Assembly (NCBI RefSeq): GCF_000003815.2
Contig: NC_049980.1
Span: 27,160,990 to 27,224,989 of the forward strand
DNA length: 64,000 bases
Source of the DNA: Branchiostoma floridae
Lineage: Eukaryota > Chordata > Leptocardii > Amphioxiformes > Branchiostomatidae
Direction: 5' to 3'
Notes under the pieces: generated by a model
Databases searched by the model: none
What the model saw: only the letters and a program-made list of their open reading frames with translations
What the model was told of the DNA's origin: nothing
Shown here: piece after piece, positions 1-64,000 of the stretch
How the letters are laid out: each line of letters opens with the position of its first letter
How positions within the stretch are numbered: the first letter of the stretch is position 1
Made by a program: the position numbers and the translations under genes

Positions 1-371
1 GGAAGACTTCCACTCCCTTGGGAAAGGCTTGGTGATATTAGTAGATGTCAAAAAAGAAAGACCTGTTGTTAGATAGTAAAGATTTCTTACTTTCTTTTAT
101 ATCGGATATCAGAACTGTTATAGCATCCTATTGTGTTAACCCTAATTTTTATTTTGTGCAAAATTCACTTTGCTAACAACTCATACAAATGTTATTTATC
201 CAGCAGCAGCTATAGTGTTAAATTGAGGTAACACATGTAGTTTGTAATGTATCTAATATGATTTTGATGAGAATAAGAACAACTGGGGCTTAGTAAATTT
301 CTTCGAAACACATGTAACAGTTATATGTGTAAGATGTCATTTTCGTATCCCTCTTGAAAGTGAAAGTGATG

Positions 372-515
372 TCGATCCAGTTTAGCTCAGTGAAGAGCTA
401 TTCTTTGACTGGTAGTGACAGAGAAGACAGATGCTATGTACAGTATTTGCAAGTTCATTGCACCAGGGAAATCCACTAGATCTTTTCAACAAGCACAATG
501 AACAGTGGACCACAA
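372..515 (+). repeat. Dispersed repeat, copy 1 (retroelement-like 3' end with small hairpin)
   Basis: Shares GAAGAGCTATTCTT, a GTAGTGACAG block, ATGTACAGTAT and a run ending CAAGCACAATGAACAGTG with 54816-54950 in the same orientation, and its hairpin start with 32862-32925. The AGCTC...GAGCT hairpin after a GGATCC-like start resembles 3' ends of some LINE families. The class assignment is inference. Confidence 0.6.
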
Positions 516-623
516 CTTAACGTCCCGTCCTAAGGACTGCAACCTTTTAATAAAACTACCAAAAAGGCACCTTTAAAAGTAGGTTTGTATCTATTTCTTA
601 TAGTTTCGCCACAAGGGAAAGTA

Positions 624-629
624 TTTATT
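624..629 (-). terminator. Possible poly(A) signal of the peroxidase gene
   Basis: AATAAA on the minus strand about 390 nt past the peroxidase stop codon. Weak by itself, since the hexamer is common in AT-rich DNA. Apart from the repeat at 372-515, nothing else is visible in 1-1017, which is taken as 3' UTR and downstream flank. Confidence 0.3.
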
Positions 630-1017
630 CTTTCTAAGATGCATAACCAGATGGAGCAAGGGACACCGTGCTTGAAAGATACCAATTGTAGACTATAACA
701 AAGCTAACGTTCTAATAGTACTGCCAAAGGTTATACTAAGGGAAAACATACGTTGTAGAATACACCGTCAAAACCATACTGGGACACCTTGTTCTACTGT
801 ATTCTGCGGTATCTAATTAACAACAATCTCACATCTAATCTTCAGCTAAGTAATCTTCAGCACATTCAGTTCACTATTGGTCTATTTTCTTGAGCTTGTT
901 GTTGAAAAAAGACTATTAAACCAGGTACTACGTGCAGACATCTCGTTAATGTCCAAGCAGATCTTGCCGGGACCAAATCGTTATGTTTTCCTTGCTGCCC
1001 TTTTACGTCACAACTTG

Positions 1018-4000
1018 CTACCCCTGCCATTTGGTCAGGTCCATCTGGGGCAGAGACTTGCACGCCACCCTCTCGTTCCCAGGCTGTGTGGTCTGCCTGA
1101 AGACGTCCGGCTGCATCTTGGTCGTGCCGTCTGTGTTGTCGCACAAGATGCGGGCCAGGCTGTGCTTCTGGACCTCGGCAAGTTGGTCTGAAGAAATAAG
1201 TGGCAGAAAGTCACGATGACCACTAGTAACAAATCATACAAAGTAGGTCTTTGCAGTTTCTTTGCTGCTACGAACTTAATGCTAGTCTCCCACTCTTCAA
1301 GAGCCCAAATAAACTCTACCTGGCTCCACGGGTCGCTGGAAAAATAGTACAAATTGGCCAAATAAGACAGAAGCTAGAGCCCAAGAGCTATTCATCATGA
1401 CCATAGTATACCCATATTCACTTTACTGAGTGCTCGAAGTTGACAATTTGAAATCCATTTTCATTCTATCTTTTGAAGCTATCTTGTCGCTCACTTCCCT
1501 ATATCTGCTGATGAGCGTAGCTCTCACTAACCTTCCGTAAACTGCTCGGGGTTCTCGAACCAGAAGCGGTCCCCCTTGCGGATGTCCTGGAACTGCATGC
1601 CAATCAGACAGGCGAATGTCGGACCCACTATACCACCAGGCACGGACTCCTCGGCAAGACCTCCGACAAACAGGTCGATGTCGTCCACGTGGCTGCAAGT
1701 TGTTAGAGAAATGAAATGGATCGCGTTCATCTTACAGCCTTTCGTTTAGAACCCCACCACATTCATCGACATCGTTCGATAGTTATACTGTCATACTGTC
1801 GTAAATCAAAGGTATTCTTAAGATGATCGTGCATATGTTATAATTATTCAGCTTTCTCGTTACGGAAAATTTCGGCTTATATCATTGGCGGGGGTTGGTT
1901 TAGTCAGTCTGCAAAATTAGACATCAAAACCGTACCACAAGTTCAACCTAAGACGAATGTGGCGGCGCTTGTAGAGCTTTAAAGACGTCATGTCACTTCT
2001 AGTTAGCAATTCCTATGAGATTCAGCATCTACGACTGTGAATGAATAGAATTATAGTTCTAAGGTTATGTTGATCATCACCTGTAAAGGGTCTGCAGCTT
2101 TTCTCGGGTGGTTACGTCAGGGATCTGCGATGCAAGGTCGACGAACCTCCGTGCCCAAGGGAGCCTGCACTTCTCCCTCCAGGCGTTGTAGCCGGGCAGT
2201 CCGTGGTCTCTTCCCCGCTGGATGTTCACGGTCGCCAGGTCAAAGCCGCCATCTGATCCGGGAGGTTCCGCAAACAGGAACTTCGTCAGGCCCGAGACCA
2301 TGAACCGGTCGAAGTCCTGACGGGGCTGAGCGGTCAGTCCCCGTAGGATGGAGTCCGGGCCGCCTTGGGCGTCGTCCAAAACGTACGATGGGTTCAAGAA
2401 GCTAAAGGCCAGCTTGATCGGACACTGGCTGTTTGGAAGAAATTTCGGAGTGAAGCGGTCGAATTCATTCTGAACCATACTATGGCCGAACCGGTAGGCT
2501 GCCGTGGCGAACACGTTATAGATGCCAGGGTTCACGGTCGGGTCGTAGCCAGAGAAGAACCCATCCTGAGTGAGGGTCAGGTTAAACTTGGTCATGAAGA
2601 CGGGTCCCAGAACCAAAGGAAGATACTCGCCGTACGCTATCTTCTGCAACAGCGCGCCCACGATCTTTCTGGCCTCGAAGAACACCCGATCGTCGTCCCA
2701 CTTCGGGTTGAGTTCGTGGAGCTTCCTGGCGATCCGGTTGTGTTCTCGCATGAAGACGGTGTGTAGGGAGGTGAGCGCTGGCTGCTGGTTCACTCGGATG
2801 TCTCCTGCATGTGAGCACTTCTCGCCGTCGGGCCCAGTGAACCCAGCACACTCAAATTCTTCTGTCATGGCCTCCGGTAGGAGTTCCTTCTTCTCGGGGT
2901 TAGGGTTTGGTCTGGACTTCAGTAGGAACCCTAACGAGAGAGGGAAGTGTATTTCCGGCGACTTATTTGAGCGGTAGCTTAAGGTAGTATCAAAATCTTC
3001 CAGTGGAGTGAAGTCGGCCAAGGAGTGTGTTTGGCTACCGGAGCATACACGCTCCTAGGCCGGCTTCACTCACTATCTGTGATCCACTCACTATCACTAT
3101 CCTGCTACCGTAGGATCTGCTTGGAGATTGTCACCTACCTTGTCTGAGGGCAGCCGTGTCCTCCTCCGAGTGGCCGTAGACGTTGGAGGCGTCCACGAAG
3201 GCGGTGACCTGGTCGAACTGCTGACGGGGACCCATGCGGCACCCTTCGTTCGGACATGAGGCAGAGCGGGGGAACTCTAAACAGGACCTTCCACGGAAAT
3301 CGGGGTCATTCTCAGGAACGGGAACGTTGAAACATTTTGAATCCTCAGAGTCACAAGAACAGTTGCCGAAACTTTCTGTGGAATTTAAGTGTAGAAAAAA
3401 AATGATAATCCATCATCCATAGCAAATTAGCTGCCTAGTGTCCACATTGTATTGTCTCTCTTGTAATTCGAATAAAGTCAAAGTCAAAGACAAGTAAAAT
3501 TGCGCATAAACTACTAGTATTGTCGACGGTCACAGTGAAGACGAGCAAAGTTTGCAGAGCAGAGCAAACTTAACGAAAAGTCACTACTGACCTGCGTCGG
3601 GCGTCAGCGTGATTTCGTGTGACATGAACTGCCCAAACTGCATCAACATGTGGCTGGTTTCATGATTAGATTTCCGCAGATCTTCCTGCATGACCAGACT
3701 GACATGGCGGGCGTTGGGCAGGGGGGTGCCGTCCCGACCGGTAGTGCGTGGCGCATTATCTGCAGAGACACAAGAGACAAGAAGGCATCAGGCATTGCAG
3801 ACTTCGACAGCCAATCACGTTGCCTCTTCACTGTGTGCTGCAACGTGATTGGCTTGTGACATATTACCATCAGCAGCAGGGGAGATTATCTGATTGGCTG
3901 ACGGCAGGCCATGGCTAACCCAACGAGAATTACATACATGTTCAAACGGTGCAACTGACATGAGACGACGTTTAGACAGTGAAAGACAAAGCTCGGAGTT

Positions 4001-7000
4001 GAGGGGCAACTAACCCTTTGCCTTGTGGATATAGGTCTATGAAGTTGTTCCAAAGCTTAACTCGAAATGTATGGCATGAAAAAGTGTAGCAACAGCATAA
4101 CCTTATTCTTCAGACATAAGGGCATGTACGAAACACATACAATGTGACAGCACGGATGGCTGGAAGATAAGAGAAGTCAACGCAGTTGCATTTATCAGCC
4201 ACATACCATCTCCGTATTGCGGTGGGAGCAGTCTTTTCAGGCATTGCTCAGGGCTTCCTCACAGGGGGTTGTCCAGGTTGTTACGACAGCCGTTTGCCGA
4301 CCGAAATTCTTTGCCGTCTATCTGACGTGGCTGGCAGCTTTTGACGGTCTCGTCACGTGCACACTGCCCTGTTATGGTACGGGACACAACTTGGCCCAGC
4401 TGCTCCAGGGTGAAGTGGTCAGGGCTGTAAAGAATAGTTTTATTCAAATCAATCAAACGATGATACCTGCGTCGTCACCCATGCCACCAGCTTCATAGGC
4501 ACACCGCTCGGCAACCTGCTGGCCATATTAATAAATGCATCCGAGTCCTTCAATGACAAATCTGAAATCTGAGCCATTCGTGTCTATCAAACTTGCGCTC
4601 GCTTTGTGATGTGTTGCCGTAGCCAGAAAAAAATATACTATGGAATACCAAATATGCGTCATTTGTCCAGGTGTGCCCTCAAGATGCATGTATGCATGGC
4701 ACGTATAACTGCCTTCTTTAGAAAGAATGTCGAAAAGAACAATATAATGTTTCATGATTCTATGCTTGCACGTCCTCTTGTCGACAGGCTCGCCCCTTGC
4801 CAAACAGCCAACCAATCACGTTACCTTCTGACCTTTAGCGGCGACATGATTGGCCGGTAACTTTCCTTCCAGCGAGAGAAGGAAAAGTATTTGATTGGCT
4901 GACGGCTAGCCAACATTAACATAACGAGAAAGACGGATCGCAGTAGTCTCCTACGGTGGCATAAGGTAGTATCAAAAGCTGGCAAAGGAGTTTAGCCGAC
5001 CTAGGAGTGTGTATTGGCATTGGTAGGATCTACCGTTTGAGATTAAGATCGCATGCGCGCAGGCCCATACGCCAGGGTCGTTGACTAACGTTATTGTTAT
5101 GTTATTGTTATTGTTATTGTTACGGTGGGCCTGACATGACAGTATGCGGTTGTTGAGAAGTTAAGTGTGTAACGTTATGTCACCTGTTCATGAGGTTCTT
5201 GGCCACCTTCTCCAAGATGGCAGCTGACTGGCTGAGCTTGATTGTCCCCGGCGTGGAACGGTGCATGGTTGCGAAGTGACGTTGACTCTTGGTGCGAGAC
5301 ACGGAACCCACCTTAATGTGTTTGGGTTCTACAGATGAAAATCAAAGAAGGCAGTTACGTCCACTGGTATTATAGTTAACTCATGATAGATTTCAATAAG
5401 GTATGTAGTCTTGTCGAAGGCAATGAATAAGATAGATGAAAATCGCATCATAACATAGTTATGTGCACTAGAGTTACACAACTTTTTAAAAAATCTGCAA
5501 AAGTTTTGCAATTGGCCATGGGTAAGAAAACAGTTTTTGTGGTACAGTGTAGAGTTGGCACCAATGTAGTTCTTCTCCGCAAAGTAGACGCTTAAGATGC
5601 TGAATGGTTGGTTCAGAGTAGTTAATACTGCACATATGACACAAACTCACCTTCCTCACAAACGACGTTGTTATCCTTGCGGACACAGTGGCCTTTCCCA
5701 AATTCCTTGGTTGCCATGGCAACTGCTTCCTGAAGCTGTTCTTCAGTTGGGCCATGCCCAGTAACCATGGCAACTGTGGCCAGTAGGACTGCCAATACAC
5801 TGAAAGAAAATGAACGTGTGTGTTTTATGGCGAAGCCTCAAGGAAGGAGCCATTTCTTCTTGTTCTTTTACGTCTCATTTTTTCATGCCACTTGGCTGTA
5901 TAGTCACAAATACATCTACAAGATATCCGTGCAATTTTTCCTGGATGCGTTGAGCACTTTTTACTGATTTTATTAACACTGTATGTGTGAACACTATGAG
6001 GCGATCCATGGTTTAACTGCACATGCTCATGATACAGAAGCAAGACACGTCTGAACAATGTATTTATTGAGCATGATCTAGACAAGAACCTCACTGGTAC
6101 ACGCGGAGTTTATGGATTGACATTGAATGAGGTCGAATCCTACATGGGGATCCCACACATCTGCTTGTAGATTATTACATATTGGTAGCTCATTCAAAAC
6201 ATGTAGACCGCCCTCAGGCATGCCCAACCAACTCTGACCCTTTTCGTGAGCTTCATGGGCTTTTGAGAAGACAATGAAGGCACGCCTGGGGCCACCTCAA
6301 CACTAGTCAACAGGTACCCTTGCAACACGCCCACAGACTACCTGCGCTTAGAATTGACTAAACTCTGGTCTTAACGTACGATCTGGTGACAGACCAAATT
6401 AAATGAAGTATTGATCATGAGTATTTTTAACAATCTCTCAAGTTTTGTTTAGAAAAGGAAAGAGTGGCAGTTTTCCATGAGCGTTGATTCGTCAACAAAT
6501 GTGGCATTGATATTATGTCAATAAATCATACTCAGTTTGAAAACTACAGTAGTATCAAAGCAAACAGTATCACAAGTGGTATCTTTTATCAAACGTATTG
6601 AGCGTATGAATACAATATGTACATATTATCGTTAGGTTTATGAAGGGTGGTACATGTAGATGCTATCCTCTTGATATACGCTTCCAAAGCTGTAGGGATG
6701 CATACACTTAACTTCAATTTCACTGTCCCCGTGTCTTTTACTGGAACTTTTCTGCGTTCAGTTGCTGTGGTTAAGTCTTTAAACCGGGGTAAGGGAACGG
6801 CGCGGTCACATTCATTGTCGGCTATGGCACGATTTTAATGTAGAAATTTTAAGAAGCTTTGATAGAACTGACTACCGACAATGATCAATGACGGCCCTAG
6901 AGCTGACAGCTGAGTTTGCACGACTATCTCAGTAATATCCTCAGTTTGACGAGTATGACGATCGTACGACGAATTTGACCTGGTCCTAAGTTAGCCCTAA

Positions 7001-7088
7001 CCAGAGCAGGATTGCAACAGAGAGGAAAGAACAACTGGCTGTTATCACTAGAAGCCTTATAGTCTCACCTGACACGCATGGTGTGCAT
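1018..7088 (-). CDS. Secreted animal heme peroxidase (MPO/LPO/TPO/peroxidasin family), nine exons, with an internal TGA
   Basis: Exons in coding order: 7088-7069, 5799-5651, 5328-5184, 4424-4207, 3759-3592, 3375-3139, 2930-2081, 1692-1532, 1187-1018. All junctions are GT/AG and phases add to 2,118 nt (705 aa plus stop). The short first exon is the least certain; with exon 2 it makes a signal peptide (MHTMRVS then [12 protein letters not shown]). Visible family marks are distal Gln221/His225 (GQFMSHEI), catalytic Arg358 ([14 protein letters not shown]), LREHNR-like MREHNRIA, proximal His462 (YRFGHSM), NIQRGRDHG and RILCDNT. The protein ends just after the peroxidase domain, near lactoperoxidase length, without EGF, CCP, Ig or membrane segments. 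Such enzymes use H2O2 to oxidise halides or tyrosyl/phenolic substrates outside the cell or in vesicles. Oddities: codon 160 is TGA (4261-4259), and Ser224 and Gln361 sit where MPO has its heme-ester Asp94 and Glu242. Family certain; subfamily not resolved. Confidence 0.93.
2978..3060. repeat. Dispersed repeat, copy A, abutting a peroxidase exon
   Basis: Carries TAAGGTAGTATCAAAA followed by a GGAGT...AGTCGGCC...AGGAGTGTGT block that recurs at 4955-5030 in the same orientation. It lies just upstream (minus sense) of the acceptor at 2931-2932, so the open frame reaching 3021 is intron and repeat, not exon. Confidence 0.6.
3809..3930. repeat. Hairpin-bearing repeat, copy A
   Basis: A perfect 15-bp stem AGCCAATCACGTTGC (3809-3823) pairs with 3840-3854 across a 16-nt loop, followed by CTGATTGGCTGACGG. 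A diverged copy lies 1 kb away at 4808-4926. Both end in AACGAGAA, and both are in peroxidase introns. Confidence 0.65.
4808..4926. repeat. Hairpin-bearing repeat, copy B
   Basis: Diverged copy of 3809-3930: CCAATCACGTTACC ... ATGATTGGCCGG ... TTGATTGGCTGACGGC ... AACGAGAA. The stem is imperfect here, which suggests a mobile palindromic element rather than a conserved RNA. Confidence 0.55.
4950..5035. repeat. Dispersed repeat, copy B
   Basis: Second copy of the element at 2978-3060: a TACGGTGGCATAAGG start, the AAGGTAGTATCAAAA core, then AGGAGTGTGT. It sits in the peroxidase intron between exons 5184-5328 and 4207-4424. Confidence 0.55.
5088..5122. repeat. (GTTATT)n microsatellite
   Basis: Near-perfect hexanucleotide run in a peroxidase intron. 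Confidence 0.85.
5800..7068 (-). other. Predicted intron 1 of the peroxidase gene
   Basis: About 1.27 kb between the predicted first exon (donor at 7068-7067) and the signal-peptide exon (acceptor at 5801-5800). Read on both strands, it holds no convincing coding exon or RNA gene. The small frames here show no family resemblance. Confidence 0.5.
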
Positions 7089-7232
7089 GTCTACAGCGGA
7101 AGATCTGAAGAAGGGAAGTCTCCGTTTCAGCTACCTCCGTCTCTTCGTATGTCTTGTAGCGGCGTTTGGATGCTCTGTGGGCGCCTTGCTGCCCGCTTGA
7201 TATTTCAAACGGGTGTGTCTTCCGAGTCGGAG

Positions 7233-7330
7233 CAGAACCAAAGACAATAGAACAGTGTCTGCGTGTCATAAGGGCAAGGTGATGCAATATTCTGATACGT
7301 GATTCTCTGACACTAGGAGACCAATGTAGC
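7233..7330. repeat. Repeat pair member (second copy 7591-7680)
   Basis: GACAATAGAACAGTGTCTG followed by a CATAAGGGCAAGGTG block recurs at 7597-7640 with a few substitutions, then both run into a GATATTC...GTGATT-like stretch. A C run (7538-7553) lies between the copies, and an imperfect CCTGGCCCAAT...ATTGGCCAGG hairpin lies at about 7819-7850. No gene is seen in 7089-8150. Confidence 0.5.
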
Positions 7331-8149
7331 GTATGCAATCGGTCATTAACACGATGGACAGAATGTGGCATATAAAACTTTCTCTATTAATCAAAGCCAC
7401 CGATGGCCTAAGGCTGTTTGGTTTGATATTTCTAAAAGGCAGAATCCCGTCTATTCGTATCTTGGAGAGAATAGGATCCTACAGTAACTTATCTAGTCTT
7501 TAAATGGGTGAAACGACTTGATATTGAGACTGGAGGACCCCCCCCCCCCCCCCAGGTCAATGGACTAGGTAGGTAGGTGTATGCCGAGAAGCTAGGACAA
7601 TAGAGCAGTGTCTGTGGGTCCTAAGGGCAAGGTGGTTCGATATTCAGATAGGTAATTATCTGGTGATAAACCTCTAATTAGCATAAGATTCAGACATGAT
7701 CCATGTTAAGGCCTTGGGTCGCAAACCTGCAGGACGGTTATGTTTGTCACCTGACCTACCGGACGTGTCACGTGAGTAGATGGTTAAAGGTGGTTGGGAG
7801 TCGATATCGGCCCCCGTCCTGGCCCAATGAACGTTGATTGGCCAGGATGTAGATAGCGTATAACATTCTCTCGAAATAAACCTTTCAACGTCTACTGATC
7901 ATGATTCCATCTCTTTGTCTAAGTTCTCCAACAAATACGGTCACAATTCTGCAGGATTTCAACATCCAGGGGACCTGGGTTTGGTGGGTCTGGTTACGTC
8001 ACTTTTTCTATTGCAACAAAACAGATTTATGCTTAATCTCATTTTGATAATAGTGATATTGTACACTTCGTTGGAAGAACAAACGACGAAACTGCTAGGA
8101 CAGTATAACATGCAACAGAATAGGTTGCGTCACTCAACAGAGAGTGCTA

Positions 8150-8351
8150 TATTCTAACGCCCGACGTATGCCGACCCTGCCAGCCGTGCGCTATATTTGG
8201 GTACAGCTCCAGACTGGCGATGACGTACGATCATGGCTGCCGGTTTATGACGCAGCACTGCGAGGTCATCTAGTGAATATCACAGCGAGATTTAGGGAAC
8301 AAATCGGCCAGTCCTTGGTTTTAGAAACAACCGACACGCCGCTCTGAAACT
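8150..8351 (+). other. Probable 5' non-coding exon of the BTB-Kelch gene
   Basis: A strong donor GTAAGTAC follows 8351, and an acceptor (TATCCTAG) ends at 9097, immediately before the ATG of the next exon. Joining them gives a leader with an in-frame TAG upstream of that ATG, so this exon is non-coding. The exon's 5' edge is a guess. Confidence 0.4.
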
Positions 8352-8785
8352 GTAAGTACGATTGTTAGCAAATGTTGAGGGGTTGATTACTAGTGTGGCT
8401 CAACATTTAAGATCACTGCATGGATTGACTGGGGGACTTCTGACCGCCTGCACAATGTCATGTGATTATGTGTAGTTTAATAGTCTTGAGGAGGCGACCC
8501 ACTAGATAACGTTATCTTGTCGAGAGATAGCTTCACTCCACATGCTCCACGATAGTTACCAGTATCGCAACACGTCGTGAGATCATATGATCTACTCTCC
8601 AAGCAGTCTCCAATTATTGAATCTCATATATAATTACATGTTCCCATGATGAATACCGGCATGTACTAGTGTAACATCTCATGCTCAAGGCATCGCATGG
8701 GATAATGAGTAAGGTCAGGAGTTGGCTCCAGGAGTAACGAAATACCGAATGTGGCGGTGTTTAGCCTTTGTGTCTTCATGAAGGT

Positions 8786-8834
8786 ATTGTTTTGTTTGTT
8801 TGTGTGTTTGTTTGTGTGTTTGTATGTGTGCATG
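8786..8834. repeat. TG/TTTG-rich microsatellite
   Basis: Alternating TTTG and TG units in the first intron of the BTB-Kelch gene. Confidence 0.8.
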
Positions 8835-9097
8835 TTTTTTTCGCTGGCCCGGTTCAAAAGTGGTCGAATGTGAGCGGAAAATGGTGTAATTATGGAGACT
8901 TGTTTCTGATGTGTTCTTTTGGTGTTAGAGTTCACAATATGGCACAGGCTTACAAGGGATATCCCTGCGTAATTATATTTATCTTGAACTTTAATTTAAA
9001 TGCAATCGAAATGCTTATCAGGACTCCGCAAGGGTGGGGATGGACACAGCATTAGAGACAATCATTAATATTTGACGGTATTATGATATTATCCTAG

Positions 9098-11501
9098 ATG
9101 GACTCACAAGAAGAAAGCGTCAAACCTACAGACAACGTGGACTTCTTCCTGCTAGTTGAGGAAAAGAGAATCCCGGTGGACAGAGACATCCTTGTGAAGT
9201 CAAGCAACTACTTCCGGGCCATGTTCTCCTCTGGGATGAGGGAAAACTGTCAAAACGTCGTCGAACTTCACGGGTTGTCGTCTGCAAGTGTTCGCGCTCT
9301 CGTCAACCTTCTCCAAACATCACAGCTCTCTTTAAGAGACACAGACATTGAGGACTTCATAGCTACGGCAAATTTTCTACAGGTACAGAAAGCCGTAGAT
9401 TACGTTAAGTCACATCTAGACGCTCACGCCTGTGTCGATGTGCTGAACATTGCGGAGTTATACTGCATTAACGACCTAGAAGAGGCTGCCTACAGTTTCT
9501 TGGTAGATAATTACTTCGATATCTTTAGGAAAGGACAATATGAAAGGCTTAGAGAAGAGCAGCAGACACGGGTGCGAGAACTTAGGAAGAGCATCAAAAG
9601 TTACATTTGCGCCATTGTTGAGTACGACGAGGCAAGCGCAGATACACCAAGAAAAACGCGTAATCTTTATTACCATGACGACAAAGAGGATGTTTTCAGG
9701 CCATATAAAACAGTTGATTCCAGGGTACCAAAGTCTTCATACGGAGCTGCCGTACTGGACAACAACTTGTACATAGTGGGAGGGTATGTAGATGCCGGCG
9801 GGTCCACTGGTAGTGCCACTGGACAGGCCGTCGGCTCTGGGTTTCGGTTCGATCCCATGACGCGCCAATGGCACGAGATCAAACCTTTACAACAAGCGAG
9901 AGCCGGGTTTACACTGGCAGCTACCGATACACACCTTTACGCCATTGGTGGGAAGGCCGAAGTGGATCTGTTCACTGTAGAAAGGTACGATCCCAAGGAC
10001 GACACTTGGACCTTCGTGGCACCCCTTCCGAGGCCCGTAAAGCCCGAGGCTGCTGCAGCTTGCATGGGGGACGTCTATGTCGCGGAGAGCGCGGCTCGCT
10101 TCATGAGCCCCGACAGGCTACTGAAGTACTGCACGGGACAGGACGAGTGGACGGATCTGGGGAAGATCCCCTACAGACTGCAGTGCGACAGCGACATGGT
10201 GTCCTTTGCAGACTTTGTCATGGTCATCGGCAGCCATGCTATCAAGAGTTACAACATCACCAGCGGTAGGTCCTTTGATGTTGTTTGCTGTTGATTGCTT
10301 TTTTTAATGCTTAGAAACATATCATAGTTATAAGTACACCTAGGAGTTTTCTTGAATGCAGTGCCATTTCATTAGTAAGATTATCAATTTGTACCAAATT
10401 CAGCGCACGAGCATACGGGTATACGTACGTTCGAGTAAAAATAACCTTGAGTTAAAATTGCATACAAATAAGATTCTAAGTGTACAAATATAACTTCACT
10501 GTATTTGGTACATTTCAGTATGCAAATGAAATTACACTGTATTAAGTAAAATTGTATACTTAGGCACCCTTAGTTAAAGAACAAGAACGGGAAACACAAT
10601 TTCGAAAGAAGCACTCTCTCCTTGTTTCTTTCGTATTATCAGCGATGAACCCTCGAAAAGCTTGTCTTTTCATATGTATGTTCATTCGTTTTCTGTCGAC
10701 ATGCCCAACACAAAGTGCAATGAGCAAGCCAGTACGTATATCGCTTAGAAATACTGGAGAACGAAATGGATTTGAAAGAAAAAACTAACAGCCGTAATTA
10801 AATGTTTTGCTACTTCATACGTAAGTGCATTACGGAAAATTTTGGAAAGGTATTACTTAGTCTCTATATTATCATCACAAGGTGCTATTATACCAATCTT
10901 GTAGATGTACTGAGATGTTATCAATGAAAACGCTCTCCAATTTCATTGACTTTTCTTATCAATGGAACAGGCAGGCGATGACCGCCATGTTGGTGTCCCT
11001 ATTTGCATTCCAATGGATGGCTTTCCCTTTTTTAGATAAAGAAATCTAGCAGCCATCCTGTGGTCGGGTCAGAAGATCCTTAAATGTCCGAAAACGCATG
11101 AGCTATGATCTACTGAAATGCAAATGGAGACACCAACATGGTGGCTGACACAACGATGACGTCCCATGAAAAATGCATATGCTTCACAATCTTATACTAC
11201 TAGTAATAAAACTCTTCTCTTTCGTAACACAGGAGAGTGGTATACAATGATGCGGCCAATGGGCGGAGGCTACACGAAAAACCGTTTCGATCACGTCGTC
11301 TACGACGGAGACATCTTCTTTGTGGGGAGGGTGACGACCCAGCGCTGTACCCCCTCAAGAGGCGTATGGGACTGTCTGGCCGGAGTACCCGGATGTGGGT
11401 ACAGGAAGGCGTTTGTGTTGAAGTTGAAGAGATTGTTACCTTTTCCAGACGAGGTGTACAGCGGTGGCAATGCCGGGATTCGGAAAGCGATGAACACGTA
11501 A
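9098..11501 (+). CDS. BTB-BACK-Kelch (KLHL-like) protein, two coding exons
   Basis: Coding exons 9098-10265 and 11233-11501 (GT/AG, split Gly codon) give 478 aa. Residues about 10-115 are a BTB/POZ domain (VDRDILVKSSNYFRAMFSSG, then VVELHGL). A short BACK-like helical stretch follows (VLNIAELYCINDLEEAAYSF). Kelch repeats begin near residue 210, with two intact glycine pairs (LYIVGGY, LYAIGGK) and degenerate later blades (VYVAES, VMVIGS). Family members usually act as substrate adaptors for Cullin-3 ubiquitin ligases, with Kelch binding substrate. This protein is shorter than typical KLHLs (about 580 aa), with a reduced BACK region and perhaps four to five blades, so Cul3 function is inferred only. 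The start follows an acceptor directly and is the first Met after an upstream stop. Orthology to a named KLHL is not claimed. Confidence 0.9.
10977..11150. mobile_element. MITE-like inverted-repeat element in the BTB-Kelch intron
   Basis: The left arm CCATGTTGGTGTCCCTATTT (near 10984) is repeated in reverse complement near 11115-11142. Arms are about 26 bp with few mismatches, around a ~110-bp AT-rich core. CGATGAC occurs at both outer edges and may be a target duplication. No coding capacity. Confidence 0.65.
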
Positions 11502-11689
11502 AATGGAATGCCGTTCAATACGGAACAACTAGCAATGTTAGCCAGTTTGGTGGGCATTGTAAATGATAGGAACGCTTTAATTAACGGCAAAGTTATATCA
11601 TTGCAAATGCACGACCAGAAACCCTTTCTTCAAGTTACCACATGTACCCTGCCAAAGGTCCCAACAGTATAGAAGTGGAGGACCACCGT

Positions 11690-12390
11690 ATTGGTTATAG
11701 CAGATGGCCACGCCGGGACGTAGTCAGGACAAAGAATGGACCACCTTTGGCCTTATAGATGGATTATAACAGATGGCCACACCGGGACGTAGTCGGGACA
11801 ATAGACCACCTTGGTAGGCAACACCAGATGGTAACACCAGGACGTAGTCGGGACAATAGCTTACACCAGATGGCCACAACGAGACGTAGTCGGGGCGATA
11901 GACCACCTTAAAATAGGTTACACAAGATGGCCACAACGGGACGTACTCAGGAAAATAGACCACCTTAATAATAGGTGACACCAGATGGCCACAGCGGGAC
12001 GTATTCGAGACGGTAGACCACCGGTTTTAATAGGTTACAACAGATGGCCACACCGGCAAGTAGTCGGGACAATAGACCACCTTATTTCTAATAGGTTACA
12101 CTAGATGGCCACGCCGGGACGATAGACCACTTTAATAGGTTACACCAGATGGCCACAGCGGGACGTAGTCGGGACGATGTAGACCACTTTAATAGGTTAC
12201 ACCAGATGGCCACAGCGGGACTAGTTCGGACAATTGGTGTCTATGACCGAGGATGACATGATGGATGGTCACATCACAGCAAGACGCAGTCGGGACAGAC
12301 AATGGTCCAGCTAACAACGGCAGTACAGGAATGCCAGTCCGGGGGTAGGGATAAAGGACCACCGCCACAATAGATGGTCACACCAGGTGC
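11690..12390. repeat. Minisatellite, ~55-bp degenerate units, about 12 copies
   Basis: Units carry CAGATGGCCACACCGGGACG, TAGTCGGGACAATAGACC and ACCTTAATAGGTTACAC. Unit spacing runs from 44 to 68 bp, and the last copies (from about 12265) are strongly decayed. It lies 3' of the BTB-Kelch gene. The reverse strand is open for 85 codons only because of the repeat. Confidence 0.9.
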
Positions 12391-13930
12391 CCCGTTTTCC
12401 TCCAGCACATGGCCCAATAAGCGCGGTAAGGAAATGGTGGACATGCCTAGGAGACTTCCATATCAACCTCTGATCGAAGAGTTAAGTATTTTACACTAAT
12501 AATCTAGTAGAAGCATATGTTTGCAGGGATGATCATAAACTTTTTCTGATAATTTTGACACACTACCTTAAGGAACAACGGGGAAGCCAGAAAACATCTG
12601 CCTGGAGATTGCACTTACTCGTTTGAGATCGGGAACAACAATTAAGACAATGGAGACAAAAAGAGTTGGGCAAGTAACAGTCTTATTTCAGGAACAAAAA
12701 CAAATATTTAATGCACAACAGTGACTAACAACATTGTAGCAGTGAAATCTACGAGAACAGATGATATGATAACGAAGGGTTAACGTTAGTCAATGATAAA
12801 AAGCAATGCCATCCCAGTTCTGCTCGTTTTAAAGTCATGGATCCCTGTTTCTGTGTGCCTCCGATGAGTTTTTTTAAACCTCCTTGGTGTCTCCGTTCGT
12901 GATAGAACGTGTCCAGTATTTTGACAGAAAAATGTACTATTCAATATACATGTACTCGATGTTGTGAGATAAATTCAAAAGTTATATGAACTAAAACTAC
13001 TCTACTCTACTCTACTCAGCCCTGTAGCTAAAAGGGGCTTAAAAGAGGTTTAAAAGAGATAAAACCAACTTTTGTACATGTTGGGGTCCTAGGCCGTACA
13101 ATAAAAAGCCATAACACTAAATTGTTGTCTGGATGCGTACCTGATCTACAGGCCAACACAATGAAAAGCATCTGTATTTATATTGCTAGTTGCTGTGTAA
13201 CAAAGCAAAAGTCATAAAGCTGTCATGTGCTGTGTTAGACTAGGTAAAGGTCATTACCATTTTGCCTAATCTACGCAATGATAAATGTTATGACTTTCAT
13301 TTATCATGAATGGTGTGTGTTCAAGAAATGCATCACGAAATATGAAATACAGTTGCTTTTCATTTAACCATGACAATATATAGAAAGTTAGGATTGATAA
13401 TGTATAGAAATAACGTGAGATACTCATCAGTTAGGTTAATACATGAAAGTGTAAAAGTGTAAAACGTTGAACGAAAACAAAGGGAAATGTACCTAACAAT
13501 AAAGCATTGAAAAAGATAGAGGATCCTAACAACTACCTGCATCCACTATCATAAAATGCCACTATAACATAGACAAAAATCATTTTTCTAAGTGACGTAT
13601 TGATGTACGTGAATCTTATATCAGATCATGAGACCTGCTGGAATGTTGAAGCCCTTTAAGGCTTGGATAAATACACTGTCTTTAAGTCGTGCAAGCAACA
13701 ACTTGCAGGTTCTGGCCCTAACCAAGAAATATTGACGTAGGAATTGATATGAGTCTTTGCTTTGAAAACCTCAGAAGATGTCAACATTCTAACACGACAA
13801 ACGTTACGTCCAATTACGCGATAAAGTCGTGACGACCAGATTTCTGATTATTCTATTTCCATTTGCCGTATCTAACGCTATCGTATCTCTGACTAGACAT
13901 CGCTACAACACAGCTGGCAGAACCATGGTC
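12391..13930. other. Intergenic region between the BTB-Kelch gene and the orphan gene
   Basis: AT-rich, with no gene recognised. It contains a decayed short palindromic insertion at 12862-12886 with flanking GTGCCTC/GTGTCTC, and a small CTCTA run near 13004. Part of it must be the 3' UTR of the minus-strand gene ending at 13931. Confidence 0.5.
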
Positions 13931-16900
13931 TCACGGCCGACGATGCCGTGGTTGTTGACTGTCGGTGCCTTTCTGACGGGCCGCCGATGGCACGTTGTGA
14001 TGCTGGTGTACAGAGTACGGCGGGGGACCATCTCTCGGTGACGGAGGAGTAAGATGTCTGGCCCACAGCTGATGGTGAGTGGGGGTGGGAGGAGTGAGTC
14101 CAGGGCCATGCCCATGGGCAGACACTGAGTAGCTGATCTCGACCTGATGTCTGGGCCCGGGAACCGGTTGGTTCTGGTAATGATGAGTTGGGGCCACATC
14201 TCTAGGCTGCGTTCGTGTATATGGCATAAAGGCAGAATGGTCGACATGGAGGCTGTAGCTGGGCAGTGCATGGGGATGGGGTGGGGAGAACTCACGGTTA
14301 GCCACTGCAGCGAGCTGGCTGAGAGACCCAACAGGTCCACCTGCCCTTTCTGTGGAGCTTCTGGATCGCATCACGTGTTGCTGCTGACTACTAGGTGATG
14401 TGTACACTGCTTGTGCGCGTTGGAAGTTATTGACGTGTGATCTCCCTTGTGGTTGTGCCCCATTTGGAGGAGACATGTCGCGCTGGTCAAACGGACTAGC
14501 CGCTGATATGGTGTCTCCTCTTGGTAAAGGTGGAGAGTAGTGGCTCGTTGGTACTAGCGGTGTAGCTGGACCCCTAGCATGGCCTTGTTGGGGTCTGGGC
14601 ATATTTGGTGAGCTTCCTGATGGCCTGTGCTGCTGTTTCGTTGGTAGACCAAGCATGGAATGTGCATTTCCGACATGGCTTTGTCGAGTTTCAGCCGCAT
14701 TTGACGAGATTGTGTTGTTGCACATTTCGGGCACATTTGCACTGTTACACCTTCTACAATTGCACCTGTCACCGTCCCTTATGTCCCATGGCAACCTTTG
14801 CTGTCCCGTCGTCAAACCTTGCACGCTCGAAGTTGGCAAACGATGTATGCTCGCAGACTGTGTGTTTTGGGCATGGCTTTGTGGAAGTTCGGACACATTA
14901 GGTGAAGCTACACTGTTACGCATTTCCTTTGGTATATTTCGCCGCCCAGTTAGTAAACTAAACAGAGGAGACGCATTTTCGGCATTTCCTTTTCCTTTCC
15001 CTGGCTTATCAGATACCTCTGCAGTATTTGGTGGCTCCGTTTGGCTGTTTTCTTCAGCTAACGCACAAGGGTTGCTCTGCAACGAAGTTTCACTTTTCAC
15101 TGAGACGGTGGAAGCTCTTGAATACGGGCGTTCCGTTGTCGACGTGGTCGCACACTCTTCTTCAGGCTTATCCGCTGGAGTCTGCGTCTTCTCTGAATGT
15201 TGGTCACTAACGGCAGTCATGTTATCTTGCTGAAGTTGCTGCCTTTTCTCTTTGACGATCATGTGGAGCAGCTTCACAGTAGCTCGCAGTGTCATGTTAA
15301 GCTTAACCATCCTTTTACACTGCTCCATCGTCTTCCCGGCTTTAGAGAAACATGCGCCAACCTCCGGACTGCAGGGGACGATGCTAAGCTCCAACTGTTC
15401 GAGAGCGTCCATGAGCTCGAACGCGTCCACGCCTCGAAGCAGAGACGCCATGTCCAAACTAAGGACGAAGCGCGATCCTCCCCTCTCTACGACTGGAATC
15501 GGAGCACCTTCCCCCACAGTCTCCCATCTAAGTTCACTCTTCAACTGATCTCTTTCAGACACTACGGAGTGCGACGGTTGTCGTCGACGGGGTGTTTCTG
15601 AGCGCTCTTCAGAGGCAGAACTCCAGCAACTAGAAATACGAATGGAGTTTTCCCAAGCCATACCACCATTTGTGTTCGCACTGTTGGCATTATCAATCTT
15701 TGCCTCTTCAGTGTTATTTGCTCCTGCAAAACTATCCGATCGTGCTTGTCTGACTGTAGCTTGACTAGGGTGAGGGGTTGGTGGACCTTCCACGGGACTC
15801 GGACTCGTTATTTCTGTAGACACATCATTAGCTATAGACATTGTGATTCTCTCTTCAGCATCGGGATCATAACCAAGAGAGGTACAATGTCTCTTACGAG
15901 GGGGTTCCTCTAAGATGTCTTCTGGTGTCTTTCGAATGCTTTCAGACCACGAGTTGTCCTCTGCTTGATGCATGTTACTATATGGTGACGGGTAGTCAGA
16001 CATCTCCTTCTTTACATTGCAAATGGCATTTGAAATGGTTAAAGTTGCACTCCCATCACTCTCCATGGGCTCACAAGTGTCTCCACCTACGCCTACTGGT
16101 GTCTCCGACGTGCCGTTTGTGGAGTAATGTGGCATGTTGTTGACGCTCCTATCGCTCTCCGTGGGCCCACAGGCGTCTCTGTCTACGCCTTCCGTTGTCT
16201 CTGACATACCATTTGTGGACTCGTGTGGCATGTCGTAGTCATTTCGTTTGTCGTAGACACTCCCATCCTTCTCTATGAGCTCACAAGTGTCTCCGTCTAA
16301 GCCTGCCGGTGTCTCTGACGTACCATTTGTGGGGTCATGTGGCATGTCGTAGGCAATCCCATCACTTTCCATGGGCTCGCAAGTGCCTCCGCCTACACCT
16401 ACTGATGTCTGCGACGCGCCATTTAAGGAGTCACTTGGCATGACGTCAGCATAGACACTCCCATCAGTCTCCATGGGCTCACATGTGTCTCCGTCTACGC
16501 CTACTGGTGTCACCGACATACCATTTGTGGAGTCATATGGCATGCCGTAGGCACTCCCATTCTCCTCCGAGGGCTCACAATGGTCTCCTTCTACGCCTAC
16601 TGGTGTCTCCGACGTACCATTTGTGGAGTCATATGGCATGCCGTAGGTACTCCCATCCTCCTCCGTGGGTTCACACGTGTCTCCTTCTACGCCTACTGGT
16701 GTCTCCGACGTACCATTTGTGGAGTCATATGGCATGCCGTAGGTACTCCCATCCTCTTCCGTGGGTTCACACGTGTCTCCTTCTACGCCTACCGGTGTCT
16801 CTGAAGACATACCATTTGTGGATTCATGTGGCAGGTCGAAGTCATGTGGTTTGTCGTAGACGCTCTCATCACTCTCCATGGGCGCACAGGCGTCCCTGTC

Positions 16901-18994
16901 TACGCCTACTGGTGTCTCCGACGTGCCATTTGAGATGTGATGTGACATGTCGTGAACACCAGTCCCGGGAGGCACAGAACCCGTGTCTGGGATGTCCCGT
17001 GATGAACACGTGTCTATGACGAACCCTTCATCCGAGTGTTGTTGGCTCTGACCAGACACCGAGTGCTTTTCTGGATTCAGATCGGACGGTGACTCAAGCA
17101 CGCGTGTACCAGGAGATTCTTCAGTTGAACATGAGCTGCCTTCGCCATCTACACTCCCCTGTACTGAGGCTGGATATTGGTCACCGGGCAGACCCATCAC
17201 AATCTGGAGGATCTTCAACAGTGTGGCTCTGCCCGGAACCTCAATCCTCTCAGGAGTAGACGTAGTACGTAGACCAAGTGCAAAACATACCTCCAAAATG
17301 TCTTCCTTTGACTTATGTGGAACCAGATGATGAACCTCGGACAGGAAGCAATACCTCCTCTCGTTAAGAACTATGCACCGTAAAGGTGCGCAGGGAATCT
17401 GCTTCTTGCAGTTCTTACTATGGGTTTTCAAGTAGAAGGTCCCCGCATATCGTTTCGTTTCCCTGACGTCGCGGTTGCTCTGGTCTTTGGACGTCGCGGA
17501 AACTGCTTCAGGAAGACATGTGGCAGGACGTCCGTCTACCAACTGTCTCAGAACGGTGTGAAACAGTTTTTCGTCTCCTACCTTGAAAACCCAGAAGTCA
17601 TTCGACGTAACGTGTTGGGCACTGGTTGTGTCATCTAGAACTTTCAGAACGGCAGGTGGCCCGAGGACGTACTCTATCCCAGTTGTGAAGACACTGACGA
17701 TTCTCATCACGCTGTTGGTGTCAGACTCAGAGGATGTCTCCTGATCAGGCTGCTGTGTGTTCGGAACTGCTGAGAGAACCTGACGTCCAGAGAAGTACAC
17801 TTTGCCGTCCAGGACTACACGGGTAACACTGTGGCCGTTGATATCAACCGCTCCAATCCATTCCGGCGTCTTGGCCAATTCTGCCCTTGCCGTCTCGATG
17901 GCTTTCATCATCGTTGGTCTCTGCTTTGACTCTACCTTGCTGAAATGTTCTTCTAAGAATGCCAGCAGTGAGAACAACGGCAACAAACTATTCGTTCGCA
18001 CAAGCATCGGGCAAAGAGGTTTCCTGTTTGATATCTCTTCAAAGCACTTCATTACCGCATTCTCCGCTGTGTTCACAATAAACCATTCTAGGCCAAAGAT
18101 ACAGCACAGCTTCTTCAGTGTATCTCTATTGAATCCGGGTACGGCTGAAGTGATGCTTCTGGCGCGAACATAGATCCTGATCCTCCGCACAACGTCTATC
18201 TTCTTCCCTGTGCTGAGGCTGATGCTCCCGATGTGGCGTGCAGGGTGTTGACTGGATGGTCGCCTTTCTCTGACATTCTCTTTGTGCGTGACCTGGTCGA
18301 CAGTGTTTTTGTTTGTGGCAACACCAGCGGGCAGATCGCGATGTTCTACTATTGAGTCATCTATTGGTGAACTATTGGCACTATCAGCTGTGTGACTGCT
18401 TGCGGCAACACTTTTGCCAGTTTGGAGCGGCGCCGTGTTCGCAGGTGACTGCTGTTGTGTCAGCGGGATGCGAGGTGTTGTATCGCCTACCCAGAGGTCG
18501 TCTATACGCAGCTTTCGCAAGCTGCTCTTTGGTTTACTCTTTGGTTTACCTTCTTGTGTTCCCTGTTGTTCCCCTGGCACTGTTGTTGGATTCGTATTTG
18601 AGTTGCCTGTAGAGATGCTACCATTACCCGTGGTCTCGTCTTTCGCAGCCTCTTCTTCAGGATTGAGTAACGCTCTTCTCTCCTTGCGATACTCTCTGCA
18701 TAGCTGTGAATAGTTTTCGTTCAGGTCGGTGATAGGAATCAAGATGCTTTCTTTACAACAGCGACCGGGACCTTTGAAGCCACGAATGGAATTAATCTCC
18801 TTGACTTCCTGGCCATTCGGCTTGTACAGCGTAGTCCCAAGAGACATGAACTTTTGGGACAACTCGGTGGTTGTAAAACCCGGGAACACGCTCGCACATA
18901 GAGCGTACAGTGGCGTGAGGGCCAGGCCATTTCGTTTGATTCTGGGGAGGGTGTAGTTTCTCCTGAACATGTAGACGTCACCTTTGGAGGGCAT
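13931..18994 (-). CDS. Large single-exon orphan protein, 1,687 aa, repeat-rich
   Basis: One uninterrupted frame of 1,687 codons. ATG 18994 is the first Met after an in-frame TGA (19018-19016). I do not recognise the family. Four or five segments look alike: a hydrophobic strand, a VP motif, then a helix ending near LG (res. ~20-60 SVFPGF...SLG; ~277-325 SAVPGFNRDTLKKLCCIFGL; ~393-460; ~541-600 HLVPHKSKEDILEVCFALGL; ~1160-1235). This spacing is reminiscent of SKI/SNO/DAC-type or other small helix-rich domains, but that is a guess. Linkers are Ser/Thr/Glu-rich. Residues ~680-983 are nine 32-aa repeats, and the C-terminal ~350 residues are Pro/His/Gln-rich and probably disordered. Basic stretches (RKERR, PPRKRHC) fit a nuclear protein. 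The uninterrupted length argues for a real gene. Confidence 0.8.
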   Translation of the reverse strand: MPSKGDVYMFRRNYTLPRIKRNGLALTPLYALCASVFPGFTTTELSQKFMSLGTTLYKPNGQEVKEINSIRGFKGPGRCCKESILIPITDLNENYSQLCREYRKERRALLNPEEEAAKDETTGNGSISTGNSNTNPTTVPGEQQGTQEGKPKSKPKSSLRKLRIDDLWVGDTTPRIPLTQQQSPANTAPLQTGKSVAASSHTADSANSSPIDDSIVEHRDLPAGVATNKNTVDQVTHKENVRERRPSSQHPARHIGSISLSTGKKIDVVRRIRIYVRARSITSAVPGFNRDTLKKLCCIFGLEWFIVNTAENAVMKCFEEISNRKPLCPMLVRTNSLLPLFSLLAFLEEHFSKVESKQRPTMMKAIETARAELAKTPEWIGAVDINGHSVTRVVLDGKVYFSGRQVLSAVPNTQQPDQETSSESDTNSVMRIVSVFTTGIEYVLGPPAVLKVLDDTTSAQHVTSNDFWVFKVGDEKLFHTVLRQLVDGRPATCLPEAVSATSKDQSNRDVRETKRYAGTFYLKTHSKNCKKQIPCAPLRCIVLNERRYCFLSEVHHLVPHKSKEDILEVCFALGLRTTSTPERIEVPGRATLLKILQIVMGLPGDQYPASVQGSVDGEGSSCSTEESPGTRVLESPSDLNPEKHSVSGQSQQHSDEGFVIDTCSSRDIPDTGSVPPGTGVHDMSHHISNGTSETPVGVDRDACAPMESDESVYDKPHDFDLPHESTNGMSSETPVGVEGDTCEPTEEDGSTYGMPYDSTNGTSETPVGVEGDTCEPTEEDGSTYGMPYDSTNGTSETPVGVEGDHCEPSEENGSAYGMPYDSTNGMSVTPVGVDGDTCEPMETDGSVYADVMPSDSLNGASQTSVGVGGGTCEPMESDGIAYDMPHDPTNGTSETPAGLDGDTCELIEKDGSVYDKRNDYDMPHESTNGMSETTEGVDRDACGPTESDRSVNNMPHYSTNGTSETPVGVGGDTCEPMESDGSATLTISNAICNVKKEMSDYPSPYSNMHQAEDNSWSESIRKTPEDILEEPPRKRHCTSLGYDPDAEERITMSIANDVSTEITSPSPVEGPPTPHPSQATVRQARSDSFAGANNTEEAKIDNANSANTNGGMAWENSIRISSCWSSASEERSETPRRRQPSHSVVSERDQLKSELRWETVGEGAPIPVVERGGSRFVLSLDMASLLRGVDAFELMDALEQLELSIVPCSPEVGACFSKAGKTMEQCKRMVKLNMTLRATVKLLHMIVKEKRQQLQQDNMTAVSDQHSEKTQTPADKPEEECATTSTTERPYSRASTVSVKSETSLQSNPCALAEENSQTEPPNTAEVSDKPGKGKGNAENASPLFSLLTGRRNIPKEMRNSVASPNVSELPQSHAQNTQSASIHRLPTSSVQGLTTGQQRLPWDIRDGDRCNCRRCNSANVPEMCNNTISSNAAETRQSHVGNAHSMLGLPTKQQHRPSGSSPNMPRPQQGHARGPATPLVPTSHYSPPLPRGDTISAASPFDQRDMSPPNGAQPQGRSHVNNFQRAQAVYTSPSSQQQHVMRSRSSTERAGGPVGSLSQLAAVANREFSPPHPHALPSYSLHVDHSAFMPYTRTQPRDVAPTHHYQNQPVPGPRHQVEISYSVSAHGHGPGLTPPTPTHHQLWARHLTPPSPRDGPPPYSVHQHHNVPSAARQKGTDSQQPRHRRP
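16045..16950 (-). repeat. Coding tandem repeat: nine ~32-residue units
   Basis: Each unit reads roughly MPxDSTNGTSETPVGVxGD then TCEPMExDGSxY, about 96 bp. Two central units are nearly identical, while outer ones diverge. Units 1 and 7 carry six extra residues (DKxxDxD type). One Cys per unit is conserved. The region is acidic and probably disordered. Confidence 0.9.
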
Positions 18995-19033
18995 CTTCTC
19001 CGTGTGTCTTGGTGATCACAGCATCTCAGTCAT
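18995..19033 (-). other. 5' leader of the orphan gene with in-frame five-codon upstream ORF
   Basis: A CCCTCAG acceptor (AG at 19035-19034) is followed directly by ATGACTGAGATGCTGTGA, a five-codon ORF in the same frame as the main start 39 nt downstream. The TGA fixes the main start at 18994 and could dampen or regulate translation. Confidence 0.45.
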
Positions 19034-19035
19034 CT

Positions 19036-20095
19036 GAGGGTTAAAACAATGATGTTAGTTATTTTTATTTATCAATAAACTGAGACGGGCTTAATTCAAG
19101 TCACTGTTAAGGGCAAGTGTTTTAATCAGAGCATGTCATTGTTAACATATACTTTTATTCATATTGATTTGTCAGGCCTATAACTTATATCCCTTTACTT
19201 TCCCCAACTTTAAATCAACATTATGAGTAGAAGACACTTTTCACCTGAACCCGTAACATATGCATATAAAGAAATGTGTTGCAGTCTCTACCAGACCCAT
19301 CTGCGGATATTAGCAATATTCGAAGTTGTCCAAATAATATTGTTGTCCTAATATTTTGGCGGTTTGAGCGCCTGGGTCCAGTGGAGACTACATGCGTAGG
19401 TGGTGTGATCTCCAACCAACTTCTACTGGTCGTGACAGAAAAGACGCTGTACACGGTGTATACAGGTTCAGTGTACTTAGCACTTTTCGAGAAGTACAAT
19501 GGACAGTGGACCCTAATCCTAAACCGAACCCTAGGCCATATTTACACAATCGCTGCATAGTGATGTTTACCTAGTCTCTGCCAGACTCCCGCCTGGCCGA
19601 ATTGTATAAAAGGGGAACAAAAGTCTAGCTGCAAAAGCCTGACAGAAAACACATAGTAACTTATTTGTCCCTATTTGGTCAAATTATTCTCTTGGTTTAT
19701 ACAGCTGACACGTCTGCCTGGAGACTAATGTTTACCTTCTGATGCATGTAACACATATGAAATTCCCATTATTTACCATTGGGAAGGTGTGGCGTTTTCA
19801 TATTAACCATGCAAATTAGACCCTTATTTGCATATTTCGTATGGGCTACCTTACAAGCATGGCAAGTTTCAAAGACCTAGTGTAGAATTTTCTCATTGAT
19901 TATTGCATAGATCATTAAACACACATCTTATTGTAAATTAGTATTTCCTTCCTTCAGTTATCTTTGAATTATAGCAGAAAAAAGACTTGACGTCAAATGT
20001 TATAAAACACATTGATTTAAACTACTATGAAATTTCTAACCTTTACCACTATGGAATTATACTATTTTTTTTTAATTATGAGGTCTACATTTGCA
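19036..20095. other. Upstream flank or intron of the orphan gene, no gene seen
   Basis: AT-rich. Small frames between 19221 and 19574 show no domain. AATGGACAGTGGACC (19498-19512) echoes the tail of the 372-515 repeat. The AACCCTA-like stretch near 19510 is too short and irregular to be telomeric. Confidence 0.5.
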
Positions 20096-20099
20096 TAAC

Positions 20100-20310
20100 T
20101 AATATTCATCAACATTCCACTCTTTCACAGTAACGCTAGAAATCCGCTAGGGGCCCATTATCAAACTTCGTTTTTCCGACCCCTACCAACATATAGCTAC
20201 CGAATACCTTCAGATTCATATAACTTTGAAGGCTTCTAGAGTTATGCTGTGGACAGACAGACAGCCACACAGACAAACACACCCGAGATATAACCTTCTT
20301 GGCGAAGGTA
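20100..20310 (+). repeat. Dispersed transposon-derived sequence with GACAGACAGACA tail and terminal hairpin
   Basis: TAGGGGCCCATTATC, a CCTACCAACATATAGCTACC block, then GGACAGACAGACAGCC and a hairpin ACCTTCTTGGCGAAGGT followed by CTGA. The acag-rich stretch plus 3' hairpin resembles ends of dispersed non-autonomous elements in marine invertebrates. Helitron-like or SINE-like origin cannot be decided here. Confidence 0.4.
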
Positions 20311-21131
20311 CTGATGAAATAAATCCCTGTTCCTTTATTTGGTTCTTTTGCAAGATTTTACACAAAGGGTTCCAGAACAAACTAGATCAAACTAGTCTCA
20401 CTTCCCGAGCACAAGAGATGTTCAGCTGCAGTACAAAAGCTGTTAGCTTTCTTATGTTTAATAGGCATGTTCCCCATCAACCTCTGCTAAGCATGGGCCT
20501 GTCTACAGTTCCGTAAAATCTAACCGGCGTGTGCCGATGAACTAGGTGGGCGGGAACACTCTTAGCACTGTAGAGATACTAGTAGCGGGGAGCTCACGAT
20601 AGTTTACAAGGATACTGTGGCTTAGAACATAACAGAAGCATATGTGGACCGCGGAGAGGTATTAAAGTTACCGTATCCTTAGTATAACGTAATCTCCAGT
20701 CAGATTAAGCGGTGCTATCTTATGCCACCGGTGAATCCAGGCCCGGGTGAATCTGCCTGGACCAGCTGTCAGAAAAGTGGGCAGGTCAAATAAAAGGCCA
20801 ATAAAACGGGTCAGAAAGTCAAAAGTCGGAAGAAGAAGGCCTCAGTATCATTAGAAACAGATGATGCGGGCAGCTTCCCCTGATGGTATGTACAGTACTA
20901 AAGCTGTGTCAGTAGCCAAATGATAGCTTTATCCTTCATATGGGCGGAGAAAATGGTTCGGATTAGATGCGTTGGAGGAAGTCGGTAATTAACCCTCAAT
21001 GACTCGTTGCCGTAAGTCAATAAAGCTGAAACGACCGGCGAACAAATACTGGAAAGGCTATCTCCGGTGTGTATTATTTACTCGATTACTGAATGGGTAC
21101 ACTCGATCACTGACATCTGGCATCAAAGTTT

Positions 21132-21270
21132 TGGTATTCTCCAAGCAGGGATTAGGCTCCGGCTTGTTGTTTGGGTGTCTTTATATACTTTTTTGCCAGG
21201 CTTTCTTTTTGCTACCTGGCGGACAAAGAGAAAACCTCTCAAAATAGAAAGCCCCAGAAAAACGTTGTAA
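21132..21270. repeat. Diverged partial copy related to the TIR element at 27339
   Basis: Starts TATTCTCCAAGCAG, then TTAGGCTCCGGC, and ends with AAAATAGAAAGCCCC then AAAAACGTTG, the same landmarks as both arms of the 27339-27548 element, but the outer right arm is missing. No gene is recognised between 20311 and 21131. Confidence 0.45.
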
Positions 21271-21782
21271 GACGTCAAACGAAAGCCAGTGGTTAACAAT
21301 ACATATGCTTGGTGAGTAGTATTTGGGGAGTCTACAGAATAGAAAGACATCTGTAAAACCAGGTGACCAGGTCAGTGTGGCTTTACTGTCACGTGTTGAA
21401 GGATCAGACATGTGTTTTCACTTGTTAGTTTACGACATGATATCAGGGCAAAGTGATTAGCAAATGACAGCAGTGCAAGACAAATGTCCACATCAAAGGA
21501 TAAACAAAATGCCTCTGACCCGATGTGTTGCTCCTCAGAAATACAAGCCCAGAAATGGCTAACGTAAAGATGCCTTTTGTTGCAGACAGTGTTACTGTCG
21601 GACGACCCGATTCATTGAAATGCCACATTTACAGTCCAACCTTGTCTGAATACAAGTAAAAGCACTGAGGAAAATAGTTGGTGAGTGAGCGTGGTTTCTC
21701 CGAACAAATGAATTCATTTGTGAGAAAAAACAAACAAATATTACCCAATAAATCTAGTCTTTACCGCTGGAAAAACTGCAGT

Positions 21783-21935
21783 AATCCAAATAGAACTCCT
21801 TCGACGAGTCTGTGAGCTCTAAATTACGAGGAGGCATGACCCTGACGGGAAGGGGGAACTCGTCGAACATTTCTTCGTCGGCATCAGGGTCATGCCTTCT
21901 CGTAATTAATTAGAGCTCGCAGACTCGTCGTCCGA
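21783..21935. repeat. Long imperfect palindrome
   Basis: Left arm GACGAGTCTGTGAGCTC ... GGCATGACCCTGA (about 21804-21847) and right arm TCAGGGTCATGCC ... GAGCTCGCAGACTCGTC (about 21886-21932) pair over ~43 bp around a ~40-bp GC-rich loop. MITE-like; no target duplication is evident. Confidence 0.7.
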
Positions 21936-21961
21936 TCGATTTTCGCTACATGTGACGGGGG

Positions 21962-22187
21962 TATTAGGGCGTGGTAACATAGGTCGTGCGATCGCCGTAC
22001 GATCGCTAACTTCGGGCATATTTGAGGACAAAAATGTAAAGCCTCCTGCAAAGTTCAACTGTCTTGGTACACTAAATGCTGTTTTGGACCTATGTCAGTG
22101 GTTGGTTCTGTCACGGCCTGCTTGAAAATCCTAAGCCATCAAAATCGCACGACGATCGCTCGATCTCTGTGATCGCGCCCTAAGGTA
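21962..22187. mobile_element. MITE-like element with TTAGGGCG termini
   Basis: Left end TTAGGGCGTGGTAACA ... GGTCGTGCGATCGCC is mirrored at the right by GCACGACGATCGC ... GATCGCGCCCTAAG. About 225 bp, with no coding capacity. It lies directly beside the palindrome at 21783-21935. Confidence 0.6.
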
Positions 22188-22835
22188 CATGGTGCATGAC
22201 ATGGTTTCCTCTTGGTTGTCAAATAATTGAATAAAGATCATCTCAGTAAGTGTAGTTCGTTAGAACAGTAGTCTTTGTTTAGCCTCTGCGTATAGCACTA
22301 GTTCTCCCTGGCAAAACCATTGATTTAGAAAGAATGCGTCCTGTTTCCATGGCCTAAAAAGCCCAGCTCCCCGGCTCTACGATCAGCATGCACACAAAGA
22401 AAGTTGTCTCTATCCATAGCGCTTAGCGTTTAATCAGTGAAACTCGTCCATGGCCGACTTACACCTCTGGTAAGTTGTTTTCACTTCTATTTTTGTCAGT
22501 TAGTGAAGGTCAGATGTCTAGCGGAGATTTGTACATAAGGCCTTCTATATAAGTTATAACGTCCTTGCCAGAGTCAATCGTTCATTAAGCCTGAAAGAAT
22601 AAGATATGCTCCGTGCTCACATGTCGAATCCTTAAACACAGAAATACGGATTTGTGGCTACTTTGAATCTCGTAGTCTGACTTAGTAGAACACAAAAGGT
22701 TTGAAACCCGACAGTTGATCACATCTCCGTTGTAACTGATTCATCACACTTTACAATGGCACCCCATTTGCAATTCTCTTGCATCCATGGACCGAGAACC
22801 CGGGGCTGCCAAACTGCTTGGAAATTTCATCTCAC

Positions 22836-22925
22836 CTGCGCTCTTTCCTACTCCGCTCTGTCTCCGATCTGTAGCGGCTTCTCGGCTTAGTCGGACCAAC
22901 TTTCCCTTTTTGTTTCCTAATATAT
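22836..22925 (-). other. Candidate 5' non-coding exon for the orphan gene
   Basis: On the minus strand, a purine-rich GC-balanced stretch (AAGCCGAGAAGCCGC, GGAGTAGGAAAGAGCGCAG) ends at a good donor GTGAGATG. Its orientation and the distance to the acceptor at 19034 fit a first exon of the 13931-18994 gene. A rival is the donor GCGAG|GTGACAG near 26715. Without transcript data neither is proven. Confidence 0.25.
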
Positions 22926-23212
22926 GCACATGTTCCGCCCATATCCAAATTTGGTACCAGTAGTCTAGAATAAGCAACTGCGATTGGGCAGCAAGATATT
23001 CAAATTAGGTTTGCAATTCATCAATAAGGCCGATTTCCATGAAGTTCGAATGACACGTAACGGAATTGTTGGACCCTGATTCGACCTCAGGTCATCAGCT
23101 AGCTGGATAAAACCATATGTTCTATACCCCTTGTGACCGAACCATTTTGACCCTGTTATTGACTCAAGCCAAGGACGTCCCTCGGGATTAGCCTCTGGGA
23201 CGGGTGCGGTTC

Positions 23213-23285
23213 TCCAAGCAGAGGTTGGGTCGCGGAGATACTATACACAGTTTTACTAGTAGTAGTCAGGAAATTCTACCGACGA
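23213..23285. repeat. Repeat pair member (second copy 24523-24585)
   Basis: GCAGAGGTTGGGTCGCGGAG ... TAGTAGTCAGGAAATTCTACC here, and GCAGAGGTTGAGTCGCGGAG ... TAGTAGTCGGGATTCTTTACC at 24523. The opening TCTCCAAGCAGAGGTT also matches the TIR of the element at 27339, which suggests related termini. Confidence 0.55.
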
Positions 23286-23917
23286 GAGCAGCGCGGATAC
23301 ACCATTACATAATTTAGTTTCATTTTGAGTCAGGATTTAGACCTTCTTGATTTGATCTGCAAGGCAAGATCAGTGTCCCTACCTGCTACAATGGATGACC
23401 TAAATATACGTTAACTGGCAGTAGAAAACTATAGGCCTCCCCGTTGCTATGGAATTATCTTTTCCTTAGCAACGGTTGCTATAGAAACGAGCTACGCTCT
23501 TGCATTGATCAGAAAATGAAAACTCTACTTCCGATTGTGACTTTCACTAAGTATTATGTTATTTGCACAAGTATTACTCAAGTTATGCTGATTTTTAACT
23601 TTTGGGCATAACAGCATAATTTGCATAAATTTGCATAAAGACCCCTTGAACCATGATGTCCCACCTGGACCATAGAACAACATACCTTAAAATGATCAGA
23701 AGACATCAAGCTATCTTTCTATAGTATGATAGTGAACTAAATAAGTACGGGGTGGGCTACGAAGCGACATTTTTTCAGGTATCCAAGTCCTCTTGGATTA
23801 CTAACGTTACTAGTCTAGAACGTTTTCAACTCGTCTGGTAGAGAATAGTCAAAACGGACGACTGGTAAACGTTACACCAAGAAGGTTATACTAGTGTTCT
23901 AGTATCCCACTCCCGAA

Positions 23918-23949
23918 CAAGGGGGTTAAAAAATAATTAAACCTCCTTG
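23918..23949. repeat. Short palindromic insertion (CAAGGG...CCTCCTTG), 32 bp
   Basis: CAAGGGGGTTAAA pairs with TTTAA...CCTCCTTG-type sequence. The flanks CTCCCGAA and CACCTGAA agree at 6 of 8 positions, a possible decayed target duplication. Member of the family described at 28978. Confidence 0.5.
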
Positions 23950-24899
23950 CACCTGAAGTGGGGGTACCAGGCGACTACACCTTTACACAGCGCCAGTTTT
24001 TCACGCCTGGGTCACGGTGCCTAGGTATTGTTTGTCTGACCTGGCGACCCCACTGGTAATCATTCTGTCACTGTCAGTTGAAAAGAGGAGGTGAACAGAG
24101 TGAGAGAGACAGAGGATTACAGAGCTGGGTCCAGGACAAAAGAAAAGAGAAAATTTCGTTGTCACTGCCTGCCACGTCTGTATCCATCCTTTATGATTTA
24201 TCCCTGATAGTCTTCCAGCGACATCCGATAAGGACATGGGTTTATCCCCTGGTTACATCACACATGTACTTTTGATAATCATTCTTTTCACACTAGTGAT
24301 CATTTCCGCGACAGGTTGGATCATGATGAGAGGATGTGCGCCAGACCATGTCCCTAGCCTGGTATCCAGCCGTATTATAGCTCCCGAGTCTCTTCTGTCC
24401 TCTACGCAAGTATATATAAAATAATGTTATTGATAATTACTGTATCCTGTATTTGTCACATTTAACTGTTATATGCCTCCCCAACGATGCACACTTTCCC
24501 GAGCTAGGATGCGAATACTTCAGGCAGAGGTTGAGTCGCGGAGGTTTTAATAGTAGTCGGGATTCTTTACCGGCTCGCTTGTAAGAAAATATGGCTGCAT
24601 AGGTACATTAATTTGTTAACGTTCTTGGCTGGATGGAGCTGCATAATCTAGCCAAGAACGTTATACAATGTTCTCATCCAGACAGCTACTAAAGATCACT
24701 AAAGTATAATATTTTGCTTTCTTTCCAAAGGCTCGTATTGTTTTTCTGCTCCTCTTGCACATATACCAAGCCTGGTAGACCTCTCTCAGTAGAAAAGGGC
24801 CTTTTTCTGACAGCGTTATAATTCTTCTAGCCGTGCTCATCAATAACATTTGACAGAACCACCTAGGCGCCAATGAATCTCACCCCGTAGAAAATTCCA

Positions 24900-25300
24900 C
24901 GGTGTGAGCCAACCTCGGTGGCGGTCAACACTTCCGGGAAGCGTATGGTGGACTACCAGGATTCTTTCTCCGAGAGAAGATTAGCGTGCAAACTGGTCTC
25001 TATCACACTCATTAAGATAATCTATGAGCCAAATCTGCAAATCGGGTCCAACTATTCGGCTCCAGGGCCAACATGCCCCCGAGGAAACTTTCCCTATGCC
25101 CCGGGGGCATGAGGTCAGCGCTTCGGTTCCAAGAGTCGGACCAACATGCCAACGAAACACAAGAAAACAACTTCCCTATAACTTCCCTCCGGCCCCTGTT
25201 ACAAGCGCTATTCTGTTTAATATCGTACTTACCGCTGTTAATATACCTCCAGAAGGCCGTTTCGAGTTGATGACGGGGCTTTGGCGCTTGCGAGTCTGAG
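24900..25300. other. Repeat-like segment with GC hairpin, no gene seen
   Basis: A CATGCCCCCG...CGGGGGCATG hairpin spans about 25071-25112, and the GTCGGACCAACATGCC and GTCCAACTATTCGG phrases resemble each other. The reverse strand is open for 123 codons with an internally repetitive C-terminal part, which looks like repeat DNA, not a protein family. Confidence 0.35.
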
Positions 25301-25882
25301 TAGACTGTAAATACTTTGACTTCCAAAATTGTGGAACAGCTCGACTGTCGACAACAACACGTGTGAACCAGGGCCCCGATCACTGCTAAATGAAATCAGA
25401 TTTGCATGGTGTTTGTTTTTCCTGTGGTCATAAATCACTGCAGACAACACAGTCTGTGGTCAAAACACATTCACAGTACACATGTCTGACTTCAATGAAC
25501 AGACTAGCCAACCTCGAATTCTAACAATCTTGTAGACCATGATGTACAGACAACCCATTGTTTAAAATGTGTATTGGGTGTGTACCGTGTACCTGAACAT
25601 TTCAACAAGTCTCCAAAGAGTTGAACCTGAATGGCTGAATGGGACAATATTTGTCGACACTTTATCTTTATGAAAAATCCACTGCATGTCATTGTGTATA
25701 TGTGCATGTCCTGCATGTGTATATTGTTTATTTGTAGTGCCTAAGTGCGCTGAACCATCCACAAAGACCGATCAACTGAAACTTTGAGTTTGAGCGACGA
25801 AAACTGGAGCCAAAAACCTACGCCTCCTATTGGCTGAAACCTGGCTCTACTCGATACTCTACTCAAAAGCTGCGACCTGGTC

Positions 25883-25897
25883 CAAGGACGTTATATG
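25883..25897. repeat. Half-palindrome insertion with perfect 7-bp target duplication
   Basis: CAAGGACGTTATATG is flanked on both sides by CCTGGTC (25876-25882 and 25898-25904). It equals the left half of the 22-bp palindrome at 29997. Confidence 0.6.
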
Positions 25898-25904
25898 CCT
25901 GGTC

Positions 25905-27338
25905 GAAACGATCAACTCTAGATCACTCTACTCTATTCTTTATAGGACTTATAGGCCATGGCTTCCCCGATAGCCGGGATTATCTGATTTGAGAAAAACA
26001 AACAAAACAGAGGCTATTGATGAGCTAGCCTGTCATTGACCTCATGCTTGGAGAGCCAAGATGCCAGACTTATAATCACATCAAATGTGTCTAAATGTGT
26101 TAATAACTTAATTCCTGAATTCAACCTCCTTGCTGAATTGTACACGGTTTAACTTTAACGGTTTAGCGATCAAATTGATTATCATACTGTCCTACCAGAA
26201 AACGGCACACACACACACACAAAAGGTCTGCTAAGCCCTTATTGGTCTTATTATATCGTTGGGACCGAAGCTGTGGAAGCCTGACTACCAGGCTACTTTA
26301 GCTCACAGATTAAAAAAAAAAAAACTAATATGATCTTAGCCACGGAAAATGGTCTGTCTGAAGGTGAACTGGTCACAGAGAACAACGCACGTGAAAAACA
26401 TCAGAGAGAACAGACATGTGAAAACAACAGGCTGACATGAATAATCTCAACGCAGCGCTTGACCCAGAAGCATCGGAGCGAATGATGAACTCATTTATCT
26501 TTGACACCATAAAGACAAACATGACTATTACAATGAACTAATGATCTGATGAAACACAACAAATAACTCATATAAAAAAGAAAACATATTTCTGTACCTC
26601 AATATGCGGTCACCACTCTCGACGTCTTCACAATTCGGCCAAGCAAAAATCACGGACTGACAAGTTGGTTACTCAACACCATTCATATGCATAGATTCTT
26701 CATCCATCTGTCACCTCGCTGAAGTAAGGGATCTGTTCTTGTCTTTGTCACCAAAGTTCCGGCGATTTTCAGCACGATGTATCTCCCCTGACTGGTAGTC
26801 GTGTTTGATTCGGAAGTCCCCTCTCAAACTTTCCCACCAGCGAGCCGACCGTCCCACGCCCACACGGTGTGTACCTCCTCTCCAGACGCTGTGTGGGTGG
26901 ATCACATACTCAAATCACCGCGTTCTTCTGCCTTCTCGTGTGTACTTCGGTAAATGAAACCAGTTGACCTTTGCCCTCTTCATCAATTCATCAAGATTTT
27001 GACACGTCACGGCTTCCCGCTGGCAGATTCTTTAATTCTCAAGGGAACGTTCTATTTACTGTGCTTTCACTTTTTCTGAAGTACTAGTACTATTCATATT
27101 ATGTACAGTGTAATATAACATTATAGCTAGACACCTTATCAAACAATATTGCACCTAGATTTGTTTTCGCATATAGCTTTCCAAAGTGGGACATTTTATA
27201 CCAACATAAAAAAAAACTGGCCAGAAAAAAAAAATGACCTAATATAATACAAAAAGTGACAAACAAAACGTTAAATGCGGGGATCGTAGGATTTGGCCAA
27301 AAAATGGGAGCCAGCCCATGCTTTAAGTGTTTGTAATG
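25905..27338. other. Intergenic, no gene recognised
   Basis: Contains a short CA run (26205-26221), an A run near 26312, and a relatively GC-rich part (26700-26900) whose minus strand is open for 64 codons and ends at a possible donor near 26715. No protein domain is visible. Confidence 0.4.
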
Positions 27339-27548
27339 TACTCTCCAAGCAGAGGTTAGGCTCCGGCTGTTTTTTCAACGTTTTTTTAGTCGTTTTTATT
27401 GGACTTTCTATTTTGTAATTTTTCTTGAAGTACGCCAGCCAAACAGGTTTTGACAAAGCAAGATATAAAAAAAAATAGAAAGCCCAATAAAAACGACTAA
27501 AAAAAACGTTAAAAAAACAGCCGGAGCCTAACCTGTGCTTGGAGAGTA
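27339..27548. mobile_element. MITE with ~75-bp TIRs and 9-bp target duplication (Mutator-like)
   Basis: Termini TACTCTCCAAGCAGAGG / complementary CTTGGAGAGTA. The arms continue through TTAGGCTCCGGCTG, CGTTTTTTTAGTCG and GACTTTCTATTTT for about 75 bp. TTTGTAATG flanks both ends (27330-27338 and 27549-27557). The 210-bp element has no coding capacity. A 9-bp duplication is typical of Mutator-like transposition; that class call is inference. Confidence 0.88.
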
Positions 27549-27814
27549 TTTGTAATGTACCAAAAAAGAAACAGCCAGTAAACTAAACTACGTGTATTTC
27601 CTCCTATAAATATCTACTTGGAGATAATGACGAAGGGGATTCCCCCGACGTCAAGCGCCAGTCTACGTTTATCTCAAAGCAGATGTATGGATACGGTCTC
27701 AGTGTTACTTGACTTGACTTTATTTGGATCCACATTTACAACAACTTTGATGTAATTTATTGTAAAGTACTATGTCAGCACACACCCCTCTCCACAAAAT
27801 ATTCTTGCACATCT

Positions 27815-27820
27815 TTTATT
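27815..27820 (-). terminator. Possible poly(A) signal of TPGS2
   Basis: AATAAA on the minus strand, about 575 nt past the TPGS2 stop. Plausible in position, not proven. Confidence 0.3.
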
Positions 27821-28393
27821 TTTCCATATGCAATGTCAACAGTTGCAAGCACATTCTGTTTCTATTAAGGCATTGAGATATATATTCTACCATAACTCGC
27901 AATGTGGTAAAAAAATAGGATAAAACAAAAAACATTAGGGTCTGTAAGGAAATAATAACAACAGTGTTTTTTTCCATATATACATGCAATTCGTCATATA
28001 TATGTACAGGTGACGTTTTTGTTGTTCAAGGCAATTGATTTTCAATTCAGTTCAGTCCATCCTAATTTGAGAGGTGACACCAGGACTTGTACAAGTTCCT
28101 GTCCAGCATGACTGAGCAGAGTTTGTCCTGGGTGATATCTGAGGGTCTGCATGTTCTTTTGCGAGATATTTTAAAAAGGTAATTTCAACTCCAGAGAGCT
28201 TGCTGGTAAGTGCTTTACTTTGTGTACTGAGATAGTGCACAAATCTTTATACTGTCAATTACTGTCAAAGGTGAACTTTCACATTATTACTGTTACAACA
28301 AACTTTTGCCTTGTAACTGTAAGTGTAATATGGTATGTCTCCCATTTCAGAAAAGCTTTCAAATCTATTTAATTAATGGAGATAAACTTTGCT

Positions 28394-31300
28394 CTAAGTC
28401 TTTGTTGTTCTTGCAGTTGCTTGCGCTGACGGCCTTGACATTCCCGGAACTTGAGATCTGAAAAAAGACAAAGGATGTAGTACTAGTGTACACAACTGTA
28501 AATCTTTACATAAAGTAGAATCTTGCAGGTCAAAAAGAGATCATGATGAATCATGAATGCCACAGATATTCCCATCAGCATTATAATGCAAGTGACCATC
28601 TCTACATAAAGCTAAGGGCACAACCCGCCGTATGTGCAATTTGTCCGTACATTTTTTTGGGAGGCCGCGTCCGCCACGTATTTCTGAAAACGTTCAGGCT
28701 GTACAGGGCAGGCGCGTCGCCTGTACTGGCACGTACGGGGGCAAATCCGCAGCCCGATGGCACCAAAAATTTTTGCCTGCACGTAAAGTTCTACGGCGTG
28801 TCTGCATGCTCCAAAATCCATCAGATTCCCTACGAGTTCGTCACTTACAAAAGCTCCTTACACTTACGGATCCCAAAAGATTGCCCATGTTTTCACACGT
28901 AGACAGCACGTATTTGCACGTACGGCGGGTTGTGCCCTAGTCCAGTCAACTATGTCTCTGTTGTCACTTTGTCAATCCAAGGAGGTTAAAAAGATTTTTT
29001 TTAACCTCCTTGGTCAATCATATTGAATAATGTATGTACCATTGGAAAGCTAATTCATTGTAGCCTGGGTAACATCTGATTTCTACTGGGGCTCCTTACA
29101 CTCACTGCCCTACAAAATATTTTTCGGGGCAGCAAGTGTAAGGACAGAATGATCAATACGACGATAGCGGTCACTTAAATAGGAAGAGGAGCCCCTGTAG
29201 AAATCAGATGGTACTCAGGCTAAATTCATTGCCTCCTACAATGGTGTCCAAATTGACAATGCATTTGTGGGCCAAGCATACGGCTGCAAAACAAAAGAGC
29301 CAAAAGTCCCCTGCCAACACTGTCTGAATGGGCATGGAGTTTCGGCACTGAGTTTTGGCCATTCACATCTTCTCAACCAGAACATATGTCATGGTAGTGA
29401 TGGTACTCATGGATTCTTGTGTATTTTTCACGCAAGTGCTATGTCCACCAAACAAAATAAACCTTATATTGAATCTAACACAATGCACATTCTACCATAA
29501 GTTATATTTGTCTGTAAAATACATGAATAAATGCATACAAATAAAACAATCTCACCTTGCTGTAGACTGTCCAGTGGGTTTCTTCTTGGGTTGAGACTTA
29601 GACCTGAAATGGTAAGAAAGGGAAATGAGCAATATGAAATTTACTAAAATGCCTTAGATACAATTGTAGATCTTTTCTTGAAAGTTTGAGACAAGCAAAG
29701 TTGTTGTAAAATGACTGACAGTCGATGATTTCACCAACTTCATTATCACTTTGATTTTATCAATCTACCAGTAATATTTTTTGCTACTACAGAAGTTAAA
29801 TACATGTAATTGTTGTTGATTACGTTACCAAAGATGGGAAAAAGTTCCTAGCCAAAGTAAGGGGCTATACTATACTAAATTATAACTGATGGTCAGAACT
29901 CTAGCATCTCAGCAGGTACAAAACCTGGTCAACAGTCTTTCCCAAGACTGCAAGCTGGGTTCCTCTATCCCTGCCTGGTATGTGTATTGGTAGACCCAAG
30001 GACGTTATAACGTCCTTGGTAGACCCTAGCAACAGTCTGGCTTCCAGGTGCATTGGCTGGAAGCCCCTCTTTCTTAGTGTGACAATGGGGTCAAATCAGC
30101 ATCAAAATATCCATTTATCTTTCATTCATAGCATCAGCCTTTGTTGACTTTCAACTCTTTTTCTTTACCACTCTTTTTCTATCCTTCAATGAGATCAGGA
30201 TTTGCATGATAAAGAGATCAAACCAGCATTAAAATGACCAAGGAGGTCTTTTTAACCTCCTTGTAATGGTCAATTTATCTTTAATACAAATTATTAGCCT
30301 TTGTTCATTGACACTTTGTTCTCAGACCACTTTCTATTATTAAGAAAGATCAGCTTTTGTTTGATAATGCATTCATCTTTGATTAAAACAAATTTACTAC
30401 AGTTGCCTTCTAGCTCTTTTTTGTCAGGTCACTTGCTGTCTTTTAGCAACATCAGAGGGTGCATGACAATTGAAACAACTAGGGAGTAGAAACAGAGAGA
30501 AACAATAACCCGACTCCCAGGGTTCGAAACCACACCGAACACGGGCAACCGGCTCACAAATCCAACATGCAAACCACAACGCCGAAAGCTCAGAGCTGTT
30601 GGTGTGGTCAGTTTGGCCTTGGTTTGGCAGCGCTTGAACCCCACTGTTACACAATGTATTCCTATGGGCTTCTTTTTAAGTATCCCTGCTTGATGTTAAT
30701 TAGTCAATGATGACTCCATCTTACTCCAATGGGCCATTCATCTCTTTAGATAGCTCTTTGTCTCAGGTCACTTGCTATCTATGAACAAAGGTTCAAACAT
30801 CAAAGGGTGCATGACAATGTACCCCTATGGGCTTCTTTTTTATCATCCCTGCTTGATGTTAATGATCACCACCATCTTGCTCAATTCATCTCAATTCTTC
30901 TCATTTAAATCTTCTGGAACCCAGACTGTTGCCAGGGCCAACAAGACCCATGACTCCCATACATTTTTTTTTTCATTTTTGTTGTAAAATATGTCCTTTT
31001 AAACATACTAATATACCTTTTCAACTGTTTCATATTGTGAAGTTCAGATTTTTAGACAGAAGCCAGAGAAGGGGTAAGATTTTGTCTGATGTCCCAACAA
31101 GCTACTGTAAGTGCAGAAATGTTGGCGGTAGTTTTATGTTTGCAATGTTCACGGTGGCCACTTTACCGAGAACTTAAAACTACTGCAAACATTTTTCCAT
31201 CATAGTATGTGACTCAGGGCTCTAGCCAGCGTCCGTTTTTCTGTCAATTGACGGAAATTTGCTGCATGTGACAGAAAATTTTTTAAACCAATCCGTCAAC

Positions 31301-34300
31301 CTTGACAGACAAAAATTCTTGGTGGAAGCTACAGGCGGCTTGGGGACGTTGTCCACGGCCGTAAAAGCCACACACTGTTTGTCTTGCTATTGTTATGATT
31401 GTTGACAATGTGTGTCGGCTCCCTTTTGCATACGATAATCTCATTAAAAACCCGTTTTTCAAGGTCTCAGTTCCATCTTTCTAACTTAATTTTCGCGGTT
31501 TTCGCGACAATGGGAATTGGCTGACGGAAAAAAATTTCGAGCTGGCTAGAGCCCTAATGTGACTACAGTCACCGCGAACTTAAACCACTATGAACACTCC
31601 ATTTTCCCGCTACCACGAAAGTGAATCCCCGCAAGCTCAAATGTGTTTACAGTAATTTGCGTCCCACAATGGAGGGATAGGTCTTCAACTTCAAGACAGC
31701 CCTGCCCCCCTGAGAAAGACCCCACCGATAGTAGAAACTAGGAGAATGACCAGATCTCTCTTTATCCCTTTCTTCCCTCTTATTTCAATCTTTTTCCTCC
31801 AACACGATGCAAAGGAAGCTTCTTGATGCCATGGGGAGTTAGGATCCCCTTTTTTGCTGACAGGGTTGGAATCTAAAGATGCCAAAAAGCCTATTCAGTC
31901 TACTTGGGCTCTACTGGTAATATTCACTAAAGAAAACAAAAATTGCGAGGGAGTGCCGGTTAAAGGGAGCCCTGGTAAACTAAATAGGACGGCACCCAGG
32001 CTAGGAATGCCGGTATGGTGTGACACTTACTTTTGATCTTTCTTCCCCTTGAAGACTCTAGCAGGGTCCAGTTTGTTGGTGGGGATGGAGGGGTCAGCGC
32101 TGCAGGGGTCAGCCTCCCTCTGGTCCTGCCCCTCCGGCCCGCGGTCCCGCATGTCCATGGCAAGCCTCCCGGGTGCGTACATGTTGAACCATTGCTGGGA
32201 GTTGTGCAAGACAATAATTGTTTACTTGTTAATAACAGTTGATCATAACATTTGTTTAACATTAGGAAAATAAAGATGTGAAAGGAGGAACAAGCTGTTG
32301 AGTTACTTTTAACAAATGAAAGCTGCTCTGAAAGTATAGCCACATATCTATATATCTAATAACTTGCTACTGAGTAGAATGCATTTGGAAAGAGAATTAA
32401 ACAGCTGATACGAACTTGAGAGTATCTTTGTATAATGCATCTAGACTTTGTTTAACAATTATAACTCCTTTACAATTATATTTATTATCTTTCATTGGCA
32501 CATGTCTCCTATGTTTCCACCACATACTGGGCATGAAGTTGCAACTTAACTTTCTATAATGACTTCCTCATTAAAGAGACCAGGATGATTTCGGAAAATG
32601 GATGGATGTGATCCATAATAAAAAATTTTACCTTTGCCTGATGACTGAGCCCTGTGTCAGTGAAGGCGTACTGCCACTGTGGCAGGCCCAGGTGCATGAT
32701 CATCATCCTGAAGTAGTGTGTGAAGCTGTCCGTCAGGAAGTTCCACCGCAGGGCGCGGTCCAGGAACCAAATCTCCATCCCCTGGGCTGGCACTCCTGAA
32801 AGTCAGTTCAAACATTTCAATTAAAAATGTGAAATACAAATGAATGTATGTTGCTATTTCTTGAGTTTGAGTTTATTTAGATCCACAATTAGCCTCATAA
32901 GAGGCTATTCTTCCTGTGGTCTACATTTTCTTGATGCATTGCACTTTGTAGTACCAGTACAAGCTAGTGAACAGTTTGGATAAAATTTCACTCATTGCAT
33001 CCTGGAATATGATAAATTCCATTTTTTTAGTACTAATTTTTCAATAACATTGGGCAATCAGAGCTGTCAGACTTTATCCCCTTTCCCATATTGAAGTTTA
33101 AAAGACAAGGTAAGAAAAGACATTACATGTAGCAGCCCTGAGGATTTTGGGCAATGCTACACTGTGTATATGCGGAATTGCTGAAACCAAATGAGGTATT
33201 CTTCTCACTCACATTCATACACATATATTGTAAACATACAGGCGCTAGGCAAGCTATAAACAATACTTGCCTCCCTTGCTATGTAGTACTAAGTTATAGA
33301 GCTACTAATAACTCAATACACAATATGATCTGGAAATTTTAAAGGTCCTAAAGTTTAGAATTAGACACAAACTCCTGGATGCAGGCCACTCATGATGAGG
33401 AGACCTTATCAAGTAGTAAATAAAGTTTAGAATATTTTCAAATCAAAAGAAAAATGTTTCATACCTGGTTTTGTATTCTTGAACACAAGACACACCTTTC
33501 CAGTACCTTCACAAGGGTCCAGCTCAAAGATGCGACTACGGCTGTCAAAGTGAGGTTTGACGGGCACTGGAAAGACAGGTGTCAATCAATGTCATACAGA
33601 ATTGACTATCAATTGAATATTGACTCTATTTGTTAGAAATAAATTATTGTCTACTTTAGATCTTAGATCTTACTAGTTAACTTCAGTTGTGCCAAGTACA
33701 GAAAATAAGTAGGTGAAGTGTATACACTTGTATACTCTTGTTGCTGTATGTGTGTTTGTTTGTTAGTTTGTTTGTTTTATTAGGACCTCTATTAGTGATA
33801 TACTGTAAATGCATTTACGTTCTCTGGGATTTAATTTTGCGGTAGCGGGAAAAAGGACTGTTCGTGGTGGTTTTAATTTTGCGGCATCACCATGCACTGC
33901 AGTCTCTTACTGCCATGGAAAAATTTTCGCGGTGGTTTTAAGTTCGCGGTGAATTGGCCACCGTGAAAACTGCGGGGCATATTTTCAATCAGTTCATGCT
34001 TTCTGAAATAGTGTGTGTAAACACACATGTATATAAATTTGGTGAAATTTGCAAAATAAAGAAAAAATCTCATGTAAGTTAACATTGTAGAAGAGTAGAA
34101 AATGCACTGTACAGAATTAAGAACAACTTTCTCAAGTTTGATTTGGTCTTGAGATACTGACAAAATTCTTGTTTACTGTCTCTGAACTTGCAGACTAGAC
34201 TGTCAGCAGCTTTTGGGGTGAAGGAGGGTCAGGAAAGCGGGCCAGCAATTACCCAAGAGTGTGTGGTCTTCCAGGTTTCAAGGTGAGAATCGAGAATGCA

Positions 34301-37300
34301 AGCTGAGAAAATTCTGTTTAATACTTTCAACTCCTGTTTACTTGTAGGCAAGCCCTGATCTTGAACCTGATATTGAACCTTTTGACTCCTTAGCCATAAA
34401 TAACACCATATTCAACCAGCCATGAAATTGAACTTGTCAGGCTTGGCTATTATCAACAAGTTGCTTGGCCTTGGGGCCCAAATACACATTGTACACCAGT
34501 TGCTTGGCCTTGGGGCCCAAATACACATTGTACACCAGTTGCTTGGCCTTGGGGCCCAAATACACATTGTGCACCTGTTGCACTTCTTCCCAACCCCAAG
34601 AGCTATATCATAGTATATGCCACAAAAAAATCAAGACCATAAATCATGTCCAGAACAAAGGATATAGAAACTGGAGGATCCCATGCAGTACAAAGGAAAG
34701 CCACTAGGAGGCCAGACATCAGCTTTGACCTTCATCTCCTCAAGATCCACCCATATACCAAACATCAAGTCATCATTGCAGAGGAATGGACATCCAACAT
34801 CATCCCACCTTATCCATCCATAAGTTGTAACTTCTTGAGATATGCTTGCAAAAGTAGGTTAGAAACACAGAAACAAAACAAGCTGCAAGCTTAAGGAAGC
34901 CTAAATCTGCACCACTTTTTCCTGTCAACAAAAGCTGTCTGCCACAAGAAGGACCACATAGCTTCTCAAGGACAAAAGATATAAACACCAGAAGATATGC
35001 TGTAGTACCAAGTAAAGCTGCCAGGAAGCCCATGATTGGCCTTACCCTTCATCTTCCCAAAACCTATGTATGATACACCAAATACCAGCACAATCCATCC
35101 AGAGGTTCTCAGTTATGCAGGACAAACATATCAGAAATACAGACATACGGACAGACAGTCACACACACACAGACATGCCAAAACAAACACACACACACGT
35201 CAAAAGTAACACGACACATATAGTGTGACAATACCTTCTAGACGATGGTAACAGCACCCACCTGTGTCATCCCCCTCCTCATCAGTCTCACTGTCTGAGT
35301 CTATATCTGCCAGGGACGGGTTGTTACTGGTCCCAGCTGTGGGGGATGTGCTGTTCAGCTTCTTCAGGTCTGAGATAGGATTGATCTCCATCCTGCCCAG
35401 CCTCATTAACACTTCTGTAAACAGTCATTGGTTGAGAGAAAGAGATACAAACATACTTTTTATTTGTTAATGGTAACTTAATTTTAGCAACTTAAGCGGT
35501 CACTACTCATCTGCTTAAGTTTCATCACCGCAATTATTTGATGACTCTGGGGCCGAGTAGAAAAAATGTCATTACCGCTAAAATCAAATGCCCTTTTCCC
35601 CCCAACCGCTGAAACTACTGACCATGATGTATTTATGGATTTACAGTAATATTTGTATATCATACATAACACTGAAAAAATGATGGCAGTTGTGGGAAAT
35701 CTATCCCACTTATGAACAGTGATGAGGGGGAATACAAGCTTAAACACATTTGGAACTGCAGTTTTCTCACTGCAGCGCCACCTTGCAATGGTCATTACTA
35801 CCACAAGGACGGTAGCAGAAAGACTTCCAAAATGTTGGCAGGTAAATCCTGTTGGTTGTGCAACTACTGCAACTATAATTATCCACGTTCAAGTCTCCTC
35901 AGTTCATCATCTATGACCACTGTCTTCCTTGCATCACCAATGTCTTTGAGATTCTCAGTAAGACCAGGCATCATAGTTCGAACATTCCAACATCTCAGTT
36001 TTAGAGCTGGTCTCTTTTGATGTCTTTTGTTGTTGATGTAGTGACTTAGATTACATCAGCATTGGCTGTGACCTAGATAATCCCAGCATAACTGCACATG
36101 TGCTAACCAAGGCCAACATGCCAAGGGAGACCCCTGAGATATGTAACCCAGAGTAGGGAGCAGATTAAAACTTAGACTGTAGGAGACGGACGTGTGTACG
36201 TGTGCTCCCTGAGTCTTTTGATATAGTAGGACACCACAGTTGCCGGGTGCGGATATTGACTGAAGGAGGCTATCCACTGAGCAACTAATAAAGAGAACTG
36301 TAGCTACTAACACTGTACATAATTTAAAAAAATAGTGAACAAAAGTTCTACTTACCATCAAATTTGATTTTCCAGGTCATCAAAAGTCCATTCATGGTAA
36401 GGTAAAAGTTTTTCACATCTTCTGGTAGGATACAAGAGTGTTTCTGTAGATGAAAAAAAAATGATTTAGTTTCAAATGATAAGATTGGCTGCCTGTACCT
36501 GTGAAATGTGTATATATTATCATCAGTTTATAGCATGGCCAAATCACGCTTCAACGTCCAAGCGTCCGACATGCTGAACAATTCTTTGAAAAAGGGTTAT
36601 AATCATGATCTGATCAAAGATGATAAGCAAAAGATCATGTGATACTTTCCCACCCATGTTCTAAGTGTATACGTACAAATAACAATGAAATTGTAAATGC
36701 ACTATACCTGCTCCCAGCTCACGACTAGATGTCTCTCTGCTGGTTTTCTTTCTTCTACATGGATATCAAGTACACCTTTTTTCTTTTCTGCAGACAAAAA
36801 AAAAACAAAATGCATCAAAAGTGATGTCATCATTGTTATTAGATGGAAAGTAAGAGATGGAAACTTCACATTGTAACAAAATTGATTACATGTAGTCTAC
36901 ATGTACACGTCTCTGAAAGGCCCAACTTCTTGTATTGTCTTGTTTGCAATATGAAAGGAATGGTAAGCAAAATCTGGAAGACACTTGAATGTTACGTGCT
37001 CTACTATGTAAATCTACTCCAAGCATCCTCTTGAGCTCACGCATTTTGGGTCATGAAATTTTATTATGGGTTGTGGTAGAGGCACATGATTTCTATGGGT
37101 CCTCCATATATAGGAATACTACATATATTGGGAGAATGCAACGTTATTTTGATTCGTATTACATTTCAGGTGCTTTGAAGTATACGAGCGATCACGATGA
37201 TGTCACAGAACCCGGGTGAATGACGGGGACAATGTCCGCTGCGTCAATGACATTTGCTTCCCTGTGGGGGGTGGTGAATGAGGGAAATTTCCAGCACATG

Positions 37301-38360
37301 GAGCACCGTTATTTGTTACGAAGAATTTCTTGGTAACGCTTAACGGTGAATTCGGGATAACAAATAACGATTAACGTTGAATTAAAATGTAAGAAATAGG
37401 CGGTCGATGTTGTGGCCCCAGGTTCTTTAGAATGCTGCACGAGGAACGTTTTAACTACAGGACTAAGAAACACGCACAAGACACAGGCATGCCATTGACA
37501 CGCACGGGAGCTGTTAGTCGAGACCCTCTCTCTGTTCTCTGTCTCAAGCCTCTCTCCAACTGTCCTCCCAACTCCCAACTACCTGCTTCTTTATCCCAGA
37601 CACAGACAATAGACAGTTTCACAGTAGGAAAGTGGGCCTAACACTTCTGTGTAACATATCACCTATATGGCTTCCCTTTGATGTACTCTACAGGTAGATT
37701 AAAGCAACATGATTTGCATCCAGACTTGCTAACTTTGTCATCAAAGAAATGGCATTTACATAAAGATTAGCTGTTGCATTGACAGACTCCATGCCTCACA
37801 CTTATGAGGGTCTGTTTGATCCTAATATACATCAAAGGTTACAAAATATATCCAAAAACAAAACTAGTATTACAATTCAGTATTTCTGCCCCACTTACAC
37901 AAACAGCAAATAACGCTTCAAGAAGATTATACCGATAACGATTAAAGTTGAATTAGAGCAAGTAGGTAACGATTAACGGTGAATTAAATGGCTCGTAACG
38001 CTTAATGGAAAAGGGCATGCAGGTCCTCATAAGTATGGTACTTTGATTAATATTCTATTCTGTATGAATTTCTAATATATACGTAACATTGTCTTCGTTG
38101 TGTCTGAAATTCTTGGCACTTATGCGTTAAAATACTCTGGTGTCAACTGTGTCAACTGTGTATACCTAAAACAATATGCATCAGTGGCTAGATGGGCACA
38201 AAAATGGTAACGGGTAGCGTAGCAACAAAAACAAATAATTTTTCAAGGGGGAGGGGGCTATTTTCAATACACACTTACCTAGTGATTTCACTACTCCGAA
38301 CGTCAAGCGATCGAAAACCTCTTTCGGGCTAACCTTGGGAAGTTCCTCCTTCTCTGACAT
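28394..38360 (-). CDS. TPGS2: Tubulin polyglutamylase complex subunit 2
   Basis: Exons in coding order: 38360-38279, 36787-36708, 36443-36356, 35414-35262, 33566-33465, 32795-32632, 32194-32031, 29603-29556, 28457-28394. All GT/AG with matching phases; 945 nt gives 314 aa (human about 300). Diagnostic segments are AERHLVVSWEQ, LPEDVKNFYLTMNG, SLADIDSD, PHFDSRSRIFELD, MEIWFLDRALRWNFLTDSF, HLGLPQWQYAFTDTGLS and NKLDPARVFKGKK, then a Lys/Ser/Thr-rich tail. TPGS2 is a non-catalytic member of the TTLL1-containing complex that adds glutamate chains to tubulin tails in cilia, flagella and neurons. The middle resembles the SMI1/KNR4-like fold. The first Met is the only good start in exon 1. It is head to head with ATR across the 38.4-48.2 kb palindrome. 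Its introns hold many small insertions. Protein intact; family certain. Confidence 0.95.
28613..28940. mobile_element. MITE-like element with AGGGCACAACCCGCCGTA termini
   Basis: Left CTAAGGGCACAACCCGCC and right GGCGGGTTGTGCCCTAG are near-perfect TIRs that continue into GTATGTGCAAT / GCACGTA. About 328 bp, in the last TPGS2 intron. The GC-rich inside is open in several frames but shows no protein family. Confidence 0.75.
28978..29012. repeat. Short palindromic insertion, 35 bp, with perfect 7-bp target duplication
   Basis: CAAGGAGGTTAAAAA and TTTTTTAACCTCCTTG form a near-perfect hairpin. GTCAATC lies on both sides (28971-28977 and 29013-29019). It lies in the last TPGS2 intron. Related copies: 23918, 29997, 30239, 63188; half or decayed: 12862, 25883. 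Confidence 0.8.
29061..29222. mobile_element. MITE, 162 bp, with 9-bp target duplication (Mutator-like)
   Basis: TIRs TAGCCTGGGTAACATCTGAT...TTCTAC and GTAGAAATCAGATGGTACTCAGG..., about 27 bp, continuing into GGGGCTCCT / AGGAGCCCC. AATTCATTG flanks both ends (29052-29060 and 29223-29231). Last TPGS2 intron; no coding capacity. Confidence 0.88.
29997..30018. repeat. 22-bp perfect palindrome with perfect 7-bp target duplication
   Basis: CAAGGACGTTA and TAACGTCCTTG are joined without a loop. GTAGACC flanks both sides (29990-29996 and 30019-30025). A sequence variant of the 28978 type (CAAGGAC instead of CAAGGAG). Confidence 0.8.
30239..30263. repeat. Short palindromic insertion, 25 bp, absent from the paralogous segment
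   Basis: CAAGGAGGTCTTT / TTTAACCTCCTTG. Flanks AAATGAC and TAATGGT share AATG. The homologous segment near 30100 (CAGCATCAAAATATCCATTT) has no palindrome. Confidence 0.75.
30471..30650 (-). mobile_element. tRNA-derived SINE-like insertion, ~180 bp
   Basis: On the minus strand, GGATTTGTGAGCCGG followed by GGTTTCGAACCCTGGGAG resembles the anticodon and T-arm part of a tRNA-derived SINE. ACAAT flanks both sides (30466-30470 and 30651-30655). The duplicated neighbour at 30808-30830 (GCATGACAATGTACCCC) is the empty version of the site. Class is inference; the insertion itself is well supported. Confidence 0.65.
31101..31657. mobile_element. TACTGTAA-ended MITE interrupted by a nested insertion
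   Basis: Left end TACTGTAAGTGCAG ... TTGGCGGTAGTTTTA; right end ACTTAAACCAC ... TTTACAGTA. GCGG/GAACTTAAA blocks resemble 33805-33970 (TACTGTAAATGCATTTACG, GCGGTGGTTTTAA), so this is a dispersed family. Bases 31215-31556 are a later insertion. TPGS2 intron between exons 7 and 8. Confidence 0.6.
31215..31556. mobile_element. Non-autonomous hAT-like element, 342 bp, 8-bp target duplication
   Basis: Termini CAGGGCTCTAGCCAGC and GCTGGCTAGAGCCCTA are inverted repeats, followed by CCGTTTTTCTGTCA / TGACGGAAAAA. ATGTGACT flanks both ends (31207-31214 and 31557-31564). An 8-bp duplication and CAGGG-type ends are hAT hallmarks. Nested inside 31101-31657. Confidence 0.85.
32862..32925 (+). repeat. Dispersed repeat, retroelement-like 3' end
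   Basis: GAGTTTATTTAGATCCAC, then an AGCCTC...GAGGCT hairpin and ATTCTTCCTGTGGTC. Same architecture as 372-515 and 54816-54950. The short phrase GACTTTATTTGGATCCAC at 27712-27730 may be another end fragment. Confidence 0.5.
33800..33985. repeat. Copy of the TACTGTAA / GCGGTGG MITE family
   Basis: TACTGTAAATGCATTTACG, GCGGTAGCGGG, TTCGCGGTGGTTTTAA and GAATTGGCCACCGTGAA match the element at 31101-31657. In the TPGS2 intron between exons 5 and 6. Confidence 0.6.
34457..34578. repeat. 39-bp tandem repeat, three copies
   Basis: GTTGCTTGGCCTTGGGGCCC followed by AAATACACATTGTACACCA, three times with only a few changes in the last copy, in a TPGS2 intron. It makes an artefactual open frame. Confidence 0.92.
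35155..35205. repeat. CA-rich microsatellite
   Basis: GACAGACAGTCACACACACA then ACAAACACACACACACG near the 3' side of TPGS2 exon 4. Confidence 0.8.
37300..38015. repeat. Element bounded by related TAACGATTAACG-type ends
   Basis: GGTAACGCTTAACGGTGAATT and AACGATTAACGTTGAATTAAA (37332-37386) recur as AACGATTAAAGTTGAATTA, AACGATTAACGGTGAATTAAA and CGTAACGCTTAATGG (37937-38005). Possibly the two ends of one ~700-bp insertion in TPGS2 intron 1. Class unknown. Confidence 0.4.
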
Positions 38361-38949
38361 CCTGTCTTAACCAAAGACAACCCTTAGTAGTTCAATAAAA
38401 CGAAATTTTAAGCCCAACACCTGTTGGACGCCCGTTTGAGGCACTTGACATGGTCGCGTAAAAAAAAGATTAAAAAATCGCGGTGGCCCAAGTCAGGCTG
38501 TCAAAGGTGCCCACGTAATACTCACGAGTTGTTCTATCGCCTACAGTACCCGTGTTGATTCAAATATTATTTCGGGATGAGATTTGAAGAGTCAAAGTTA
38601 GCCTTCAAACTGGCTCTTTATGCCTGTTTTCGGCCTCGATTCCGCACTGCATGGGGGTTTCCGTGCAACCGATTACGATCATATACTTCCGGGTCGTACG
38701 AGTGAGGTCATTGAACGCGGGTCACCAGCTATCTTGACTGTCTCAGTCTGCGCTAGGTTCGGTAGAGGAGGATTCAAGTCAGGCTTACGCATATTGTTAA
38801 ATTAGGTTTGTTAAGGGACTCTTGGCGAAAGTATGTTTGAACTTGCAGAACGTTTTTTAAGTTTGTGTTTGTTCGCATCGTCTCGGCCCACGTTGCGAAT
38901 CTGCAACGGTTGTTAGGTCCCTTCCGAACGAACTAACTGGCATTCTCGT

Positions 38950-41370
38950 AGACATCAGGAGACAAACTGTGTTAATTTGAATAACACATTTATAGAACAG
39001 TGCTGTAAGAAGTGTATACAGGGAACTAAGAGCGGAAAACGTGTTCGGGAGACCTCCTTGGGGAGACAAACTGTGTCAATTTGAAGGACACACATACATA
39101 AATATTTAGCGCCGTAAGAACTGTATGTAACGTTAGCTTAACTAATAGCGATAAACGTGTTTAGGAGCCAAACTATGTCAATTTGAATGGCGCACTTATA
39201 TAATAGCGCCGTAAGAACTGTATGTAGCTAACAAATAGCGAGAAACGTGTTCAGGAGACAAAATGTGTCACTTTGAATGACACATTTATAGAACAGCGAT
39301 GTTAGACCTGTATATAGCTATTAAGTAATCGCGGAAAACGTATTCAAGTGTCAAACTGTGCCAATTTGAATGACACACTTATAGAACAAAGCTAAAAGAA
39401 CTGTATATAGCTAACTAATAGCGGAAAACGTGTTCAGGATTCAAACTGTGTCAATTTGAATGACACACTTACATGATAGTGCCGTAAGAACTGTATATAG
39501 CTAACTAGGAGCGAAAATCATGTTCAGGAGACAAACTGTGCCAATTTGAATGACACAATGCATTATAGAATAGCGCTGTAAGAACTGTATATAGTTAACT
39601 TGAAGCGGAATGCGTGTTCAAATGTCAATGTGTGTCAATTTGAATGACACACTTGTAGACAGCGCCCAAAGAACTGTATATAGCAAACTAATAGCGAAAA
39701 CGTATTCAGGAGACAAACTGTGTCAATTTGAATGACACACTTATAGAACAAAGCTGAATGAACTGTATACAGCTAACTAATAGCGAAAAACGTGTTCAGG
39801 AGACAAACTGTGTCAATTTGAATGATGCATTCATAGAACAGCGCTGTAAAAAAACTGTATATATGTAACTTAAAGTGCAATGCGTGTTCAGGAGTCCAAC
39901 TGTGTCACTTTGAATATAGAACAAAGCTGAAAGAAATGTATATAGCTAATTAATAGCGAAAAACGTGTTCAGGAGTCCAACTGTGTCAATTTGAATGACA
40001 CACTTAAATAATGGTGCCGTAAGGATTGTATATAGCTAACTAATAGCGAAAAACGTGTTCAGGAGACAAACTGTGTCAATTTGAATGACGCAATGCATTA
40101 TAGAATAGCGCTGTAAGAACTGTATATAGGTAACTTAAAGCGGAATGCGTGTTCAAATGTCAAACTGTGTCAATTTGAATGACACACTTATAGAACAAAG
40201 CTAAAAGAACTGTATATAGCTCACTAATAGCGGAAAACGTGTTCAGGAGTCAAACTGTGTCAATTTGAATGACACACTTACATAATAGTGCCGTAAGAAC
40301 TGTATATAGCTAACTAATAGCGTAAACGTGTTCAGGAGACAAACTATGTCAATTTGAATGACACACTGACATAATAGCGCCGTAAGAACTGTGTATAGCT
40401 CACTAATAGCGAGAAACGTGTTCAGGAGACAAAATGTGTCACTTTGAATGACACATTTATAGGACAGCAATGTAAAACCTGTATATAGCTAAGAAATCGC
40501 GGAAAACGTATTCAGGTGTCAAACTGTGCCAATTTGAATGACACACTTGCAGAACAAAGCTGAATGAACTGTATATAGCTAACTAATAGCGAAAAAGGGT
40601 GTTCAGGAGACAAATTGTGTCAATTTGAATGATGCATTCATAGAACAGCGCTGTAAGAACTGTATATAGCTAACTTAAAGCGCAATGCGTGTTCAAATGT
40701 CAAACTGTGTCAATTTGAATGACACACTTGTAGAACAAAGCTAAAAGAACTGTATATAGTTAACTAATAGCGGAAAACGTGTTCAGGAGTCAAACTGTGT
40801 CAATTTGAATGACACACTTACATAATAGTGCCGTAAGAACTGTATATAGCTAACTAATAGCGAAAAACGTGTTCAGGAGTCAAACAGTGTCAATTTGAAT
40901 GACACACTTACATGATAGTGCCGTAAGAACTATATATAGCTAACTAGGAGCGAAAAACAAGTTCAGGAGACAAACTGTGTCAATTTGAATGACACAATGC
41001 ATTATAGAATAGCGCTGTAAGAACTGTATATAGTTAACTTAAAGCGGAATGCGTGTTCAAATGTCAAACTGTGTCAATTTGAATGACACACTTGTAGACA
41101 GCGCCCAAATAACTGTATATAACAAACTAATACCGAAAACGTATTCAGGAGACAAACTGTGTCAATTTGAATGACACACTTACAGGTAGCGCAATAAGAA
41201 ATGTACATAGCTAACTCATAGCGAAGTGTAACGTGTTCAGTTGACAAACTGTGTCAATTTGAATGACACACTAATATAATGGCGCCGTAAGAACTGTATA
41301 TAGAATGCGTGTTCAGAAGTCAAACTGTGTCAATATGAATGACACACTTACATAATAGCGCGGTTCAGGC
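38950..41370 (+). repeat. ~90-bp satellite, forward orientation, about 27 units
   Basis: Unit landmarks are AGGAGACAAACTGTGTCAAT, TTGAATGACACACTTA, TAGAACAGCGCTGTAAGAAC and TGTATATAGCTAACTAATAG, then CGAAAAACGTGTTC. A dyad TGTGTCA...TGACACA sits in nearly every unit. Units differ by 5-25 percent and show small indels. No coding potential. Confidence 0.93.
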
Positions 41371-42201
41371 AGCGCTTTTCTGCAAGTGTGTCAGACAAGT
41401 TCTAAGGTCCCTTCTTACGAACTAAATGGCGTTCCTTCGTATATATATGACTTTAGATGCGGTTATTTCATATCAATTAACAACTGATTACTGGAGTTTG
41501 GACCATGGTAGGGTATAAAGTAACTGAAATACTAACTTGTTCAAGTAAACTGTCAAATCTAGTACTGCGCTGTCTGAGCTGAAAACTGTGTCAATCATAG
41601 GACACACTTTTGAAACGCATAATAACTATCTTATGACGGAAAACTCGCTCTGCCAAAAACTTTTTCAATCGAATGATTATACGATTTAGGCATATCTATT
41701 CAGTTTGCTAGTTTGTCACATTAATTGACACAATAGTTTATAACAGAAAACTTTTTCAGGAGGACGGCTTTGCAATTAATAACCGAGTGGTAAACAGTAT
41801 AAAACTGCCTCATGACGGAAACTTTGGTGGACAACTGTCACTGATAGTATGGCATACTAGTGCGATGATCAAACAGTATTAAAATGATGGAAGACTTGGT
41901 CGGGACGACAACTGTGTCAATTAACAAGTTTTTTAAAACTTATTAAAATTTCACAAAACGGAAAACCCTCACGGTCAGGACGACAACTGTATCAAATGAC
42001 AGAAAACCTTGTCAGGAGGACAACTGTTATTTCATATGACACACTATGAAACACGATGTGAAATCAGTGTAAAATTGTCTTGATGGCGGACGACTTTTTC
42101 AGGAGGGAAATCGTGTGAATTTGTCTGACACCTTTGTAAGCGATGTTTGAACCGTGTCTTAAAAATGGAAAACGTTTTTCCGGGGGACAACTGTGTCAAT
42201 C

Positions 42202-42583
42202 TAGCCTCTACCAGGCTTCGTGGTTTGGTGGTCTAATTGTAGAAATTGGTCAAATAGAGTAAATACTACGCTAGGGGAGTCAGCCGGCCGATTAGGGACA
42301 TTCTCCAAACCACACCAGGCTTCGTGGTTTGGTGGTCTAATTGTAGAAATTGGTCAAATAGAGTAAATACTACGCTAGGGGAGTCAGCCGCCCGATTAGG
42401 GACATTCTCCGTGGTTGAAAAATGGACCTTCTAAACTTGACATCGGCTGTGCAATAAACCNNNNNNNNNNNNNNNNNNNNNNNNNNNNNNNNNNNNNNNN
42501 NNNNNNNNNNNNNNNNNNNNNNNNNNNNNNNNNNNNNNNNNNNNNNNNNNNNNNNNNNNNACCACGAAGCCTGGTAGAGGCTA
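42202..42583. mobile_element. TIR element nested in satellite, 9-bp target duplication, with assembly gap
   Basis: Ends TAGCCTCTACCAGGCTTCGT and its complement ACCACGAAGCCTGGTAGAGG; GTGTCAATC flanks both sides (42193-42201 and 42584-42592). Inside, a ~98-bp unit (CAGGCTTCGTGGTTTGG ... GATTAGGGACATTCTCC) is tandemly duplicated. A Mutator-like class is suggested by the 9-bp duplication. Confidence 0.85.
42461..42560. other. Assembly gap (100 N)
   Basis: Exactly 100 N, the usual placeholder for a gap of unknown size, inside the nested TIR element. Confidence 0.99.
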
Positions 42584-43044
42584 GTGTCAATCTATATCAC
42601 CCACAATTAGAAAAGCGCTGTTTAACGTGTGTAAAATTGATCACGGAAAAAGTTGGACAGTAAAGAATTTGTGTCAATTTATATGACACACTGGTAAACA
42701 GTGTACTTTGGGCTGTACCTAACTACTTTATTGCTGAAAACGTAGTCAAAGGCACAGCTGTGTCGATTTGTTTCGACACATTTGTAGAATAGCGCCGAAC
42801 GTATAGTATACAAATGTATGACTAAATCTTAACGGCTAATGTGTTCAGGACACAAAACTGTGTCAATTTGTATGACACACCTAAAGAAAAGCGCTGTAAG
42901 AACTGCATATAACCATTTTACAACAGAAAACTTCGTTAGGAGGGCAACTGTGTCAATTCATATGACACACAAGTAAAGTAAAGCGATTATTAAATAGTAT
43001 GATCATCCGAATGAAAAAGTTTTTGTTAGAGCAAGCTTTCGTCA

Positions 43045-46000
43045 AAATAAATTTACCTCGCTGTTCTATGAATGTGTCATTCACATAGACACATTTTGTA
43101 TATATCCTAAACACGTTTTTTTTAAATTGGTTAGCTATGTACTGTTTTTACGGCGCTATAATGTGAGTATGTCATGCAAATTGACACAGTTTGTCCCCTG
43201 AACACGTTTTCCGCTATATACAGTTCTTACAGCACTTTTCTATAAATCTGTCATTCAAATTGACACAGGTAGTCTACTGAATACACTTTTCGCTTTAAGT
43301 TAGTTATATACTGTTTTAACGGCGCTATTCTGTAAGTGTGTCATTCAAATTGACACAGCTTGTTTCCTGAACACGTTTTTCGCTATTAGTTTGCTATATA
43401 AAGCTCTTACAGCACTGTTCTATAATGTGTCATTCAAATTGACACAGTTTGTCTCTTGAACACGTTGCGCTGTTAGTTAAATATATATACATGTTGTAAC
43501 AGTGCTTATTCTATAGGTGTGTCATTCAAATCGACACAGGTAGTCTTCTGAACTCACTTTCCGCTTTAAGTTAGCTATATACAGTTTTTTTGGCGCTTTT
43601 CTGTAAGTGTGTCATTCTACTTGACACAGTTTGTCTCTTGAACACGCTTTCTGCTTTAAGCTAGCTACATGTATATACAGTTCTTACGGCGCTATTCTGC
43701 AAGTGTACCATTCAAATTGACACAGTTTGTCCCCTGAACACGTTTTTCGCTATTAGTTTGCTATATGCAGTTCTTACAGCTTTGTTCTATAATGTGTCAT
43801 ATTGACACAGGTAGTCTTCTGAACACGTTTTTTTCTTTAAGTTTGATATATACAGTTCTTACATACATCGCTGTTCTATAAATGTGTCATTCAATTGACA
43901 CAGTTTGTCTCCTGAACACTTTTTCCGCTATTAGTTTGCTATATACAGTTCTTATTGCGCTATCTGCAAGTGTGTCATTCAAATTGACACAGTTTGTCAA
44001 CTGAACGCGTTACACTTCGCTATGAGTTAGCTATGTACATTTCTTATTGCGCTACCTGTAAGTGTGTCATTCAAATTGACACAGTTTGTCTTCTGAACAC
44101 TTTTTCCGCTATTAGATGCTATATACATTTCTTATTGCGCTACCTGTAAGTGTGTCATTCAAATTGACACAGTTTGTCTCCTGAACACTTTTTCCGCTAT
44201 TAGTTTGCTATATACATTTCTTATTGCGCTATCTGCAAGTGTGTCATTCAAATTGACACAGTTTGTCTCCTGAACACTTTTTCCGCTATTAGTTTGCTAT
44301 ATACAGTTCTTATTGCGCTATCTGTAAGTGTGTCATTCGAATTGACACAGTTTGTCTTCTGAACACGTTACACTTCGCTATGAGTTAGCTATGTACATTT
44401 CTTATTGCGCTATCTGCAAGTGTGTCATTCAAATTGACACAGTTTGTCTTCTGAACACTTTTTCCGCTATTAGTTTGCTATATACAGTTCTTATTGCGCT
44501 ATCTGTAAGTGTGTCATTCGAATTGACACAGTTTGTCTTCTGAACAGGTTACACTTTGCTATGAGTTAGTATGAACATTTCTTATTGCGCTATCTGCAAG
44601 TGTGTCATTCAAATTGACACAGTTTGTCTTCTGAACACTTTTTCCGCTATTAGTTTGCTATATACAGTTCTTATTGTGCTATCTGCAAGTGTGTCATTCA
44701 AATCGACACAGGTAGTCTTCTGAACTCACTTTCCGCTTTAAGTTAGCTATATACAGTTTTTTGGCGCTATTCTGTAAGTGTGTCATTAAACTTGACACAG
44801 TTTGTCTCTTGAACACGCTTTCTGCTTTAAGCTAGCTACATGTANNNNNNNNNNNNNNNNNNNNNNNNNNNNNNNNNNNNNNNNNNNNNNNNNNNNNNNN
44901 NNNNNNNNNNNNNNNNNNNNNNNNNNNNNNNNNNNNNNNNNNNNTTCGCTATTAGTTTGCTATATACAGTTCTTACATCTTTGTTCTATAGTGTGTCATA
45001 TTGACACAGGTAGTCTACTGAACACGATTTTTGCTTTAAGTTTGATATATACAGTTCTTACATACATCGCTGTTCTATAAATGTGTCATTCAAATTGACA
45101 CAGTTTGTCTCCTGAACACTTTTTCCGCTATTAGTTTGCTATATACAGTTCTTATTGCGCTATCTGCAAGTGTGTCATTCAAATTGACACAGTTTGTCTC
45201 CTGAACACTTTTTCCGCTATTAGTTTGCTATATACATTTCTTATTGCGCTATCTGCAAGTGTGTCATTCAAATTGACACAGTTTGTCTCCTGAACACTTT
45301 TTCCGCTATTAGTTTGCTATATACAGTTCTTATTGCGCTATCTGTAAGTGTGTCATTCGAATTGACACAGTTTGTCTTCTGAACACGTTACACTTCGCTA
45401 TGAGTTAGCTATGTACATTTCTTATTGCGCTATCTGCAAGTGTGTCATTCAAATTGACACAGTTTGTCTTCTGAACACTTTTTCCGCTATTAGTTTGCTA
45501 TATACAGTTCTTATTGCGCTATCTGTAAGTGTGTCATTCGAATTGACACAGTTTGTCTTCTGAACACGTTACACTTTGCTATGAGTTAGCTATGTACATT
45601 TCTTATTGCGCTATCTGCAAGTGTGTCATTCAAATTGACACAGTTTGTCTTCTGAACACTTTTTCCGCTATTAGTTTGCTATATACATTTCTTATTGCGC
45701 TATCTGCAAGTGTGTCATTCAAATTGACACAGTTTGTCTCCTGAACACTTTTTCCGCTATTAGTTTGCTATATACATTTCTTATTGCGCTATCTGCAAGT
45801 GTGTCATTAAAATTGACACAGTTTGTCTCCTGAACACTTTTTCCGCTATTAGTTTGCTATATACAGTTCTTATTGCGCTATCTGCAAGTGTGTCATTCAA
45901 ATTGACACAGTTTGTCTTCTGAACACGTTACACTTTGCTATGAGTTAGCTATGTACATTTCTTATTCCGCTATCTGCAAGTGTGTCATTCAAATTGACAC

Positions 46001-47590
46001 AGTTTGTCTTCTGAACACTTTTTCCGCTATTAGTTTGCTATATACAGTTCTTATTGTGCTATCTGCAAGTGTGTCATTCAAATTGACACAGTTTGTCTCC
46101 TGTACACTTTTTCCGCTATTAGTTTGCTATATACAGTTCTTATTGCGCTATCTGCAAGTGTGTCATTCAAATTGACACAGTTTGTCTTCTGAACACGTTA
46201 CACTTCGCTATGAGTTAGCTATGTACATTTCTTATTGCGCTATCTGCAAGTGTGTCATTCAAATTGACACAGTTTGTCTTCTGAACACTTTTTCCGCTAT
46301 TAGTTTGCTATATACAGTTCTTATTGTGCTATCTGTAAGTGTGTCATTCAAATTGACACAGTTTGTCTTCTGAACACGTTACACTTCGCTATGAGTTAGC
46401 TATGTACATTTCTTATTGCGCTACCTGTAAGTGTGTCATTCAAATTGACACAGTTTGTCTCCTGAACACTTTTTCCACTATGAGTTAGCTATGTACAGTT
46501 CTTACCGCGCTATCTGCAAGTGTGTCATTCAAATTGACACAGTTTGTCTTCTGAACACGTTACACTTCGCTATGAGTTAGCTATGTACATTTCTTATTGC
46601 GCTATCTGCAAGTGTGTCATTCAAATTGACACAGTTTGTCTTCTGAACACTTTTTCCGCTATTAGTTTGCTATATACAGTTCTTATTGCGCTATCTGTAA
46701 GTGTGTCATTCGAATTGACACAGTTTGTCTTCTGAACACGTTACACTTTGCTATGAGTTAGCTATGTACATTTCTTATTGCGCTATCTGCAAGTGTGTCA
46801 TTCAAATTGACACAGTTTGTCTTCTGAACACTTTTTCCGCTATTAGTTTGCTATATACATTTCTTATTGCGCTATCTGCAAGTGTGTCATTCAAATTGAC
46901 ACAGTTTGTCTCCTGAACACTTTTTCCGCTATTAGTTTGCTATATACAGTTCTTATTGCGCTATCTGCAAGTGTGTCATTCAAATTGACACAGTTTGTCT
47001 TCTGAACACGTTACACTTCGCTATGAGTTAGCTATGTACATTTCTTATTGCGCTATCTGCAAGTGTGTCATTCAAATTGACACAGTTTGTCTTCTGATCA
47101 CGTTACACTTCGCTATGAGTTAGCTATATACATTTCTTATTGCGCTACCTGTAAGTGTGTCATTCAAATTGACACAGTTTGTCTCCTGAACACTTTTTCC
47201 GCTATGAGTTAGCTATGTACATTTCTTATTGCGCTATCTGCAAGTGTGTCATTCAAATTGACACAGTTTGTCTTCTGAACACGTTTTGCGCTATTGCATG
47301 TAGCTACATAACGTTATAGTTCTTACTGTTCTGTAAGTGTATCATTCAAATTGACACAGTTTCTCTTCTGAACACTACACTTCGCTATTAGTTAGCTATA
47401 TACACTTAATGCAGCGCACAACGGTCCTTTAGATGTGTCATTCAAATTGACAGTTTGTCTTCTGAACACTTTTTCTGCTACTAGTTAGCTATATGACGTT
47501 ACAATTCTTACGGCGCTATTTTTTTTGTCATTCAAATTGGCACAGTTTATCTTCTGAACACGTTTTTCGCTATTAATTAGCTATATACTG
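43045..47590 (-). repeat. ~90-bp satellite, reverse orientation, with 181-bp dimeric higher-order units
   Basis: Same satellite as 38950-41370, reverse-complemented: GTGTCATTCAAATTGACACA, GTTTGTCTTCTGAACAC, GCTATTAGTTTGCTATATAC and TTCTTATTGCGCTATCTG. Between 44.0 and 47.3 kb two monomer types alternate (one with CACGTTACACTTCGCTATGA, one with ACTTTTTCCGCTATTAG), giving 181-bp dimers. Blocks at 44352, 45372 and 46544 are near identical. About 50 monomers, more homogeneous than the left arm. Confidence 0.93.
44845..44944. other. Assembly gap (100 N)
   Basis: Exactly 100 N inside the right-arm satellite, where short-read or graph collapse is expected. The true copy number here is unknown. Confidence 0.99.
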
Positions 47591-47879
47591 TTCTAATCTT
47601 AGTTAATCCCTCAGTCAGGCGCGAGCAATGTATCTAATATCTTCAACAGTTAACAGTCAGATGCAAAAAGCCTTCGTCGGGTAACGTTACCTACAGTTCA
47701 CTTTACCCACGACGCAACCTATTGGAATAACACCTTGCAGATCATAGTGCTGTCTTATACTTCAAAGACATTTCAATATTACTTCGTAACATGATAAAAC
47801 GCTGACAGCACCATCAAAAGTACTTGTGTACACTACCGAGTGAGGTCCCGAGTGACTGCCGCAACGGTATAGCGTGACC

Positions 47880-48170
47880 CGGAAACAGTTGAACCTCGCC
47901 CACTAAGCGGACTCCCCGAAACCCCCATACGGTGCGTATTTCGGCTTGAAAACAATGGCGAAACCATAGGAAAAAGCTGTCGAAAATCGGTCAACTTTGA
48001 CATCAAATATATACTTTCTCGTAAAAGTCCATCGCTTGAGATTCACAAGGCAGATAGAACAACTCGTGGGGATTACGAGGACACCTTTGACAGCCTGATT
48101 TAGCCCACCGCAATTTTTTAATCTTTTTTTTACGTGACCATGTCAAGTGCCTCAAACGGGCGTCCAACAG
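47880..48170. repeat. Right outer end of the giant palindrome
   Basis: Reverse complement of about 38421-38710, roughly 85-90 percent identical over the outer 120 bp and looser inside. A short minus-strand frame (48185-48003) across it has no counterpart in the left copy and is not a gene. Confidence 0.75.
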
Positions 48171-48196
48171 CCCGTTTTGTTCCACAATTTTTCAAA

Positions 48197-48211
48197 AAGC
48201 CGCCATCTTTG
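48197..48211 (-). promoter_or_regulatory. YY1-like site in the ATR upstream region
   Basis: AAGATGGCGGC on the minus strand (GCCGCCATCTT on the plus) matches the YY1 core often found near animal transcription starts. It lies between the palindrome and ATR. Only a motif match; the ATR transcription start is not located. Confidence 0.35.
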
Positions 48212-48770
48212 TTGTGGTTAATAACCACATTTAATGGGGGGTGGAAATTCACTATATATTATTTCTTTATGCAGAGGAAAAAATACATGAAGTAATACCT
48301 TTACAATAATGATATATCATCAATAAATTCTCTTGCATTTGAGAGTTTTCTTTTTAATTCTTTGTCGTTGAATCAGTGCGTTCGTTGTTTTTATTTCCAA
48401 CCTAAAATGCTAATGGTTTAATCCTACCCACAATGCATGAATTTTTGCCGCCACTTCCAAAGTTTTCCTTTGGTTTGCAGTTGATTATGTAGGAAGCCTT
48501 TTGCTTGTTTACCAACGCCTGTATAAAGGTAAACGCCCATTTTTTGTTGTTTTTCTCTTACAAATTTGTAGAAGACTCTACAAATGCAAATTGTTCGGAC
48601 ATTTATGTTACTATCGTTAAAATAATTGTATGAAACTAGGGATGGGGAGGGGGGCATTTTTCAATGGTTGATGTGATACAATTAAAGGTACTTAATTTAG
48701 CATGCCAATATCTTATTTTACTGAAAGTCACAACAGAGCAGCAAAACTACCGAGGTCACGGGTAAATTTC
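48212..48770. other. AT-rich spacer, no gene seen
   Basis: Between the palindrome end and the dyad cluster. Small frames only (for example 48657-48424 on the minus strand), with no family resemblance. Confidence 0.5.
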
Positions 48771-49450
48771 TCATCACTCGGTTTCCAGTGATGAAGTCGC
48801 GTCGTCACTGGCTTACCAGTGGGGAATATTTATCGTCACTAGTTTTCCAGTGATAAGGAAACTTCAGCTGGTAAACCAGTGACGACAAATATCCAGTTTA
48901 CTGAAGAAAAAGGAATCAGTGTTTCAGTTGAGGGGATTTCAAAGTTAGCACTTAAAATTATACTAACGTCGCCTCTGCAAGTCCCCACACTCCCGGACCA
49001 AATCTAACAGTAACACGGCTATGGCGACATGTGAATTAGGGTGTTTTTGTTGCATATCGAACTCAGCACTGGAACGTTCTAGTGCTATTAGAACGTGGTC
49101 ACTGGAAGCCCGGTGCCGAAATAATTTCATCACTCGGTATCCAGTGCCGAAGAGTCACCGATCACTGGAAAACCCAGTGAGGAACCGGTGACCTCGATGG
49201 TTCCGCACTTGGTGTCCAGTGACGAATGACGTTCATCACTGGGCCCCGAGTGACGAGCGGAGTTCATCACTGGAAACCGAGTGACGAGTCAAGCTTCATC
49301 ACTGGAATTCCAGTGCCGAGAGAGCTTCATCACTGGAACAAAGCAATTCATCACAGGGAAACCAGTGACGAACTTTCTTCGGCCCTGGGCGTCCAGTGAT
49401 GACGCCATTTTGAATGTATGTTCGTCACTGGAAGCCCAGTGAGGAACCCG
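48771..49450. repeat. Cluster of ~14 short dyads, consensus TCATCACTGG-N-CCAGTGACGA
   Basis: Clear members: 48771-48794 (TCATCACTCGG...CCAGTGATGA), 48803, 48833, 48864, 49098, 49128, 49160, 49205, 49232, 49263, 49294, 49326, 49385 and 49421. Spacers of 2-5 nt vary in sequence while arms are kept, and orientation-neutral flanks GACGAA/TTCGTC recur. Units are 22-35 bp apart in dense parts, not a fixed period. The cluster ends about 300 bp before the first ATR coding exon. Confidence 0.8.
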
Positions 49451-49746
49451 TGACCCGCGTAGCCTTGCAACAGAGCATCCAGTTGGGTCAGTGTTCGCAG
49501 CAAAGGTTTGGCATGCACCCCATTAATACAATGTCAATGGAAAATGAACTCAACTCCAAAACGTTTTGCAAGAACAAGTCCAGTCCTGAATCTATTGCAG
49601 CTAAGCATTTCTGGTCCATAAATGTAGCTTTTTAAGGATTGAAAGCACCACCTCCAAGCAGACAAGTGTCACATACTGTTATAGTTACAAAATATAACAT
49701 TAACGTTACTTGTGACAGAAATATATGTCATCTACATTTCTGTAGG

Positions 49747-52700
49747 ATGCCTCGTCCTATTCTAGCTGAAGTTGGAGACAAGGTATTCCTTCTGATCAAG
49801 GAGTATGAGGAGTAAGTCTCATCACTTGTTTCAGCTCTTTTTGCTATATTCATCTACAGTATTTATTATATTTATTATCTAGTTCAATGATATTAGATCC
49901 CTGTTCAATGCATGTTGGGGTCAGAATATTTACAGTGTAGAATTAAGTACCTGTTGAGTCACAGTGTAGAATTACCTGTTGAGATTATGTTCTGTGCCTT
50001 TGATGCAATATTATCAAAGCTGAATGAATCAGAAATATTTAGTGCTGATCTGTCTTTTTATTTGATAGGTATATGTGTATGATTTAAATAAATGAAAGAC
50101 TTGAAGACAAAAGTTAAAGTTGTACTGAAAGCTATGAAAACTACTAGAAGTATTGTTTACATAGACATGATTTACAAGAAGACAGTATGTTGACAATTTA
50201 TCTTTTCCATCTTGAATTTCAAGTGCCACAATCCAGAAGCGAGGTCAGGTAGTGAGTGACACCAGAAGGTACTTCTGTCAACTGATCGATGTACTGATCA
50301 CAGACCTCAACTCAGGTTAGTGTTCTGATCGATGTACTGATCACAGAACTAAAATCAGGTTAGTGTTCTACAACAGTCTCCAGGTACATTGTTGTACTCC
50401 CTGTTCATGGAATTCATCACTTTTTCAACTGTTTTTTGACTATCATTGAAATAAAACTCAGTTGACATGGAATTGTATCTGCAAACAGCTTTAGTAAGCA
50501 ATATTTATTTATTCCAGTGTTGTTTGCAAGGTTTTTATGATTGATATTAATGATAAGTGGTATGATGATCATTTTACATTGCAAACTACACACTGATACA
50601 AGATGGCAAAGCAGTATGGTTAAGGGGGTGAGGTCTGCCACCTCTGATTGGTTGTTGTTGATAACCTTCCGCAGTGTCCCAGGAGCTGAGTAAGACTTCA
50701 GGTGGCATGCCACAATGTCAGATGCTTCTACAGTTCATACGGCATGGGGTGGACAACTTCCCCTGGTTGTTTGTACACGAGCCGGTGTCCTCAGATGACC
50801 CCAGCCCTGACACGTCCCAGGCCAGGGGAGACCTGACACTGACACAGGATGGGTACAGGGTGTCTAAAGGTACGTCTTGTGGGTGACCAGTTGCATAGAA
50901 CAACAGTCACTCTCTCACTATAGTAAAGCAAAGCTGGTTTTACTACAATAGTGTTATTTATAAATTAAAAATTTATAAATGAAAAATGAGTTGCGTTCTG
51001 GGGTGAATACATATGATAGTTATTGACGTGTATCACAGTTTTCTAATCTAGGAGATTTGAAACAAAACAATAGAACAATGACATTTACCATTTCTTCTAT
51101 GGATTGAATAAACTTTTGCCATCCATCATGAAGTGGCCTGTACAATGAGTGAGTGAGCATTAGTTTAGTATTGTAGTCTAAATGCTGGTTTTGATTTTAC
51201 GTGTAAGTAAATGTACTTGTTAAAGTCCTGACCACATTCCTTTAGGCATCAGTCTGGCTTCTCCCGATTTTAGCTGCGTGGGCAGTGTGCATCTCCAGCT
51301 GGATCTGTCATCAAAGTTACTTTTGCTATAATTAGTGAGAAGTATAATTAGAGAAGTTTAGCATTGTACTCTTAAACCTTTGATTTTACACGTAAATGTA
51401 CATTCCTCCAGGCTTCAGCTGCTGGGTGATGTGCCACCTGCTGCGCCTGCTGGCAGAACCAAAGTGCGAGCCCCTCCACAGCATCTCCCTGGACATCCTC
51501 ACCTCGCTCATGCACATGATCCGCATCAAGGACGTCTTCATGTACCAGGAGCTGACCACAGAGTTTCTCGCTCTTATCGGAAGTACGTCTTACGTCATTC
51601 GTATGAAATCTGTGACAGTTTGTTTGTTTGAACCTTTGTTTATTCATGCGGAGGTTGAAACAATGTGTCAAAATTTATACTTATTAGATTCTGAAGTAGT
51701 TTAGCAATCAGTGTCTTTCATTCATGAAAGCTAAAATTGGCCACAAGTGATGACCATCAGAAGATACTTTTTGTCTGTTTTGTTTGTTTGAACCTTTGTT
51801 TATTCAAGAAAGCTCAAATTGGCCTGCAGGTTGCTTTTCATTAAGGTTATGAGGGAAGAGTGAAGGGTCAGACAAAATATATAACAGAGGTACAGTTTAC
51901 ATCATTTAAAGTCCTAGTAAGTCTATACACATGTATATAAACACAAATTGCTGGATCGCAGTTGAAACGTCTGACCGTGTCCAAAACCATATCCAGTTGC
52001 TTGAATAACTACTTTTTGGTGTATCTTATTACCTGGATGTCTAACTTACATCGACACAAAGTGCTTTGCTTTGGGTACAGATATAGCATGTAGATTTCTA
52101 ACAACATCAGTCACATCTCAAGTAAACTACATGATGCAAAATCTGAACTGAACTTCCCTTATTGATCATATAAAATGATAGTTCTGTCCAGATTTCACAT
52201 TTGCCAACTGACTCAGCCAGGCTTCAGTATACAAACAATTTGTATGTGATGGTTGTTGAACGTATATACAGTTTTTTATCGACTGACATATTTTTATAGC
52301 TTTATAGGATTAATGTCACAGTGATATATTTCTTTACAAGATTGCAGCAACTTACAATTTTCTGCCTGTGTCCGCCAGGCTTGATTAGCATAAGCAAGAC
52401 CGTGTTCAGATTTGGCGAGATCACGACGACGGACCAGCCTATCTGCTTGGAGTATTTCGTTCAGCAGGAGGACACGAGTGCTTCTGGGAGTCAGACCATG
52501 AAGGACGAACCCGTCAGCATTAAGCATTTCGCTAATCTGTACCTGCTGCAGATTGCACTGAGGTTGGTATTCTGTTCTTAAGGGGGCTCGAAATGCCACC
52601 TTTAGAAACAGTTTAGAGTAGGCAGAACTTGAGCTGTGCATGTATTTTTCTGATGTCCACCTACACCTATCCTGCACTGGTCCATGATAAGTCCAACTCG

Positions 52701-55700
52701 TGGCACTAGTTTATATGATGGCAGTCATGGCCCAAAATTGTTAAAGGCATTCTTCATACTATAGTAGCGTTCTTGAATATAGCATGTTACAAGCTGGAAA
52801 TGATACTAATAGGAACATCTTGAAAATGTTGGACTAAAAGGCAAAGCAATTGAATAGTGCAAGTCCAGTTCTCTGCACCCAGAACTCTGCTAGTGTTTGA
52901 TGATTACAGAGAGCCAGGTTGTTGTCGTATGTGAAAGGGAAGCATTTTGTACAAATGAGACAAATAGATGGGTAAAGCTGGCTGTCCTGTGTATGAAGGG
53001 GCCATTAAAAATGGTGTCGAATCTCTGAATGTAAGAAAGCTCAACACACTTGTTGAAAAGAGTAAGGGTGACCCTGTATACTTGGCTGTACAGGCCATAG
53101 AAAGGCTCATTGCACTACTAACTAACAAAAAAGTGCCCTGCTTCCTCCTAATTCTGCAACTGCCTGCTTTACTTTTACAGTTTTTAAAATATGTCTCCTG
53201 AGTTACTGTTATTACGTTTTAGCCAGCTGATTGGCCATCTGGTACCAGAGTTGTGCCAGTTCCTTGCCCACCAAGTTCCACTGCTTTGGGCAGGACTGTG
53301 CTGTCAACTGGAGGTGGGAGGACCTTCACTCAAAAAGGTGTGTAATATCATTCCTTCCTTTCTCTGAAAATGTCAACCATTGTAAGTAAGGAAGCTTCAT
53401 TTTCATGGAGTCGAATTTGTTGCCATCAAATACAGTAGGAGCATCCTCACTAGATGCCTTTAAACAGCATTTGCAGTCAGATGTGCAAGGATAGGTGTGA
53501 CAGGTATAATATAACATAACCAGCTGCTGCAGTGCCATGTGCCTGTGATGCTGATGTGTTGTGCCAAATGGTGGTTATACTGGCTATATAGATACAGATA
53601 CATTGCGCTCTTACTAGATACCTTAACAAGCACCTGAAAAACTCAGTAGAGAATGACTGCTTTACCTTTATACCTACTTTAGGAGTCCCTCTTGGTACTG
53701 ACTACCTTGATTACCCATGTGGGTCTGCCGTCTGCTGGTTTGTTAGACTACCTGATGGGGTGTGTTCTCTCCTTACTGAGGCTACTGGCAACAACTTCTG
53801 TCTCTGAAGGGTAAAATATTATGAACGTTTTGTGATAATTACTAAATTTTGTGAGTTATGTGTTTTTTATGTTGATGTTACAAACTACAAGAAGCATTAA
53901 TGTTAAAGATTTTATGGATTTGTTCAAAGCAATTCTAACCTCACATTCATGTACATTTTACCCTGTGTGCATGGCTGAAAATCTCCCATTGTACTACCAG
54001 TTAGACAGGAGAAACATTGTGCCTCACAACAATTGAAGATAGCTGCTTCACCTTTTGTTACGTGTGTACTTTATGAATGTTAATAATACAATGTTGTAAA
54101 TGCCTTACTAGGGATGTTGCAGGTTTGGAGAGAAGCCTGGCAGGGTGCCTAAATGCAGTGTTCCAAGTAGATGAAAAGACGAACACACCTGTCCACTGTA
54201 TCCCCCCACATCATGTCTGTGCCACACTGGAGATGCTGTCTGTCTTGCTTCCTGCAAATGGGTTGGATAATGTACACACTAAGGTATTGGCACTAAGGAC
54301 CGCAAGTTTCCTTGCTGTTTCTGTAGTAATGTACATTTTTGCAGTGAAGGGTTGCTATACCTTTCCCTCATGAAAAATGTAGTGTTTTCTGTCTGAAGAC
54401 AAAGATAATTGCTTGAACATGTAAATAACATCCCTCACTGTGTAAATAGAAAACCAAGACATCATCATGTATATTTCATGTCTCCTTAGGAATTGTGTGT
54501 AGAAAACAAATATGTCATCTTGTATATTCCATGTCTCCCCAGGAGTTGCGGTCCTGCGTGTGTGGTCTACTGTGTTACATCTACAGACATGTGCCCGAGG
54601 GTTATGAGGGGTGTGTGAGTCTGAGGCAACACCACCTGCAACAGGCCGTCCTGGGGCTACTGCAGCACCTGGGGACAGCTGTGCACCTGGGGACAGCTGC
54701 TGGTTCTCAGCAGGTATAAGGAGAATGTAATCACAGCTTTAGTTAGTCACTTTGTGATTCCAGTATAGTAAAGTAGAGAAATAGACTAAGGAGAAAGTGG
54801 TTGCCAGGCTGTTTGGCTCACTGAAGAGCTATTCTTCCGCTTGTAGTGACAGGAAAGGCAGATGATATGTACAGTATGTACAGTTTCAGGAAAATTTGTC
54901 CTAAATTCTTCTTGATAAGCACAACAAACAGTGTGCTATAGCTAAACATACTGGTCTAAGAAATCAGGTCTAGCATGCAAATAAAGTAAGTACAGTCAAA
55001 CCTGTCCTGAGCAACCACTCAAGGGACCGAGCAAAAATGGTTGCTGAAGACAGGTGGTTGCTCCCCACAAGTTGGTTGGTTGGCGAAAAAAAAGTGATAC
55101 AGTTTGCATGATATACACCTTTCAGTCAGTTCCCAGGAAACATATCTATAAGAGATGCTCACAATTTTAATCTCCATGCTGTTATGTAAACAAGCTTCAA
55201 GAAACCATTGTTTAACAATCAGAGCTGAGTTTGTCTAACAATCAAACAAATTCTTGAACAGCTCAAACAAGTTCTTTCAATTTCTCGACCAGTATGTCAA
55301 AATTCTCACTGATAATCATTTTGTACATTGCACATTGTTAATTAGCTTGACTTGTATTCACTTACATATAAGGAAAAGATGTCTCAAAGTCCAGGGTAAC
55401 TGTGCCCACATTATTCTGCATATAAAATGGCTGCTATACCTAGCTGCTGTCAATCAATTTTGGTTGTTCAGGGCAGGTTGAATGCCCCTTTGGGACTGTA
55501 GAAAAATGGTTGCCGGTTGGGGAAGACAGGTGGCTGCTTGGGAAGGGGTCTTAACTATGTAAAAATGGACGGGACTGTTTCAATGTGTCCTCTGACGGCA
55601 GGTGGTTGCCTGCGCCAGGTGGTTGCTCGGACAGGTTTCACTGTAACAATAGCTGGGATTTGGAATTCTCCACTAATGGGTACAGTGGCAAGCTTACCCT

Positions 55701-58700
55701 TAGAAGTTACATCACACTTGCTACTGACAAGTTAACCAGAAATTTGACCCATTTGAATCTATATTTCTCGTTTCATACAGTATCTAGTCCCTTGCCTCTT
55801 TGAAGCCATTTCTGCCAAGATGCCTCCTGTCAAAGGTGATGATCCTGCTAGAGGTCAGGGTTCATCTGACCAGGAAAGTGCCAGCAGTGGGGATGAGAAG
55901 CTGGAGAAGAGGGGCAAGCTGTCTCGCAGGAGAAGCCTGCTTCCAACTCAGAGCCAGAGGTACCCGGGTTTTAATTGACTGTATATTTAGCCGGATCTAA
56001 ATGGGAATCATATTCTGAAAGCTAATCCGATTGTAAAAAAATGCTGTTGTCATTGTTAAGGTTCCTTCAAGATTCCTACAGGGATCGTATTGTAGATTTA
56101 GGTCAACTAAAACTTTCTGTGGATCCAGAGGGCAGAGATTAGAACCCTGCCCTGGCCAGGGAATGTTACATTATCTACCAGATTGGGACTTAACCCCATT
56201 ATTGAGGGAGTATCAGTACATCAGCTTCAAGTGTCAAACTTTAGCATGTAATAGAACCCAACACACGGGCAACCTGGAAATCACGTTAACTGTATTGCAC
56301 TACTTACTACATCATAGTACATGAAAAAACATTGTGGTTGACCTCAGTTATTGACATTGACTGCTTTGCCTTTTCTTAATACTTTGAAATCTTGTTTCCA
56401 GGGCAACAAGCAGCAAACAACAAAAACAGACTGGAGATTCACAGTCAATAGAGAAGCCAGAGGTTTACCAACTGTTGGAGAAGAAGTTGCAAGAGTTGTG
56501 CCTTAAGTTACAGCAAGAGCCTACAAAGGTAAGATTAAAGATAAGATTATATTGCTGAAATTTGTATTTTTTCCATAGTTATAATATGGGCTATGATAGT
56601 TACTAACATATGCTTTTTGAGACTTTATCAGTCCCTTTCTGCAGAGTTTTTAGACTTAGGCCTCACACTCCAATAAGGGCCCTTATGGAATTAACTGTGG
56701 GAACAAGAAAACAAAACAATCATTAGTTCATACTTTGCAATAATGGAATGACATTTGATAATGTTATCCACACTAGGAGGGCCTGATTCCCCCAGCTTAC
56801 AAGTAGGTGCTATCAAACACCTTGTGTACCGATCAGTTGGAAGGCTTTTAAGGATGTGATGTAAGCAGGCTAGAATATCTAAAGAAAAGCACAGTTATAT
56901 CAATATGAAGTGGATTGGTACCTCAGCTAACTGACAGCTGGCACAATTATATCCATGTTATCAAAATGTTTATATTTGCAGGAGACTGTATTAAGCCTGT
57001 TGGAGGGTATCAGAGTTGCTGTGGAAGTCTCAGTGAGGTGTGCAGCAAGTCGAGGCATTGTGAAGGAATGGCTTCCTGCCAGCTACCTGCAGAACCTGTG
57101 CAGTGTGTGGTTCAACACATTAAAGCAGGCACCAGCCTTGTTGTCAAAGGACGACCTTAAGGAATGTTACCTACTGGTGGTACAGTCAATAGGTGCAGTG
57201 TTGTCTGTGTCAGGTAGGCTCATGGTTCCTGTTTCAAGTTGCTTTCATATGTACCTTGATGTAGTCTTTACCATGTATCTGGTTCGTGATAGACACTTTC
57301 ATTGAGGTAATACTTGGTCAACATTGCGTTAAAATCACATCCATTGCATAAGGTTTATTTGCAAGCTGACCTATTCGCCAACTCCATTTTGTATTGCAAA
57401 TAATGTTTATTATGTGGGCGAAGCCCAACATTTAGTTTTTCCTCAGATATTTGCATATTCCAACCGGAAATCAGAAAAAATGGAAGCTGTAAACATGTAC
57501 TCCACGTTTCAAGCTTTTTGATTGGCTTACAGTCGCACTTTCTCGGTTTTACGTCAGAGGTGAACCTATCAACGCACAGAGCACAATCTGCATCGACTTT
57601 GATAATAGCCAATCAGAACTCAGAAAAAATGGAAGCTGTCAACATATACTCCGCGTTTCCAGCTTTTTGATTGGGACAAAGTCGCGGACTGTCTCGGGTG
57701 TACGCAGAACTGAATCAATCGACGCACAGGACACAAAATGGCATTCGGCATGCAGTTTGACAATACTATAGCAGCTGAGACGACCAAACAGGCGCTCAAG
57801 GAAGAAGTTGCCCGCCATGGAATGAACGAGATTGATAAATTTTCACACAAAAACGTTATCTTCAGAAAATTGGACCTTGGAATCTTGCAAATTCAACGGT
57901 GAACGGACGTGTTCAAGCAACGCAATACATTTGTATACCTGTTAAAACGTGCGCTTGTAACATGTTGTAACACTGGCTCAGTGGTATTATTCACGCGTGG
58001 TAAACCAACGCTCCGGGATCGAATCCGTGGACAGATAATGTTTTTTAATTTTTTTTTCTTTTTGCTGCATTTTCGCGAAAATGTTGCCTTTCTTGTTGCT
58101 TCTTTTCTTGCGATTTTTTCTTTCTTTTCCCTTCGCCCACATCCTGCATTTTTTTCAAAAATGTTGCCTTTCTAGTTTCCCGACTTCTTGAACTTGACTG
58201 GGAAGTCAGGTACAGACCTCGATGTACATGTGCATGTATGATTATGCTGCTTGGATAAAAGGATTCTTTAGTAAACTTAATTTTTGGTATTTAGATATGT
58301 TAGTTTCCTTGAGAAGTGCAATTTGAATTTCAATGTGTTCCTCTATCGGATGAATAAGTGTACAATGCATCCCAGGCTTGTTAAGCTGTGGCTAACGGTC
58401 TGATTTCCTTTTCCCTGCAGATATATCTGCATTTGGAGGGGAGAACTTGCGGCTCATGACTATGGTGTTGTCTTTCCCATGGCTACTGGTAAGTTGTCAA
58501 GACAGTTTGTTCTCCACTACTGTCTCTGATGTCCACTTGTCATACCTACTTAATGAATTAAATACTTATGATCATCATGTTTGTCTTTAGAGAGACATAC
58601 TGCATACTTGACATACATTGTGCTACGGGTACTAACTGCTACTTCTGTCAGTCTATACAGACTATGACACAAAAACTGCACAAAACAAGCACACATAAGT

Positions 58701-61700
58701 ACATAATAACAAGCTAAAGTTTCATATTATTTCTACCAGTGCAAAACTGTAAGACAATGACAATAGTTTTCATGTTACATCTTACGTATTCATTGAACCT
58801 TTTTTTTACTACAGGAGGATCAGAACTGGTTGGACCTCAGGGTTTCTGGCTGGTGTTCTGCAAAAGAAGCAGCTGATCTGTGTGGACAGTTTGCTGAGGC
58901 TATTGGTGAGTATGATACATAGTTAGGAAACGAAGATGTATGCTGACTCAAATCAAAGAACAAATCAAAACACTGTTGCTTCTGAAATTTCCTTCATGAA
59001 GTATGTTTCTTTGTATGTTTCTTTGTTCATATAATGGTACTTGTGCAGGGGATCGTGGTGATCTTCCTGGGCCATGCACTTCTCTGAAGGTCTGTTCAAA
59101 GACAAATGTCTACAAAGACAAATTGAGAAGGGTGATGTTTTCTAATTTTGACATTTTCTTGGGCAGGTGCTGAAGCTGAATCTCTATGTGTTAACCTCTT
59201 GGCTCTTGTACCGAGAGAGGTGGCCCCTAAATGGAGAATCCACATCATGAAGGCTGCACTGGTATGTCAACATATCATTCACATGTCATTACTATGTGTA
59301 GGATATATATCTTGCTGTCCAGCTTACAGGTGTACCAGGACAGAAAATACCCCTGGTCATCAGAATTTATCCCTGGGAATATTTGCTAGCGGTACACCTG
59401 TAGTTAATAAAATGCCCGTCTTTACCAACGTAGATATTGCACAAAAAAGTTGTGACATCTTTTTGCATATTTACTAAATCATTCTTTCCATATAGTTAGG
59501 ATCTTTTGGTTATCTCCTATTTTCCATGTTGAAAATGATATTTTTAGCAACGCCAAGGGGGTGAAGGCATGTTTTCCTGTACTGAATCCCTTGTGTTTAC
59601 AGAATGACAGCAGTGTCCAAGTAAGGACCAGTCTGGTGAGATCCTTCCCCATCCTCCTGCACACCCTGGGCCACAACTCTCACCATCTGGTGTATGATAT
59701 ACTACAGTAAGTTCATTATATCAAATAGTGCAATAGAGTTGTATTGTAACACTGTTCTGTTTGTAATGCCCCAGATTTTCAAAGGCCTCAGTAAATTTGT
59801 ATGTGTTGCATTGATGCAGAAGTATCTAGGGTAGAGTTATAAATATGACAATAAATTATGGACTATACATGTATAAGCCTAGGACTCGGTACTCTACCAA
59901 TTATAATGTTGATATATTAAATGATATTGCTATTTATATGTATACTAGTCAATGCCTAGGGTATTTAGGCTACCAGCATGGGGGCTGAATACATTATTGT
60001 AACCCTGATCAATTCATCTGTTTGTGAATCAGGACATCATCTCGCCTTTCTGTACAATTAAGACAGTATTTTAATTTTCAGCCCACTGATCAGAGACAAG
60101 GTACCAGAGGTGCTCCAAGCCATCTCCTCTACACTGGGACAACTATCCTGTGTGGTAGCAAAGTCTACACACCTCTCAAGGTGGATAGTATCTTAGTAGG
60201 AAATTTGTGTAACATGAACTTCAAGTCAATCATTCTTGTATATTGAAGGAATTAGTAGTGCTACAATGGAATAATGCATTACAAAAACAACCTTCTTGAA
60301 TTTTGTGGTATTAATGCTATGTGAAAACTGTATAAAGTTTCAACTGTCTGATGTACTTGACATTGTATGGCACAAGTAATGTCCATGGAAAATACATTTG
60401 AAATGGGCCAGGGGAGCAAATAAAATATTGCAGTGCCTCTTGAGCAGCATCAGGAAGGTTTATCTGTATTTGTAAATCCTGAATGACTGCACTTTGGCAA
60501 AACATGCCAGCTTTACAGTCATGCAAGGACAGCTTGTTTGTTTGTTTTGTTTGAAGCTTTGTTATTTTTATGAGAAGCTCAAAATAGAGTTTGCGAGGGA
60601 AAACAGTAGAATATGACAAATATACAGAATAATACAGATTACATATTTTAATAAATCTTTACACATATTTATCTATACATACCTAGTATTATGTTATATC
60701 AAGTGACCTGTCATACCTAGCCTTTGTTACATCTTAGTCTAAGTGAATGAATAAATAAAGGTTCAAACAAACAAGTGCTGTTTAAAGGTATTCTGTTTTG
60801 TTGTACCACCCAGGAACAACTCCAGTGATGACCATCTGTACAAGGTGACAAGGCTTGGCTGCTCTGTCTGCCAACAGAAAGGTTAGAGTTCCTTGCTACA
60901 TTGCTGGTGTAAGATGTAGCCAAAAATTCATTTCTTAGGGAAGTACAGAAACACGTGTACTTCCTTGTGATATATTCCTTTACTGACGAAAGATAATGGA
61001 TGTTTTCTGAAATGTCTGACCGTTTCTAAAATCTTATCCAAGCAGTTGCTTGAGTAATTTCTATTTGGCGTATCTTATTACCTGGATGTCTAACTTTCAT
61101 TGAAGTATTCCTTTCATTTCATTGTTAGTTATCTAATGTATGTGTGGTTTGGGTGGTACATGATCATGTTGCCCAACCTTATTCAAGAAAATGCTAAATT
61201 TAAAAGCAACTTCATTAACAGGCATATCTGGACCCACAGCCAGTGGACACCCTGTGGATCCATCAATGTTCCTGCCTTTCACCCAGCTGTTACAGAACAA
61301 GGATGAAGCTGTTAGGACTGGTATGTTCTCTGGTATTTAGCCTGCTACTAGGGGTGGGTACCGGTACGGAGGCAGTTAGCTTTGTAGGATTTCAAAAAGC
61401 CAGTGGGAGTCGAATACTACACAAAACAGATTTCTTTGTAGCAAAATGGGCCATTGTTTTGAGTATTATCCATTCACAAGTTTTCACATACTGAATCAGG
61501 TCTAGGTTCAGGGCCGGACTTGGACCTGATCCTACGGACCTGAACCGGACCTGGTCCTGAATTTTCTGTACCGCTACCCACCGTTACCTGCTACCCTTAG
61601 CATTATATGTACTGTAATGTCGTCTTGCGCCTTGTCAATTCTGATCTGTTTGCTCTGTGTTTGCCACATTTTCAGGAACTGTGTTCTTTTCAGTGTCAAT

Positions 61701-64000
61701 AATTTTGAACTGATATTGGTTCATGTACGAGGGATAATGATTTGAGAAAAGGGCACCTCACCATGTGTGCAAATGTCCATGTGCATTTCAAAGAACCCAA
61801 CACACTTATTGAGAAGAATTATAGCTATAATGTTACCTCTACTAGCTATAGAAGAAAGTGTTATGCTTCACCTCAGTCTGAGCTAGGCTGATTTTGACCA
61901 TACTATATTATACAAACTCATCTAGCTATATTTTCAACATCACTATGAGATGAGAAGAGGCCAAACATGTATTAGAATAGGTCTAAAAAACATTGTACAC
62001 GTATAAGATTAGTATTAGAAGTCCTGTCATTGTGTGTGCTTCATTACAACTTTATATCTGTATGCCTGTACTATAGCCTGAAAGGGCATGGATGTACAAT
62101 TTAGGTATGGTTGTGGTTGCCTCTAGGAATGGTCGAGTCCATCCCAGAGTTGTTCTCCCACATCCGAGTGTCAGCGGACGTCCCTGCCTCCATGTCCCTG
62201 CTGCAGAACTTCCTCTCTCCGGTGGAGGACTCCTCCTATGATGTCAGAATGGGATTCAGGTACCTGTCACTCATAGAGCACAGTTGGTACTTTGTTGGAA
62301 AATATTAAACATGTAATCTTATGTTGAGCAAAAAAGAAAACAAGTCTTTTTATTTCAGCTTACTGTATTGCAGCCCTCTTCTGGTTCAAGTGACAATCAA
62401 TTCATCTTTAAACTCAAGAAGCATGTATTATTTTTCTAATAGGTAATGATTTTACAATGTAAGATATGCATTTAACTTCACAGTATACAATTAAGCTCCT
62501 GACTATTTGAAAATTAACTGGTAACAGGAGTGGACTGCTTCTAGGTTAGGATGCATACATGTATATGGATCCTAGGGTAGGTCTAAATTATAGTGATTGA
62601 TCCTATGACTGTGAATTATAATCCTACGATCGTGAATGATATTATAATGCTCGTATTTTGAATTTCTACTGAGTTTTATCTGAGTACTGACAGCCGATTT
62701 CTGCCCCAGCAAACAGGTTGGCCACCTGGCGCGAGGGTGGTTGAGTGACTCGTCCAGCCCCCTGGTGGCCAAGCTGAAATCTGCATACCTGCGAGCAAAC
62801 AGCAGCTCCAACAGTATTCCTCTTCAGGAGACAGTGGTGCTTACCATTGGGCAGTTGGGCAGGTGAGTTGGGGCACTTCTGTAGCAATCTTACAATATAT
62901 GAAAGGTTTATTTCAAGACAGTGTTTTTTCATGGGAAATAATGGTATGGCAAGGGTTTCTTGATTTGAGTTAAAGGTTCTTGGTTCAAATTCCTTGTGGG
63001 TCTCCATGTTGTGCCCTTGAGTAAGGCACTTATAATACTTCACCATTTTGCCTTACACGGAAATAGTAGCTTAATTTTGGGATGTCAAATTGGATGTAAA
63101 AAGGTTTCATATTTGAGGAGGGTATTGATAAGGTCTAGATTAAAGTTATTTCCTGGAGAGACAGATCACAGTGGAAGTATCTCTCACCAAGGAGGTCTTT
63201 CTTTAACCTCCTTGCTCTCACATATCCTACTAGTTGTACTAACTAGTTTTTGTTTTACCATGACCCTACTGGCATGTTTTTCCAGAATAGCTGAAGGTGA
63301 CTTGTTTGGTGTAGTGTTGATAAACCTGCTGATCAGTCTGGTGTCCCTGTCCCCTGTGCTGGCAGCTCTGGCCTACAGTGAGGTAGGCAACATTGGTTAA
63401 TCATTGTTTCATAGAGCGGCATTTCCTTATAAATGTGCAAAAGGAATGTATGCATGGAATGTATGTTTTTGACAAGTCTCAGAATGTAAGTTCAACAAGA
63501 AAAAACAGTTTTGTACTGGTACACCGCACTGGTACCCACCCCTATTTGAGACCTTTTTCTTGCTTCTTCAGATTCATGACATTACGAAGGTCAGGAAGAC
63601 AAACCTCACCTCCCTCCTCACCAAACAGAGGCCCATCATTTGTAAGGTAAGTAAAACTTTACATTTGTTCCTTATCCATTAATTGGTTTCTTTGTTTTAC
63701 TTTGTTTGCATTGCATATACACAGTTAACAAAATCAGCAGTAACCAACTTTGTACATGTACAAAACAATGGACCCCTGATCTTTTTTTCTCAGTACCATA
63801 ACCATATTTCTAAGGATGCGACTTTTTAGACATTGTCATTCATCATAATCTTTATTTTCTGATTAAGTAACAAATACTTTTTACCGGGGTACTATGAATA
63901 AAAATGATTGATGTGGATTAAAATGATGCTTATTTATTCAAATTTCTAGTGGTTGTCTGAAGTTCTCCATGACTCCCAGAGTTCTGGTGGCAGTTCTACA
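49747..64000 (+). CDS. ATR: Serine/threonine-protein kinase ATR, N-terminal 988 codons (24 exons, cut by window end)
   Basis: Coding exons: 49747-49811, 50224-50315, 50675-50869, 51412-51582, 52379-52562, 53223-53337, 53683-53810, 54112-54283, 54543-54713, 55781-55959, 56402-56528, 56982-57213, 58421-58488, 58815-58905, 59167-59261, 59603-59706, 60082-60180, 60814-60881, 61222-61320, 62127-62259, 62710-62862, 63286-63382, 63572-63646, 63950-64000+. Every junction is GT/AG and in phase. Similarity to vertebrate ATR runs along the chain: TIQKRGQVVS...CQLIDVLITDLNS, MLLQFIRHGVDN, YRHVPEGYEG, the Ser/Arg-rich linker with LSRRRSL, PWLLEDQNWLDL, VVLTIGQLGRIAEGDLF, KQRPIICKWLSEVLHDSQSS. This is the HEAT-repeat solenoid that binds ATRIP; the FAT and kinase domains lie beyond the window. 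ATR senses RPA-coated single-stranded DNA and phosphorylates CHK1. An untranslated exon upstream is implied by the acceptor (AG at 49744-49745). Confidence 0.96.
51613..51905 (+). repeat. Retroelement 3'-tail fragments (two copies) in ATR intron
   Basis: GTTTGTTTGAACCTTTGTTT then ATTCA occurs at 51616 and 51783. A related tail is at 60535-60610 and an inverted one (AATAAAGGTTCAAACAAAC) at 60752-60773. These look like 3' ends of one LINE or SINE family. Confidence 0.55.
51958..52048 (+). repeat. Retroelement fragment, copy 1
   Basis: GTCTGACCGTGTCCAAAACC, CAGTTGCTTGA, GTGTATCTTATTACCTGGAT and GTCTAACTT match 61014-61096 with about 85 percent identity over ~85 bp. Non-coding, probably from the 3' UTR of a LINE. 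Confidence 0.65.
54816..54950 (+). repeat. Dispersed repeat, copy 2 of the 372-515 family
   Basis: GAAGAGCTATTCTTCCG, TAGTGACAGGAAAGGCAGAT, ATGTACAGTATG and CAAGCACAACAAACAGTG-like landmarks in the same order as 372-515. Confidence 0.6.
54993..55643. mobile_element. Non-autonomous Tc1/mariner- or pogo-like element, 651 bp, TA target
   Basis: Left end CAGTCAAACCTGTCCTGAGC then AACCAC; right end GTGGTTGCTCGGACAGGTTT then CACTG. TA flanks both ends. Internal GGTGGTTGC / GTGGCTGC phrases repeat. No transposase frame is visible, so it is non-autonomous. Confidence 0.75.
57470..57740. repeat. Tandem duplication, ~146-bp period, in ATR intron 12
   Basis: CAGAAAAAATGGAAGCTGT, ACTCC(A/G)CGTTTC, AGCTTTTTGATTGG, a GTCGC block and ACGCACAG occur at 57473-57600 and again at 57621-57740. 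Possibly part of a larger insertion that continues to about 58030. Confidence 0.7.
57970..58030 (+). mobile_element. tRNA-like (Pol III A/B box) SINE-type fragment
   Basis: TGGCTCAGTGG fits the A-box consensus, and GGGATCGAATCC about 35 nt later fits the B box; a T run follows near 58047. The T-arm stem is poorly paired and no acceptor stem forms, so this is a SINE-like remnant or tRNA pseudogene. Confidence 0.45.
61014..61096 (+). repeat. Retroelement fragment, copy 2
   Basis: Second copy of the 51958-52048 sequence, same orientation, in the ATR intron after exon 60814-60881. Confidence 0.65.
61349..61586. mobile_element. Non-autonomous hAT-like element, 238 bp, 8-bp target duplication
   Basis: Termini TAGGGGTGGGTACCGGTAC and GTACCGCTACCCACCGTTA; CCTGCTAC flanks both ends (61341-61348 and 61587-61594). 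GGTACCCACCCCT at 63531-63543 looks like the end of another copy. In the ATR intron after exon 61222-61320. Confidence 0.8.
63188..63214. repeat. Short palindromic insertion, 27 bp, with perfect 7-bp target duplication
   Basis: CAAGGAGGTCTTTC / TTTAACCTCCTTG; CTCTCAC on both sides (63181-63187 and 63215-63221). In an ATR intron. Confidence 0.8.

Follow-up and report, generated by a model that had tools for sequence, protein, structure and literature searches.

Short palindromes of the lancelet genome are probable excision scars of P-superfamily transposons

The genome of the lancelet Branchiostoma floridae carries thousands of short palindromes with CAAGGA-type ends, which are very probably the repaired donor sites of excised P-superfamily transposons and not miniature mobile elements. 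The analysis covers a stretch of 64,000 nucleotides (C2:27160990-27224989, hereafter the window) and the 513-Mb genome in one assembly. In the proposed course of events, the insertion of a P-superfamily element would duplicate 7 bp of its target, and on excision the transposase would make a staggered cut about 17-21 nt inside each end. Both broken chromosome ends would then hold the duplication together with the outermost ~17-21 nt of the TIR, as the limit on retained length suggests. Cellular end-joining would presumably seal the gap, bluntly or at 1-2 nt of microhomology, after trimming of one or both ends, or with filler templated on the flank or on the end itself. The mobile units would be the long elements, those with a transposase gene measuring 8.4-8.7 kb and those without one about 1.2 kb, and the palindromes themselves would be inert.

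Palindromes in the window

The original prediction described three two-ended palindromes, starting at 28978, 29997 and 63188, as bracketed by 7-bp duplications, and re-reading of the sites shows these to be perfect. The first is a 35-bp scar (CAAGGAGGTTAAAAAG...TTAACCTCCTTG, 28978..29012) with GTCAATC on its left (28971..28977) and right (29013..29019). The second, of 22 bp, belongs to the CAAGGACGTT subfamily (29997-30018) and together with its GTAGACC duplications spans 29990..30025, and the third, of 27 bp (63188-63214), spans 63181..63221 with its CTCTCAC duplications. No strand is assigned to the two-ended sites. The supposed half copy at 25883 is a one-ended scar with 15 bp of the left end (25883-25897, plus strand) inside a perfect CCTGGTC duplication (25876..25904).

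The copies that had been considered decayed fared unequally. The one at 12862 is a probable one-ended scar with non-matching filler (12862-12886, minus strand; 12855..12893 with duplications) and keeps six of seven duplicated bases (GTGCCTC/GTGTCTC). The other two are decayed two-ended copies at 30239-30263 (30232..30270) and 23918-23949 (23911..23956), where four and three of the seven bases agree, respectively, and the latter duplication is not recognisable; therefore neither supplies evidence of duplication. Two sites come in addition to those predicted. One is a one-ended scar with 11 bp of the other, right end (26122-26132, minus strand) within perfect CTGAATT duplications (26115..26139), and the other, more doubtful, is a possible one-ended scar of 7 bp (39054-39060, minus strand) with GGGAGAC on both sides (39047..39067), which is short enough that it could have arisen by chance. 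The end CAAGGAGGTT occurs 22 times in the window when at most one mismatch is allowed, against a mean of 4.46 and a maximum of 11 in 100 shuffles.

Two other repeats lie close to the 28978 scar. Positions 28800-28938 are part of an unrelated repeat of ~139 bp that ends some 40 bp before the scar and has at least 40 other near-full-width matches at 83-89% identity (40 of 2,612 candidates were scored). At about 29061-29222 there is a long imperfect palindrome (TAGCCTGGGTAACATCTGATTTCTAC... and its reverse complement), the arms of which match each other and which looks like an ordinary MITE. No second allele of the 1.5 kb at 28800-30300 was present among the matches listed.

Genome-wide abundance and target duplications

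A genome-wide search with the pattern CAAGGANGTT-N(0-25)-AACNTCCTTG over the whole 513 Mb returned 2,163 exact palindromes of 20-45 bp, and the backward-pattern control none. Palindromes with a sister end, CAAGGAGCTT-N(0-30)-AAGCTCCTTG, number 564 in the genome, again with no match for the control. With the spacer of the first pattern set to N(21-50), that is for lengths of 41-70 bp, there are 264 matches and one control match, a count which overlaps the 2,163 at 41-45 bp and takes in tandem pairs; the 50 listed of these longer matches include some tandem or nested arrangements and some single palindromes of 41-54 bp. The copies are partly non-independent because some ride inside larger repeats.

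Target duplications were assessed in 53 distinct copies, namely 50 listed of the 2,163, all from the first 10.1 Mb of contig C1 and with one collapsed as a duplicate on account of identical flanks, together with four from the window. A perfect 7-bp duplication is present in 35 of the 53, compared with 2 of 2,756 pairings of left and right flanks taken from different copies (binomial P about 1e-96); if one mismatch is tolerated at 7 bp, the number rises to 46 of the 53. Perfect duplications of 8 bp occur in two copies (L002:1501 and L044:98), and none are perfect at 5, 6 or 9 bp. In this respect the original prediction holds, as the family is spread through the genome, its members have ends in common and the 7-bp duplications are genuine.

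The duplications of the 35 perfect scars begin with GT (8) or AT (9) and end with AC (14) or AG (9) in many cases. The symmetrised target motif derived from them is TTnGTnnnACnAA, which is palindromic by construction because both strands were counted. By its sequence the motif appears to lie near the GTANTAC of Galileo and may be regarded as P-like.

One-ended scars

Exact half-ends without a partner were examined for a repeat of the preceding 7-mer 4-45 nt inside. Such a repeat accompanies two of the four half-ends in the window and none of seven that come from 19 other loci (L006-L024); the control rate is 347 of 22,716 positions (1.5%), which gives a P of about 0.012 for the combined 2/11. 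With one mismatch allowed, the duplications are found at 3/4 half-ends in the window and 3/7 elsewhere, the controls giving about 10%. A broader scan of 252,119 bases yielded 31 places, 17 of them two-ended and with some sites found twice. With each of ten control motifs the scan returned 2-45 places, of which at most one was two-ended, and its one-ended class is therefore noisy. The one-ended scars support the excision reading, weakly when taken alone and not decisively.

Scar interiors and junction types

The middles of the palindromes are mostly unique junctions, and 45 different sequences are found among the 53 copies. The usual layout is a prefix of one end, sometimes followed by filler, and then the reversed prefix of the other end, and the joins are blunt, share 1-2 nt of microhomology or hold filler between the ends. 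As judged by eye, several scars (L033, L001, L069, L072, L074 and L075) hold copies of their own flank or their own end. The left flank and end are repeated inside the scar in L033, L001 (duplication 4/7) has an internal copy of the adjacent TTGCCTACAC, and a 16-nt end stands in tandem in two copies in L069, L072 and L074 and in three copies in L075; L074 and L075 are a duplicated locus with flanks in common.

Scars also occur within or next to other scars. L076 is nested, with an inner CAAGGAGCTT scar and its surrounding GATATAT duplication lying inside an outer GGTTAT scar, and L080 consists of two different scars in series, flanked by GATATAC, GATATAC and GGTATAC. A 46-bp double scar is present at six of the 50 places listed in the 41-70 bp search. 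The 60 bp on either side of it are nearly identical in four fetched copies and in a fifth, longer relative; it therefore travels within a larger repeat and is not a mobile unit. In L108-L112 a scar lies within a dispersed repeat, where three CTAA(A/G)AG copies surround one one-ended and one two-ended scar, which is serial use of one target. For the repeat-borne scar L066/L070 no empty site was seen, as the four fetched relatives cease to align at the scar. The 21-nt long-end pattern gave no convergent pair of ends at element distance among 19 matches; the isolated matches that were fetched are mostly scars with tandem or filler copies, and one of them, L073, is a one-ended scar with its duplication.

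The original prediction took elements of 22-35 bp as the moving units. If the palindromes of 20-40 bp were self-standing ultra-short MITEs that a P-type transposase mobilised in trans, by cut-and-paste or by copying, both ends and the target duplications would be present, as they are, and some forms do recur: CAAGGAGCTTTTATCTGATAAAAGCTCCTTG or its reverse complement accounts for 7 of the 50 listed CAAGGAGCTT scars. A MITE family would, however, show many copies with one defined internal sequence and length, whereas 45 of the 53 copies and 35 of the 50 listed CAAGGAGCTT scars are distinct in sequence. Their lengths are spread up to a limit near twice the cut distance, forms without most of one end exist, albeit with weak statistics, and the one much-repeated form that was checked has shared flanks and so hitch-hikes in a larger repeat. 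P transposase requires internal binding sites, which the palindromes would lack. Self-standing mobility of the palindromes is accordingly judged very unlikely, and the reading of the short elements as the moving units is not supported.

Retained end length and cut position

The parent TIRs exceed what the scars keep, and the position of the cut can therefore be estimated. In 28 of the 50 listed CAAGGAGCTT scars (of 564), two prefixes of the 31-bp TIR are joined exactly and overlap by 0-2 nt. The commonest retained length is 14-17 nt (61 of 100 ends) and the maximum is 18 of the 31 nt; 3 of 100 ends reach 19, in each case through bases shared as microhomology. The longest of these scars is 39 bp, though 50 were permitted. 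In the remaining 22 the middles do not match, filler is present or the ends are those of sister subfamilies, and these scars may come in part from subfamilies with other TIRs.

In the family with a 39-bp TIR, 15 scars were found with 34-64 bp allowed, 12 of them at 42 bp or less. No more than 21 nt per side are kept in 13 of the 15, although only the upper limit is informative here because the pattern required 17 nt per side, and 13 of the 15 are reproduced exactly as joins when one of two TIR variants is assumed. The two exceptions beyond 21 nt measure 46 bp (24 + 22 nt) and 54 bp (26 + 28 nt, with shared bases). The ends kept by scars thus stop mostly at about 17-21 of 31-39 bp, which also speaks against the palindromes as moving units, and a staggered cut ~18-21 nt inside the ends would set the limit.

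Internal deletion of elements still in place, by aborted gap repair or through a hairpin, would yield the same end-to-end layout without excision, and P elements are known for internal deletions. Breakpoints would then be predicted anywhere in the element, yet the retained ends stop at ~18 nt in the 50 CAAGGAGCTT scars and at 21 nt in 13 of the 15 scars of the other family, in both cases inside TIRs of 31-39 bp. This origin is considered extremely unlikely, in favor of end-joining after excision.

Parent elements and their transposase

The genome does contain longer elements of the kind that had been proposed as something to look for, with the same ends and a transposase. PF21787, the profile of the P-element RNase H domain, matched the genome at three loci, two of which were later placed in elements (E 2e-20 and 3e-19), and a search with PF21789 gave five loci, three of them the PF21787 genes. 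Two of the five P-like loci sit within complete elements with CAAGGAGCTT/CAAGGAGGTT ends. One is 8,684 bp long (C11:17071456-17080139), starts with CAAGGAGGTTGAATAAGGG and has a perfect 38-bp TIR with AAGTCAT on both sides, and the other, of 8,442 bp (C19:10308832-10317273), starts with CAAGGAGCTTTTATCAGG and has a perfect 31-bp TIR with CTCTAAC on both sides. RNase H domains were recovered in both elements (PF21787 at E 7e-22 and 6e-21, PF21789 at E 3e-8 and 3e-7), and the HTH model PF12017 matched one below threshold (E 0.035) and the other not at all. The transposase RNase H domains, the TIRs starting with CA and the 7-bp TSDs would place both elements in the P superfamily.

An N-terminal THAP domain is common in P/THAP9 proteins. 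None was detected in the overlapping sets of two, nine and three open frames that were scanned, where RAG1_imp_bd was found instead, and a phmmer search of the PDB with one transposase frame gave no match at E 0.001. Each parent has a further open frame in convergent orientation, with a length of at least 218 aa (L058:2432-3085, minus strand; L059:2-655, plus strand), which is 58% identical between the two and has no Pfam match.

The left 244 bp of the C11 element have at least 40 matches in the genome, and non-autonomous elements of ~1.2 kb have the same ends as the parents. Five of six such end pairs have perfect 7-bp duplications and three a perfect 39-bp TIR; the right end of the sixth pair lies outside the fetched slice, and the slices L098 and L099 showed one end each. 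The elements found, or relatives of them, would have produced the scars. No parent of the window subfamilies (GGTTAAAAAG, GACGTTATA and GGTTAAAGAAA) was present among the elements recovered; the parents found agree with these subfamilies in CAAGGA, in the layout of the TIRs and in a TSD of 7 bp, and diverge from them after base 6-10. No CAAGG ends were seen in the flanks read near the P-like loci C2:9177592 and C11:17372859, nor were such ends seen within about 1.5 kb around the matches at C6:14991204, and the P-like RNase H exons at these three loci are perhaps host genes or members of other P families.

The transposase tied to the CAAGGA ends is that of the P superfamily, and the link to Dada that had been suggested from the size of the duplication is not supported; a duplication of 6-7 bp is not decisive by itself, and Dada elements have target specificity for small RNA genes. 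The Dada and MITE readings are rejected on two grounds, the junction-like middles and the P transposase encoded by the parents. More broadly, a different superfamily (Dada, hAT, MuDR or another) that happens to share CAAGGA ends could have left the scars, with the P-type elements coincidental, and this would fit both with the parent of the window subfamilies not having been located and with footprints being left by several superfamilies, as described in the accessible text of PMC4423477. However, the two elements that came from the P-domain search have CAAGGASSTT ends with 7-bp TSDs, the target motif is P-like, and long terminal retention is called peculiar to P cleavage in the accessible text of PMC10983969 and PMC2895639. 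The probability of such a coincidence is put as exceedingly low, and an origin of the scars from P-superfamily excision remains strongly preferred.

A RAG1-N-terminal-like module in the parent elements

In both parents the P RNase H domain is preceded by a RAG1-N-terminal-like module (PF12560). The C19 element (L054/L081, C19:10310191-10312491) has PF12560 at 10310278-10310538 and PF21787 at 10311853-10312299. The two domains share one open frame of 767 aa, each having been assigned to a frame of that size, with the slices in register. The module of the C11 element (L084, C11:17078502-17079008) was matched at E 2e-10, with solved RAG1 chains matched at 1e-6, and stands in a different frame from the RNase H domain, across a tandem repeat. 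The C11 and C19 modules share 61% identity over 69 residues. Six other PF12560 (RAG1_imp_bd) matches are located at C11:3636058, C17:8027987, C9:2712553, C5:7237811, C9:2728381 and C9:21223243, two of them in open frames of 1,060 and 937 aa.

A module of this kind in a transposon protein has parallels in N-RAG-TP of Aplysia and in the Chapa domain, as presented in the accessible text of PMC8355894 and PMC4411706, from which the lancelet elements differ in that the module stands ahead of an RNase H domain of the P superfamily. According to the available part of PMC4411706, RING and Chapa are encoded in no known TEs beyond the Transib superfamily (with Chapaev). The module-bearing P-type genes may explain N-RAG-TP.

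Discussion

The lancelet scars correspond closely to the junctions left by P excision in Drosophila melanogaster, where the available portion of the published account (PMC2895639, Table 1) gives 17-nt 3′ tails and the same junction classes; the excerpted text of PMC10983969 likewise gives 17 nt for the staggered cut made by the P transposase of the fly. In both systems the target duplication is present on both sides with part of each terminal repeat, up to ~17 nt in the fly, and there are microhomology and blunt joins, one-sided losses and templated insertions (PMC2895639, as excerpted). The fly junctions were induced at one locus with an 8-bp duplication, whereas the lancelet scars are natural, number in the thousands and have 7-bp duplications, and their retained-length limits of 18 and 21 nt are slightly longer than the 17 nt of the fly.

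Galileo, a P-superfamily transposon of Drosophila, is described in the text at hand as having a 7-bp TSD, a few 8-bp ones and GTANTAC in a palindromic target motif (PMC4168063). The 8-bp duplications in two of the 53 lancelet scars resemble those few Galileo copies, while the outer target bases differ, being AA/TT in Galileo and TT/AA in the lancelet scars; the word "footprint" is absent from the text of that paper. The TIRs of Galileo, as characterized in the accessible part of PMC3573991, are long, internally repetitive and foldback-like, in contrast to the perfect 31-39 bp of the lancelet parents. Zebrafish THAP9 and Pdre2 likewise represent a P-type transposase in a chordate, but Pdre2 differs in its 13-bp TIR (CATACCTGTCAAC) and 8-bp duplication (PMC10983969, in the part available).

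Excision sites in rice, like the lancelet scars, are natural and were surveyed genome-wide, and a comparison of two species gave 94 putative excision events, mostly with deletions and filler; the study, in its accessible text, names Mariner, Harbinger, Mutator and CACTA and describes no palindromic scar family (PMC4423477). Among the titles and abstract openings listed for open-licence papers, none describes P-type scars across a genome or this family in the lancelet. Excision footprints as such are already known; within the papers so covered, what appears new is a genome with thousands of P-type scars.

Excision traces are usually too small to recognise. After P-type cleavage ~20 nt of each end remain together with the duplication, so excisions would become countable, datable by decay and, where nested, orderable. 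The wider interpretation is held with about even confidence: the genome would contain ~2,700 recognisable germline break repairs (a number that would fall with repeat-borne scars collapsed and rise with decayed ones included) left by one P lineage that cuts ~18-21 nt in and carries a RAG1 module. Since this lineage joins a RAG1-N-terminal-like module to a P transposase, it could be N-RAG-TP and a possible donor or recipient in the history of the RAG1 N-terminus. Such scars could be filed by annotators as "ultra-short MITEs", which should serve as a warning. Thousands of end-joinings at a known break would form a natural data set of germline repair in a non-model chordate, covering microhomology and templated insertion. 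The scars would also allow a test of whether the long stagger cut by the fly P transposase was already a property of the ancestral enzyme of the superfamily.
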